A stretch of 51,285 bases of DNA, taken from Nitrospira sp. GTDB lineage: Bacteria > Nitrospirota > Nitrospiria > Nitrospirales > Nitrospiraceae. Positions 1-51,285 of the stretch are shown here, piece after piece. The notes under the pieces are model-generated. The model saw nothing but the letters and a program-made list of their open reading frames with translations, was not told where the DNA came from and did no database searches. A program made the translations under genes and the position numbers. Numbering within the stretch: position 1 is the first letter of the stretch; the number at the start of each line of letters is the position of its first letter. The DNA lies in assembly GCA_024998685.1 (NCBI GenBank), contig JACOEH010000038.1:1-51285 (forward strand), written 5' to 3'.

Positions 1-54
1 CATCTATCTTGCCGCCTCTGTGCAATGGGTGCTGTAATTGTCAACAGGCCCTAG
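1..54 (+). mobile_element. 3' end of an IS5-type insertion sequence
   Basis: Positions 2-37 translate to IYLAASVQWVL followed by TAA. This is the typical C-terminus of an IS5-family DDE transposase. The terminal inverted repeat follows directly and ends in CTAG at 51-54, after which hsdS coding sequence begins in frame. The right edge of the window carries a related end, with AIYLAASVIWLN before its stop and a CTAG boundary. The element body lies outside the window, so subgroup and intactness cannot be judged. The family call comes from recognising the C-terminal motif and the end structure. Confidence 0.7.
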
Positions 55-1000
55 GCAGATCGACTCTTATGTAGTGGGGTCAAACTATCCAGCGATCAAT
101 TTATCAGATGTAAGACGTTTACAAATACCAGGTTGGAAGCCGCCTCAGCAGCGCCGCATCGCCGAAATCCTTTCGACAGTGGACGAGGCGATTGAGCAGA
201 CGGAAGCGCTGATTGCGAAGTATCAGCAGATCAAGGCGGGGCTCATGCACGACCTCTTCACCCGCGGCGTCATGCCCGACGGCCAACTCAGACCCACCCG
301 CGCTCAAGCTCCCCACCTCTATAAAGAATCCCCCCTCGGCTGGATTCCGAAAGAGTGGGATTGTTTTACTGTCGAAGAGCTTCTTGAGAAATCAGCGTGC
401 CCGATGCGTAGCGGGCCGTTTGGAAGTGCCTTACTGAAAAACGAATTGGTCAACGAAGGGATTCCACTTCTTGGAATCGATAACATCTACCAGGAGCGGT
501 TTGTTCCGACTTTCTCTCGATTTGTTTCGTATCGGAAGTTTACCGAACTGATGCGGTATTCAGTATTGCCGCGCGATGTGATCATCACCATCATGGGGAC
601 AGTTGGCCGTTGCTGTGTCGTCCCCGATTCAGTGACACAAGCGCTGTCATCAAAGCATCTTTGGACGATGACCTTTGATAACAATCGAGTGCTTCCTGAC
701 TTAGTTTGCTGGCAACTCAACCATGCCCGGTGGGTCAAAGACTGGTTTGCCAGGTATTCCCAGGGCGCTGTGATGGAGGCCATCCAGTCATCAACACTTC
801 GCACTCTTCGGCTTCCTGTACCGCACATTGAAGAGCAAGGACTCATTCGGAGTCGATACCGCAGTAGCTCCCACCGTATTGACGTAGAACAGCAGCATCT
901 AGACAAGCTCAAGCAAATCAAATACGGCCTCATGCACGACCTCCTGACCGGCCGCGTGCGGGTGCAGGTACCCGAAGTAGCTCAAGCCTCAGCTCGCTGA
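53..1000 (+). pseudogene. hsdS: Type I restriction specificity subunit, 5' part removed by IS insertion
   Basis: This is the C-terminal two thirds of HsdS, which chooses the DNA target of a type I restriction-modification complex. Visible in order are the last residues of the first target-recognition domain (SNYPAINLSDVRRLQIP), the central coiled-coil spacer (QRRIAEILSTVDEAIEQTEA, then LMHDLFTRG), a second recognition domain opening with LGWIPKEWD, and the distal conserved repeat (LDKLKQIKYGLMHDLLTG). The reading frame enters directly from the IS end, and the only start available at the junction is a TTG inside the IS end with no ribosome-binding site. Most of recognition domain 1 is missing. 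hsdM is not in the window and may lie beyond the IS. The fragment is probably non-functional. Confidence 0.85.
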
Positions 1001-1060
1001 CCCGCCCAGTTTATCAATGTAGCGTTTTGCAGGGCCTGTCTATGCAAACCGGCCCATCGT

Positions 1061-1177
1061 TAAACCATGGTTTATGAAACTTGATATTTATAAACCATGG
1101 GTATATTATTCACGAAATATATAAACCAATGGCTCATGTTGGTTTACACTCTTTCAAATACATAAACCATGGGTATA
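1061..1177 (+). promoter_or_regulatory. Cluster of TAAACC operator-like repeats controlling abiE
   Basis: Four copies of a TAAACCATGG-like element precede abiEi. At 1061-1074 there is a perfect 14-bp palindrome, TAAACCATGGTTTA. A 16-bp direct repeat (ATAAACCATGGGTATA) occurs at 1090-1105 and 1162-1177. At 1122-1146 the arms TAAACCAA and TTGGTTTA form an inverted repeat. Copy starts are 30, 31 and 41 bp apart, close to three, three and four helical turns, so the sites face one side of the DNA. The last copy contains the abiEi ATG. AbiEi antitoxins are known to bind inverted repeats in their own promoter, so these are probably autoregulatory operators. Confidence 0.7.
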
Positions 1178-1981
1178 CAAAACAACTCTGTTCCAAACCG
1201 GTTGCTGAATCACTTGCTCAAAGAGCTGCCGGAAGGGGTGGCGGTTCCCAGTGCCTGGTTGGTGAAGCAGGGGATCTCTCCCCAACTCGTGCGCAAGTAT
1301 GTGGCGAGCGGCTGGCTCACTGCCCTGGCGCACGGTGCCTATGCGCGCCCTGCAGTACCGGTCGACTGGCAAGGGGTAGTACTGACACTCCAGCGACTGG
1401 CGCGACAGCCGGTTCATGTAGGCGGACTTTCGGCGCTGAATCTCCAGGGCCTGGCTCACTACCTGCCGTTGGGCGGTGAGGTGCGTATCCATCTCTGGAG
1501 TCATGGGAAAGGTCCGGCACGCCTACCGGCCTGGCTTTCGGCTGTCTCTCTCCCGCAGCAGTTTGTGTTCCATCGCCAACAACTCTTTGCCCCGGCTGTC
1601 CTCGGTGAGGGGCTGGCGTCCGTGCCGGCCCGTGTGCGCGACTGGGGTCTTCTCGTAGCTGCGCCAGAGCGGGCAATTCTGGAAGTGCTGAGCCTGGTGG
1701 ATGAGGCGGTAGCGAGTTTTATGCACGCGGCCGAGTTATTCGAAGGATTGCCCCCGCTGAGGCCTGCGCTTGTGCAGCAATTGCTGGAAGGCTGTCTCAG
1801 CATCAAAGTCAAACGGCTCTTCCTCTTTTTAACCACCCGTCACGATACGCCGTGGAGCCGCAAGCTGAGGACGGAGCGTGTCGCACTGGGACAGGGCAAA
1901 CGGCTCGTGACACGCGGGGGGCGGCTGGACAAGAAATTTGGGATTACGGTTCCGGAGGCCTACCGTGTTGCCCAGGGATAA
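1169..1981 (+). CDS. abiEi: Type IV toxin-antitoxin system antitoxin, AbiEi family
   Basis: A 270-residue protein with the AbiEi layout. The N-terminal winged helix-turn-helix covers about residues 10-70 (AVPSAWLVKQGISPQLVRKY, then GWLTALAHGAYAR). A larger C-terminal domain follows, with GLSALNLQGLAHYLP, VAAPERAILEVL and a basic tail. In the family this protein represses its own operon and counters the AbiEii nucleotidyltransferase without direct contact (type IV mode). The ATG at 1169 lies inside the last operator repeat and has no Shine-Dalgarno sequence, so the transcript may be leaderless. The gene overlaps abiEii by 14 bp, as expected for a coupled pair. No damage is seen. Confidence 0.88.
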   Translation: MGIQNNSVPNRLLNHLLKELPEGVAVPSAWLVKQGISPQLVRKYVASGWLTALAHGAYARPAVPVDWQGVVLTLQRLARQPVHVGGLSALNLQGLAHYLPLGGEVRIHLWSHGKGPARLPAWLSAVSLPQQFVFHRQQLFAPAVLGEGLASVPARVRDWGLLVAAPERAILEVLSLVDEAVASFMHAAELFEGLPPLRPALVQQLLEGCLSIKVKRLFLFLTTRHDTPWSRKLRTERVALGQGKRLVTRGGRLDKKFGITVPEAYRVAQG

Positions 1982-2642
1982 CCGCTATCGTCCAGAGGTC
2001 ATACTCCTGATGGACGTATTGCCTCTTGTCGCGGAAGAACGTTGTTTCGCCCTGAAGGGCGGCACGGCCATCAATCTATTCGTGCGCGACTTGCCGCGCT
2101 TGTCCGTGGACATCGATCTGGCCTATGTCCCGGTGCACGATCGGGCGACCAGCCTGGATGAAGTCGGAAAAGCCTTGGAACGCATCGCGTTGTCTATCGA
2201 ACGACAAGCGAAGAATATTCGTGTGGATCGAATGCGTACTGATGGAATGGTCGTCAAGTTGATGGCTTGGCGCGGCCCCGTGCGCGTCAAGATTGAGGTC
2301 TCACCTGTGTTGCGTGGTTGTGTGCGCGAGCCGGTCGTGCGCGGTGTCTGTCCATCGGTGGAAGCGGAGTTCGGCTATATCGAGGCGCCGCTGCTGCATC
2401 ACCACGATCTCTATGCCGGCAAGTTGTGCGCCGCCCTGGACCGACAACATCCGCGTGATCTCTTCGATGTACAGGTGCTGCTGGAGCATGAAGGAATTAC
2501 TAACGAATTATTCGAGGTTTTTCTTGTGTACCTGCTCAGTAGTGATCGCTCTCTTGCCGATATGCTGGTGAATGTCCGGCGCATGACGCCTGCGAAGCGT
2601 GAGCAAGCGGTCGAGCGCCTGCGGCGAGTGCTATACGCGTAG
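1968..2642 (+). CDS. abiEii: Type IV toxin-antitoxin system toxin, AbiEii nucleotidyltransferase
   Basis: A DNA polymerase-beta-type nucleotidyltransferase toxin of about 224 residues. The signature is KGGTAINLF followed by the acidic motif SVDIDLAY, which supplies the metal-binding aspartates. Further on are KIEVSPV and LYAGKLCAALDRQHPRDLFD, the segment typical of AbiEii-like proteins. The TTG at 1968 is chosen because GGAGG lies 9 nt upstream at 1954-1958, whereas an earlier in-frame TTG at 1938 has no such site. Family members transfer nucleotides to RNA and block growth until the antitoxin acts. The gene sits between hsdS and hsdR, a common place for AbiE modules. Confidence 0.88.
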   Translation: MPRDNRYRPEVILLMDVLPLVAEERCFALKGGTAINLFVRDLPRLSVDIDLAYVPVHDRATSLDEVGKALERIALSIERQAKNIRVDRMRTDGMVVKLMAWRGPVRVKIEVSPVLRGCVREPVVRGVCPSVEAEFGYIEAPLLHHHDLYAGKLCAALDRQHPRDLFDVQVLLEHEGITNELFEVFLVYLLSSDRSLADMLVNVRRMTPAKREQAVERLRRVLYA

Positions 2643-2646
2643 CCCT

Positions 2647-5600
2647 ATGTCTGAGTACCTGCACGTCGAAAAGCCGTTTCTCGATCACCTTGCGTCGCTG
2701 GGCTGGACGGTCATTGATCAGGGGCAGGGGCTGATTCCCACGAATCCGACCGATAGTCTGCGCGGCAGCTTCAGGGAATGTCTCCTCCCGGATATCTTCC
2801 GGCAGGCCGTTCGCTCGCTCAACCGCACCGCTGATGGACGGCCTTGGCTCACTGATCGGCAGCTCGACGATTTGCGGGATCAGATCTTCCGGCAACCGAA
2901 CCGTACGTTGTTGGAGGCGAATGAGGCCGTGCAGGCGTTCTTTTTCAAGGCTCAGGTGGATGTGAACGAACTCACCGGAGAAGCCGATCCAGTGGTGCAG
3001 TTGATCGATTTTGTCCATCCGGAGCGCAACGTCTTCCACGCCATTAATCAATTCCGGATCGACACGCCAGGATGCGTGAAGACCTGCATCATCCCGGACA
3101 TCGTCCTCTTTGTGAACGGGCTTCCGCTGGTGGTGGAGGCGAAGATCGGCGATCCCAACACGGCTAATCCACTGCATGCCGCCTTTGAGCAGTTGCTCCG
3201 CTACCGCAACGGACGGCCCGAAACGATTGCGGCAGGTCTCCGCGAGGGCGAACCACGCATGTTCTATTCCAACCAACTGGTAATCAGGACCTGCGGTGAG
3301 AAGGCTCAGTTTGGAACCATTACATCTGGCCATGAACATTTCTCTGCTTGGAAAGACATCTGGCCGGAAAGTCGACGTTTGTACAAGCCGCCGCTTGGGA
3401 TGGAACGGGAACAGGAACGACTGATTCAGGGACTGCTTGCTCCCGACACGATGCTCGATGTGCTGCGGACCTGCACGGTGTTCATGGATACGGATTCTGG
3501 CAAACGGGTGAAGGTGCTGTGCCGCTATCAGCAATACCGGGCAGCCCGACGTATCGTGGAGCATCTGCGAAGGGGGACAACGGCGGAGGAACGGTCCGGC
3601 GTCGTCTGGCATACGCAGGGTTCCGGTAAATCGCTGACGATGGTGTTTGTGGCTCGCATGCTCCGAGCTTCACCTGACTTGGCCGACTTCAAGATCGTGA
3701 TGGTGAACGACCGCATTGATCTTGAAGAGCAGCTGTCCACGACCGCTCGTCTAATCGGCGGGAAGGTGAATGTCATCGAGAGCACGGCGCAGCTTCGAGA
3801 GCATCTGAGCACCGATGCTTCGGACGTGAATATGGTGATGGTTCACAAGTTCATGGAGCGCACTGAGGAGGTGCCGCTCATGGTTGCGGAAACGCTGGCC
3901 CGGTACGGCAAGCCTCCAGTGGCTACAACCTTCGGCGTCGTCAACCGGTCAGAACGTATTGTCTTGATGATCGACGAGGCGCACCGGACCCAAAGCTCCG
4001 ATCTTGGAGACAACCTGTTCGAAGCCTTCCCGAATGCCGCTCGGATCGCGTTTACCGGCACGCCGTTGATCACGGAACAACACGGCAACAAACGCACCGT
4101 GAAACGCTTCGGCGACTACATCGACACCTATAAGCTGATGGACGCGGTGAGCGACAGGGCGACGTTGCAGATCTTGTACGAAGGGCGAACGGCGGACAGC
4201 GCGCTCCGAGATAAGCATGTGTTCGACGCGAAGTTTGAGGATCTTTTTCGTGAACGCTCCGAGGAGGAGCTTCTTGCCATCAAGAAGAAGTATGGCGCGA
4301 GCGGCGACATTCTCGAAGCCGAAAAGCGGATCGAGGCGATCGCGCGGGATCTCGTTCATCACTATATCGACAATATCTTGCCGATGGTTTCAAAGCGCAG
4401 GTGGTCTGCCACTCCAAACTTGCGGCGGTTCGTTACAGGAAGGCGATCCGTGCGGCGCTGGCTGAACGGATCGACCGGGAGAAGGTCAAGCCTCGACCGG
4501 ATCACGCGCTCATCCGGCGCATCGCATTCTTGAAGCCCGTCACGGTCTTATCCGCCGATGCCACCAACGAGCTCGCCGTGGTCACTGAGGCCCGCAAGGA
4601 AGCGAAATGCTGGAATGCGGTGGAGAACTTCTGCAAGCCGTTTGATTTTGACGACCCGGACAAAGAGTTAACCGGAATTGCATTCCTCGTCGTGTGCGAT
4701 ATGCTGTTGACCGGATTCGATGCGCCGATCGAACAGGTGATGTATCTCGATAAGCGGCTGCGGGAGCATAATCTTCTTCAAGCCATCGCGCGAGTAAACC
4801 GTGTAGCGACAGGGAAGCACCGTGGATTCGTCGTGGATTACATCGGGCTGGCCAATCATCTGAGTCATGCGTTGTCCATCTACGCGGCCGAGGATGCTCA
4901 GGATATTCAGCAGGGGCTCAAGAACCTGCTCACTGAGCTGCCGATTCTGGAGGAACGGTATCAACGGCTTCTCCAACATTTCCGTTCGTCCGCGGTGACC
5001 GACATCGAGGCCTTTGTCACAGGGGCGCTCGCGACTCCGGAAACGGAAGTCGCCGTCGTCCACGCGGCCGTCGGCGCCATGAAGGACATCAAGCGGCGGG
5101 CGGACTTCGAGGTATACCTGAAGAAATTTCTTCAAAGCCTGAATCTGATCCTGCCCCACGAAGCAGGCCACTTGTACCGAGGCCCGGCCAAACGCTTCGG
5201 CTACCTGCTTCGGATGGTCAAGGAGCGGTACAAGGACGACTCGCTCGACCTGGCCGATGCCGGCGCGAAAGTGAAGGCGCTCATCAACGAGCATCTCATG
5301 GATCTCGGCATCAATCCCAAAATTCCTCCCGTCGAACTCCTGTCCGACGACTTCATGGCCAACGTGCGGAAACATGCCGGCGGCAATCCCGAGGCCAAGG
5401 CCAGCGAGATGGAACATGCCATCCGGAAGCACTGCACGGTGCATTTCGAGGAGGATCCGGCGTTCTACAAACGTCTGAGCGACAAGTTGGAGAAACTCAT
5501 TCAGGAACATAAGGACAACTGGGAAGCTCTTGCCGAGGCGTATGAACAGCTCAGAGAAGAGGCGCTGGGCGGGCGCAAGGAGGTCGTCGAGGGTCTTACG

Positions 5601-5897
5601 AAAGAGGCCACGACCTTTTATGAGTATGTGCTGCACCTTGCCTTTGATCGCCACGAGGCGCCGGCTGAATATCGGCAGCCGCTGAAGCACGTCATGACTC
5701 GCATCGTGGAGATCTTGCAGGAAACGATCGATATCATCGATTTTTGGAAGAAGCCCGTCGAGGTGAAAAAGCTCAGGGGCACTATCGACACGGAGCTTCT
5801 CCTGTCGAACATTCCAGCACTGATTGAGCGACACGAACGAATCGCGGTCGAGATCGTGAAACTGGCGGAAAGACGACACAGGGACTTAATCTCATGA
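2647..5897 (+). pseudogene. hsdR: Type I restriction enzyme, motor/nuclease subunit, frameshifted
   Basis: HsdR cuts DNA after ATP-driven translocation. In order: an N-terminal PD-(D/E)xK nuclease (PDIVLFVNGLPLVVEAK, about residues 150-166), Walker A TQGSGKSLT (about 323), DEAHRTQ, FTGTPL, then the second helicase domain with LLTGFDAP and QAIARVNR. The frame breaks at about 4384. The sequence reads LP then MVSKRRW, while shifting frame there restores LPNGFKAQVV, as if one A of an AAT codon were lost. The first frame ends at 4533; the remainder runs to 5897. Corrected length is about 1083 residues, normal for HsdR. The shift may be genuine or an assembly error. The stop overlaps the next start (ATGA). 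Confidence 0.87.
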
Positions 5898-6598
5898 GAG
5901 CTTCTCGACCAGCCGATCTTTCCTATGAGGTTGTCCGAAGTCGGCGAACGACGGCTGATATTGTCGTCGAACGGGACGGGCGAGTCGTCGTGCGTGTGCC
6001 GCAATCCACCCCACATCAACGGATCGAGGATCTGGTCGAGGCGAAGCAGTATTGGATCTACAAGACGCTGGCCGAATGGCGAGACTTGAACGCGACGAAA
6101 GTCTTACGAGAGTATCGCAATGGGGAAGGATTCCTCTACCTCGGTCGTTCTTACCGTTTGACTCTCGTCGGTGAGCAAGACGAGCCGTTGCTGTTGAAGG
6201 GAGGACGATTTTGGCTATGCCGCGCGTTAGTGGAGCGTGGCGAAGTCACTGAGGCCAAAGCCGCCTTTCGTGACTACTTCATTGCACGAGGCTTGGAGCG
6301 AATTACGGAGCGTGTTCGGTACTTTGCTCCCAAAGTCGGAATCAAACCGCGTCACATAGACGTGCGAGAACTCGGCCATCGCTGGGCCTCCTGTTCGCCG
6401 AAGGGGAATCTCGCCTTTCATTGGAAGTGCATGATGGCCCCTCCCACCATCATCGACTACATCGTTGTGCACGAGCTCTGTCACTTCCATCATTTGAACC
6501 ACACAGAGGCATTCTGGAACGAAGTAGATAAGATCCTGCCTGCGTATCGGGAACGGAAAGAATGGCTCAAAAAGAATGGGGCAGCGATGGATCTGTGA
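5894..6598 (+). CDS. YgjP-type (DUF45) zinc metallopeptidase linked to hsdR
   Basis: A 234-residue protein of the YgjP/DUF45 family. The zinc site is HELCH at residues 193-197 with a third ligand in LNH (about 203), followed by EAFW. RELGHRWASCSPKGNL (about 158-173) is the family's second conserved block. No signal peptide or membrane segment is seen, so it should be cytosolic. The start overlaps the hsdR stop by 4 bp, which implies translational coupling. Genes of this family often accompany type I restriction loci, but the substrate and the role are unknown to me. Confidence 0.85.
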   Translation: MRASRPADLSYEVVRSRRTTADIVVERDGRVVVRVPQSTPHQRIEDLVEAKQYWIYKTLAEWRDLNATKVLREYRNGEGFLYLGRSYRLTLVGEQDEPLLLKGGRFWLCRALVERGEVTEAKAAFRDYFIARGLERITERVRYFAPKVGIKPRHIDVRELGHRWASCSPKGNLAFHWKCMMAPPTIIDYIVVHELCHFHHLNHTEAFWNEVDKILPAYRERKEWLKKNGAAMDL

Positions 6599-6685
6599 TT
6601 GCCGGGGGCCAAGGCATCTGCTGTTGTGCCTGCTTGACCGGCCTGTCGATACTGGAGTAATCGTGACAGGCCTCACCTTACGATC

Positions 6686-8293
6686 TTGGAGCGCATCGTG
6701 GGCGAAACCCGCGTTGACTTGCAGCACCTGCTCGAAGACCTGCGCGATGCCTATCCTGGTGCGCTCGAAGAAACCATCTTGACCGAGGTCGTCGCCAATT
6801 CGCTGGACTCCGGGGCCACCTGCCTCTGTTTGAAGGCAGACCCTGCGTCATCCACGCTGACCATCGTGGATGACGGATCGGGGATGAGACGAAGAGACCT
6901 TGTGCGCTACCACGATCTGGCCGCCAGCACCAAGGCACGGGGACACGGCATCGGCTTCGCCGGGGTCGGAATCAAGCTGGGCCTGCTGGTCTGCGAAGAT
7001 GTCGTCACCGAAACCAAGCGTGGCAAGGAACATGTGGCGAGCCTCTGGCATTTGGCCGGACGGCACAAGGCGCCGTGGAAATGGATTCCTCCGCCTGGGT
7101 TGGTGCACGATCGCGGCACGGCGGTGCAACTGAAGCTGCACAATGCGCTGTCGCCGCTCTTGGATGAAGGTTATCTCGAAGGGACGCTGCGTCGCCAGTA
7201 TCAGCCGCTCTTCCAGCCGGAGTTCGGTGAGGTGCTTGCTGTGCATTATCCGAAGGGTTTCCGATTCGAGATCAATGGACGAGTGTTGGACTGTCAGCAT
7301 GTCGTCGGCGCGGAGGTATCGAAGCTTGCGGTCTGCCTGCAACGGAAGCGCAAGCCGGTGGCAATCGGATATTTGGCTCGAAGTGAGTCCTCATTTCTGG
7401 AGGACCATCGGGGCATGGCGATCAGCACGTTCGGCAAGGTCATTAAGCGAGGATGGGACTGGCTGGGGATTACGCCGGCTGCGCCGGACAGAATAGCCGG
7501 GATGATCGAGGCTCCGGCCCTCGCCGCCGCCCTTACGCTTAACAAGGGCGACTTCGTCCGTGTCGGCTCGCGGGGCGCACTGTACCTTGGATATCGCAAG
7601 GCTATCCAAGAGGTGGTCTCGCGGCAACTGACCCATTGGGGCGATAGTCGCGAAACGGACGACAAAACCAGCCGCCGAGCCGTACGGCCGATGGAGCGCG
7701 ATTTGGAAGCCGTCTTGGTCGAGCTGGCCGAAGAGTTTCCGCTACTGGCGTCGTTGGTCGAACAGCGAGCAGGTGGCCAGAAGCGATTGCCTATTGGACG
7801 ATCAGGGTCGGCGGAGAATGGGCAGGAACTCCTCGCTACATCCATTATGGGCGGGGCAGAAGTTTCTGAAGAAGTCGGGATTGCTCCGACAATACCGCAG
7901 GAACCGGACGCACTCCCGCAATCGGACGAGGGATCGTAAGATGGAGCCCAGCGTGAATCGGAATCGTCGGCTGGTGTCGCCACCGTGCCGGGTGCCAGAG
8001 CTAAGCCTCGACCTGGCCGCTATGGACTGAGTATCCGATTCGAATCATTGGAGGGAGATCCGGACCTTGGGCGTCTTGTCGAATCGACCGTCGTCATCAA
8101 TGATACACATCCCGCCTATCGCCGGGCTGTCGCGTCCCGCTCCGAGGGTTACCACATCGCTCTGACGGTGTCGTCGGCTTTGGCAAGATTGACCGTGCCG
8201 CCGGCTGAGGAACACGAATTCGTGACGGCATTTCTGACTCACTGGGGTGAAGCTCTGGATCGAGTTCCGCGCAGACCCCGCAAGCGCCGGTAA
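6686..8293 (+). pseudogene. MORC/MutL-like GHKL ATPase, interrupted by an in-frame stop
   Basis: The Bergerat ATP-binding fold is clear: N box EVVANSLDSGA (residues 34-44), G1 motif DDGSGM (62-67) and the glycine-rich lid GIGFAGVGIKLG (about 88-99). An S5-like second domain follows. The frame stops at TAA 7937-7939, but the same frame continues without another stop to 8293 and encodes a conserved-looking tail (RYGLSIRFES, then HPAYRRAVASRSEGYHIAL). One base change (CAA to TAA) would explain this. The stop lies in a hydrophilic linker, so a shortened ATPase could still be made. The TTG start is weakly supported. Related GHKL/MORC ATPases occur in prokaryotic restriction loci. Confidence 0.75.
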
Positions 8294-8309
8294 TCCGAGT
8301 ACGTTCAAA

Positions 8310-8684
8310 CTATTCGCCAAAGAGAGGAAGGTCTTCAACGATGCGGAAGTGTCGTTTGTTTCGAGTGACGAGAGGGAGGCGTTTGACGAGGGCGGTGGCG
8401 GCGATGAGGGCATCAGCCTTGTCGAGCGAGGGGTGCTGACGGCGAAGATTGCAATATCGCGCAGTGATCGCATCTGAAAGGTTGATGAGTCGGCATCGGC
8501 TCAATTCGGCAACAATGGCTTCTCGTTCGGCTTCACGGAGGCCGAGCTTCGTCAGCAATTCCTTCCTGGTCACAATGGAGTAGTAGACCGAAAAATGGGA
8601 GGAGTCGAAGACTGAGGAGAAGCGGCCGTTGTTCAAATAGTCGATGAAGACATCCGTATCTACGAGGACTGAGACTTTTGCCAT
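8310..8684 (-). CDS. PIN-domain toxin (VapC-like ribonuclease)
   Basis: A 124-residue PIN domain. Acidic residues expected to hold Mg2+ are in [12 protein letters not shown] at the start, KELLTKLG in the middle and LDKADALIAATAL near the end; TRNKRHF is the usual final block. VapC-type toxins cut tRNA or rRNA when freed from their antitoxin. Its start overlaps the end of the upstream antitoxin gene by 25 bp, the common vapBC arrangement. It is convergent with the ATPase pseudogene. The frame appears intact. Confidence 0.87.
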   Translation of the reverse strand: MAKVSVLVDTDVFIDYLNNGRFSSVFDSSHFSVYYSIVTRKELLTKLGLREAEREAIVAELSRCRLINLSDAITARYCNLRRQHPSLDKADALIAATALVKRLPLVTRNKRHFRIVEDLPLFGE

Positions 8685-8929
8685 GTCTCGATCTCTGCGA
8701 GAAATTCCTTGTCGGATTGATTGCGCCCGCGCTTTCGAATCGCGGTAACGTACTCGGCGCTATCTTCTACATCCGTATGTCCGTAGGGATTGAATTTCTC
8801 CCGCACAAGGTTCTCGAGCATGGTGACGGGGTACACCCCTTTCCGCTTCGCGGCTTTCACAACTAAATTTTTCAAGCCGGGGTCAAACGATAACGTCCAC
8901 TTCTCTTTACGCAGCGCAGATTTTCCCAC
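8660..8929 (-). CDS. Antitoxin of the PIN toxin, ribbon-helix-helix-like
   Basis: An 89-residue protein starting with GTG. The N-terminal part ([20 protein letters not shown], then [15 protein letters not shown]) fits a short strand plus two helices of a ribbon-helix-helix DNA-binding fold. The charged C-terminal tail ([18 protein letters not shown]) would wrap the toxin. A GAGGG sequence lies a few bases before the start. A strong sigma-70-type promoter is found at 8952-8980 on this strand. The fold is inferred from pattern, and no specific family name is claimed. Confidence 0.75.
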
Positions 8930-8951
8930 CTAAGCCCTCACAACCATACGT

Positions 8952-8980
8952 ATAGTAGACGTGCACCTAGTGAGTGTCAA
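8952..8980 (-). promoter_or_regulatory. Sigma-70-type promoter of the PIN toxin-antitoxin operon
   Basis: On the minus strand TTGACA (8975-8980) and TACTAT (8952-8957) are separated by exactly 17 bp. The -35 matches consensus fully and the -10 matches at most positions. It points at the antitoxin GTG at 8929. It overlaps the upstream region of the divergent uvrA promoter, so the two genes could share operator sequence. Confidence 0.7.
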
Positions 8981-8995
8981 GATTCTTCAGCTCAA

Positions 8996-9004
8996 TGGTA
9001 TAAT
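8996..9004 (+). promoter_or_regulatory. Extended -10 promoter of uvrA
   Basis: TGG directly followed by TATAAT (8999-9004) is a full extended -10 element. No good -35 is present 17 bp upstream, which an extended -10 can tolerate. Only nine bases separate it from the uvrA ATG at 9014, so transcription would start at or just before the start codon and the mRNA would be leaderless. Confidence 0.6.
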
Positions 9005-9013
9005 CCCGTCCCT

Positions 9014-11521
9014 ATGGGCAACTCCATCGTCATCAAAGGTGCGAGAGAGCACAATCTCAAGAACATCGACGTGGAGATTCCGCGAGACAAGCTGGTGGTG
9101 ATCACCGGTTTGAGCGGCTCCGGCAAGTCTTCGCTGGCCTTCGATACCATCTATGCGGAGGGACAGCGGCGCTACGTCGAGTCGTTGTCGGCCTATGCCC
9201 GGCAGTTCCTTGAACAGATGGGTAAGCCTGATGTCGATTCAATTGAAGGCTTATCCCCCGCGATCTCTATCGAACAGAAAAGCACCAGCCACAATCCCCG
9301 TTCCACCGTCGGGACGGTGACGGAGATTTACGACTATCTCCGGCTGCTTTTTGCCCGCGTCGGGCGTCCCTATTGTTTCCAATGTGGAGAAGAGATTACT
9401 GCACAGACTGTCCAGCAAATGGTCGATGCCATCGCCTCCCTGCCTGAAGGGGAGAAGTTCCAGATTCTGGCCCCGATCGTGCGTGGAAGAAAGGGTGAAT
9501 ACAGAAAGGAACTGCTGGAGATGCGAAAAGCGGGCTATGTGCGCGCCCGCGTGGACGGCAAGATCATAGATCTCGGTGAGGACATCTCGCTCGATAAACA
9601 GAAGAAGCACACGATCGAAATCATCGTCGATCGGCTGGTGATGAAGGCCGGCGATGCGCTCATGCGCCGGCTGGCGGATTCCGTTGAAACGTCGGTCAAG
9701 CTGACGGGAGGGTTAGTCGGAGTCTTAACGGAAGACGCTCGAACGAGACTGTATAGCGACAAACTGGCCTGTATCACTTGCGGTGTGAGTTACCCGGAGG
9801 TCACCCCCAGGATCTTTTCCTTCAATAGCCCCCACGGGGCCTGTCCGGCCTGCGACGGCATCGGCTATGCCATGATGCCGGGTGACCAGGAGGAAGAGGA
9901 TTTCACGCTATTGGAACCCTGCGAAGTCTGCCACGGTGCGCGGCTCCGGCCGGAAAGTTTGTCGATTAAACTCGCCAAAAAGTCGATCGCTGAAGTGACC
10001 AGCCTTTCGGTTCGCGCGGCGGCGGATTTTTTTCTGTCGCTGAAGTTTACTGATCGGGAACTGGTCATCGCGCATCGGATTCTGAAAGAGATACGCGAAC
10101 GGCTCGGGTTTCTCGTCAATGTCGGCCTGGACTATCTGACGCTCGATCGTGCCGCGGCGACCTTATCCGGAGGCGAAGGGCAACGCATCAGATTGGCTAC
10201 GCAGATCGGGTCCGGCCTGGTCGGCGTGTTGTATATCCTCGATGAACCATCCATTGGTCTGCATCAGCGCGACAATCGGCGATTGTTGCAGACGTTGCTG
10301 AGGTTACGGGATCTCGGTAATACCGTGGTGGTCGTCGAACATGATGCCGAGACGATGCAGGCCGCCGATCATCTTCTCGACATGGGTCCCGGCGCCGGCT
10401 CGCATGGTGGGCATGTCATTGCACAAGGGACGCCTCAACAGATCATGGGCGATCCCAACTCACTGACGGGCCAATACCTGCGCGGCGCCCAGACTGTGTC
10501 CGTGCCGCAACGGCAGCGAAAGCCCAGAGGTATGCTTTTTATAGTCGGGGCACAGAAACATAACCTGAAAAACCTGACGGCGCGAATCCCTCTAGGTCTG
10601 ATGACCTGCGTGACCGGCGTATCGGGGTCGGGCAAGAGCACCTTGGTGTTGGAAGTGCTCTTTCACTCGCTCTCCCAGCTGCTCTATCACAAGAAGCCGA
10701 AAATCGATGGGTGCAAAGAATTGAGAGGAGTCGATGCGCTCGACAAAGTCATCGACATCGATCAATCGCCGATAGGGCGAACCCCTCGGTCCAATCCGGC
10801 CACCTATACGGGCTTGTTCGGTTATATTCGCGATCTTTATTCGAACCTCCCGGAATCACGTGTTCGTGGCTATAAGCCGGGGCGTTATAGCTTCAATGTA
10901 AAGGGGGGACGGTGCGAGTCTTGTCAGGGCGATGGACTCATCAAGATCGAGATGCACTTCCTGCCGGATGTCTATGTGACCTGCGAGGTGTGCAAGGGCC
11001 AACGCTACAACCGCGAAACACTGGAGATTTTGCATAAGGGCAAGAGTATCGCTGATGTGCTGAACATGACGGTGGATGATGCGCTGGAGTTCTTCGAGCA
11101 TATCCCATTGATCAAGGCCAAATTGCAAACGCTTCACGATGTCGGACTGCATTATGTGAAGCTCGGACAATCCGCGACGACGCTCTCCGGTGGGGAAGCG
11201 CAACGAGTAAAGCTGTCACGCGAGCTTTCCAAACGCGCAACCGGGCGTACGATGTACATCCTCGATGAGCCGACGACGGGGCTACATTTCGCCGATGTAC
11301 AGCGCTTGCTCGATGTGCTGGATCGGCTTGTCGAAGCAGGGAATACCGTGCTGGTGATCGAACACAATCTCGACGTCATCAAGAATGCCGATTGGATCAT
11401 CGACCTGGGGCCGGAAGGTGGGGATCGAGGCGGCGAGATTGTGGCCGAAGGACCGCCGAATGAAATTGCGAAGGCGAAGCGGTCGTATACGGGGCAGGTG
11501 TTGAAGGAAGCGGGGGTGTAA
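9014..11521 (+). CDS. uvrA: Excinuclease ABC subunit A, compact form
   Basis: UvrA finds bulky DNA damage and loads UvrB in nucleotide excision repair. Two ABC ATPase halves are visible: Walker [10 protein letters not shown] (about 33) and GVSGSGKST; signatures [12 protein letters not shown] and [12 protein letters not shown]; Walker [11 protein letters not shown] and [10 protein letters not shown]. Zinc modules are CITC/CPAC and CESC/CEVC. Length is 835 residues against about 940 in most bacteria. Only 22 residues separate CPAC from CEVCHGARL, where the ordinary protein has about 120, so the insertion domain of the first signature domain is missing. The UvrB-binding segment (YCFQCGEEI to RARVDG) is retained. 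No Shine-Dalgarno sequence is seen. Confidence 0.97.
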
Positions 11522-11707
11522 GGGCGGATCGTTCGAGAGTCGGCATGATGTGATGGATAGTGGTTGCAACTGGTTTCTTACGCTCAGCCGAGTGCGATTC
11601 TGAAGCGCGATAAGAATCGCATGCCATCGCACTCGGCACCCTTACGGTTGTCATATCTCCCGCACCTGCTATGCCGACTCCCGACGATCCATCCTTACAC
11701 CCCCGCT
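11509..11707. repeat. 199-bp palindromic element overlapping the uvrA stop
   Basis: The outer arms (11509-11546 and 11671-11707) are inverted copies. The outermost 15 bases (AGCGGGGGTGTAAGG) match perfectly, followed by matching GGATCGT and GAGTCGGCAT blocks. Inside is a second stem of 12 bp (GCCGAGTGCGAT, 11587-11598, with 11626-11637) and a competing 9-bp stem (11593-11601 with 11613-11621). The uvrA stop codon lies within the left arm. It could be a miniature inverted-repeat element or a large RNA hairpin acting as a terminator. Between it and the next gene (11708-11924) I see only the palindrome GGACAAATTGTCC at 11762-11774. Confidence 0.65.
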
Positions 11708-11924
11708 AAAGGGAAGTAGATAGCTGCTGATGGTGCTCGCAGCCACCGAAGGAGCCAATAAGGACAAATTGTCCCGTACATCACAACTTATCGATTTAAC
11801 AAAAGATTACAAAATCTTTCCTCTCCGTCCTCGGACACATTGTTTCTAAGCTCTCATCCCTACCTTCTTATTCGTCTCTAAAGAAACCAACGGATCATAA
11901 GGGCATTTTGTCCTAATATCCTGT

Positions 11925-11940
11925 TGGCCCATCCCTTGCC
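11925..11940 (+). promoter_or_regulatory. Candidate sigma-54 promoter of the CsbD-like gene
   Basis: TGGCCCATCCCTTGCC has the GG and GC dinucleotides exactly 10 bp apart, as in -24/-12 promoters, with TGGC and TTGC intact and two or three weaker consensus positions changed. A start about 12 bases downstream of the GC would give a short leader containing the GGAGG at 11969-11973 before the ATG at 11979. The palindrome at 11762-11774 is a possible activator site. Confidence 0.45.
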
Positions 11941-11978
11941 TGCTATTCCTATAGGACTTGGCTTCCACGGAGGTTTTT

Positions 11979-12338
11979 ATGAAGAGAATCTGGTCAATTT
12001 CAATTTTCATAGCCGTCCTTATCGTCACAGTTCTTTCAACCAGTTCGGCTGTCTCCGCCATGGATATCGGAAGCTTCAACATGCACTCAGAGAGCTTTCC
12101 CGGCGTTCTGATTGTGAATCAGGATCAATTCGAGGGAAATTGGAAACAATTCAAAGGCGACCTAAAGAAGCAATGGGGAAAATTAACCGATGATGATTTG
12201 CTCATTATTGAAGGCAATTACGACAAGTTCGAAGGCAGAGTGCAGGAACGTTACGGCAATAAGAGAGAGGACGTGAAACGATGGACCGATGAATGGTTTA
12301 AGAAACATCACCCTGTTCAGTCAGAAAAAGACCGATAA
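11979..12338 (+). CDS. Exported CsbD-like stress protein
   Basis: A 119-residue protein starting at the ATG 5 bases after GGAGG (11969-11973). An N-terminal signal peptide (MKRIWS, hydrophobic IFIAVLIVTVL, likely cleavage after VSA) is followed by the CsbD pattern: NWKQFKGDLKKQWGKLTDDD, then LIIEGNYDKFEGRVQERYG. CsbD proteins are small, charged and helical, and are induced by stress; most lack a signal peptide, so export is notable. The molecular role is unknown. It stands alone with its own promoter region. Confidence 0.82.
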   Translation: MKRIWSISIFIAVLIVTVLSTSSAVSAMDIGSFNMHSESFPGVLIVNQDQFEGNWKQFKGDLKKQWGKLTDDDLLIIEGNYDKFEGRVQERYGNKREDVKRWTDEWFKKHHPVQSEKDR

Positions 12339-12531
12339 GCGAGCGGATGATGAGAGCTGAACGCCTAGGATGTGGTGCTGACGGCATGTCACATTGCGAA
12401 AGCGACGATCGACACGATTATCTGGTTTATCTCAGGCACTAGTCCGGATTTCAGAGGGCGAATCGCGTGTCTTGAGCGGCAAGGATTGCTGGTCAAGAGA
12501 AGAGCGGGAGTCTAAAAGGAGGGGGATATTT

Positions 12532-12624
12532 ATGGGTACGATGGGAAAAGGTTTCATTTTGTGGATCCTTGGAGTTCCGGTTAGTCTATTGGTCTTGCTG
12601 TGGTTTTTAGGAATTCTTCGATAA
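12532..12624 (+). CDS. 30-residue single-pass membrane peptide
   Basis: ATG at 12532 follows a strong AAGGAGGGGG ribosome-binding site at about 12517-12525. The product is 30 residues: a short polar start (MGTMGKG) and one hydrophobic segment (FILWILGVPVSLLVLLWFLG) ending ILR. Similar tiny proteins with a GVP kink occur in many bacteria without known function. The strong ribosome-binding site is the main support. An in-frame extension to 12394 looks spurious. Confidence 0.6.
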   Translation: MGTMGKGFILWILGVPVSLLVLLWFLGILR

Positions 12625-12634
12625 GGTGACTTGC

Positions 12635-12659
12635 GGGAGGAGGCTGAGCGACTCCTCCC
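12635..12659 (+). terminator. Stem-loop after the small membrane peptide gene
   Basis: GGGAGGAG (12635-12642) pairs perfectly with CTCCTCCC (12652-12659) around a 9-base loop. No T-run follows directly, so it is a weak intrinsic terminator or an mRNA-stabilising hairpin. Confidence 0.4.
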
Positions 12660-12809
12660 CAGGCACTCTCCCATCTGAGTCATTTCTTTCCATTTGTGCC
12701 GGCCACACACCTCAATGCGGTTTTCCCGTAATTGATCATTCGCTTTCCTGCTGCGCGAATTCAAGAGACAATATGCCACCATTGCGTAAACGAAAAAGGA
12801 GCGTGCTCG

Positions 12810-13139
12810 ATGCAGACTGTCGCGTTGCTGACGATTTCGAACGTGTTCATGACGCTTGCGTGGTACGGTCATCTGAAGTTTAAAGAATATCCCTTGTTCA
12901 CGGTCATTCTGGCAAGTTGGGGAATTGCCTTTATCGAATACTGCTTTCAAGTGCCGGCCAATCGGATCGGCCACGCGCAGTTCAGTGCGGCGCAGCTCAA
13001 GACGATCCAGGAGGTCATCACACTGGTTGTGTTCTCAATCTTCTCCGTCGTTTACTTGAAAGAAGCGATGAAGTGGAACTATGTGGTCGGGTTCGCGCTT
13101 ATCGTCGTGGCGGTGTTCGTCATCTTCAAGGAATGGTAA
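12810..13139 (+). CDS. DUF486 family four-helix membrane protein
   Basis: A 109-residue integral membrane protein, starting at the ATG 9 bases after AAAAAGGA. Four hydrophobic segments are seen: VALLTISNVFMTLAWY, LFTVILASWGIAFIEY, VITLVVFSIFSVVYL and YVVGFALIVVAVFVIF. The family motifs VPANRIG and FSAAQLKTIQEVI are present. DUF486 proteins resemble small drug/metabolite transporter halves; the substrate is unknown. An upstream in-frame ATG (12732) lacks a ribosome-binding site and would add a non-conserved leader. Confidence 0.82.
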   Translation: MQTVALLTISNVFMTLAWYGHLKFKEYPLFTVILASWGIAFIEYCFQVPANRIGHAQFSAAQLKTIQEVITLVVFSIFSVVYLKEAMKWNYVVGFALIVVAVFVIFKEW

Positions 13140-13326
13140 CGATTGACGGATTAACGGCGATGTCTTGTTTCTCAAACCATCATTCGATCTTCCCCAGATC
13201 CTCCTCCCTGAGTCCTCATCCTCTCGGTCGATGAGGTCCTTCTACCCCCCCGCTTGCAGCGCCTCCTTTCGGCTACTAAAATACGCCGCAATTCATTCCA
13301 ACCGCCGAGCGAAGGGGGATATCGGT

Positions 13327-15846
13327 ATGCCGAAGGTCAAAAAGACCGATGGGAGTGCGAAGACCGAGAGGGTTGGGAAGAAATCCGTCCCGTCACCCGC
13401 CTCTGCTGAAGATTTCGAAAAGCTCGGTGTGTTCTACTTAGGCCGGCCATACGACCTCGCCGTCAAACAAGCCAAGCCTGGATGGCTGCTCTATGACTCG
13501 AAAGATCTGGTGACTCACGCCGTCTGCGTCGGCATGACCGGCAGCGGCAAGACGGGTCTTTGCCTTGCGCTCCTCGAAGAAGCCGCGATCGACAACATTC
13601 CCGCGATCATCATCGATCCGAAGGGTGACCTCGGCAATTTGATGCTGACATTCCCGTCTCTCAAGGGCGAAGACTTTCAACCCTGGATCAATGAGGACGA
13701 TGCGCGCAAGAAAGGCTTGTCATCAGCCGACTATGCCGAGGCTCAAGCTGAATTGTGGACCAAGGGCCTAGCTGGTTGGCAGCAAGACGGCGCGCGCATT
13801 CAGCGGCTCCGCGATGCAGCGGACGTTGCGATTTATACGCCGGGCAGTAATGCCGGGTTACCGGTTTCCATCCTCAAATCGTTCGCCGCGCCGGCCGCCG
13901 ATGTGCGTGAAGATGCGGAGTTGTTGCGCGAGCGTATCAGCACGACGGTCACCAGTCTGCTCGGGTTGCTCGGCATCGAGGCCGATCCGATCCAAAGCCG
14001 CGAACACATTCTCCTATCCACCATTCTCGATCAGGCCTGGGAAAAAGAGGAGGATCTTGATCTCGCGGCATTGATCCAGGCCATCCAATCACCGCCGGTC
14101 TCAAAGATCGGTGTGATGGATGTCGATTCCTTCTTCCCTTCGAAAGACCGTTTCGCGCTTGCCATGAAATTGAACAATCTGCTCGCAGCGCCGGGTTTTC
14201 AAGCCTGGCTTGAAGGCGAAGCTCTGGATATTCAACAGCTCCTCTACAGTCCGTCGGGCAAGCCACAACTGGCGATCTTTTCCATCGCGCACCTGAACGA
14301 TGCCGAGCGCATGTTCTTCGTGACGCTCTTACTCAGTCAAATGGTCGGGTGGATGCGGGCGCAGTCTGGTACCACCAGCCTGCGGGCGCTTCTCTACATG
14401 GACGAAATTTTCGGCTACTTCCCGCCGGTCGCCAACCCTCCTTCGAAACTTCCGCTGATGACTTTGCTCAAGCAGGCGCGTGCGTTCGGGTTGGGCGTCG
14501 TGCTTGCCACGCAAAACCCGGTGGATCTCGACTACAAGGGCTTGGCCAACACCGGCACCTGGTTCATCGGGCGTCTACAGACGGAACGCGACAAGGCGCG
14601 GGTGCTTGAGGGATTGGAAGGGGCTTCAACCAGCGCCGGAAAGAAATTCGACCGTGGCCGTATGGAGCAAACACTGGCGGGTCTCGGCAATCGCATCTTT
14701 CTTATGAACAACGTGCATGAGGACGAACCGGTCGCGTTTGAAACGCGGTGGTGTCTTTCCTATTTACGCGGTCCTCTCACCAGGACACAGATCAAGACGT
14801 TGATGGATCCCGTAAGACGCGAAGCGTTCGGTGTGAAGCGTGAAGTATCAGGGGTTCCCAGCTCAGCACTCAACACTCAACACCCAACACTCAAATCCCG
14901 TCCCATGCTGCCTCCCGATGTGCCGCAGCACTTTGTGCCGTTGCGGGGCAGCAAGCCGGATGGAAGTGAATTGGTCTATGCTCCGATGCTATTGGGTGCG
15001 TCGCAAATCCGTTTCTCCGATGCGAAAAGCGGGATCGACAGCACGCTGGACTTAGCGGTATTGGCGCCCATCGCGGACGGTGCCGTAGCTGTCGATTGGG
15101 ACAAGGCAACAGCAGCGGAATTGGCCGTGGCCGATCTTGAGCGGGATCCTGAACGGGACGCGCAATTTCTGGCGCTGCCGACGATCGCCGGCAAAGTGAA
15201 GAGCTATGGCGATTGGAACAAGGAATTCGGTGGCTGGCTCTTCCGGACACAGAAGATGGAGTTGTTCAGAAGCCCCGGCACCAAGGAAATATCAAAGCCC
15301 GGCGAATCCGAGCGGGATTTTCGAGTGCGGTTGCAGCAAACGGGGCGGGAACAACGCGATAAGAGCGCCGAGATACTTCGCCAGAAATATGCGTCAAAGA
15401 TCGCGACGCTTCAAGAGCGCATTAGACGGGCGGAATTAACCAGAGAAAAGCAGCAGGCTGAATCCCGCTCCAGCCAAGTCCAGGCGGCGATTTCCGTGGG
15501 TGCTTCCATCTTAGGGGCGTTTCTCGGACGGAAAACGATCAGTGCCTCGAACATCGGTCGGGCGACGACCGCGATCCGGAGTGCCGGCCGCGTGATGAAA
15601 GAGTCCAAAGATGTCGGGGTTGCGGAAGAAAATGTGGCGGCACTACAAAAACAACTGACCGATCTTGAAGCGCAATTCAAATCCGAGAGCGATGCACTCG
15701 CCGCGGCCACAGACCCTTTGAATGAAAGGCTCGAAACCCTCTCCATCAAACCCATCAAATCCAACATTGCCCTCAAACTTGTGACGCTCGCCTGGACACC
15801 GTATTGGCGGGATGCACATGGCAGCCTCATTCCGGCCTGGATTTAG
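13327..15846 (+). CDS. HerA/VirB4-like ATPase (DUF853-type)
   Basis: An 839-residue ATPase of the helicase HerA-like group. Walker A is GMTGSGKT (about residue 70), then IIIDPKGDLGNL; Walker B is LLYMDEIFGYF (about 358), followed by ATQNPVDLDYKGL, the sensor region. A coiled coil near 680-720 (EILRQKYASKIATLQERIRR) and a glycine-rich segment (ISVGASILGAFLGRKT) follow. The ATG at 13327 is taken because of the GGGGG-type ribosome-binding site just before it. The linker at about residues 498-525 is encoded by tandem heptamers (see the repeat entry). The function, possibly DNA or protein translocation, is not established. Confidence 0.85.
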   Translation: MPKVKKTDGSAKTERVGKKSVPSPASAEDFEKLGVFYLGRPYDLAVKQAKPGWLLYDSKDLVTHAVCVGMTGSGKTGLCLALLEEAAIDNIPAIIIDPKGDLGNLMLTFPSLKGEDFQPWINEDDARKKGLSSADYAEAQAELWTKGLAGWQQDGARIQRLRDAADVAIYTPGSNAGLPVSILKSFAAPAADVREDAELLRERISTTVTSLLGLLGIEADPIQSREHILLSTILDQAWEKEEDLDLAALIQAIQSPPVSKIGVMDVDSFFPSKDRFALAMKLNNLLAAPGFQAWLEGEALDIQQLLYSPSGKPQLAIFSIAHLNDAERMFFVTLLLSQMVGWMRAQSGTTSLRALLYMDEIFGYFPPVANPPSKLPLMTLLKQARAFGLGVVLATQNPVDLDYKGLANTGTWFIGRLQTERDKARVLEGLEGASTSAGKKFDRGRMEQTLAGLGNRIFLMNNVHEDEPVAFETRWCLSYLRGPLTRTQIKTLMDPVRREAFGVKREVSGVPSSALNTQHPTLKSRPMLPPDVPQHFVPLRGSKPDGSELVYAPMLLGASQIRFSDAKSGIDSTLDLAVLAPIADGAVAVDWDKATAAELAVADLERDPERDAQFLALPTIAGKVKSYGDWNKEFGGWLFRTQKMELFRSPGTKEISKPGESERDFRVRLQQTGREQRDKSAEILRQKYASKIATLQERIRRAELTREKQQAESRSSQVQAAISVGASILGAFLGRKTISASNIGRATTAIRSAGRVMKESKDVGVAEENVAALQKQLTDLEAQFKSESDALAAATDPLNERLETLSIKPIKSNIALKLVTLAWTPYWRDAHGSLIPAWI
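14864..14891 (+). repeat. Tandem CAACACT heptamers inside a coding linker
   Basis: Four consecutive 7-mers read CAGCACT, CAACACT, CAACACC, CAACACT. Just upstream (14821-14846) are GAAGCGT-type heptamers that also occur between genes at 29955 and 39255. Together they encode a poorly structured linker of the HerA-like ATPase without breaking the frame. Confidence 0.6.
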
Positions 15847-16014
15847 CTCAACTGTCTTATCAGCGAAAGTGCCTCATAAGTTCCGAGTAGCTTAGGTATG
15901 CGTATTTGGCTATAGTGAATGGGAGAGGTTCGGCCGCCGGAGATCGATGAAAGGGCTGGCAAAAACCTATAGTAATTCGGAGTCCGAACTGATAATTAAG
16001 TCCGGCGTTTCCTG

Positions 16015-16839
16015 ATGACTTCTGAGAGGAAGCGAGCCTATGCTGCGGCTCGTCCACAAAGAGTGATTGTTTGGATGTCACCGAAAAGTCATGGTCATAG
16101 ACCAGCGCAACGGAACAAGAAACGGAGTGTCCCGGACTCCTTACGCGGCACCGCGTCTCCCTCGCGGTCGATCCGCGTTTTTGTCGCTGAAAGTCACGAA
16201 GTCGTCAGAGCCGGGATGTGCGCGCTGTTGGAGGAAGAGGGAGATCTCGAAGTGGTTGGAGAGGCGGACAATGCCGAGGATATGTTCTCCGAATTGCGAC
16301 GAACCAAGCCGGATGTGGTCATACTGAAGTCCGGACTCTCAGGCGGTTCGGAATCCGACGTCTATAAGGCGATCTTTAACGTCCTTCCACCGGTTCGGAT
16401 CATCAGTTTGATGAGGGACGGTGAAGCCGAGGCGTTCCGCAACGCGATCGAGGCGGGTGCCCATGGATATCTGCGGGAGAATACCGGACGGATAGAACTG
16501 ATTCGAGCGGTTCGCGCCGTCGCAAAGGGAGATTCTTACCTAGGCCCGGAGACCGCCGATCAGGTCTTTTACTTGCTGAAAGCAAGGCAGGATTCAATCG
16601 GCCCTCCTTTCGCGCTGCGTATCCTATCGCCCCAGGAGCGGCGAGTGATCGCACTCATCGCTGGAGGGGACACCAACAAAGAGATCGCCGCCAAGCTGGA
16701 GTTGTCGGAAAAGACGGTCAAAAATTACATTGTCAGCATTTTTGCAAAGTTAAAAATAGAACGCCGCACCCAAGCGGCGGCCCTTTACATGAAGGTGCGG
16801 CAACATCAGAACTCGATACGTGAAGAGATTTCCGTGTAG
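16015..16839 (+). CDS. NarL-type regulator with a degenerate receiver domain
   Basis: A 274-residue protein: an unusual basic N-terminal extension (1-50), a receiver-like domain (52-170) and a LuxR-type helix-turn-helix (about 205-265; LSPQERRVIALIAGGDTNKE, then [16 protein letters not shown]). The receiver lacks the required residues. The acidic pair before HEVV is E59-S60, the phospho-acceptor position holds K105 (VVILKSGLSGG), and the usual Thr and Lys are not conserved. It is probably controlled without phosphorylation. No kinase is adjacent on its strand. The exact start is uncertain because no ribosome-binding site is evident; M21 is an alternative. Confidence 0.8.
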   Translation: MTSERKRAYAAARPQRVIVWMSPKSHGHRPAQRNKKRSVPDSLRGTASPSRSIRVFVAESHEVVRAGMCALLEEEGDLEVVGEADNAEDMFSELRRTKPDVVILKSGLSGGSESDVYKAIFNVLPPVRIISLMRDGEAEAFRNAIEAGAHGYLRENTGRIELIRAVRAVAKGDSYLGPETADQVFYLLKARQDSIGPPFALRILSPQERRVIALIAGGDTNKEIAAKLELSEKTVKNYIVSIFAKLKIERRTQAAALYMKVRQHQNSIREEISV

Positions 16840-16942
16840 AGTTCTTCTCTGCCTCCGGTCATGTCATCCATCAAGACGGCAGAGGATCGTTCCTACGGCA
16901 AATTGTCGGACCAGTCGATGAAGAAGGCGTTCTTTCCATTGA

Positions 16943-17518
16943 TCAATGCTTCTTGTCCTTCTGCATGATCTTATCGGTCCATGCCAGCAAAATGGCGGAC
17001 GCTAAGAAGGTCATGTGGATGAAGATCTTCCATTTCAAGTGCTCCGGGTTTTCATTGGCGACATCTACAAATCCTTTCAAAAGATGAATACTGGAGATGC
17101 CGATCAGGGAAGCCGCCAGCTTGATCTTGATGGTGCCGGGATCGACATGGGTCAGCCAGTCCGGACGGTCCGGATGGTGCTCTAAATCAAGCTTGCTGAC
17201 AAATGTTGCGTATCCCCCTATCACGACCATGGTCAGCAGATTAGCGACCATCGTGACATCGATCAATCCCAGGACTCCCAGCATGAACGCCGTTTCCTCC
17301 ATCTGGTGGATATGCATTACCATGTGCCAGAGCTCGACAAGAAATTTGTACGCGTAGAGCAGTTCCGCCACGATGAGTCCGGCATAGAGCGGAGCTTGAA
17401 TCCATCGACTGGCAAAGACAATGGATTCGAAAAATGCCTCGACTTGATTGCCGGCCGAGTGAGAGGGCTTCAGTGATGTATGGGCTTCTCGCGGTTCGAG
17501 CGAATGAGAATCGGGCAT
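16943..17518 (-). CDS. UPF0114 (YqhA-type) membrane protein
   Basis: A 191-residue protein of the TIGR00645/UPF0114 family. The family block FESIVFASRWIQAPLYAGL is followed by hydrophobic segments around LIVAELLYAYKFLVELWHM, LIDVTMVANLLTMVVIGGY and IHMTFLASAILLAW, giving three or four membrane helices. The ATG at 17518 has AGGAGG five bases before it, better than the longer in-frame extension to 17608. The function is not established. It is transcribed alone on the minus strand. Confidence 0.85.
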   Translation of the reverse strand: MPDSHSLEPREAHTSLKPSHSAGNQVEAFFESIVFASRWIQAPLYAGLIVAELLYAYKFLVELWHMVMHIHQMEETAFMLGVLGLIDVTMVANLLTMVVIGGYATFVSKLDLEHHPDRPDWLTHVDPGTIKIKLAASLIGISSIHLLKGFVDVANENPEHLKWKIFIHMTFLASAILLAWTDKIMQKDKKH

Positions 17519-17669
17519 CAAGACCTCCTGGCAGTCCGACAAGGACATGCCGTCAAGCGACGGCTCGACGGCGAGGCGTATCCTAGTCAGTGAATTCAAA
17601 GCTGTCAATTCAATGCGGCGCCTTGTTCGTCGGCTGCGGAAGCGGTGTAAAAAGAGATCGCCGCTATTG

Positions 17670-17692
17670 AGCAGATGGGGATGTCATCTGCT
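17670..17692 (-). terminator. Stem-loop downstream of the first kinase/regulator operon
   Basis: AGCAGATG (17670-17677) pairs with CATCTGCT (17685-17692) around a 7-base loop. It lies in the gap between the end of the regulator at 17781 and the UPF0114 gene. No T-run is adjacent, so terminator function is only possible. Confidence 0.35.
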
Positions 17693-17780
17693 ATGGGCTG
17701 ATCTTTTCCGCGCGGGAACAGAAGAGCGTCAACAAGAGTTGAGATGAGGAATCGTCCTTTCGCGGTCCGGTTTGCCCGGA

Positions 17781-18464
17781 TCAGTGAAGCTCGATGGATA
17801 AAGGGGACCCTGAACCCTTAAAGCTCCCGGCGTAGAAGGCAGCAATCTGGGATCGGCGTCCGATATTCAGCTTTGAATAGATATTTGCGAGGTAATTCTT
17901 GACGGTCTTTTCGCTCAACTGCAGATTATGAGCGATTTCTTTGTTCGTGAGGCCGTTGGCCACCAACGGCAGAAGACGTTGTTCTTGCGGAGAAAGGAGA
18001 GGGCGCTTTGATTGTCCCGGCTCGCTATTCACATTCCTCAGCCATTCCGGTGTATGTTTCGTCAAGCGAGGATCAATGAGGGCTTGACCCGAAGCGACGG
18101 TCCGAATGGCACGGATCAAGGCATTGGAAGCAATGTCTTTCAGGATGTAGCCCTGAGCGCCGGAAAGAATAGCCTCGAGTACGGTATGGTCGTCGGCGAA
18201 ACTGGTCAAAAATAGCACGCGGGTAGCGGGACACTTTGCGAGAATCTTGCGGGCGGCTTCCACCCCGCTGCCGTCCGGCAATCGAATGTCGAGTAATACG
18301 AGGTCCGGCTTAAGACGATAGCAGAGTTTCTTCGCCTCTTCCATCCGCCTACCTTGCCCCACCACCTTCATGCCGGGTGTCAAATTGAGGACCGCACAGA
18401 GTCCGATACGCACGACTTCATGGTCATCCACCAGCACCAGCCGAATCGGTTTGGACTTATTCAT
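17781..18464 (-). CDS. NarL/DevR-type response regulator
   Basis: A 227-residue regulator. The receiver is complete: the acidic pair in [11 protein letters not shown], the phospho-acceptor Asp in [11 protein letters not shown], Thr in LFLTSFADD and Lys in GYILKDI. The C-terminal helix-turn-helix is [20 protein letters not shown] then [17 protein letters not shown]. Its start overlaps the end of the multi-PAS kinase gene by 8 bp, so it is almost certainly that kinase's partner. Targets are unknown. It closely resembles the regulator at 21654-22334, which suggests duplication. Confidence 0.92.
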
Positions 18465-21400
18465 ACACCGTTCCCTTCTTCAGCGGAACATCGACCAGGA
18501 CACTGGTTCCCTTCCCCAGGGCGCTCTGCAGCGTAAAGGTGGCGGAAATTTGCTTGGCTCGGGCGACCATGTTGCGTAATCCATGGCCACCGCGACGTTT
18601 GCGCTTGGGGGAAAATCCGACCCCATCGTCGCCGATGATCAAGTGGATCGTGTTATCCGCCAGACTCAGTCGAACCCAGCGATGGGACGCGTGCGCATGG
18701 CGGGTGCTGTTGCTGAGGGCTTCCCGGACGATGTTGAGCAATTGTTCTCCCAGCTTGGGGGTAATGAAGGACAGGACCGGATTTGTCAGGTCGAGTTCAG
18801 GCGTGGATTGGCCGGCGCCGGACATCGATGCGATGAGCTGCCGCAGGGCCTGTCCGAAGTCCGGCTCCGCCGTAGTGCGCTGCGTCAGCAAGGCAATGAA
18901 CCGCCGGACGTCGAGCATCAGACTATTCAGTTGGTCAACGGCTTGAGCGATGTGGATTTTGGATCGACGAGGAGATTTCCCCATCGACAATTTACCGGCT
19001 TCCAACTGCATGCCGACCGCGTAGAGGGCTTGTAAAATATTGTCATGCAAGTCTCGGCTCAAATGCTCACGCTCTTCCATTGCCAGTTTGCGCTCGGTAA
19101 TGTCCTGAACTGCGGCAAGGAGGAGCGGCCCTGCATGGCCGGATAACTCAACACGAGTCGCTTTGACCGAGACCCAAATAATTTCACCGGACTTTCGGAT
19201 GTATCGTTTTTCGTGGGTATATTCCGATCGGATCCCGCGGAAAAACTCGTCCGTCAACACGATGTTGGCGGAAAGATCTTCCGGGTGTGTGTAGAGGGCA
19301 TAGGTGCTGCCGACGATTTCATGTTCTTCATACCCTGTCAGCTCGCACAGGGCTTTGTTGGCGCTGACCATTCGCCAGTTCTCATCGAGGATACCCAGCC
19401 CGACCGGGGCTTCAGCCACGAAGCGCTGAAGCCGAAGCTCGCTTGCGCGTAAGGCTTTCTCAGCGCGCCTGTGTTCGGTGACATCTCGGAAACTCCAGAC
19501 GCGGCCGACGATTTCACCATCGAGGATCTGCGGTCTGGCATAGCGCTCGAAAACCCGTCCGTCTTTGAACTCAAGCACATCAAAGCTCTCCTGATCCGGA
19601 TGTGCATAGAGTTCGCGGACTTTGCGTAAAAATGCCTCGGGGGCTTGAAGTTGGTCGACGACAAAGGCCAACAGCGCCTCGTCGTCCCCACTGTCCGCGA
19701 GTGCTTGAGGTATATTCCAGAGGTGCAGGAAGCGCCGGTTGACACTGCTGACATTCCCTTGCCGGTCGATAACGAGCAAGCCGTCCGCGACCGAATTGAT
19801 GGCGGCTTGGAGAAGTGAGTAGGAACGTTTGCGATCATCGATATGCTGAACGACGGCTATGAGATAATCCGGCTCGCCGGAGCGGGCACGGACCAGCGAC
19901 ATAGTCAAGTCAACCCATAGCCAAGTACCGTCGCTGCGACGATACCGTTTCTCCATGGAGAACGAAGGGCGTTTGCCGGCGAGCAATTCTTGGAGGTAAG
20001 CAAAGTTGGTGGAGATGTCGCCAGGGTGCGTAAAATCTTGGAAGCTTCTATGCAGCATGTTCTCCAAAGGGTAGCCGAGCGTTTCGCAGAGGCGGGGGTT
20101 CACGCGGAGAAATCGCCCATCGAGACCGAGCTGGGCGATTCCGACACCCGCATGTTCATAGAGAGCCCTCCACAGCGACTCACTTTCCCGTACCTGTTCA
20201 TCGGCGAGGCGATTTTCGGTGACGTCGCGTACGACGCAGCCGACCGTCGCGCGATCAGCTCCGCATGCTGGAATCAACGTCAGAATCCCGGAGAAGTAGC
20301 GTAATTCGTCACCCAACGACACCCTGTACTCGACAGTTGCGGTTTCGCCTGTCGCGACAACATGGCGAATCGTTTTGAGATACTGGGCGCCGGCCTCCGG
20401 TCCGAAGATGTCGATCAATCGCTTGCCGATAAGGTCCTGCTTGGGAAGCAGCAGTTTATCTTCATTGCGGGTCCACACATTGAGGTATCGTCCATCCTCG
20501 TCAAATTCAAAAGCGAGGTCGTCCAACGCGTCCAGAAATGAGCGGAGCCGAGCTTCGCTCTTGGTCTTGGCCTCTTCGGCCCGCTTCAGGTCCGATTGAT
20601 CCACATAAATCCCGACGGCGATGGAAAGCTGTCCAAACTTGTCATAGACAAAGACAGGCCAAAGGAGGAGGTCGAGCATCTTGCCGTCTTTGTGTCGGCG
20701 CCGCAGTTCTATCGGGCCGGTCACCTCTCCACGGATTCCTGCTTGCCACAGTGCGTCGGCGGATGCTTCTTCACCCGGCTGAGTATAGGGGAGTTCGTGA
20801 CCCAACACTTCCTCTTCAGACCAACCGAATAAGCGCGTCGCCGCCTGGTTCCAACTGGTTACCCTGGCGTTTTGGTCAAGGCTGACGATCGGCAGGGCCG
20901 ATTCCTTGACGAGGGTACGGAGCATGCGCGAGGTTTCTTGGAGCTGGCATTCCGCCTGCCTGCGCTCCGTGATGTCTTCGCAGACCAGCAAGATGAAGAT
21001 GTGCCCGGTTTGGTCACGAATCGCCCGCGCTCGTTCTTTGGCCCACAGCTTGGTTCCGTCCTTTCGGATTCTTTCAATTTCCCACTGAAACGGCATGTAG
21101 GGACTGGCTGCGCAGTCCTTCAACCGAGTCAGCATGGTTTGCCGGTCGCGCGAATCAAACAATTTCTCGATAGATTGGCCGATGAGGTCTTCTTTCAGGT
21201 ATCCAAGTTGATCGGCTCCAAATCGGTTGACGGACAATATGGTGCCGTCGGCGGTGAGGGTGAAATACATGAAAGGGTTCTGTTCATAGAGTGATTGGTA
21301 ACGCTGCTCACTTGCCTTGAGCACAGACTCGGCCTGTTGTCTCCGCTCGACTTCCTGCTTGAGGTCGGTGATAGCTTGTTCGAGTTCCGCTGTACGTTCA

Positions 21401-21495
21401 CGGACTTGAGCTTCGAGTGTCTCTCGCCGTAGATCGACAAGTTCGGTGGACTCGGTGTCCATCGGCGCATTCATAGAGAAGAATTCCGGTGCCAT
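18457..21495 (-). CDS. Cytosolic multi-PAS sensor histidine kinase (HisKA_3)
   Basis: A 1012-residue kinase. A coiled coil (about 20-60) is followed by about six PAS domains, recognisable by openings such as [75 protein letters not shown] and [15 protein letters not shown]. The phosphorylation helix is [20 protein letters not shown], of the DesK/NarX type. The ATPase domain shows [22 protein letters not shown] and GGHGLRNM. No membrane segments or signal peptide are seen, so it should sense an intracellular cue, perhaps redox or a small ligand. It is translationally coupled to the regulator at 17781. Confidence 0.92.
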
Positions 21496-21653
21496 ACCAG
21501 ATGAAACGACAAGACTAGCCCGCTTCCCATCACAGATGAGTCTATCATGAGTGAATAGTATAGAACCTGCCGGTCCGCCAATGCCAGAGGAGTCGTCGGA
21601 CAGGTAGTCGTAGGAGGGAGGAGCGTTACGGACGCGAGCGGATTGCAGGAGCG

Positions 21654-22334
21654 TTAAAGTTTTTGATTTCTTGCAGCACCGGGCATATGGGTTTCTTTCA
21701 TGAACCAGGCGACGGCCTCCGTACGACGTTTGACCTGGAGTTTATCAAAGATATTTGCCAGGTAGTTTTTCACGGTTTTATCGCTCAAGCGAAGCTGGAC
21801 GGCGATCTCCTTATTAGTTTTTCCTTCAGCCAAAAGCGGCAGGATCAAGCGCTCTTGCGGGGACAGTCGGGAAGTCCCATGGGAAGCCGCTCCAAGGTGT
21901 GAACTGGCACGAATCCAATGCAGGGCTTTCTGCGTGACGCGCGGGTCCAGATAACCCTGGCCCCCGGCGACGGTGCGAATGGCACGAATCAGATCATCCA
22001 TGCGGACATCCTTGAGGACGTATCCGTGGGCTCCGTTCTGAACCGCGGCCATCACCGTGGAATCTTCCGCGTAACTGGTGAGGACGAGAATCCGAAGCTT
22101 CTGAGAAATAGTCAGAAGCCGTCGGCAAGCCTCAGTGACCGAGGCGTCGGGAAGCTTCACGTCGAGTAATACCATCTGAGGCGCGAGTCGCTCAACGGCT
22201 GCTACGCCGTTCGTCACGGTTGAGGCCTCTCCGACGATCGTCAGATCCGGTTCGAGGTGCAGCAGCGCACGGAGCCCTCTACGGACCATCTCATGATCGT
22301 CAATAAGAACGATGCTGGTCGAGGACTGTTTCAT
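21654..22334 (-). CDS. NarL/DevR-type response regulator
   Basis: A 226-residue regulator with an intact receiver: [12 protein letters not shown], phospho-acceptor in [10 protein letters not shown], Thr in LVLTSYAED and Lys in GYVLKDV. The helix-turn-helix is [20 protein letters not shown] followed by [17 protein letters not shown]. The start overlaps the kinase stop by 4 bp (ATGA). It ends 158 bp before the multi-PAS kinase gene on the same strand. The pair may be under control of the lux-box-like site upstream of its kinase. Confidence 0.92.
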
Positions 22335-23128
22335 ATGGAAGTCAAAAGAGGCTCCAAGGAAAACTCCGCGATGACTTGCGTGCCTTCTCCGGTCTTGGAC
22401 TGGATCCTCAACATCCCACCGAGTCGTTTGGCTCGGGCCTCCATATTGGCAAGCCCGTATCCTCGAGACCGCCCGGTCGCCGTCGAAAATCCGATGCCAT
22501 CGTCATGAATGCTCACCCGAATTTTCGTTTGTCGCATGCGAATCGAAACGACGGCCCGTGTCGCATCGGCGTGGCGGGCGCAGTTGCTCAGCGCCTCCCG
22601 CACGATATTGAGAATCTCCCGCTCCTCCTCGTTCGTCAGAACATCAACGGCGCCCTGTTGGAGATCCAGCTTTATGTGTAACCGCCCTGTTTGCTCATAG
22701 GTCGTGCACAAGGCGAAAAGCTCGGACGACAAGTCGAATTCTTGGACACTTCCCGACTCCAATTCTCGAATCATCCCACGGACCTCATGAATCAACTGAT
22801 TGATCTGCTGGATCATTCGGTCGTCGGCTTCTTTCGCTTCCACCTTGTGATCGTTTCGGGTCCGCCGAGCCGTTTCAATGTTCAAACCCATGGCATACAA
22901 CGATTGCAACACGCAGTCATGCAAGTCTCGACCGATACGGGTGCGATCTTCCAGGAGCTTACTCAAACGGCTTTCAGTGGCTTTGAACGCGGTGGTTAAT
23001 TCACCGACACAAGGCTTCAATTGGTAGAGGTCGAGAGATTCCTCCCCTGGCCGTGCCGACTGGGGCAATGCCGGAGTTGATCGGCGCCCGCCGTTTAATA
23101 ATTGAAAATTCGTTTTGCCTTCCGTCAC
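22331..23128 (-). CDS. Small cytosolic histidine kinase (HisKA_3), no sensor domain
   Basis: A kinase of about 265 residues. After a short polar region and helix come the phosphorylation motif IGRDLHDCVLQSLYAMGLNI and the ATPase motifs [24 protein letters not shown] and RGYGLANMEARA. No PAS, membrane or other input domain is present, so it must take its signal from another protein or act as a constitutive phosphate donor or phosphatase. GTG at 23128 is preferred because GGAGG lies 8 bases upstream (23137-23141); an ATG at 23149 is possible. Transcribed divergently from luxI. Confidence 0.9.
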   Translation of the reverse strand: MTEGKTNFQLLNGGRRSTPALPQSARPGEESLDLYQLKPCVGELTTAFKATESRLSKLLEDRTRIGRDLHDCVLQSLYAMGLNIETARRTRNDHKVEAKEADDRMIQQINQLIHEVRGMIRELESGSVQEFDLSSELFALCTTYEQTGRLHIKLDLQQGAVDVLTNEEEREILNIVREALSNCARHADATRAVVSIRMRQTKIRVSIHDDGIGFSTATGRSRGYGLANMEARAKRLGGMLRIQSKTGEGTQVIAEFSLEPLLTSI

Positions 23129-23214
23129 GCCGGCACCCTCCTTCCGCATTCGTCGAAAATCAACCTGTTCAAGGCTGAATAATTGTGTTTGTACCCGAAA
23201 CGGACAAAGAACAC

Positions 23215-23234
23215 ACCTGGCGGACTCGCCAGGT
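23215..23234. promoter_or_regulatory. Lux-box-like palindrome 1 (kinase side)
   Basis: ACCTGGCGGACTCGCCAGGT is a 20-bp inverted repeat with perfect 8-bp arms. Length, ACCT/AGGT ends and CTGGC core resemble lux and las/rhl boxes bound by LuxR-type receptors. TACCCGAA starts 23 bp upstream of it at 23192. On the minus strand TTGTCC and AATTAT with a 17-bp spacer follow, so it may act on the kinase/regulator operon. Confidence 0.65.
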
Positions 23235-23374
23235 CACGCCTTGTGCCTGAAGATGAGGCCGTTTCGCCTTCTTCCGTCACGGCAGCATCCTCCACGCCGT
23301 CTCTCCTGCAGGTGTCTTCAAAATCACCCCTATCTCACAACAGAGCTCTTTTACCCGAAGTCCACTAGGAAATC

Positions 23375-23394
23375 CCCTGGCTGACCCGCCAGGT
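23375..23394. promoter_or_regulatory. Lux-box-like palindrome 2 (luxI side)
   Basis: CCCTGGCTGACCCGCCAGGT is a second 20-bp copy, 98 bp before the luxI start. TACCCGAA again starts exactly 23 bp upstream, at 23352, so the whole unit is duplicated. A receptor bound here could activate a luxI promoter near 23400-23420. The rest of the 363-bp interval (23129-23491) shows no gene. Confidence 0.65.
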
Positions 23395-23491
23395 GACGGT
23401 CTAGCCGCTTAATGGAACCATCCCGCCACCTCTTCACGACCCAGCGGCCCTATGCCGACGGCAAATCAACTCAAACTGAAAGGAGACAGTC

Positions 23492-24241
23492 ATGCGAGGG
23501 ATGGAAGTTATTGAAGAAAGAGCCGTGGAATTCTTGGAAGGCGAGCTTCTGGTCAAGACGATCAAGACCAAAGAAGAATTGACTCAAGCGTATCACTTGC
23601 GACATCGCGTATTTGCCGAGCGGCTGAAGTGGGTGCCCGAGCGGGCCGACAAACTCGAAGCCGATGTCTACGATGCTTGGAGCACTTCAATCGGAGTATT
23701 CGCGAATGAAACGAAGTTGTTGGGATTGGTCCGTATGACCCATGCGCCGGTCCCATTCATGCTGGAAAGTGAGTTCAGCGCCTGTCTTGTGGGGAGCCAT
23801 CGAGTCCGCAAGGAGACGGATACAGCGGAGATCACGCGACTTGCCGTTGACCCCGCGATTGCGGATCGCGGCCTGTCCGCAAGGCTCATGAAAACTCTTT
23901 TCAAGGGCATGTACCAGTGGTGCCTTCTCCATGACGTCCGCTACACGTACATGGTTGTGGAACATCGGTTACTGCGGGTTGTTCAGCGCATGGGATGGCC
24001 ATGCCACGCCATCGGAGAGCCGGTGGCGTTACCGCCGGCTGAGGTACTCTCTATCGGGGGATTACTCGACCTCAATGAATTTCGCCTCCAAGCCTCGATA
24101 GATCGCCCCGCCATGCTGGATTGGCTTACAACAACGACGCCGGTCTTCGGTCAGGCTCCGGCTTGCAAAAACCATCAGGAAAGCGACATGGGGGAATATA
24201 CAGAATTGGCGGAAGATCGGCGGCTCGTACGCGCGGCGTAG
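23492..24241 (+). CDS. Acyl-homoserine-lactone synthase, LuxI family
   Basis: A 249-residue autoinducer synthase; the family joins S-adenosylmethionine and an acyl donor to make an acyl-homoserine lactone. Conserved positions are visible: RHRVF and LKWVPE near the N-terminus, the acidic pair in EADVYDAW, GLVRMTH, and TAEITRLAVDP (the usual E-x-x-R block). It is longer than typical LuxI (about 200) because of a C-terminal extension after about residue 205. AGGAG lies 7 bases before the ATG. The luxR homologue is convergent downstream. The acyl chain cannot be predicted. Confidence 0.9.
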   Translation: MRGMEVIEERAVEFLEGELLVKTIKTKEELTQAYHLRHRVFAERLKWVPERADKLEADVYDAWSTSIGVFANETKLLGLVRMTHAPVPFMLESEFSACLVGSHRVRKETDTAEITRLAVDPAIADRGLSARLMKTLFKGMYQWCLLHDVRYTYMVVEHRLLRVVQRMGWPCHAIGEPVALPPAEVLSIGGLLDLNEFRLQASIDRPAMLDWLTTTTPVFGQAPACKNHQESDMGEYTELAEDRRLVRAA

Positions 24242-24257
24242 CCTCTCGTGGAGCACC

Positions 24258-24279
24258 GGAGGCCAATGTCCACGCCTCC
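24258..24279. terminator. Stem-loop between convergent luxI and luxR
   Basis: GGAGGC (24258-24263) pairs with GCCTCC (24274-24279) around a 10-base loop in the 59-bp gap between the two convergent genes. It could serve both as a weak terminator; no T-run is present. Confidence 0.35.
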
Positions 24280-24300
24280 ATGTGCGCCCGAGGTGAAGGC

Positions 24301-25119
24301 TTACATGGCGGACGGCAAGCCGTGGAGCGCAGGCAGGCCGTGTTCGATGGCGGTCGCCACGGCCTGAGAGCGAGAAGTCACCTCGAGTTTCGAGAAGATG
24401 CTTTCGATGTGGAATCGGACGGTTCGTTCGCTGACTCCGAGGATCTTGCCGATTTCCCAGTTGGTCTTGCCGTTCTTCATCCAATTGAGAATCGTGACTT
24501 CTCGCGAGGACAGTCCCTTGACGCATCGATCTGCCTGCGGGAGAGACTTTGGGGAGATTTTCAGAAGAGCCATATGAATATGGGACCCCAGGTACTCGAC
24601 GAGCGGAACCAGTCGCTTTCCATCGAGGGTCTCCTCGCTGGCAAACGAACAGAATGTCGCCACACCGCAGGCCTGATCGATAGAGCCCGTGGTAATGCCG
24701 TCGCATAGGCCGAATCGGCGCGCGGTCGCGATAAATTCCTGTTCTTTCTTGGATGACATGTTCTGATAGATCTCGTGCCAATGCTGGGTGCCCGGTGATT
24801 TCAAGGCAGACTGGAATACCGGGTCGATCTCCGCAAAACCGCTCTTCCAGTATAGATAGAGCCATTCATCCGGATAGCTGGCGTTGACGACGTTACCGAA
24901 CCCGGCAAATGTCTGATCCGGTCCAAGGCGAACGAGCCCCCCTAAGGCTCTCGTGAAGGAGAAATGACTCTGAAATCGAACGAGCACATCCCGCACGTGA
25001 TCCGGAGTCTCCGCCTGCGTCGCGTAATGGAGAATCTCGATGAAGTTCCGACATTCAGTCTTGGAAAGCGCATCGAACGTCTTATGCGGGAACGGTCGCA
25101 TTATTGGAGTGTGAGACAT
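24301..25119 (-). CDS. LuxR-family acyl-homoserine-lactone receptor
   Basis: A 272-residue receptor. The N-terminal autoinducer-binding domain shows the expected pattern: YPDEWLYLYWKSGFAEIDPV (Trp, Tyr and the Asp-Pro pair) and HWHE, then FGLCDGITTG. The C-terminal helix-turn-helix is LSSREVTILNWMKNGKTNWE then SERTVRFHIESIFSKL. AGGAGG lies 8 bases before the ATG. Likely ligand is the product of the neighbouring synthase, and likely targets are the two lux-box-like sites at 23215 and 23375. Its own promoter carries no such site. Confidence 0.92.
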   Translation of the reverse strand: MSHTPIMRPFPHKTFDALSKTECRNFIEILHYATQAETPDHVRDVLVRFQSHFSFTRALGGLVRLGPDQTFAGFGNVVNASYPDEWLYLYWKSGFAEIDPVFQSALKSPGTQHWHEIYQNMSSKKEQEFIATARRFGLCDGITTGSIDQACGVATFCSFASEETLDGKRLVPLVEYLGSHIHMALLKISPKSLPQADRCVKGLSSREVTILNWMKNGKTNWEIGKILGVSERTVRFHIESIFSKLEVTSRSQAVATAIEHGLPALHGLPSAM

Positions 25120-25145
25120 AGGCGAGCCTCCTGACCTAGTGAGGG

Positions 25146-25174
25146 TTCATACATATACCATACAATCAAGTCAA
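25146..25174 (-). promoter_or_regulatory. Sigma-70-type promoter of luxR
   Basis: On the minus strand TTGACT (25169-25174) and TATGAA (25146-25151) are 17 bp apart and point at the luxR start at 25119, giving a leader of about 20 bases with the AGGAGG site. Confidence 0.5.
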
Positions 25175-25355
25175 AAAGCGCAACAAAATTCCCCAGGGTC
25201 GTCTCATGTCTCGGAATAGAGCCGACTGTCTCTATACTTGAACCAATGCCGCCGTTACGCTTATGTATCGAGCGAGGAGCGGTGGCGGGGATCACAGCCG
25301 ATCATTGTAACCTTATCATCGGGCGAGATAAACGCTGTCGTGGAGAGTTCACATT

Positions 25356-26729
25356 CTGACGCACGCGCGACATCTCGGCGGCAGTACCGTCCTGGTCATC
25401 CTCTTGGCTTGTCTCGTGGAGTCGACCGATAGTCAAGCCCAGGCGCTACGTTTTCAGCCTCAAGGAGCGCGCGCGGCGGGGCAGGGCAACGCATTCGCGG
25501 CGGAAGCAGATGATGCATCAGCCATTCGCTACAACCCGGCCGGATTGACCCAAGTTCACGGCATTCAAAGCGTGGTTGGGATCAATGTGCTCGGCGGATC
25601 CGTCAAATTCACAAGCCCGACCGGTCTCGATAGCCGTGGCGACTTCAATGGCAGTGTGAACTGGCCTCCTCCGAGTAACTTTTATCTCAGTGCCGATCTT
25701 GCACGTGTCGGATTGCCCATTCTTTCGCCGGTGACGGTGGGAATCGGGTTGACTTCGCCGTTCGGCATGAATACTCGTCACCCGGTCGATGGTCCGTTCA
25801 ATACGGCTGTAACCTCGGCCGCGCTCCCGTTGATCGCTATCAAGCCCACCATTGCCTACAAGATAAACGAGGATCTGTCGGTGGGTGTGAGCGCTGATAT
25901 TTATACCTTTGCGAGCTTTCTCGGCGAAGGCCACGTAGAGCAGAAACAGATAAGCGCCGGAGCCTTGGGAATTCCGGTTGGAGCGTCCGTCGAACTAAAC
26001 GGGAAAGGGACCGGGGCAGGCGTCACAGCCAGCCTGCTCTATACTCCCGTGAGAAACGGAGCCGGCAAACCCATCATGTCCATCGGGCTGGTCTATCACA
26101 GTCAAGCCGTGTTGCCGTTGAGTGGATCATTATTAGTCAACGGAGCGAAAGTGGCCGATGCTTCCACCGATCTTGTCCTGCCGCAAATAGTAACCGGAGC
26201 CGTAGCTGTCTGGCCTGTGCGCACCGGCGAGAAAGAGTGGAAGGTCGAGCTCGATGTCGAGTATGTGGGCTGGAGTTCAAACAGGAATCTCGATGTGCGA
26301 CTTTCCAATGGGGCGACGATTCCCCAGCCGCAACAGTGGAACAACGTGCCGGTGATTGCATTCGGAACCGAATATAAGTGGTTGAGCCCACAATGGTTGC
26401 CGCACTGGGACGTTGCGGTGCGTTCCGGCTATACCTATACAGGAGACCCTGTTCCAGATCGAACGTTCAATCCTGCGACTATTTCCTTGTCGGCTCATAC
26501 CCTGTCTCTTGGCGCCGGTTTCCTTTGCACGGGAACAGGTCGGTTTCTGGGCATCATTCCTTGCAGTGGAGAGTCGGCTCTGTGGCCGAAAGGCATCGGG
26601 CTGGACCTGGCCTATCAGGAGTGGTTCTATGAATCACGCACCGTTGTCGATAATTTGAATCCGACCGTCAACGGAACGTATCACCCCTTCGTGCATTTAG
26701 GCACGCTTAGTTTGCGTACGCTATTCTAG
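25356..26729 (+). CDS. FadL/OMPP1-type outer-membrane transport protein
   Basis: A beta-barrel of the FadL/TodX family, which passes hydrophobic substrates across the outer membrane. The mature N-terminus has the family pattern LRFQPQGARAAGQGNAFAAE then DDASAIRYNPAGLTQ, and the protein ends in LRTLF with a C-terminal aromatic residue as in barrels. A signal peptide is visible only if translation starts upstream of TTG 25404. The same frame from CTG 25356 gives THARHLGGSTVLVILLACLV with a likely cut after SQAQA. No ATG, GTG or TTG exists in frame between the stop at 25329 and 25404, so the start is CTG or ATT, or an error is present. The substrate is unknown. Confidence 0.82.
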   Translation: MTHARHLGGSTVLVILLACLVESTDSQAQALRFQPQGARAAGQGNAFAAEADDASAIRYNPAGLTQVHGIQSVVGINVLGGSVKFTSPTGLDSRGDFNGSVNWPPPSNFYLSADLARVGLPILSPVTVGIGLTSPFGMNTRHPVDGPFNTAVTSAALPLIAIKPTIAYKINEDLSVGVSADIYTFASFLGEGHVEQKQISAGALGIPVGASVELNGKGTGAGVTASLLYTPVRNGAGKPIMSIGLVYHSQAVLPLSGSLLVNGAKVADASTDLVLPQIVTGAVAVWPVRTGEKEWKVELDVEYVGWSSNRNLDVRLSNGATIPQPQQWNNVPVIAFGTEYKWLSPQWLPHWDVAVRSGYTYTGDPVPDRTFNPATISLSAHTLSLGAGFLCTGTGRFLGIIPCSGESALWPKGIGLDLAYQEWFYESRTVVDNLNPTVNGTYHPFVHLGTLSLRTLF

Positions 26730-26754
26730 GCAGCGGACCGGAGGATGCCATAGG

Positions 26755-28557
26755 CTACTCGGCAAGCGCCCGACGGAGGTCCACGATAATCTTCGCATTG
26801 AGACCGATTTCCCGTAGTGCTTCATCGCTGGCCGAAGCCAGTTTGTCAAGGCTGCCGAAACGCTCCAGGAGTTGAGTGCGCCGAATCTCACCGATTCCGA
26901 TGACCTGATCCAGTCTGGACCCGATAAATGATTTGCCGCGCAGCTTTCGATGGAACGTGATCGCAAAGCGATGGGCTTCATCGCGAATGCGTTGGAGGAG
27001 ATGGGTGGAAGGAGATTGCGCTCTAAGCACGATCGGATTTTTTCTCCCCGCCAGGAATATCCGCTCCTCTTTGTCGTTGCGGGCCTTGGCCAGCCCGAGG
27101 ATCGGCAGACCCTGTCGTCCGACCTCTTTGAGCCCCTCCAGTGCGGCAGCCAGTTGGCCTAACCCGCCGTCGATGAGAATCAAATCCGGCAGAACCAGGT
27201 TCTCCTCCCGCCCATAGCGACGCCTGACCACCTCGTTCATGCTTGCAAAGTCATTGGCCCCCGTGACCGTTTGGATTTTGAACCGCCGATAATCCGCCTT
27301 CTTCATTTGTCCATCTTCCCAGACGACCATCGAGGCGACGGATTGGTTACCCATTGTATTGGAGATATCGAACCCTTCGATCCGACGTGGAGCCCGTTCC
27401 AGTCGCAGCCACCGTTTCAGTTCTTCGCCGGCTTGCCGGTCAAGTTCCTCGTCGCGCAAATGATCGGCGACAGCCGCAGCCGCATTTTCTTCGGCTAAGA
27501 GAATGAGCTGATGCTTGGCGCCTCGCTCAGGCGAACGCACACGAACGGATTCTCCTCGCTTATCGGACAGCCATTGTTGAATCAGCGCGGCGTCCTCGAG
27601 TTCGGTCGGGACGAGGACTTCTCTCGGCGGCTGCCCGTCCTTATTATAAAATTGTTCGATTGCGGAGCGGACAAGCTCCTCGTCCGGTGCATCAGCCGAC
27701 TGAGGCCAGAAGAAATCTTTCCGTCCGATCAACAAGCCGCCGCGCACGAACAGAATCTGGAGATCCACTGCCGAACCTTGTCTGGCTAAGCCGATCACAT
27801 CCTGGTCGGTTGCCGAGGTCTGCGTGATCCGCTGCTTTTCCAGCATCCGTTGGATTTTGAAGAGACGGTCGCGTAGACGGGCTGCTTCCTCGAATTCCTC
27901 CCGTTCCGCCGCCGCTTCCATACGGGCACGGAGGTCGTCCAGCAACTCGAGGTCACGGCCTTCCAGAAACTGCCGAACCTGTTTGACGATCTGATGGTAC
28001 TCTTCTTTCGACTGATTGCCGGTGCAGGGCGCCATGCACCGCTTGATTTCAAATTCGATGCAGGCGCGGTCGGCCGTCCCGTCGATATCGATCGTGCACG
28101 TGGCAAGGGGAAAGACATGTTTGATGACTTTCAACGTCTCCCGAAGCGCGTTCGCCGGTGTATAAGGGCCGTAGTAGAGGGCTCCGTCCTTTTGTACGCG
28201 GCGCACGATCGAGAGTCTGGGGAAATCGTCTTTGATGGGCAGCCGCACGTAAGGATACTGCTTGTCGTCCCGCAACACGATGTTGAAGCGGGGTTTATGA
28301 CGCTTGACCAGGTTGCTCTCAAGAATCAAGGCTTCGAGCTCCGATCGGGTCACCATCGTCTCTACGTCGGTGATGTGGCCGACGAGAAGACCGGTCTTGG
28401 GATTATGGTCTGCACCCTTCTGGAAATAAGATCGGACGCGGTCGGCGAGCACCGCGGCCTTTCCGATGTAAATGATGTCTCCGTGCTCGTTCTTGAACAG
28501 ATAGACGCCGGGGCTACCCGGCAGATGGGCGAGTTTGGATTGGAGGAGTTCAGTCAT
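26755..28557 (-). CDS. uvrC: Excinuclease ABC subunit C
   Basis: UvrC makes the two incisions of nucleotide excision repair. The N-terminal GIY-YIG nuclease is SPGVYLFKNEHGDIIYIGKA (about 15-34), with ELEALILESNLVKRHKPRFN following. The UVR motif (AAEREEFEEAARLRDRL) is near 215. The RNase H-like C-terminal nuclease has EGFDISNTMGNQSVASMV, ILIDGGLGQL and RDEAHRFAI. Tandem helix-hairpin-helix motifs (IGIGEIRRTQLLERFGSLDK) close the protein. Length of 600 residues is normal. The ATG lies inside the first GTCATTA heptamer of a repeat array and no Shine-Dalgarno sequence is present within the usual distance. Confidence 0.97.
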   Translation of the reverse strand: MTELLQSKLAHLPGSPGVYLFKNEHGDIIYIGKAAVLADRVRSYFQKGADHNPKTGLLVGHITDVETMVTRSELEALILESNLVKRHKPRFNIVLRDDKQYPYVRLPIKDDFPRLSIVRRVQKDGALYYGPYTPANALRETLKVIKHVFPLATCTIDIDGTADRACIEFEIKRCMAPCTGNQSKEEYHQIVKQVRQFLEGRDLELLDDLRARMEAAAEREEFEEAARLRDRLFKIQRMLEKQRITQTSATDQDVIGLARQGSAVDLQILFVRGGLLIGRKDFFWPQSADAPDEELVRSAIEQFYNKDGQPPREVLVPTELEDAALIQQWLSDKRGESVRVRSPERGAKHQLILLAEENAAAAVADHLRDEELDRQAGEELKRWLRLERAPRRIEGFDISNTMGNQSVASMVVWEDGQMKKADYRRFKIQTVTGANDFASMNEVVRRRYGREENLVLPDLILIDGGLGQLAAALEGLKEVGRQGLPILGLAKARNDKEERIFLAGRKNPIVLRAQSPSTHLLQRIRDEAHRFAITFHRKLRGKSFIGSRLDQVIGIGEIRRTQLLERFGSLDKLASASDEALREIGLNAKIIVDLRRALAE

Positions 28558-29051
28558 TAGTCACTGGTCATTAGTCATTGGAGGAGAAAAGGACAACATT
28601 GTCCTATTGTACAGCTCGAAGCACAATGGAGCTATTCCGCGTCGGGAAATGTCTTTGAGGAACCTATGGATTTGATATACGCGTTAAGTGTCCGTAAGAA
28701 AGTCGTCAACTCTTGGTCCAGTTCTTGGTACTGACCTGATGAAATGTAACGTTCATCAAGACACGTCAGAAGATGGTCCCGAGCTTCGCAGGCAGAACCG
28801 CGAGCAATCCGACAGAACTGCACATTTTCTTTGTAGTGAAACCGTCCGAAGCCCTCTGCGATGTTCGATGTGAGAGAGATGGCCGCCGCTCTGATTTGAC
28901 CGGCAAGATTGTAGCGCTCGTGGGTCGGTAAGGTTTTGGTAATCTCATAGAGTTTCCTGCGGAGTGATCTGCCGATTTTCCATACCTCAAGGTCCTGAAA
29001 TGTCTTGGCGATAGCCATTTTTCGAATGACCAATGACTGCTGACCAATGAC
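28553..29051. mobile_element. Heptamer-bounded unit carrying a four-helix-bundle gene
   Basis: Four heptamers (GTCATTA, GTCACTG, GTCATTA, GTCATTG) at 28553-28580 face four inverted ones (GAATGAC, CAATGAC, TGCTGAC, CAATGAC) at 29024-29051. Between them lies only the four-helix-bundle gene. The left array covers the uvrC start and the right array abuts the dapF-like stop, so the unit fills the whole intergenic space. A geneless array of the same heptamers occurs at 29984-30070. Mobility is inferred from the inverted ends. Confidence 0.55.
28632..29018 (-). CDS. Four-helix-bundle protein (S23/IVP family)
   Basis: A 128-residue protein of the family first seen inside 23S rRNA intervening sequences and related to the Avd accessory protein of diversity-generating retroelements. 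The pattern is clear: AKTFQDLEVWKIGRSLRRKL, LPTHERYNLAGQIRAAAISL, then TSNIAEGFGR and ARGSACEARDHL. ATG 29018 starts the conserved part; the longer in-frame start at 29033 lies inside the heptamer array. No reverse transcriptase or rRNA gene is nearby. Function is unknown. It is the sole gene in a unit with inverted heptamer ends. Confidence 0.87.
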   Translation of the reverse strand: MAIAKTFQDLEVWKIGRSLRRKLYEITKTLPTHERYNLAGQIRAAAISLTSNIAEGFGRFHYKENVQFCRIARGSACEARDHLLTCLDERYISSGQYQELDQELTTFLRTLNAYIKSIGSSKTFPDAE

Positions 29052-29054
29052 TCT

Positions 29055-29924
29055 TTACCGCAATCCTCGCACAAACGACGGGCTCAATGTCCCTCGCGCG
29101 ACTTCGGCCACCGGCCCTTTCATGGTGAGGCTGAAGTCCGGAGCCACATCGATATTCAGCACGCCCCCCGGCATCTTCACGGTGACGGGGCTCCGCACGA
29201 GTCCTAAGCGTACTGCTGCACTTGCTGCGGCACAGGATGAGGAGCCGGAAGCCTGCGTTTCTCCCGCGCCGCGCTCCCAAATGAGAATAAAAACCTCCTT
29301 CGGTCCGGTTGGGACTGCCAGCTGCACGTTAGTCCGTTTAGGAAACAGCCCATGGTTTTCCAGGGCCGGCCCAAGCGCCAAGAGTTCTTCCCGCGACCAG
29401 GATTCTCCAACTGGCTTGAAGACGACACAATGGGGATTACCGACGCTCACGCCGGTAAACGTCAAAGTCCGTCCGACTGCGTCGATCGGCTGCTGAATCA
29501 ACTCAGGCACATCAAGCGAACAGGGGAGAGCATCCGGCGTGAACCTGGCGACCCCCATCTCAACGGTTGCGGCAGCAGCATCCCCATGCCGGTCTACATG
29601 CAGGTCAATGCGGACCAGCCCGCCTTTTGTCTCGACGGTGAAGCGCTTTTTCTTCGTCTTGCCGGTCGCATGGAGATAGCGCGCAAAGATCCTGAGGCCG
29701 TTGCCAGATTTTTCCGCTTCGCTGCCGTCCGGATTGAAGATGCGTAGCCCGAAATCAGCCTTCTTGGAAGGAACCAAGGCGAGAATCCCGTCACTGCCTA
29801 CGCCCCAATTTCGGTCGCAAATAGTTTTGATGTTTTTGGGAGTCAATTTAAAGGTCATTTCCTTGGGATCCATTACCAGATAGTCGTTGCCGAGACCGTG
29901 TCCGCGAAAGAAATCGTTCTTCAT
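29055..29924 (-). CDS. Diaminopimelate epimerase-like protein lacking catalytic cysteines
   Basis: A 289-residue protein with the two-lobed DapF fold. Landmarks are GHGLGNDYLV, WGVGSDGIL, FNPDGSEAEKSGNGLR, VSVGNPHCVVF and ERGAGETQ. DapF uses two cysteines, in SGNG-x-R-C and in ETxACG. Here the first is Ile79 (SGNGLRIFARYL) and the second is Ser226 (ETQASGSSSC). The nearby C231 aligns with a non-catalytic position. Substrate-binding residues look retained. It may be inactive as an epimerase, or act on another substrate, with the true dapF elsewhere. The gene lies between two heptamer arrays. Confidence 0.82.
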   Translation of the reverse strand: MKNDFFRGHGLGNDYLVMDPKEMTFKLTPKNIKTICDRNWGVGSDGILALVPSKKADFGLRIFNPDGSEAEKSGNGLRIFARYLHATGKTKKKRFTVETKGGLVRIDLHVDRHGDAAAATVEMGVARFTPDALPCSLDVPELIQQPIDAVGRTLTFTGVSVGNPHCVVFKPVGESWSREELLALGPALENHGLFPKRTNVQLAVPTGPKEVFILIWERGAGETQASGSSSCAAASAAVRLGLVRSPVTVKMPGGVLNIDVAPDFSLTMKGPVAEVARGTLSPSFVRGLR

Positions 29925-29983
29925 GCAGAGCTCCTTTGGTATCTCGTCGTTCGTGAAGCGTAAAGCGGGGGGAACATTACTGA

Positions 29984-30070
29984 GTCATTAGTCACTGGTC
30001 AAGATCTGGAAGGGGGTCACTGGTCACTAGTCAATGGTCATTAGGAAGGATGGACTCAATGACCAATGAC
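29984..30070. repeat. Geneless GTCATTR heptamer array
   Basis: GTCATTA and GTCACTG at 29984-29997, then GTCACTG, GTCACTA, GTCAATG, GTCATTA at 30016-30043, then inverted CAATGAC twice at 30057-30070. It fills the gap between the dapF-like start and the glyoxalase stop. It is built like the ends of the unit at 28553-29051 but carries no gene. Confidence 0.7.
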
Positions 30071-30075
30071 CATCT

Positions 30076-30483
30076 TTAGACGATCTTCACGTCGGCCGGC
30101 CGTTCGATCAGCTCAATCTCATAGCCGTCCGGAGCGTCAATGAAGATGAATCGGCTTCCAGAGGAGGTCTTGGTGGGGCCGTCGGTGATCCTGACTCCCC
30201 GCGCATTGAGCGAGGCGATCGTTTCGTCGAGGTTTTCGACTTGAAAGGCCAAATGGACGAGGTCCTCCTGAACCTTCACCGGACCACTTGGGGGAAAGCT
30301 GGTCAATTCAATCAGCTCGTCGCTATTGGGTACTTTCAAGAAGGCAAGCTGTGAACCACGGGGAGAAGTTTTTCGTTCAATAACCTCAAGGCCCAAGACA
30401 GCCGTGTAAAACCGGATGGTCTCATCCAAATCACTGACCCTCATGCGGGTGTGGAGAAACTTTTTGACTCGCAAATCAGTCAT
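30076..30483 (-). CDS. Glyoxalase I-like VOC protein
   Basis: A 135-residue single-module vicinal oxygen chelate protein. Possible metal ligands are His in FLHTRMRV, Glu in ELIELTSF, His in DLVHLAFQV and Glu in YEIELIE, the pattern of lactoylglutathione lyase, which converts the hemithioacetal of methylglyoxal. The conserved DLDETIRFYTAVLGLEV and DAPDGYEIELIE blocks are present. Nothing in the context names the thiol cofactor, so other VOC activities remain possible. The stop abuts a heptamer array. Confidence 0.85.
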   Translation of the reverse strand: MTDLRVKKFLHTRMRVSDLDETIRFYTAVLGLEVIERKTSPRGSQLAFLKVPNSDELIELTSFPPSGPVKVQEDLVHLAFQVENLDETIASLNARGVRITDGPTKTSSGSRFIFIDAPDGYEIELIERPADVKIV

Positions 30484-30532
30484 TGGAACAGCGAATATGT
30501 TCTCATCATACCAGTGAGGAATGACCCAATGG

Positions 30533-31012
30533 CTATTGACCTTTTTGTCTGGTCGGTCCAGCGGTTTTTCGCAGCAAGACCTCCGCGCTGCCTGGAATCA
30601 GAAAGTTCGGCATAGGGCCGATTTCCTGATAACCGTGTTTTTGATAGAAGACCCTTGCCGGTTCGTTGAAATCCGACACACAGGCAAAGAGGTTCTTGGT
30701 TCTCTTAAAGACCAGCTCCTCTATGTGCCGCAACAGCTGACCGCCGATTCCCTTCTGGCGAGCCCATACAGCCACTCCCAAGAGTTCCAGATAGTCACCC
30801 AGGAGAAATTTCTGCTTCACGATGGCGACGCCCGCCACTTGCCCGTTGAGGAGAGCAACGTAACAGTCTCTCCCCTGCGGGGTCGGGCAAAAGATACGGT
30901 TCCAATCATTTTTCGAGTAGCCAAGTCTTTTCCAGGGATCGGATTCACCGAGCAGTTGGACGACGGAGTCACGATCGTCCGGATCCATGTTCCTGATAAC
31001 CGGCTCGGTCAT
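30533..31012 (-). CDS. GNAT family N-acetyltransferase
   Basis: A 159-residue acetyltransferase. The acetyl-CoA loop is VAVWARQKGIGGQLLRHIE (about 90-108), followed by LFACVSDFNEPARVFYQKHGY, the typical C-terminal GNAT motif. The start overlaps the stop of the polysaccharide deacetylase gene by 4 bp, so the two are coupled. The substrate cannot be predicted. Confidence 0.87.
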   Translation of the reverse strand: MTEPVIRNMDPDDRDSVVQLLGESDPWKRLGYSKNDWNRIFCPTPQGRDCYVALLNGQVAGVAIVKQKFLLGDYLELLGVAVWARQKGIGGQLLRHIEELVFKRTKNLFACVSDFNEPARVFYQKHGYQEIGPMPNFLIPGSAEVLLRKTAGPTRQKGQ

Positions 31013-31725
31013 TGGTTCGGCGGTGTACAGTTCAACAGTCCACTGACCGTCATGGGCCGGAGTCCTTTTCGGGGCAGGATGTCCGATGTGAGCTGTTCGA
31101 CCACCTGCCGAGTTTGCTTACCTTTCCCGTTCGCGTGGAAGACGATGATGCTTCCCGGCTTCGCACGCTTGGCGACCCTGGTGAGGATTTGCTCGGCGGA
31201 GAGTGTGGGGTCCGGATCGCCCGATTCGATATTCCATTGGATGAATCGGAGGCCGAGCATGTTCACCACGGAAACGGTCACATCGTTGTATTCTCCATAC
31301 GGAGGCCGAAACAACGCCGCCTCATGGGCATAGTGTTCCCACAGCATTTTGACGGGGCCAAGGATCTCCGTGCGTTGTTCATCGGCATCGTGCATAGGAA
31401 GATGGGCATGCACCTCACCGTGCGTTCCCACCTCGAAAAAACCCATGCCTAACAGATGGTCCACTTCCGGCTCATGTTTCACCATCCATTTGCCGGACAT
31501 GAAGAATGTGGCCGGGATGCGATGCGTGATCAGATAGTCCATCAACGGCTGATCGTAGCCGGGCCCCTTCCGCACGGGACAGAGATCAAACGTCAATGCC
31601 ACACCCGGGCACGTTGGTGGGCCGGACTTGATAACTTGGGCAACACCGTCAACCGGAATAAATAGCCCGGGAGTCGAAGCTAAAAGGAGGCCGAACAATA
31701 GGTATGGCAGAACATGTCGCCGCAT
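31009..31725 (-). CDS. Exported polysaccharide deacetylase (NodB domain)
   Basis: A carbohydrate esterase family 4 protein of about 238 residues. A signal peptide (MRRHVLPYLLFGLLLASTPG) precedes the NodB domain. Motif 1 is TFDLCP, in place of the usual TFDD. Motif 2 is GTHGEVHAHLP, with the metal His positions; then RPPYGEYND and FHANGKG. Changes in motif 1 may affect activity. ATG 31725 is chosen because it begins the signal peptide; earlier in-frame starts add a non-hydrophobic leader. A TATACT box lies about 7 bases before the ATG, so the mRNA may be leaderless. Confidence 0.82.
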   Translation of the reverse strand: MRRHVLPYLLFGLLLASTPGLFIPVDGVAQVIKSGPPTCPGVALTFDLCPVRKGPGYDQPLMDYLITHRIPATFFMSGKWMVKHEPEVDHLLGMGFFEVGTHGEVHAHLPMHDADEQRTEILGPVKMLWEHYAHEAALFRPPYGEYNDVTVSVVNMLGLRFIQWNIESGDPDPTLSAEQILTRVAKRAKPGSIIVFHANGKGKQTRQVVEQLTSDILPRKGLRPMTVSGLLNCTPPNQ

Positions 31726-31758
31726 GGGGGCTAGTATACCTGAACCCATGGCGGAGAA

Positions 31759-31787
31759 TTGACCCTTTGCATATTCGGCTGTTACGG
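31759..31787 (+). promoter_or_regulatory. Candidate promoter of the site-2 protease gene
   Basis: TTGACC (31759-31764) and TTACGG (31782-31787) are 17 bp apart. The -10 is poor. Only 7 bases separate it from the ATG at 31795, which would make another leaderless mRNA. Confidence 0.35.
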
Positions 31788-31794
31788 TAGGCCT

Positions 31795-32955
31795 ATGCGC
31801 ATACCTTCCTGGGAAGTCGGCCGAGCATTGGGCATTCCGATCCGTATCCATGCCTCATGGTTTTTGGTCTTTCTCCTGGTCACCTGGACTCTCTCGACCG
31901 GATATCTGCCGGAAAGTTTGCCCGGGCTCACTCCCGAGCGTTATTGGGCCATGGGCGGCCTCGCAGCAGTGCTGTTATTCCTCTCCGTGCTCTTGCATGA
32001 GCTCGGCCATTCCTACGTCGCGTTGCACTATCGCATCCCGATTGAAAAGATCACGTTGTTTATTTTCGGCGGAGTGGCGCACATGCGGAAAGAGGCTCCG
32101 ACACCCCTTGCGGAATTCCTCATTGCGTTGGCCGGGCCGGCGGTCAGTTTTGTAATCGGCGGCCTCTGTTTTGTCTTTGTGGGGTTGGCCGAGGCGATTC
32201 AACGGCAACATGGTCTCCAGGGCTGGATCATGCTCGGAGCCTTGCTGGGGTTCGTCAATATGCAACTCGGGCTCTTCAATATGATTCCTGGTTTTCCGCT
32301 GGACGGCGGGCGGGTGTTGCGGGCGGGATTGTGGGCGTGGGGAAACGATTTTTATCGAGCTACCAAGCAAGCCGCAGTGGTGGGTTTGGTGTTTGGATTG
32401 CTGCTCGGACTGGTGGGTCTTGTTGTGATGTATGGAGCCGTGAGCGGCGGATTGCCTGCCTCGATGGCATCGAACGGCGGGTGGATTCTCGTCATCGGCA
32501 TGTTTCTCTTCGCCGCGGCTCTGGCGAGTCGTCGTCAAGCCGTCATACGTCAGTCACTGGCGGCGGTCCCTATTCGAGATTTAATGGTGACGACGGTCAC
32601 CACCATCCCATCGCATTGCACGCTGGATGAGGCGGTGAACCGGTACTTCCAGTCCTATGGCTACGGCGGCTTTCCGGTATTAGAAGATGGACGACTGGTG
32701 GGACTCATCACCGTTTTGGAAATTCAGAACGTGTCGCCGACGCTGTGGCCTTGGCGCCGAGTCGAACAGGTGATGCGCTCGCGCTCGGAATCGTTGGTGA
32801 TCGAGCCGGACATTCCTGTGATCCATGCGATGGAGCGCATGGCCCGTGAAGGATGGGATCGATTAGTCGTCATGAAAAACGAGGAAATCGTCGGGCTCGT
32901 CACCCATTCAGCCATCGTGCATTTTCTGCAGTTGCGGGGTTCTTCCAGCCGTTGA
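31795..32955 (+). CDS. Site-2 protease family metalloprotease with CBS domains
   Basis: A 386-residue membrane metalloprotease. Zinc ligands are HELGH in LLHELGHSYVAL (about residue 74) and the Asp in NMIPGFPLDGGRVLRA; about six hydrophobic segments surround them. Two CBS modules follow (PIRDLMVTTVTTIPSHCTLD, then VMRSRSESLVIEPDIPVIHA), which in other proteins bind adenine nucleotides. Such enzymes cut within membranes, often releasing regulators; the substrate here is unknown. ATG 31795 begins the conserved MRIPSWEVG block. Divergent from the deacetylase gene, 69 bp away. Confidence 0.92.
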   Translation: MRIPSWEVGRALGIPIRIHASWFLVFLLVTWTLSTGYLPESLPGLTPERYWAMGGLAAVLLFLSVLLHELGHSYVALHYRIPIEKITLFIFGGVAHMRKEAPTPLAEFLIALAGPAVSFVIGGLCFVFVGLAEAIQRQHGLQGWIMLGALLGFVNMQLGLFNMIPGFPLDGGRVLRAGLWAWGNDFYRATKQAAVVGLVFGLLLGLVGLVVMYGAVSGGLPASMASNGGWILVIGMFLFAAALASRRQAVIRQSLAAVPIRDLMVTTVTTIPSHCTLDEAVNRYFQSYGYGGFPVLEDGRLVGLITVLEIQNVSPTLWPWRRVEQVMRSRSESLVIEPDIPVIHAMERMAREGWDRLVVMKNEEIVGLVTHSAIVHFLQLRGSSSR

Positions 32956-33005
32956 GTCACGGCCTCGACGGCATTGGCTCGCTCCAACATCCCTGCTGAA
33001 TACCA

Positions 33006-33857
33006 TCAGCCGGCATCTGAGGCGGACGAGCGGGCGAGCTGTTGAAGCTTGTGGGCGATGATGCCGCCGAAGAGGAAGAGCCCGGCGGAATAATACACCC
33101 ACAGCAGCAAGAGGACGACTTCCAGCAATGATCCATACAGTCGAGCATAGACCGTGGCATAGTCGCTATAGCTGACGAACAATAACTTGGCCGAGACCCA
33201 GAGTAGGCTGAACGTAAGTGCTCCCGCCATGGCGGCTCGCCATCGAGGGCGGCGGCGAGGAACGAGACGGTACAACAGGCTGACCGCCAGGAATGCGAGG
33301 GTAAAGGGCAGAGTGTAGGTGAGGTGAAAATCATGCGCGGCCAGGGCGACAAGATCGAGCCCCCAGAGCCTGGGTGCGTAGTCGGTTAAAAAAGTGATGG
33401 TTTGCGTGCCGACATACGCCAGAAGCAGCAGCAGTCCGGTGGATCCGACCAGCGCGATGGAGATTGCCGTTGAAATCAGCGGATGGCGCTGATGCATGCT
33501 CTCAAAGACCACATTGAGGGTGTAGTCCAACTCATAAAAGACCAGCCCTCCGAACCAGAAAAACGACAAAAATACGAGCCATCGCACACTCTCCAACGCA
33601 CTGATCCGATGGAGCTCTTCAACCAGGCGCTCGCCCAATGACGGCAAAAATTCTTTGAGGAAGCTCAGCATGAACTGCTCCCCGATGACATCCTGGCTGA
33701 CGAAAAAACTCACTCCATACAGGAGAAGAAATGCGAGCGGAAAGAGCGAAAGCAGCGAGAAAAAAGCCAAGGAGGCGGCGAGGCTGGCGCAGCCTTGCCG
33801 TAAAAAGGACTTCAGAACATCAAGCAGGAAGCGGAGGACATTCATGAGGCTCCGCAT
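33006..33857 (-). CDS. YihY/BrkB family membrane protein
   Basis: A 283-residue inner-membrane protein with about six hydrophobic segments and the family blocks FFSLLSLFPLAFLLLYG, RWLVFLSFFWFGGLVFYE and LLLLLWVYYSAGLFLFGG. These proteins were once called tRNA-processing ribonuclease BN, but that activity belongs to another protein; the role is unclear. The ATG at 33857 and the one at 33845 are both possible; the second has GGAG four bases before it. Confidence 0.88.
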   Translation of the reverse strand: MRSLMNVLRFLLDVLKSFLRQGCASLAASLAFFSLLSLFPLAFLLLYGVSFFVSQDVIGEQFMLSFLKEFLPSLGERLVEELHRISALESVRWLVFLSFFWFGGLVFYELDYTLNVVFESMHQRHPLISTAISIALVGSTGLLLLLAYVGTQTITFLTDYAPRLWGLDLVALAAHDFHLTYTLPFTLAFLAVSLLYRLVPRRRPRWRAAMAGALTFSLLWVSAKLLFVSYSDYATVYARLYGSLLEVVLLLLWVYYSAGLFLFGGIIAHKLQQLARSSASDAG

Positions 33858-33889
33858 TGCGGATCGTCAGTGTAACATGGCAGGTGCTT

Positions 33890-34123
33890 GAGAATGCTGA
33901 AAAAGCTCGTCCAGCAAGGCCGCAGCGAGGTCCGCGACGCGAAGAATAATGAGCGTCACGTCTAGGGACGGGCGCGAGTCGGTGAGCGCCCAGTGTCTTA
34001 CGGCCGAGGCGTAACCTTTCTCACCCGGCCCACCCCGAGCTGCCGGAGCAGCTCTCTCCCGCTTCGTACGTTGAGGCCTTAAGCGACGCGAGAACGAAGC
34101 TGGAGGGCTATTGTCGCATTCTC
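33890..34123. repeat. Intergenic repeat-like element with short inverted ends
   Basis: GAGAATGC (33890-33897) and GCATTCTC (34116-34123) form its ends, the right one overlapping the nuoN stop. Inside are the phrase CGACGCGA twice and a perfect hairpin (GAGCTGC/GCAGCTC). No gene is visible in 33858-34121. The composition resembles intergenic repeats I associate with Nitrospira genomes, which cannot be checked here. Confidence 0.4.
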
Positions 34124-35588
34124 ACTTTAACGTCAACACCGCCTGCATGGCCAGCTGCACGAGCGGATTGGGGTAGAGTCCGAAGATCACCACTCCGGCC
34201 ACCGCGCAGGCCAGCACGATGGAGAGAGCCGGGGACATGACCAACTGCGGAGCGCTATCGGTGACGTCACTCGGCTCACGCATATACATGACCATCACCA
34301 ATCGGAGATAGTAATAGGCCGATACAGCGGCAAAAATCAGCGCGATGACCGCCAGCCAGGTCATGCCGGCTTCCACGGCCGACATAAAGACGTAAAATTT
34401 TCCGATAAACCCCGCAGTGGGAGGAATACCGGCCAAGGAGACCATGAAAATCAACATGAGCAGCGCCGCCACCGGATGGCGTTTGGACAGACCCGTGAAG
34501 TCCTCGATCTCATTTCCTTCGATTCCGTCTTTGCGAAGCATGGCGACGATGGCGAATGCGCCGAAGGTCATGAATGTGTAGAGCGCAAGATAGAGCAACA
34601 CGCTTGCGATGCCCGAAGAGTTTGCCAACCGTCCGGCCGCCACCACGCCGATCAAGGCATAGCCGGCATGGGCAATACTCGAATAGGCGAGCATCCGCTT
34701 GATATTCGTCTGCACCAACGCCACGACATTTCCCAACACCAGGGTGGCGAGGCACAGGAGGAGGAAGATGGCGGACCAATTGGCCTTCAAGCCGCCTAGC
34801 CCCTCGATAAATACCCGGAGGAATGCGCCGAAACTGGCGGCTTTGGATGCCACGGCCATGAAGGCGGTGACGGAAGTCGGGGCGCCTTCATAGACGTCGG
34901 GCGTCCACATATGAAACGGCACGACGGCGAGTTTGAACCCGAATCCCACCGCGAGCAGAATTGTGGCGAACAATAATAAGGGATCGTCCAGACTCCGCCC
35001 CGAGATTGCCGCGGCGATAGCCGGAAGCCTGGTGCTTCCGGTCGCGCCGTAGAGGAGGGAGATCCCGTACAAGAGGATGCCGGATGAAAACGCGCCCAGT
35101 ACGAAATATTTTGCCGACGCTTCGAGCGAACGAGGTTCCGATCGCTTCAGTCCCGCCATCACGTAGAGCGAGAGGGACATGAGTTCAGTACCTAGATAGA
35201 TCGTCAGCAAGTCGGCTGCCGAGACCATCACCATCATCCCTGCGAGGGCGAGCAGGACAAAGCCGTAGTATTCGCCGAAGTACAGCCGCTCTTCCTTGAG
35301 GTACGAATGCGAAAGAAGAATCGTGAGGCCGGTGACAAAGTAGAGCAGCAGTTTCCAAAAGGCTCCATAGGGGTCGATGACCACCAACCCGCTAAAAGCC
35401 TCGACGGGAGCGCTTATCTGCGAGGCCGTCAAGCCCATGCAGATAGCGAGTGTTCCCAGGCTCAGCCACACCAGCCCGTCTTTGTCGGATGGGCGCAGTA
35501 CCGGGTCAAGCACAAGCACGATGCAGGCGGCGGTGATGACCAACAGCTCCGGCAGAATGAGAAACAGGTCTCCGACGGCGAAGGTCAT
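34122..35588 (-). CDS. nuoN: NADH-quinone oxidoreductase subunit N
   Basis: A 488-residue antiporter-like membrane subunit of complex I with about 14 hydrophobic segments. Landmarks are YLGTELMSLSLYVMAG (the helix-5 glutamate), GFGFKLAVVPFHMWTPDVYE (helix-7 lysine region) and TNIKRMLAYSSIAHAGYAL. It carries one of the proton channels. The start overlaps the nuoM stop by 4 bp. Last gene of the operon. Confidence 0.97.
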   Translation of the reverse strand: MTFAVGDLFLILPELLVITAACIVLVLDPVLRPSDKDGLVWLSLGTLAICMGLTASQISAPVEAFSGLVVIDPYGAFWKLLLYFVTGLTILLSHSYLKEERLYFGEYYGFVLLALAGMMVMVSAADLLTIYLGTELMSLSLYVMAGLKRSEPRSLEASAKYFVLGAFSSGILLYGISLLYGATGSTRLPAIAAAISGRSLDDPLLLFATILLAVGFGFKLAVVPFHMWTPDVYEGAPTSVTAFMAVASKAASFGAFLRVFIEGLGGLKANWSAIFLLLCLATLVLGNVVALVQTNIKRMLAYSSIAHAGYALIGVVAAGRLANSSGIASVLLYLALYTFMTFGAFAIVAMLRKDGIEGNEIEDFTGLSKRHPVAALLMLIFMVSLAGIPPTAGFIGKFYVFMSAVEAGMTWLAVIALIFAAVSAYYYLRLVMVMYMREPSDVTDSAPQLVMSPALSIVLACAVAGVVIFGLYPNPLVQLAMQAVLTLK

Positions 35589-37135
35589 GGCTGTTTTGCC
35601 TCTGCCTCGGTACTCGTGAAGCCTGCATCGTTGTGAAGCCCTTGGCTTACGGTTGAAACCTGCTCAACAGCCGGCGGCAAGAATCTTCCAATGACTTTCT
35701 CGACGCTTGGGTGCATGCGGGTCAGGATGGGGTTCGGGAACAACCCGATCATAAAAATCAACAGGACGAGCGGCACCAGGGCCACCATCTCGCGCAGGTT
35801 GACATCACGGAGTTTCGGAAGCATATGGGGAGCCGGCACCCCGAACGCGACACGTTGGACCATCCAGAGCAAGTAAGCGGCGGCGAGGATGATTCCCAAT
35901 GATGCGAAGGCTGTGGCGACCTTGCTCCAGAGGAAGGTGCCTATCAAAACCATAAATTCTCCGACAAAACTGTTGGTGCCGGGCAATCCCAACGAAGACA
36001 ACGCAAAAATGACGAGGAATGTCGCATACCGCGGCATAGGCTTGGTCAGCCCGATATTGTCGGCGATCTGTCGGCTGTGGGTGCGCTCGTAAATCACCCC
36101 CACGCAGAGAAAGAGTCCCCCGGTGGTGATGCCATGGTTCACCATCTGCATCACGGCGCCTTCGATTCCCTGAATGTTGAACATGAAGAGGCCGAGCGTG
36201 ACGAATCCCATGTGGCTTACGCTCGAATAGGCGATGAGCTTTTTCAAGTCGGCCTGGGCCAACGCCATGTAGGCGCCATAGATGATGGCGATAATCGAGA
36301 GGACTACCATCAACGGCGTAAACGCTTGAGAGGCGTCCGGCAACATCGGCAAACTGAAGCGCACGAATCCATAGGTGCCCATCTTGAGCAGGATGCTGGC
36401 GAGAATCACGCTGCCAGCCGTCGGCGCTTCCACGTGCGCGTCCGGCAACCAGGTATGGAAAGGGAACATGGGCACCTTGACGGCAAATGCGGCGAAGAAC
36501 GCCAGGAAGAGCCAGAATTGCAGAGGCTTGGAATAGCTGCCTTGGCTCAATTGAAGAATGTCGAACGTATGGCCGCCCTGGAAATACAGTACCAAAATTG
36601 CGACCAGCAGCAAGACGCTGCCGGCAAGGGTATAGAGAAAGAATTTGATCGCGGCATAGAGCCGATTCGGTCCGCCCCAGACACCGATCAAGAGATACAT
36701 CGGGATCAGCATCGCTTCCCAAAATATATAGAACAGCACAAAATCTAGGGCTAAGAACACGCCGATCATGGCGCCTTCCATGATCAGCAGCATGGCCATG
36801 AAGCTTTGGACCCTCGATTCGATGGAGTGCCAAGAAATCAGGATGCAGAGCGGCATCAGGACCGTCGTCATGAGGACCAGCGGCAGACTGATGCCGTCGA
36901 GTCCCAGCCGATAATGTATCGGCGGCGACGAAATCCACAGGGCCGATTCCATGAACTGCATGTTGCCGGAGGAGGCATCGAACAACCACCAGAGCGGGAG
37001 TGAGATCAGCAAGTCGGTCACGGCGACGGCGAGGGCGACGAGCCGAGCCGAGGTGTCCTTCACGAAAAAGACCGCAGCCGCTCCGATCAGCGGGAGAACG
37101 ATCAGTGCCGTAAGCCAAGGAAAGGAATGGGTCAT
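35585..37135 (-). CDS. nuoM: NADH-quinone oxidoreductase subunit M
   Basis: A 516-residue antiporter-like proton-channel subunit. The helix-5 glutamate is in FYIFWEAMLIPMYLLIG, the helix-7 lysine in FAAFAVKVPMFPFHTWLPDA, and the later conserved block is QADLKKLIAYSSVSHMGFV. The C-terminal tail after about residue 480 is polar. Only one nuoM is present, so this is a conventional complex I locus. The ATG lies within a GTCATTG heptamer and no clear ribosome-binding site precedes it. Confidence 0.97.
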   Translation of the reverse strand: MTHSFPWLTALIVLPLIGAAAVFFVKDTSARLVALAVAVTDLLISLPLWWLFDASSGNMQFMESALWISSPPIHYRLGLDGISLPLVLMTTVLMPLCILISWHSIESRVQSFMAMLLIMEGAMIGVFLALDFVLFYIFWEAMLIPMYLLIGVWGGPNRLYAAIKFFLYTLAGSVLLLVAILVLYFQGGHTFDILQLSQGSYSKPLQFWLFLAFFAAFAVKVPMFPFHTWLPDAHVEAPTAGSVILASILLKMGTYGFVRFSLPMLPDASQAFTPLMVVLSIIAIIYGAYMALAQADLKKLIAYSSVSHMGFVTLGLFMFNIQGIEGAVMQMVNHGITTGGLFLCVGVIYERTHSRQIADNIGLTKPMPRYATFLVIFALSSLGLPGTNSFVGEFMVLIGTFLWSKVATAFASLGIILAAAYLLWMVQRVAFGVPAPHMLPKLRDVNLREMVALVPLVLLIFMIGLFPNPILTRMHPSVEKVIGRFLPPAVEQVSTVSQGLHNDAGFTSTEAEAKQP

Positions 37136-37158
37136 TGGTCAATAATCATTCGTCAACG
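37131..37158. repeat. Heptamer array at the nuoM start
   Basis: GTCATTG, GTCAATA, ATCATTC, GTCAACG follow one another. The first covers the nuoM start codon on the minus strand, just as the array at 28553 covers the uvrC start. Nothing else is recognised in the 135-bp gap between nuoM and nuoL. Confidence 0.55.
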
Positions 37159-37270
37159 GGCAATCGCTGATGGTGACCGGTCCTAGTCGAACGGCGGTGG
37201 AACGAAAGAGCAGCGCTATCATACGCTCTCATGGCCCCTGACTACCCCCCAGTGATCAGTGACGCTCCTC

Positions 37271-39172
37271 CTACGAAATCAGAAAGACCGTCACAATCAC
37301 AACAATCCCGACCGCCATCGCCAGCGCGTAATGTTGAGTCTGCCCGCTCTGGATGAGCCTCAACAACCATCCGCTCCACGCAACACCGCGCGCGACGCCG
37401 TTGACCGCTCCGTCGATGAGGTTGACGTCGACTCGCTTCCAGAGTTCGGAAGCTGCCGCGAACGTCGGCTGTACGAACAGACGGTCATAGGCTTCATCCA
37501 CATACCATTTGTTCAGCGAGCCGCGATACAGGCTACCCCACTGTCTGGCCAAGCGATCCGGGAGATCAGGGTTTCGTACGTAGGCATAGTAGGCCGCGGC
37601 GATGCCGATCAGACCCATCGCTGTCGCAGCAGCCATAATCATGAACCCATCCGAACCATGATGAGCAGCCGCGTCGCGTCCGCTTGAAAACACCGGCTCG
37701 AGAAAGGATGGAATGCCGAGATAGCCCGTCAGAATGCTGAACAGTGCGAGAATCAGGAGCGGTGTCGTCATCGTCTGTGACGGCTCATGGACGTGAGCTG
37801 CGTGGTGTGCATCGACACGTGACGGACCCCAAAAGACCACGAACACCAACCGGAAGCTGTAGAAGGCGGTCAGCAGCGCCGTCAGCAGACCGAACACCGT
37901 CAGTATCCGGCCAAGGTCGCTCGACGACCAGGCGGACACGAGAATGTCATCCTTACTGAAGAATCCTGCCGTCAGAGGGAAACCGGCCAGTGCTAACGAG
38001 CCGACGACGAACGTCCAGTAGGTGATCGGCAATTTATCTTTGAGACCGCCCATGTGTCTCATGTCCTGTTCATGATGCAGCGCGATAATGACCGAACCGC
38101 AGCCTAGGAACAGCAGGGCTTTGAACGCGCCGTGTGTCAGTAAGTGATACATACCGGAGGCGTAGGCTCCGAGTCCGCAAGCCATGATCATGTAACCGAG
38201 CTGACTGACCGTCGAATACGCGACGACACGTTTGATGTCGGTTTGAGTCAACGCAATCGTGGCGCCGAGGACCATCGTCGCCGCGCCCGTAATCGCGACC
38301 ACACTCATCGCGGTCGGAGAAAGGTTATAGATCGGGGCGAGACGCGCCACCATGAAGACACCGGCTGTGACCATCGTGGCGGCGTGAATGAGCGCCGAAA
38401 TGGGTGTCGGTCCTTCCATCGCATCGGGCAGCCATACGTGAAGCGGAACCTGTGCCGATTTACCTACCGCGCCGGTAAACAGGAGGAGCCCGATCAGCGT
38501 GAATACCGACACCTCCCATGTTCCACCGAAAGGGCCGAGGAGGTTCATTGTCAAATCAGTTGCCTCATGGAGGGCAGGAAAGATGTCGAGATAGTTCAGC
38601 GAACCGAATTGGTACCAGACGAGCAGCATGCCCAGCATGAATCCGAAATCACCCACGCGATTCACGACAAAGGCTTTGGTCGCCGCCGCGCAGGCGGACG
38701 CGCGTTCGTACCAATGGCCGATCAGCAGATAAGAGCACAGTCCCACGGCTTCCCAGAACACGAAGAGCTGTAATAAGTTGTCGGCCAATACCAACATCAA
38801 CATGGAAAACGTGAACAGGGCGATGTAGCTGAAGAAACGGGCATAGCCCGGCTCGCCGTGCATGTAACCGATCGTATAGACGTGCACGAGCGAGCTGACA
38901 CCGGTAACCAGTAGGAGCATGACGGCCGTCAGCCGGTCGATATGGAGACCGATGTGAATATCGAGACGCCCGGATGTCAGCCAGGTATACAGCGGAACCG
39001 AAATCACGGAGCCGGACACCGCCACTTCTAAAAATGCCGCCACCGACAAGACGAGCGACAATACGACCGCCGGGACCGCGACAAGGTGCGCACGGTCCTT
39101 GATGCGCCAGCCGACTAATCCTAAGGCGAGAAAGGCGGCCAACGGAAGAAGTGGGATGAGAGCGTACAGCAT
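37271..39172 (-). CDS. nuoL: NADH-quinone oxidoreductase subunit L
   Basis: A 633-residue distal proton-channel subunit. Landmarks are LFVFWEAVGLCSYLLIGHWY (helix-5 Glu), GKSAQVPLHVWLPDAMEGPT (helix-7 Lys), ALIHAATMVTAGVFM and TDIKRVVAYSTVSQLGYM. The long C-terminal part (FFSKDDILVSAW, then a lateral helix region) and a final hydrophobic segment (AMAVGIVVIVTVFLI) are present. Length is normal. Confidence 0.97.
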   Translation of the reverse strand: MLYALIPLLPLAAFLALGLVGWRIKDRAHLVAVPAVVLSLVLSVAAFLEVAVSGSVISVPLYTWLTSGRLDIHIGLHIDRLTAVMLLLVTGVSSLVHVYTIGYMHGEPGYARFFSYIALFTFSMLMLVLADNLLQLFVFWEAVGLCSYLLIGHWYERASACAAATKAFVVNRVGDFGFMLGMLLVWYQFGSLNYLDIFPALHEATDLTMNLLGPFGGTWEVSVFTLIGLLLFTGAVGKSAQVPLHVWLPDAMEGPTPISALIHAATMVTAGVFMVARLAPIYNLSPTAMSVVAITGAATMVLGATIALTQTDIKRVVAYSTVSQLGYMIMACGLGAYASGMYHLLTHGAFKALLFLGCGSVIIALHHEQDMRHMGGLKDKLPITYWTFVVGSLALAGFPLTAGFFSKDDILVSAWSSSDLGRILTVFGLLTALLTAFYSFRLVFVVFWGPSRVDAHHAAHVHEPSQTMTTPLLILALFSILTGYLGIPSFLEPVFSSGRDAAAHHGSDGFMIMAAATAMGLIGIAAAYYAYVRNPDLPDRLARQWGSLYRGSLNKWYVDEAYDRLFVQPTFAAASELWKRVDVNLIDGAVNGVARGVAWSGWLLRLIQSGQTQHYALAMAVGIVVIVTVFLIS

Positions 39173-39284
39173 CAGAGTCTATCCCTCGTCGTTCGCCGTT
39201 GGTGGAGTGCAATGGGAAAGAACGGCCTCGGCTCCCTGGGATTACCTGCGAGGGACGCTTCACGCTTCACGAGAGACGGCTTCT

Positions 39285-39590
39285 TTACCATTTCAACAGG
39301 TTGAACTCCTCAACGTTGATCGTGGATCTGGACCGATGCAGGGCGATGATGATCGCGAGTCCGACGGCAACCTCCGCAGCGGCCACCGTGAGAGCAAAAA
39401 AGACGAACACTTGACCACCGAGATCCTGAAGGTGGTCGGAAAAGGCGACGAAGTTAATGTTGGTCGCGTTCAGCATCAGTTCCACCGACAGCAGAATGGC
39501 AATGATATTACGCCGAATAAGCACGCCCACCACGCCTGTCAGGAAGACAATGGCGCTCAAGATGAGATAGTAGGAAATGGGGATGGTCAT
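39285..39590 (-). CDS. nuoK: NADH-quinone oxidoreductase subunit K
   Basis: A 101-residue subunit with three membrane helices: [38 protein letters not shown] and [20 protein letters not shown]. The two conserved membrane glutamates (in SVELML and AAEVAVG) that join the central proton path are present. It lies 26 bp after nuoJ. Confidence 0.96.
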
Positions 39591-39616
39591 TCCTCAACCG
39601 CCGTTTGTGTCATGCG

Positions 39617-40132
39617 TTAAGCATCGCTTTCGCCGATGTCACGTTTCGCGAGGACGATGGCACCGATCATGGCCACCAAGAGAACCAATGAGGCCACTTC
39701 GAAGGGGAATAAGTAGGTTGAAAAAAGCGTCTGACCGATGGCCAACGTATTGTCGGTGACGACGGGATCATGCGGTTCGGCGTTGCGGCTCGAAACCATC
39801 GTTCCCCCTCCGCCGGCGAGCAGCACGATGGCTTCGATCACCAACGGCACACAGACGATTGCGGCGATCCGCCATTGGCTGTGATAACGGTCGTCTTGCT
39901 TGACGTTGAGCAACATGACGACGAACAGATACAGCACCAGAATGGCCCCGCAATAGACGATAATCTGCACGGCTGCAAGGAATTCGGCATGGAGCGTGAT
40001 GAAGAGCCCCGCGACGTGGAAAAACATGACGAGTAAGGAAAGTGCGCTGTAGACGGGGTTTCTCAGCGCGACCACCAGTATGGAGGTCATGGCGATCATC
40101 CCGGCGAAATATCCAAAAAACAGCTGCGACAT
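39617..40132 (-). CDS. nuoJ: NADH-quinone oxidoreductase subunit J
   Basis: A 171-residue subunit with five hydrophobic segments. The conserved helix-3 block is AEFLAAVQIIVYCGAILVLY, with the segment that becomes a pi-bulge during turnover. The C-terminal helix is FEVASLVLLVAMIGAIVLA. It lies between nuoI and nuoK. Confidence 0.96.
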   Translation of the reverse strand: MSQLFFGYFAGMIAMTSILVVALRNPVYSALSLLVMFFHVAGLFITLHAEFLAAVQIIVYCGAILVLYLFVVMLLNVKQDDRYHSQWRIAAIVCVPLVIEAIVLLAGGGGTMVSSRNAEPHDPVVTDNTLAIGQTLFSTYLFPFEVASLVLLVAMIGAIVLAKRDIGESDA

Positions 40133-40221
40133 GAGACGGTTCCTGGGTCAGCGAGCGATCAGGGCCGGACTAACGCAACGGTGTTGCAGGCATCGTTCGT
40201 CCGATGAATAATCTTTGAGAA

Positions 40222-40788
40222 TCAGTCCGGTTTGGGTGGCACGTGCTTGAATGCCACATTGAAAAACGCGACGTTCGGATGTTGCAGTTCCAGGCGTTTC
40301 TCACGGACAGGGAATGAGCGATCGCCGATTGCGAGCAATTGTTGCTTATTCAGGTGGAGCTGGCGCTTGTCGTATACCGCCCACTCGAATTCTCTCGTCA
40401 TGCCCAGTGCATCGACAGGGCAGGCATCCACACACATCCCACAGAACAAGCAACGGGTCATGTCCATGTAATATTCTTTCGAGTAACGCTTCGTCGGTTC
40501 ACCCGGCACTTCGGCACTGACGACCCGGATGACGCGCGACGGACAGGCTGCTTCACAGAGATCGCATCCCACGCACTTCTCGGTTCCATCGTCGTATCGG
40601 AGCAGCGCAAGCATGCCCCGATAATTATCCGGCAGTGTGCGTTTTTCGTGAGGGTATTGCAAGGTCACGGGACGGTAATGGAGCAGATGCGATAAGGTCG
40701 CCTTCATGCCGACGAGAATCTCGTAGAATGTGATCGTTTTGAACCATTCGTACAGGTTCACACGTTTGGTGGTCGCCGTAGATGCCAT
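40222..40788 (-). CDS. nuoI: NADH-quinone oxidoreductase subunit I
   Basis: A 188-residue iron-sulfur subunit with two [4Fe-4S] motifs, CVGCDLCEAACP and CLFCGMCVDACP (clusters N6a and N6b), which pass electrons towards N2. An N-terminal amphipathic segment contacts the membrane arm. The tail after about residue 150 (RQLHLNKQQLLAIGDRS) is longer than in many short homologues. Confidence 0.97.
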   Translation of the reverse strand: MASTATTKRVNLYEWFKTITFYEILVGMKATLSHLLHYRPVTLQYPHEKRTLPDNYRGMLALLRYDDGTEKCVGCDLCEAACPSRVIRVVSAEVPGEPTKRYSKEYYMDMTRCLFCGMCVDACPVDALGMTREFEWAVYDKRQLHLNKQQLLAIGDRSFPVREKRLELQHPNVAFFNVAFKHVPPKPD

Positions 40789-40802
40789 ATGGGTCTCGTC
40801 CG

Positions 40803-41879
40803 CTACTTCATCTGTTGGTAGAAAAATACCGCAAGGGACGTCACGACGATGTTACCCAACGCAATGGGCAGCATCACCTTCCAGCCGAATCTCATCAGTT
40901 GATCGTATCGCAGTCTCGGTAAGGTGGCCCGAAGCCAGAAAAAGAGAAACAAGAAAGAGTACGTCTTGACCGCAAACCACATCGTGTTCTCGACCCAGGC
41001 CACGGACGGCAAACCGATGAGCGCCATAATCGTTCCGGGGTACGGTGCGTTCCATCCGCCGAGAAACAGCGCGGCGGCTACACAGGACACTAACACCATG
41101 TTGGCGTACTCGGCGAGGAAGAAGAATGCGAATCTGAGACCGCTGTATTCGGTGAAGAAGCCGGCGACGAGCTCGCTCTCCGCCTCCGGCAGATCGAAGG
41201 GGACCCGGTTGGTTTCAGCCACCGATGAGATCACATAGACGACAAAGGCAAAAATTTGCGGGGCCGGTAACGCGAAGAGATACCAATTCCAAAAGCCTCC
41301 GGTCTGAGCCTCGGTGATTTTCACCAGACTGAGTGAACCGGCCAGAATCAACACGCCGACAATGGACAATCCGACGTTGAGCTCGTAACTGATGATCTGC
41401 GCCGCCGATCGTAGACCGCCGAGCAGCGAGTATTTGCTGTTGGAAGCCCATCCCCCAAGGATGATGCCGTAAGCTCCGAGCGAGGCGAACGCTAAGATGT
41501 ACAGAATGCCGATGTTGATGTCGCTGATCACAAACGGCCTCACGGTGATGCCGTCGACTTCAAACGTCTGGTTGGGGCCCCAAGGAATCACGGCAAATCC
41601 GATGAACGCGGGAATTAAACAAAGGATCGGCGCGACGGTGAACAGGAACTTGTTGGCCCCGGCGGGAATAATGTCTTCTTTGAAGAAGAGCTTGATGGCG
41701 TCCGCAAACGGTTGGAGAATGCCGTAGGGCCCCACTTCCATCGGACCCATGCGGTCCTGCATCCAGCCCAGGACTTTTCGTTCTGCAAGGGTGAGAATGA
41801 GTACCGTGACGACCACGACGCCCATGACCGCGGCGATCTGGGTCAGTGAGATGGCGAGACGTAATCCGAATTCAGTCAC
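40803..41879 (-). CDS. nuoH: NADH-quinone oxidoreductase subunit H
   Basis: A 358-residue membrane subunit forming much of the quinone tunnel. Recognisable blocks are ERKVLGWMQDRMGPMEVGP, LLQPFADAIKL-like GILQPFADAIKLFFKEDI, SVAETNRVPFDLPEAESELV and GLRFAFFFLAEY. About eight membrane helices are seen. The start is GTG with GGAG 7 bases upstream. Confidence 0.97.
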   Translation of the reverse strand: MTEFGLRLAISLTQIAAVMGVVVVTVLILTLAERKVLGWMQDRMGPMEVGPYGILQPFADAIKLFFKEDIIPAGANKFLFTVAPILCLIPAFIGFAVIPWGPNQTFEVDGITVRPFVISDINIGILYILAFASLGAYGIILGGWASNSKYSLLGGLRSAAQIISYELNVGLSIVGVLILAGSLSLVKITEAQTGGFWNWYLFALPAPQIFAFVVYVISSVAETNRVPFDLPEAESELVAGFFTEYSGLRFAFFFLAEYANMVLVSCVAAALFLGGWNAPYPGTIMALIGLPSVAWVENTMWFAVKTYSFLFLFFWLRATLPRLRYDQLMRFGWKVMLPIALGNIVVTSLAVFFYQQMK

Positions 41880-41921
41880 AATTGGACTCCTCGATTAGCG
41901 CATCAACGATGAAGAGAATCA

Positions 41922-44588
41922 TCACGCCACCTTCATAATGGACACCGTCGCCGTCCGGAACGCCGGCGCATGGGTGATCGGATCGATGACGCATTCAAAT
42001 AGTCGGACGGCAGCTTGGCCGAAGTGATACGGGAACCATGCCGTTCCTTGTGGGACCCGCTCCATAATCTTGACCTCGGTCGTCATTTCCCCGGACGTGC
42101 TGGAGAGGCGGACCCGATCTCCATCCGACAAGGCAAAGCGCGCGGCGTCAAGCGGATTGATACGGAGCCGGCCGCTTCCTTCGACCTGTAACAACCCTTT
42201 CGATCGTGTGGATAATTTTCCTGAATGGAACAGGCTCTGAGCCAATTCCAACCGCACGGTTCCATCCGGTCTGGACGTTCGCGGGATAGGTTGATATCTC
42301 ATTGCGAGGTCACGCTGATAGCCGGCAGTGAGATAACGGTCCACAGCCGAGAGATCAACTTTAGGCGGCAACGGTGTGGGCCCCAGCGAACCATAGCCGG
42401 GAATGAGGCTCCGAATTTCCTTGAGGATCTCTTTGCTTTCGGCGTACTCCATCGGCGAGTCCAATAAGATAGAAAGCGCGGAAAAGACTTCCCAATCGGG
42501 GCGGCTTTCTCCGATGGGTTCGATCGCCGGACGAACGGCCTGGACATGTCCCTCGGTATTGGTAAACGTCCCGTGTTTTTCCAGAGATGAAGCGGCCGGC
42601 AACACGACGTGGGCCAAGGCGGCCGTCTCCGTTAAAAACAGCTCTTGGCACACCAAGAGATCGAGGTTGCGCAGTGATTTCTCGGCCTGTATCGTCGCGG
42701 GGAGGCTTCCGACCGGATTCTCTCCGACGATGAACATCGCCTTGAGGGAGCCCGCGTCGGCTCGATCCAACATTTTGATGAGGGAAACTCCTCTTTCGGT
42801 CGGGAGTTCGGCTTTCCATTGCTTCGCGATCCTCTCGCGATCCGTGCTGTCGGCGATGGGGTGGGCACCGGGCAGACATTCGGTGACGGTTCCCATTTCG
42901 ACCGCTCCCTGGTCGTTGTTTTCCTCGGCGAGCGGCGCAAAGCCACAGCCGGGACTATCCAACTTCCCTGTCAGAAGAAGCAGATCCAAGAGGGTCAAAC
43001 ATCCGCTGTAGCCGTGTTCGCTCCGCAGCAAGAGCTGTCCGGCCAAGATAACGACTCGACGTGCTCCCGCCGTCACCTTGGCCGCCCTCACAAAAGCATC
43101 CGGCTCGATTCCGGTCGCCGCCTGTAGGTCCTGCCAAGAGGTCTGTCGCAGCGCGCTCGTCACGGCGTTGAGATATGCCGGATACCGTTGCGCGAGGTCC
43201 GGCTGTACCAGATTCTGTTCTACGACGGCCTTCACCAAACCAAGAATGGCATTGGGCGTGTCGCCGGTCGGAATACGGAAATGATGGTGAGAGAGATTGG
43301 CGATATTGCTCATCGTGTCGACGACCGGTTCCAACGACTCGATCGTAATCAGCGTCGCCCGGCGTTTCTTCACCGCTTCTTTGACTTTGAGGCCCGTGAT
43401 GGGATTCGTCTCGGTAATGTTCGTGCCGACGAGAATAAGGACGTCCGCATCCAGGATGTCGTCGAAGGTGACGGTCCACCGATGTGTTCCCTGTACGAGT
43501 TGCATGACATGCAGACCGTTGACATGGCCATAGCGCGCGCTGCTGTCGATATGGTTGGTGCCGACGGCCACGCGGAGAAATTTCTGAAACAGGTACAATT
43601 CCTCGTTGGTGCAACGGCCGGAAATCAATCCTGCGAAACTCTGTCCCCCATAGGCTGCCTTAATCTCGCGGACACGGTCGGCGACGTATTCCAGAGCTTC
43701 TTCCCAGGTCGCCTGCACCAGCATGCCGTCGCGCCGAATGAGCGGATGGGTCAGGCGATGAGGATCGCCGGCCGCATGGAACCCAAAAAACCCGCGAGCG
43801 CACAGGTCGCCGTTGTTGCGCCCCGCTCCATGCGCCGAGTTCACTTCAATGAGCTCCTGCTCCTTCGTCTGCACGGTGATCTGGCACCCGTCACCGCAGT
43901 AGCCGCAGATGGTCTCGGCTCGTTTCAGCATCCAGGGCCGGTACTCGTACATGGACAGTCGGCTGGTAATCGCTCCGACCGGGCAGATCTGAACGCAGCC
44001 CCCGCAAAACTCACAATCGAGCGGGTGAGAGCCGAAGTACTTGATTTCGGTCATGGTGCCGCGGCCGACCGGCGCCAACGCTTTGACGTCCATGACTTCA
44101 TCGCAGTATCGGACACAGCGAAGACATTGCACGCAGCGATTCATCTGCGTTTCGATGAGCGGACTGAAATACTCCTTTTGGAAGATGCGCTTGGTTTCAA
44201 CGAACCGGCTGGTCGCCGTGTACTGGTGCGAAAAGTCTTGAAGGTCGCACTTTCCCCCTTGATCGCAAACCGGACAGTCCAGCGGATGATTGGCAAGAAT
44301 AAACTCGAGCACCGATCGATGGGCGTCGTCGACCACAGTGGTGGCGGTGCGCACGCTCATTCCTTCGTCGGCCGGCGTGCTGCAAGCCGTTTGGAGTTTG
44401 GGCATCTTTTCGATTTCGACCAGGCACATGCGGCAATTGGCGTCCGGCTTGAGTTTTGGGTGATAGCAGAAGTGCGGAATCATAACGCCGACGCGACGAG
44501 CCGCTTCGATCACCAATGTCCCTTTCGGGACGTTGACCGCCATCCCGTCGATCGTGATGCGAACCATCTGCGGTGTCGTCTCAGGCAT
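41922..44588 (-). CDS. nuoG: NADH-quinone oxidoreductase subunit G
   Basis: An 888-residue subunit. The N-terminal [2Fe-2S] domain has CYHPKLKPDANCRMC and a later Cys; next come HPLDCPVCDQGGKC, then the ferredoxin motifs CVQCLRCVRYC and CEFCGGCVQICP. The molybdopterin-oxidoreductase-like part opens with CGYCGDGC plus a distant Cys (GDLCARG), the ligands of the off-path cluster N7, then FLISGR-type GLISGRCTNEE. The C-terminal domain is complete. The start may be M1 or M8 (MVRITIDG). Confidence 0.96.
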   Translation of the reverse strand: MPETTPQMVRITIDGMAVNVPKGTLVIEAARRVGVMIPHFCYHPKLKPDANCRMCLVEIEKMPKLQTACSTPADEGMSVRTATTVVDDAHRSVLEFILANHPLDCPVCDQGGKCDLQDFSHQYTATSRFVETKRIFQKEYFSPLIETQMNRCVQCLRCVRYCDEVMDVKALAPVGRGTMTEIKYFGSHPLDCEFCGGCVQICPVGAITSRLSMYEYRPWMLKRAETICGYCGDGCQITVQTKEQELIEVNSAHGAGRNNGDLCARGFFGFHAAGDPHRLTHPLIRRDGMLVQATWEEALEYVADRVREIKAAYGGQSFAGLISGRCTNEELYLFQKFLRVAVGTNHIDSSARYGHVNGLHVMQLVQGTHRWTVTFDDILDADVLILVGTNITETNPITGLKVKEAVKKRRATLITIESLEPVVDTMSNIANLSHHHFRIPTGDTPNAILGLVKAVVEQNLVQPDLAQRYPAYLNAVTSALRQTSWQDLQAATGIEPDAFVRAAKVTAGARRVVILAGQLLLRSEHGYSGCLTLLDLLLLTGKLDSPGCGFAPLAEENNDQGAVEMGTVTECLPGAHPIADSTDRERIAKQWKAELPTERGVSLIKMLDRADAGSLKAMFIVGENPVGSLPATIQAEKSLRNLDLLVCQELFLTETAALAHVVLPAASSLEKHGTFTNTEGHVQAVRPAIEPIGESRPDWEVFSALSILLDSPMEYAESKEILKEIRSLIPGYGSLGPTPLPPKVDLSAVDRYLTAGYQRDLAMRYQPIPRTSRPDGTVRLELAQSLFHSGKLSTRSKGLLQVEGSGRLRINPLDAARFALSDGDRVRLSSTSGEMTTEVKIMERVPQGTAWFPYHFGQAAVRLFECVIDPITHAPAFRTATVSIMKVA

Positions 44589-44593
44589 GCTCT

Positions 44594-44683
44594 CCGTTAT
44601 TCGTTCAACGTGAACCGTTCAACGCATGATTCTTGCGAATAACGGTTCGACAAGCTCACCGTCCCGAGCTCAGTCGAGGGACG
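44594..44683. repeat. Palindromic repeats between nuoF and nuoG
   Basis: CCGTTATTCG (44594-44603) and CGAATAACGG (44636-44645) are perfect inverted copies. Next to them is a REP-like segment (TTCGACAAGCTCACCGTCCC) with a CGTCCC/GGGACG stem at 44660-44683. The 103-bp gap holds no gene. It may stabilise or partly terminate the operon transcript. Confidence 0.5.
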
Positions 44684-44691
44684 ATTCACCA

Positions 44692-45999
44692 TTAACGTCC
44701 TATTCCCACTTGCCCGGGCATGATCAAATTCGCCGCTTCCGCTTCATTGATGAGGTCGACGTACTCCTGCCGCCAATGTTTCAGCGTGCTTTGGATCGGA
44801 GCGACTGCCGCGTCGCCGAAGGCGCAGACCGTGCGGCCTGCGATGTTTTTGCATAGATCCGACAAGGTTTCAAGATCCTCCATCCGGCCACGCTTTGCCA
44901 AAATTCTACGGAGCGTCTGTACGAGCCACGAACTGCCTTCCCGGCAAGGACTGCATTTCCCACAGGACTCATGGTAGAAAAATTCCATCAGCCGAAGCGC
45001 TGCCCACACCATGCTGGTGCCTTCTTCCATCACCGTCACGCCGCCCGATCCCAACATGGATCCCGCCGCCGCAACATGTTCAAAATCCAGTTTCACGTCG
45101 AGATGGGCCGGTGTCAGAAAAGGCGCCGAGGCTCCTCCGGGAATAAAGGCTTTCATCGGCTTGTCGGACCGCATGCCGCCGGCATGTTCGTACACCAACT
45201 CTCGGACCGTCATCCCCATCGGAACTTCATAATTGCCCGGTCGTTTGACATGCCCGCTGACACAGAAGACTCTGGTACCGGTGCTCTTCGGCGGAGAGCC
45301 GATCGACGCAAACCACTCGGGTCCTTTGTTGACGATATGGGGAAGGTTCGCCAGCGTCTCGACGTTATTGACCACCGTCGGTTTATTGTAGAGTCCATGC
45401 GTGGCTGGAAACGGCGGCTTGATACGGGGAAGCCCCCGTTTGCCCTCGAGTGATTCCAAGAGCGCCGTTTCTTCGCCGCAAATATAGGCTCCCGCTCCCC
45501 GGTGCACCCAGACGTCCACATTGACGCCGGTGCCGAGAATGTTCTGTCCGATATACCCCGCGACTCTCGCTTCGCCGATGGCATATTCCAAGATCTTTGA
45601 GCCCAGGACCATTTCCCCCCGGATGTAGATGTAGGCAGTTTCCGCGCCGATGGCATAGCAAGCCAACACGATGCCTTCCAATACTTGATGGGGATCCCGC
45701 TCCATGAGTTGACGATCCTTAAACGTACCCGGCTCGCTCTCATCTGCGTTGCAGCACAGATAACGGGGACCTTGATAGTCTTTCGGCAGAAATCCCCATT
45801 TTACGCCGGTCGGGAAGCCGGCGCCGCCTCTGCCGCGTAATCCGGACTTGCGGACCATCGCCGTCACATCCGGCGGAGCGATCTTTCCGAGCGTGTTCCG
45901 CAAGGCTTGATAGCCGCCGGTCTTCTCATAGTCCGTCAGCGACCCGGTGTAGCCGGGTTGCATCATGTTCTTTAAAAGAATGAGCTCGTGTTTAGGCAT
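44692..45999 (-). CDS. nuoF: NADH-quinone oxidoreductase subunit F
   Basis: A 435-residue subunit that oxidises NADH. FMN/NADH-binding segments are GLRGRGGAGFPTGVKW, NADESEPGTFKDR and GAGAYICGEETALLESLEG. The N3 [4Fe-4S] ligands are in ESCGKCSPCREG with a later Cys in SDLCKNIAGRTVCAFGD. Length is normal. It lies 10 bp after nuoE. Confidence 0.97.
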   Translation of the reverse strand: MPKHELILLKNMMQPGYTGSLTDYEKTGGYQALRNTLGKIAPPDVTAMVRKSGLRGRGGAGFPTGVKWGFLPKDYQGPRYLCCNADESEPGTFKDRQLMERDPHQVLEGIVLACYAIGAETAYIYIRGEMVLGSKILEYAIGEARVAGYIGQNILGTGVNVDVWVHRGAGAYICGEETALLESLEGKRGLPRIKPPFPATHGLYNKPTVVNNVETLANLPHIVNKGPEWFASIGSPPKSTGTRVFCVSGHVKRPGNYEVPMGMTVRELVYEHAGGMRSDKPMKAFIPGGASAPFLTPAHLDVKLDFEHVAAAGSMLGSGGVTVMEEGTSMVWAALRLMEFFYHESCGKCSPCREGSSWLVQTLRRILAKRGRMEDLETLSDLCKNIAGRTVCAFGDAAVAPIQSTLKHWRQEYVDLINEAEAANLIMPGQVGIGR

Positions 46000-46009
46000 G
46001 TCAATCTCG

Positions 46010-46546
46010 TCACGCGCCCCGCCCCGAGGGCACCGGTTCCGGCCACATAAACGGCCCGCTCTTCAGTGGACTGGTTCCTGTCGATCGCAGATCGGCCAAA
46101 ATCCGGTCCAATTTGTCCTCGGTCAGCTGCTCATAGTAGTCATCATTGATCTGCATCATGGGACCGGTCCCACAGGCGGCCAAACATTCCACCACACTGA
46201 GGCTGAACAGGCCGTCTGCCGTCGATTCACCCGGGGCAATTCCGAGCTTCATTTTAATCCATTCGATCACCGTATCCGAGCCGACGAGAGCGCACATGAG
46301 GGACTTGCATACCTGCATATGGAATTTGCCCGTCGGCTTCAGGTTAAACATCGTGTAAAACGTGATCGTCTCATAGACCTGCGGAGGCGTCAGCCTGATA
46401 AGATGCGCGATCTCCTGCATTGCCGACTCGGTCACGTAGCCGTGATCACGCTGAGCGATGTAAAGGAGCGGGATCAAGGCGGAACGCTTAACCGGATAGC
46501 GGCTCAGGATCTCATCGATTTCTTTCCCGTATTTATCCTTCAGCAT
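46010..46546 (-). CDS. nuoE: NADH-quinone oxidoreductase subunit E
   Basis: A 178-residue thioredoxin-like [2Fe-2S] subunit (cluster N1a). The cysteine ligands are in VCKSLMCALVGSD and VECLAACGTGPMM. The N-terminal helical block shows LIPLLYIAQRDHGYV then YETITFYTMF. ATG 46546 is used because GGAGG lies four bases upstream; an ATG at 46561 would add MCGGT and overlap that site. The gap to nuoCD holds an inverted repeat. Confidence 0.95.
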   Translation of the reverse strand: MLKDKYGKEIDEILSRYPVKRSALIPLLYIAQRDHGYVTESAMQEIAHLIRLTPPQVYETITFYTMFNLKPTGKFHMQVCKSLMCALVGSDTVIEWIKMKLGIAPGESTADGLFSLSVVECLAACGTGPMMQINDDYYEQLTEDKLDRILADLRSTGTSPLKSGPFMWPEPVPSGRGA

Positions 46547-46577
46547 AGTTCCTCCGCACATCCCCTACCGGGGCGGC

Positions 46578-46695
46578 GGCCAGGATATTCCAAATTGCGC
46601 GCATTGACCGAGCACGCCGTTTATACCCGCCCCCCGCGTTGCCAAGACTCCGCATCCGAGCGTGCGCGGGCAGCGAGCACTGGAACATCCTGGCC
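46578..46695. repeat. 118-bp inverted-repeat element between nuoCD and nuoE
   Basis: GGCCAGGATATTCC (46578-46591) and GGAACATCCTGGCC (46682-46695) are inverted copies with one mismatch. The GC-rich interior could form further stems. It fills most of the gap, so the two genes are linked only through this structure. No coding sequence is seen. Confidence 0.5.
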
Positions 46696-46702
46696 GTACG
46701 TC

Positions 46703-48463
46703 TCATCTATCACACTCCCCCATGACCACATCGTAGGTCCCGAAAATCGTGATGATGTCGGAAATCAAGTAGCCGCGTGCCATATGGTCGAACGCCCCCA
46801 TGTGGATGAAGGAGGGTGAGCGAATTTTCAACCGATACGGGCGTGGAGATCCATCACTAATGATAAAAAATCCCAATTCTCCCTTGGGCGCTTCAGTCGC
46901 GCAATAGGTTTCCCCTTTCGGCGGCTTGAATCCTTGGGTGAAGATGATGAAATGATGAATCAAGCTTTCCATGTCGCGCATCACTTGCGGCTTGGGCGGC
47001 GGAATGTATTGCGGCATATCGGCGATGATCGGCCCGGGCGGCATCTGGTCGAGACATTGCGAAATGATCCGCGCGCTCTGACGCATCTCTTCGACACGAA
47101 TCCAATAGCGATCGTAGGTGTCGCCGTTTTTCCCGACCGGCACTTCCCAGTCTACTTTATGGTAGACGCCGTAGGGTTCGAGCTTACGTACATCATAGGA
47201 CACACCGGATCCCCGCAAGGCCGGGCCGGTCATGCCGAAATTGATCGCATCTTCCCCGGAGATGACGGCGACATGCTTTGTCCGACCCAACCAAATACGG
47301 TTGCCCGCGAGCAGTGAATCATACTCGGTCACTTTTTGTGGGAACGTCTCCAGAAACGCCTTGAGGCGAGCCACCAATTCGGGAGTGAAATCGCTGTCCA
47401 CGCCGCCGATTCGATAATAATTCAAAGTGAGCCGGGCTCCGCACAGCTTTTCGAACATGTCGAGTAAGGTTTCCCGCTCGCGAAACGTCCAGAAGAAGAT
47501 CGTCATGGCGCCGATATCCAGAGCCTGAGCGCCCAACCAGAACAGATGTCCCAGAATGCGCTGCATCTCCGCGACAATGGTTCGGATATACTCGGCTCGT
47601 TCAGGCACGGTGATGCCGAGCAGCTTTTCAACGGCCCGCACATAGGCATAATTGTTGGCCATCGCGCAGACATAGTCGAGTCGGTCGGTGTGCGGAATGA
47701 TCTGCATGTAAGCGAGGCCCTCGGCCAGTTTCTCGACGCCCCGATGGAGGTATCCCAGATCCGGCGTCGCCTTGACGATCCGTTCTCCGTCCAGCTCGAG
47801 AACGACCCGCACCACGCCGTGCGTGCTCGGATGTTGTGGGCCCATATTCAGCAACAGTTCTTCCCGCCGGTTCGATGAGGACCCTGTCGGCTCGGAGAGG
47901 AACAACTTCTTCTCAGCCTCGGGAACCTCGCCTTCGATGTGCTCCACCGGCGGTTCATCGAGGCGCGGAATAAAGTCGAACTGACTCCGCCACCCTCGGC
48001 CTTCCGTCGGGAAGTCCTTTCGCAGCGGATACCCTTCCGCATAATCTTCCGGCAGGAGGATGCGGCGTAGATCCGGGTGGCCTGAAAACCGGATCCCCAT
48101 CATGTCGTAAACTTCGCGTTCCAGGAAGACTGCGCCGCGCCAGACGCTTGTGACGGAGTCCAGCGACGGGTTCTCTTCGGTAACCCGCGTTTTCAGCCGA
48201 ATTCGTCTGCCGTGCGGAAGCGACAACAAGAGATAGATGACTTCAAACCGTTGCTGATCCGCCGGATAGTCGGCGGAGCAGATATCGGTGATATGGTCGA
48301 AACAAGCCTCCGGGTCGTCGTGCAAAAAACGAGCGACCTCCAAGATTTTCGGGGCAGCGACATGAACGGTCACTTCCGATCGAGCCGTGTCGACATCGAC
48401 GGAGAGCACCGCCTCCGGGAACTTATTGAGTAACGTTTCAATGAGAGATCGCATAGGGTTCAC
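46703..48463 (-). CDS. nuoCD: NADH-quinone oxidoreductase fused subunit C/D
   Basis: A 586-residue fusion. The NuoC part (1-200) has REVYDMMGIRFSGHPDLRRI and LRKDFPTEGRG. The NuoD part (about 205-586) has LLNMGPQHPSTHGVVR, LGYLHRGVEKLAEG, LRGSGVSYDVRK and the C-terminal IIGT-like IFGTYDVVMGECDR. Quinone-site His and Asp regions are conserved. The arginine of LHRGVEK, near cluster N2, is the probable target of the NDUFAF7-type methyltransferase that heads the operon. The start is GTG 48463 or ATG 48454. Confidence 0.96.
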   Translation of the reverse strand: MNPMRSLIETLLNKFPEAVLSVDVDTARSEVTVHVAAPKILEVARFLHDDPEACFDHITDICSADYPADQQRFEVIYLLLSLPHGRRIRLKTRVTEENPSLDSVTSVWRGAVFLEREVYDMMGIRFSGHPDLRRILLPEDYAEGYPLRKDFPTEGRGWRSQFDFIPRLDEPPVEHIEGEVPEAEKKLFLSEPTGSSSNRREELLLNMGPQHPSTHGVVRVVLELDGERIVKATPDLGYLHRGVEKLAEGLAYMQIIPHTDRLDYVCAMANNYAYVRAVEKLLGITVPERAEYIRTIVAEMQRILGHLFWLGAQALDIGAMTIFFWTFRERETLLDMFEKLCGARLTLNYYRIGGVDSDFTPELVARLKAFLETFPQKVTEYDSLLAGNRIWLGRTKHVAVISGEDAINFGMTGPALRGSGVSYDVRKLEPYGVYHKVDWEVPVGKNGDTYDRYWIRVEEMRQSARIISQCLDQMPPGPIIADMPQYIPPPKPQVMRDMESLIHHFIIFTQGFKPPKGETYCATEAPKGELGFFIISDGSPRPYRLKIRSPSFIHMGAFDHMARGYLISDIITIFGTYDVVMGECDR

Positions 48464-48527
48464 ACTGCGAGAAAGGCGCGAACGGCCCCGTTACGCATGT
48501 CGCGCGACTCGCGCGTGTCTTGCTGGC

Positions 48528-49007
48528 TTATTTCACGAACACTCTCTCTCGCTGGATCTTTTCCTGTAACTTCAGCAGTCCGTCCAGCAGGGCTTCCGGT
48601 CTCGGAGGGCAGCCGGGTACATAGACATCAACCGGCACGATCTGATCCACACCCTGGACGACCGCATAGCTGTTGTAGTGATTGCCCGAGGTCGCGCACG
48701 AGCCCATGCAGATTACATATCGAGGCTCAGGCATTTGGTCGTAGATCCGTCGAATGACGGGCGCCATCTTGCGCGAGACCGTTCCCGCGACAATCATGAG
48801 ATCGGATTGTCTGGGGGATGCACGAAAGACACCGGCGCCGAAGCGGTCCAGGTCATAGCGGGAGGAGACGCTGGCGATCATTTCAATGGCGCAGCAGGCC
48901 AGCCCGAAAGTCATGGGCCACAAGGCCGACTTCCTCGCCCAGTTGACGACCGCATCGAGATTCGTCGTCACGATATTCGCGTCAAACTGTCGTTCCAGAA
49001 GGCTCAC
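48528..49007 (-). CDS. nuoB: NADH-quinone oxidoreductase subunit B
   Basis: A 159-residue subunit carrying cluster N2. Ligands are the adjacent cysteines in [19 protein letters not shown] and [12 protein letters not shown]. The start is GTG with an AAGGA-type site upstream. The 185-bp gap to nuoA contains a GCGGTGG/CCACCGC stem-loop and no gene. Confidence 0.97.
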
Positions 49008-49192
49008 GTCCTTTATCTACCTCTTTTACGGAAGGATGATGGGCTTCTTTCACTGCGCGCGTTTTCTCACCCACCCTAACCCTGGTCGCGCCGAGACGCG
49101 TCCTTTGCCCATGCGAGCACCGCCCGTTATATATTGCTTCAATAGACCTTGAGTGCGCGGTGGGCGAGCAAGAAGGATAGGTCCACCGCCCT

Positions 49193-49564
49193 TCAATCCC
49201 ATTCCAGCGCTCCTTTCTTCCATGCGTACCAGAACCCGACCACGAGGATGGCGATGAATAGGACCATCTCTACTAATCCAACCAGCCCAAGACTGTGGAA
49301 TGCAACGGCCCAAGGAAACATGAAGACGATCTCGATATCAAAAATGACGAAGAGCATCGCGATGATGTAGTACCGAATCGGAAACTGTACGCGGGCGTCC
49401 TGAAAAAGCGGACTGCCGCTCTCGTACGGGGCTAACTTTGCCCGATAGGGCTGGTTGGGACGGACAAACTTCCCGAGCAAGAGGGTCAGCGTTCCGAGCG
49501 CAATACCCACCCCGATGAAAATGAGGATCGGGATATAGTTTTCCGGGACGGCTGCGTCACCCAT
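49193..49564 (-). CDS. nuoA: NADH-quinone oxidoreductase subunit A
   Basis: A 123-residue subunit with three membrane helices and the conserved blocks KLAPYESGSPLFQDAR, FPIRYYIIAMLFVIFDIEIV and FMFPWAVAF. The loop after helix 1 lines the quinone site. It lies 52 bp after midA. Confidence 0.96.
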   Translation of the reverse strand: MGDAAVPENYIPILIFIGVGIALGTLTLLLGKFVRPNQPYRAKLAPYESGSPLFQDARVQFPIRYYIIAMLFVIFDIEIVFMFPWAVAFHSLGLVGLVEMVLFIAILVVGFWYAWKKGALEWD

Positions 49565-49616
49565 ACAGACCTCAGAACACGTTATCGAACGTCGGTAATG
49601 CCGTCATGCGAATTCC

Positions 49617-50792
49617 TCACGCGGCTGATTGCTCCGTGAGGGCCGAATCAAAGAACGGTTTGTACCGTAAGCCGTCAAGTTCGGGCTGCTGGATTTCCTT
49701 GTGTTGGATGAGGACCTTAAACGTCGTACCCATGCCGTTCGGTCTCAGCAGATGAATCGCCGCTTTGAATTGCGGACTGTCCTGTTCCCACTCCGCGATC
49801 ATCTGTTCGACGCCGAGTCCCATGAGAAAACTCATCTGGTTCGTGAATCCGGTCAAGTGGAGTTTTTGCTCTTCACCGGCCGCCGCTAAGCTCGAAAAAT
49901 CCACATGGGCGGTCATGTCCTGTTCGCCCACGCGCAGAAACGGGTCTTCGTTCACGGATTGTCGGGAATAGCAAAGAAATGTGCCATGTTTTCGATCGGA
50001 CCGATAGAGATCTTGTTGGCTGTGTCCATAGTCTATGGTGAGCACGAATCCACGATCCAGACGCTGAGCGACTTGCTTCATCCATTCCGATGCCGGGAGG
50101 TTGATCTCGGTTCGATAGCCTTCCGGCCAATCGGCGTTCATGCGGCGAAGACGATGGATCAGCGTGTCCGACGACAAGGGCATGAGACACTCAACGAACT
50201 TTCCGTCTCGATAGTCCACCCAGAGTTCCTCGATGCCCTTGGCTGTGACCTGAACGCGGTGGACCGGAAACGAGTCCACGAGTTCATTGCTGAAGAACAG
50301 ACCGGTCAGACCTTGATGGGGCACATTCGCAAGGTCGTCCATCCATGTCAGTAGGGCTGCTCGATCCAGCCAGGGAGTGAGATTCCGGCGCTGCAACTCG
50401 CGCATGGCCGGGCTTCGGTCTACCAGGACATACCGAAGATGCTGAAAAAACGAACGATAACGATGTGCGCATGTCATCAGGATGTGCTTCGCCAGCAAGC
50501 CCTTGCCGGGCCCCATTTCAACGATGGTAAAGGGATGGGGTTGACCGAGTAATCGGTACATCTGTTCAGCTTGCTTGGCCAGAGCTTGTCCAAGGATAGG
50601 ATGGACATCCGAGCTCGTGTAAAAATCACCTCGCCGGCCGATCCGTTCTTGCGGTGGCTCAGGGCTACGCATGTAATAGCCGAATTGCTGGTGATAGAGA
50701 GCCAACTCCATGAAACGAACAAACGGAATCGGACCGGAAGCGGCAATCTCAGCGGCAATGGCAGCAATGAGTTCCGGATGCCCTGTGCTCAC
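49617..50792 (-). CDS. midA: MidA/NDUFAF7-type SAM-dependent methyltransferase
   Basis: A protein of about 391 residues of COG1565. The methyltransferase signature is TIVEMGPGKGLLAKHIL (about 90-106), preceded by GDFYTSSDVHPILGQALAKQ and followed by GLFFSNELVDSFPVH and LTIDYGHSQQDLY, all family hallmarks. In mitochondria the homologue methylates an arginine of the 49-kDa (NuoD) subunit and is required for complex I assembly. Here it is the first gene of the nuo operon, strong context for the same role. GTG 50792 is preferred (GGAG six bases upstream) over a TTG at 50804. Confidence 0.9.
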   Translation of the reverse strand: MSTGHPELIAAIAAEIAASGPIPFVRFMELALYHQQFGYYMRSPEPPQERIGRRGDFYTSSDVHPILGQALAKQAEQMYRLLGQPHPFTIVEMGPGKGLLAKHILMTCAHRYRSFFQHLRYVLVDRSPAMRELQRRNLTPWLDRAALLTWMDDLANVPHQGLTGLFFSNELVDSFPVHRVQVTAKGIEELWVDYRDGKFVECLMPLSSDTLIHRLRRMNADWPEGYRTEINLPASEWMKQVAQRLDRGFVLTIDYGHSQQDLYRSDRKHGTFLCYSRQSVNEDPFLRVGEQDMTAHVDFSSLAAAGEEQKLHLTGFTNQMSFLMGLGVEQMIAEWEQDSPQFKAAIHLLRPNGMGTTFKVLIQHKEIQQPELDGLRYKPFFDSALTEQSAA

Positions 50793-50820
50793 GGAAAGCT
50801 CCAATTCACCATCAAGACGG

Positions 50821-50874
50821 AAAAAAGCGACACCCCTAGCTCATGGGCAGCGTCTTTGCCCATCGCTGGGTGTC
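50821..50874 (-). terminator. Hairpin plus T-run in the nuo leader
   Basis: GACACCC (50829-50835) pairs with GGGTGTC (50868-50874), AGC with GCT, and ATGGGCA (50843-50849) with TGCCCAT (50857-50863). Read on the minus strand the stem is followed after two bases by six T residues (50826-50821). It therefore looks like an intrinsic terminator located 29 bases before the midA start. It may be an attenuator of the complex I operon or the terminator of a lost upstream gene. Confidence 0.65.
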
Positions 50875-50885
50875 AAAGGGGAAAT

Positions 50886-50915
50886 AGAGTAGCCTTTGGA
50901 AGCGCGTTAAGTCAA
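50886..50915 (-). promoter_or_regulatory. Candidate promoter of the midA-nuo operon
   Basis: On the minus strand TTGACT (50910-50915) and TACTCT (50886-50891) are 18 bp apart. The -35 is good and the -10 is weak. A transcript from it would begin near 50879, just before the hairpin/T-run. From 50916 to 51231 I see no convincing gene; open frames there show no recognisable protein features. Confidence 0.35.
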
Positions 50916-51231
50916 GGCGAGATGAGGAGAAATAGAGCCGGGACCACCGTGCCTGGCCTCTCCCGCTCAGCAATTCGACCGTTCTCGTCTTACGCACAGC
51001 TTGGCGCCGAAACTCGTTCCATCCAACGCATCGCGGGACGGAACTTCGAACATCGGCGCCACTCGCCTGCGACGAGCCGCAGTGGTTCGCCGGAACGGTT
51101 CCCGAATTGCTGCACAGGTCGCCAGCCAGGCACAGTGATCCCGGCTCTATGAGAGGTGGGAGTAGGAGGTTGCGCCACGCATCACTGGCTTGCAGTCGGG
51201 CTGTAACCTCTGTTGCCAAAATAGTGGCGAT

Positions 51232-51285
51232 CTAGGGCGTGTCATCAGTTGAGCCATATGACCGAGGCGGCGAGATAGATCGCGC
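51232..51285 (-). mobile_element. 3' end of a second IS5-type insertion sequence
   Basis: CTAG at 51232-51235 is followed by the inverted-repeat end GGGCGTGTCATCA. On the minus strand the window edge encodes AIYLAASVIWLN and a TGA stop (51245-51247), the C-terminus of an IS5-type transposase. The element continues outside the window. Its end sequence and tail differ from those at the left edge, so it is a related but separate element, in opposite orientation. Confidence 0.7.

Follow-up and report, generated by a model that had tools for sequence, protein, structure and literature searches.

The described system closest to the locus studied here is NspI/NspR1 of activated-sludge Nitrospira, for which Tan et al. 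2021 (PMC8553950) tested 61 predicted lux boxes. NspR1 with C8-HSL binds and activates its site, as found by reporter and EMSA, and it strongly activated two overlapping divergent promoters (196.6-fold and 14.0-fold), the strong response among the 61 candidates being limited to this luxI-divergent pair (PMC8553950). The window, that is, the whole stretch of 51,285 nucleotides of Nitrospira sp. DNA analysed here, has like NspI/NspR1 a LuxI/LuxR pair, and the space that separates luxI from a divergent gene contains lux-box sequence of the same form as the NspR1 box, which reads ACCTGGCGGTTCCGCCAGGT; the bidirectional activation found there is what we propose for the window. The two differ in the number of boxes, one in NspI/NspR1 and two in the window (the central spacer is the sole difference between the NspR1 box and box 1), and in the divergent gene, which is reported as a GGDEF/EAL protein for NspI/NspR1 whereas the window has a histidine kinase and a response regulator (PMC8553950). 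Further LuxI/LuxR homologues of lineage II Nitrospira that make AHLs are NjpI/NjpR, from Nitrospira japonica NJ1, and AubI/AubR, from a metagenomic clone (both in PMC5767232). The AHL chain lengths are C10-C14 for NJ1, C12 for AubI and C8 for NspI (PMC5767232, PMC8553950), and no promoter or target analysis for NjpI/NjpR was found in the passages of PMC5767232 that were covered. Other reports on quorum sensing in Nitrospira deal with gene distribution and AHL products.

Two predicted lux boxes and their neighbouring genes

The two 20-bp palindromes that the first-pass annotation had placed at 23215-23234 and 23375-23394 lie exactly there when the sequence is re-read, and the gene identities that it had proposed were confirmed, the kinase being of HisKA_3 type, the regulator of NarL type and the other two a LuxI and a LuxR with an AHL-binding domain (Table 1). 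The resemblance of the palindromes to known LuxR-receptor sites also held, their form being that of the NspR1 lux box; this lux-box type, proven for NspR1, is already known (PMC8553950). Box 1 is a perfect 7-bp inverted repeat that matches ACCTGGC-N6-GCCAGGT exactly, and box 2 departs from it by one mismatched outer pair, with C for A at position 1. The core CCTGGCN6GCCAGG is found twice in the window against 0.00 expected from 100 dinucleotide shuffles, and the whole 4.83 Mb Nitrospira genome contains it in exact form only as these two copies. The search for a wider regulon in the same genome gave sites with 2-3 mismatches only at control frequency.

Table 1 Features of the lux-box region, in window coordinates
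Feature	Position	Strand	Remarks
NarL-type response regulator	21654..22334	-	overlaps kinase by 4 nt
Histidine kinase, HisKA_3 + HATPase_c, no recognised sensor domain	22331..23128	-	start corrected to GTG
Second kinase-start remnant, GTG-ACG-GAA	23125..23280	-	own Shine-Dalgarno 23289-23293; 51-codon frame
Putative -10 hexamer TACAAA, leftward promoter 1	23188..23193	-	its TA ends TTCGGGTA; [GC]TA conservation
Lux box 1 (kinase-proximal)	23215..23234	no strand	ACCTGGCGGACTCGCCAGGT; predicted site; orthologous boxes in relatives
Putative -10 hexamer TAAAAG, leftward promoter 2	23348..23353	-	flank conservation and sequence
Lux box 2 (luxI-proximal)	23375..23394	no strand	CCCTGGCTGACCCGCCAGGT; 117 bp upstream of luxI ATG; predicted site
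Conserved luxI-side block TGGAACCAT, with GAC right after box 2	23413..23421	+	putative rightward promoter or leader element
luxI, AHL synthase, type A	23492..24241	+	PF00765, E 1.2e-21
luxR, AHL receptor	24301..25119	-	PF03472 + PF00196 (GerE); convergent to luxI
FadL/TodX-type outer-membrane protein	25404..26729	+	conserved right flank of exchanged luxI-luxR cassette

The kinase starts most likely at GTG 23128 and not at the ATG at 23149, as suggested by the Shine-Dalgarno sequence AAGGAGGG at 23136-23143 that precedes the GTG and by the agreement of the relatives on this start; kinase and response regulator are a probable operon. Directly after them on the same strand there is a second two-component pair (17781-21495), composed of a 1012-aa multi-PAS kinase and another NarL-type regulator. 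On the other side of the boxes, ATGGAACCAT was considered as an upstream luxI start and discarded, being out of frame and with an ATG that is not conserved. The luxR gene of the window codes for the only full-length AHL-binding LuxR found in the genome, with one further weak partial match on contig C9, and its nearest solved relative is CviR (PDB 3qp5). The locus combines elements of a LuxI/LuxR circuit: a LuxI-family synthase, a LuxR with both domains and a box in the luxI promoter that is conserved in the orthologues. The FadL/TodX-type gene adjoins luxR in most relatives, and a role in the uptake of long-chain AHLs is conceivable.

Conservation of the box and of its flanks

Relatives of luxI were found in 93 of the 175 genomes of the family, and 34 further loci came from a second collection. 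At nearly all of these loci the luxI-proximal box precedes luxI by 60-152 bp, and at a few it is at about -276; it is conserved in 73 non-identical relatives. The first-pass annotation had made its proposal depend on conservation of the palindrome upstream of luxI orthologues, and this conservation is what we found across the family. Within the genus, 55 of 77 genomes contain the exact 20-mer, at 69 sites, 67 of them just upstream of luxI, and the exact box is present in 55 of the 60 genomes that bear luxI versus none of the 17 that do not. Three of the five luxI-bearing genomes without an exact copy (G106, G073 and G108) have boxes with at least one varied end base, in G096 the locus is at a contig edge and in G066 luxI has an in-frame stop and there is no box. 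As judged from the genome sequences, such a distribution is typical of a site that is reserved for LuxR and of a very small direct regulon. The only exact boxes away from luxI in the 77 genomes (G055:C1:1469316-1469335 and G120:C22:39402-39421) are possible extra targets. The decayed locus of G066 (L117) has, besides the in-frame TAG in luxI, a PAS kinase of 1006 aa that diverges from it only 5 bp away.

The divergent neighbour is also conserved. A HisKA_3-type kinase was found by similarity in 70 of 76 loci, with a Pfam check on distant representatives, and it is kept in all three flank groups, usually with the response regulator next to it. Since this pair is the conserved divergent neighbour, the link between quorum sensing and a two-component system suggested in the first-pass annotation is the best reading. 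None of the divergent genes to which Pfam was applied was a GGDEF/EAL neighbour like the one in PMC8553950. At L084 the gene that the box faces directly is a response regulator in place of a kinase, and at L118 it is an ORF of 272 aa that has no match in Pfam. The arrangement in most relatives is a single box serving both directions, and boxes on the kinase side orthologous to box 1 were found at L012, L013, L019, L020 and L100.

The octamer TACCCGAA is located at 23192 and 23352, exactly 23 bp upstream of each palindrome as had been described, but its proposed role as part of a duplicated and conserved composite site did not survive the comparison. What relatives keep at this place is no more than the TA that belongs to a -10 element, and among about 57 distinct boxes listed the full octamer accompanies only the two copies of the window. 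The octamer alone is found 3 times in the window versus 0.9 expected, which is not unusual, and as an independent operator it was rejected, being neither conserved with the boxes nor remarkable in its count. Actually, the kinase-side flank of the 73 non-identical boxes conserves little beyond G-A at the box edge and [GC]TA at 21-22 nt, the latter with 59 occurrences among the 73 relatives. From its sequence and spacing, this conserved position is that of TAnAAn, a putative -10 hexamer at class II spacing, and the window has there TTCGGG followed by TACAAA in one copy and by TAAAAG in the other. TACCCGAA is then best described as the start of the predicted leftward -10 hexamer plus six bases common to the two window copies alone. 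The hexamer at about 20-21 nt beyond the box that characterizes class II LuxR promoters is thus present, at sequence level, on the leftward side.

On the luxI side, the conserved parts of the flank are GAC(G) directly at the box, with GAC at 94-100% per position among the 73 relatives, and TGRAACCAT at 19-20 nt, of which TGRAAC is present in 43 of the 73. Box 2 is flanked by both elements and box 1 by neither. The TGRAACCAT block (23413-23421) is unlike a sigma-70 -10, and a site for an alternative sigma factor or for a second regulator is conceivable. The two composite copies had been described as facing one the kinase and the other luxI, and this has to be corrected: they are direct repeats and therefore face the same way (leftward), and because TACCCGAA covers the start of the putative leftward -10 hexamer both point to the kinase. 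Only the second site has in addition the luxI-side block, suggesting that both boxes serve leftward promoters and that box 2 serves luxI too.

Cassette exchange and the origin of the double box

Four types can be distinguished in the LuxI tree: A, to which the window belongs, B1, B2 and C. The LuxR tree divides in the same way, with the minimum of 3 changes, indicating that luxI and luxR travel together. The FadL tree, in contrast, needs 14 changes of LuxI type and rejects a single type-A clade (p-AU 1.5e-62), the types and the groups in this test being both named from the LuxI tree, and the kinase tree needs 22. One example is the comparison of L073 (B1) with L102 (C), which share 93% identity in the kinase, 96% in the regulator and 95% in FadL versus 45% in LuxI and 46% in LuxR. 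DNA identity of L073 and L074 with L102 and L114 is about 90-97% in both flanks and about 50% from the lux-box region to the start of fadL. Between these types, B1 and C, the ligand domain of LuxR is about 39-40% identical versus 69% for the DNA-binding (HTH) domain. Furthermore, L020 (A) and L100 (B2) have the same two-box promoter with a different cassette, and the four types are interleaved across the family tree. Two of the swap genomes, G115 (type A) and G053 (type C), are assembled as single contigs, and this makes an artefact of binning less likely. luxI and luxR thus form four allele types that are exchanged as a cassette between the lux box and fadL. Two genomes contain two luxI genes of different types, G089 (on C23 and C242) and G109 (on C1 and C408), either as a double system or by contamination (6% and 4%, respectively).

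The alleles of signal and receptor are therefore co-inherited and incongruent with their flanks, which is one trait of a pherotype-type locus, and the different types may make and perceive different signals, of which the more divergent ligand domain of LuxR is an indirect hint. With slightly better than even confidence, we regard this as an AHL "pherotype" locus in which four luxI-luxR types are exchanged by recombination between the lux box and fadL while the box, the DNA-binding domain of LuxR and the two-component output stay constant, the two-box promoters being joints of the exchange. No report of AHL pherotypes or of luxI-luxR cassette exchange was found in the literature searched, which was largely outside subscription journals. 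If this reading is true, the identity of the signal is swapped between species with the output unchanged, and whether Nitrospira species living side by side perceive each other's signals may depend on the allele types that they carry.

The double box of the window has kept traces of its history. Positions 23100-23234 and 23260-23394 align over the box, the leader, the Shine-Dalgarno sequence and GTG-ACG-GAA, and the alignment without the box scores 80 versus 43 +/- 5 in shuffles, with none of 2000 as high. As the copies align through GTG-ACG-GAA, the kinase start corresponds to GTG 23128 and the relic start to GTG 23280. The TGA of the remnant frame overlaps the GTG of the kinase, and the remnant is common to the window and two close relatives, L012 and L013. 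The pair is an old kinase promoter, present in two copies and including the remnant of a start codon, that was inherited in the clade of the window. The 51-codon frame (VTEEGETASSSG...) was also considered as a conserved, coupled leader peptide and rejected as a general feature: L011 and L013 have it intact, but in L012 it is broken by a frameshift and L019 lacks it.

How the second copy arose is less certain. We somewhat favour, from sequence comparison, that two-box arrangements are joints between recombined alleles over an ancient duplication with later loss or divergence, and the leader copies do match other lineages. A possible but less probable origin is that about 155 bp were simply duplicated in tandem in an ancestor of the window's clade and diverged later, with no foreign allele. 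This would account for copies that can be aligned from end to end, the kinase start included, and in the window the two leaders resemble each other more than expected by chance, the best match of the luxI-side copy being the other copy; L018, with two adjacent and near-identical boxes, is a clear local duplication. However, the copies of L012 and L013 have much nearer matches in other genomes than in their respective partners, which rank only 18-28, and L104 and L014-L016 have between their boxes a longer relic of a kinase N-terminus that is closer to the kinases of other genomes than to their own. In L104 this relic scores 133 to a foreign kinase versus 54 to its own, and 33 kinases rank above its own. 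For the window itself a recombined-allele origin is probable, with a remnant that is too short to tell it from ancient duplication.

Proposed regulation and comparison with known systems

The whole explanation, with boxes of the NspR1 type, activation of kinase/regulator and luxI by LuxR with AHL, and a double box derived from allele recombination, is one that we hold with good confidence. LuxR with the AHL made by LuxI would most likely bind both boxes. Each of them would act in a leftward class II promoter, with the box at -35 and the -10 about 21 nt downstream, for the kinase/response-regulator operon, and box 2 would also activate luxI in a positive feedback. Such AHL-dependent two-way activation is suggested by analogy with NspR1 (PMC8553950). 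As there is no other strong box in the genome, the main direct output is probably this two-component pair; the response regulator would pass the signal on, and the kinase, having no sensor domain, may be controlled chiefly by its amount.

It is possible, though we tend to doubt it, that the second box is a neutral relic and that one box is in use, as could be expected from the single box that serves both directions in most relatives and from the lack of the luxI-side block at box 1. Against this, the window, L012 and L013 have both boxes intact at all 12 core bases, and the -10 positions are also retained. It is very improbable that the palindromes are operators by which the NarL-type response regulator regulates itself, in place of LuxR sites: they do sit in the promoter of its own operon, but their form is identical to the proven LuxR site (PMC8553950), they are missing from genomes without luxI and they persist at loci whose adjacent kinase is down to about 40% identity. 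That these perfect inverted repeats between genes are terminators or RNA hairpins can practically be dismissed, as they lie between divergent promoters, are not followed by a T-run and keep a conserved spacing to the -10 elements.

The closest solved relative of this LuxR, CviR of Chromobacterium (PDB 3qp5), is similar over nearly the full length and differs in half-site and organism. Nitrospira perform nitrite oxidation and comammox, and with a lux box that is nearly exclusive to this locus the likely output of quorum sensing in this genus is one two-component pair. In class II promoters of the LuxR/TraR family the lux box is a 20-bp dyad that overlaps the -35 position. The dyad length and the spacing to the -10 are alike in the window, and the differences are the half-sites, CCTGGC/GCCAGG, and the service of two divergent promoters by one box. 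The swapping of luxI-luxR cassettes suggests that the exchange of alleles is a way in which AHL signals become diverse, as is better known from the peptide systems of Gram-positives, where pherotype loci such as agr and comQXPA have a polymorphic signal/receptor cassette between conserved flanks. The polymorphic cassette is alike in Nitrospira, but it contains an AHL synthase and its receptor, and the output kinase is outside the exchanged segment.
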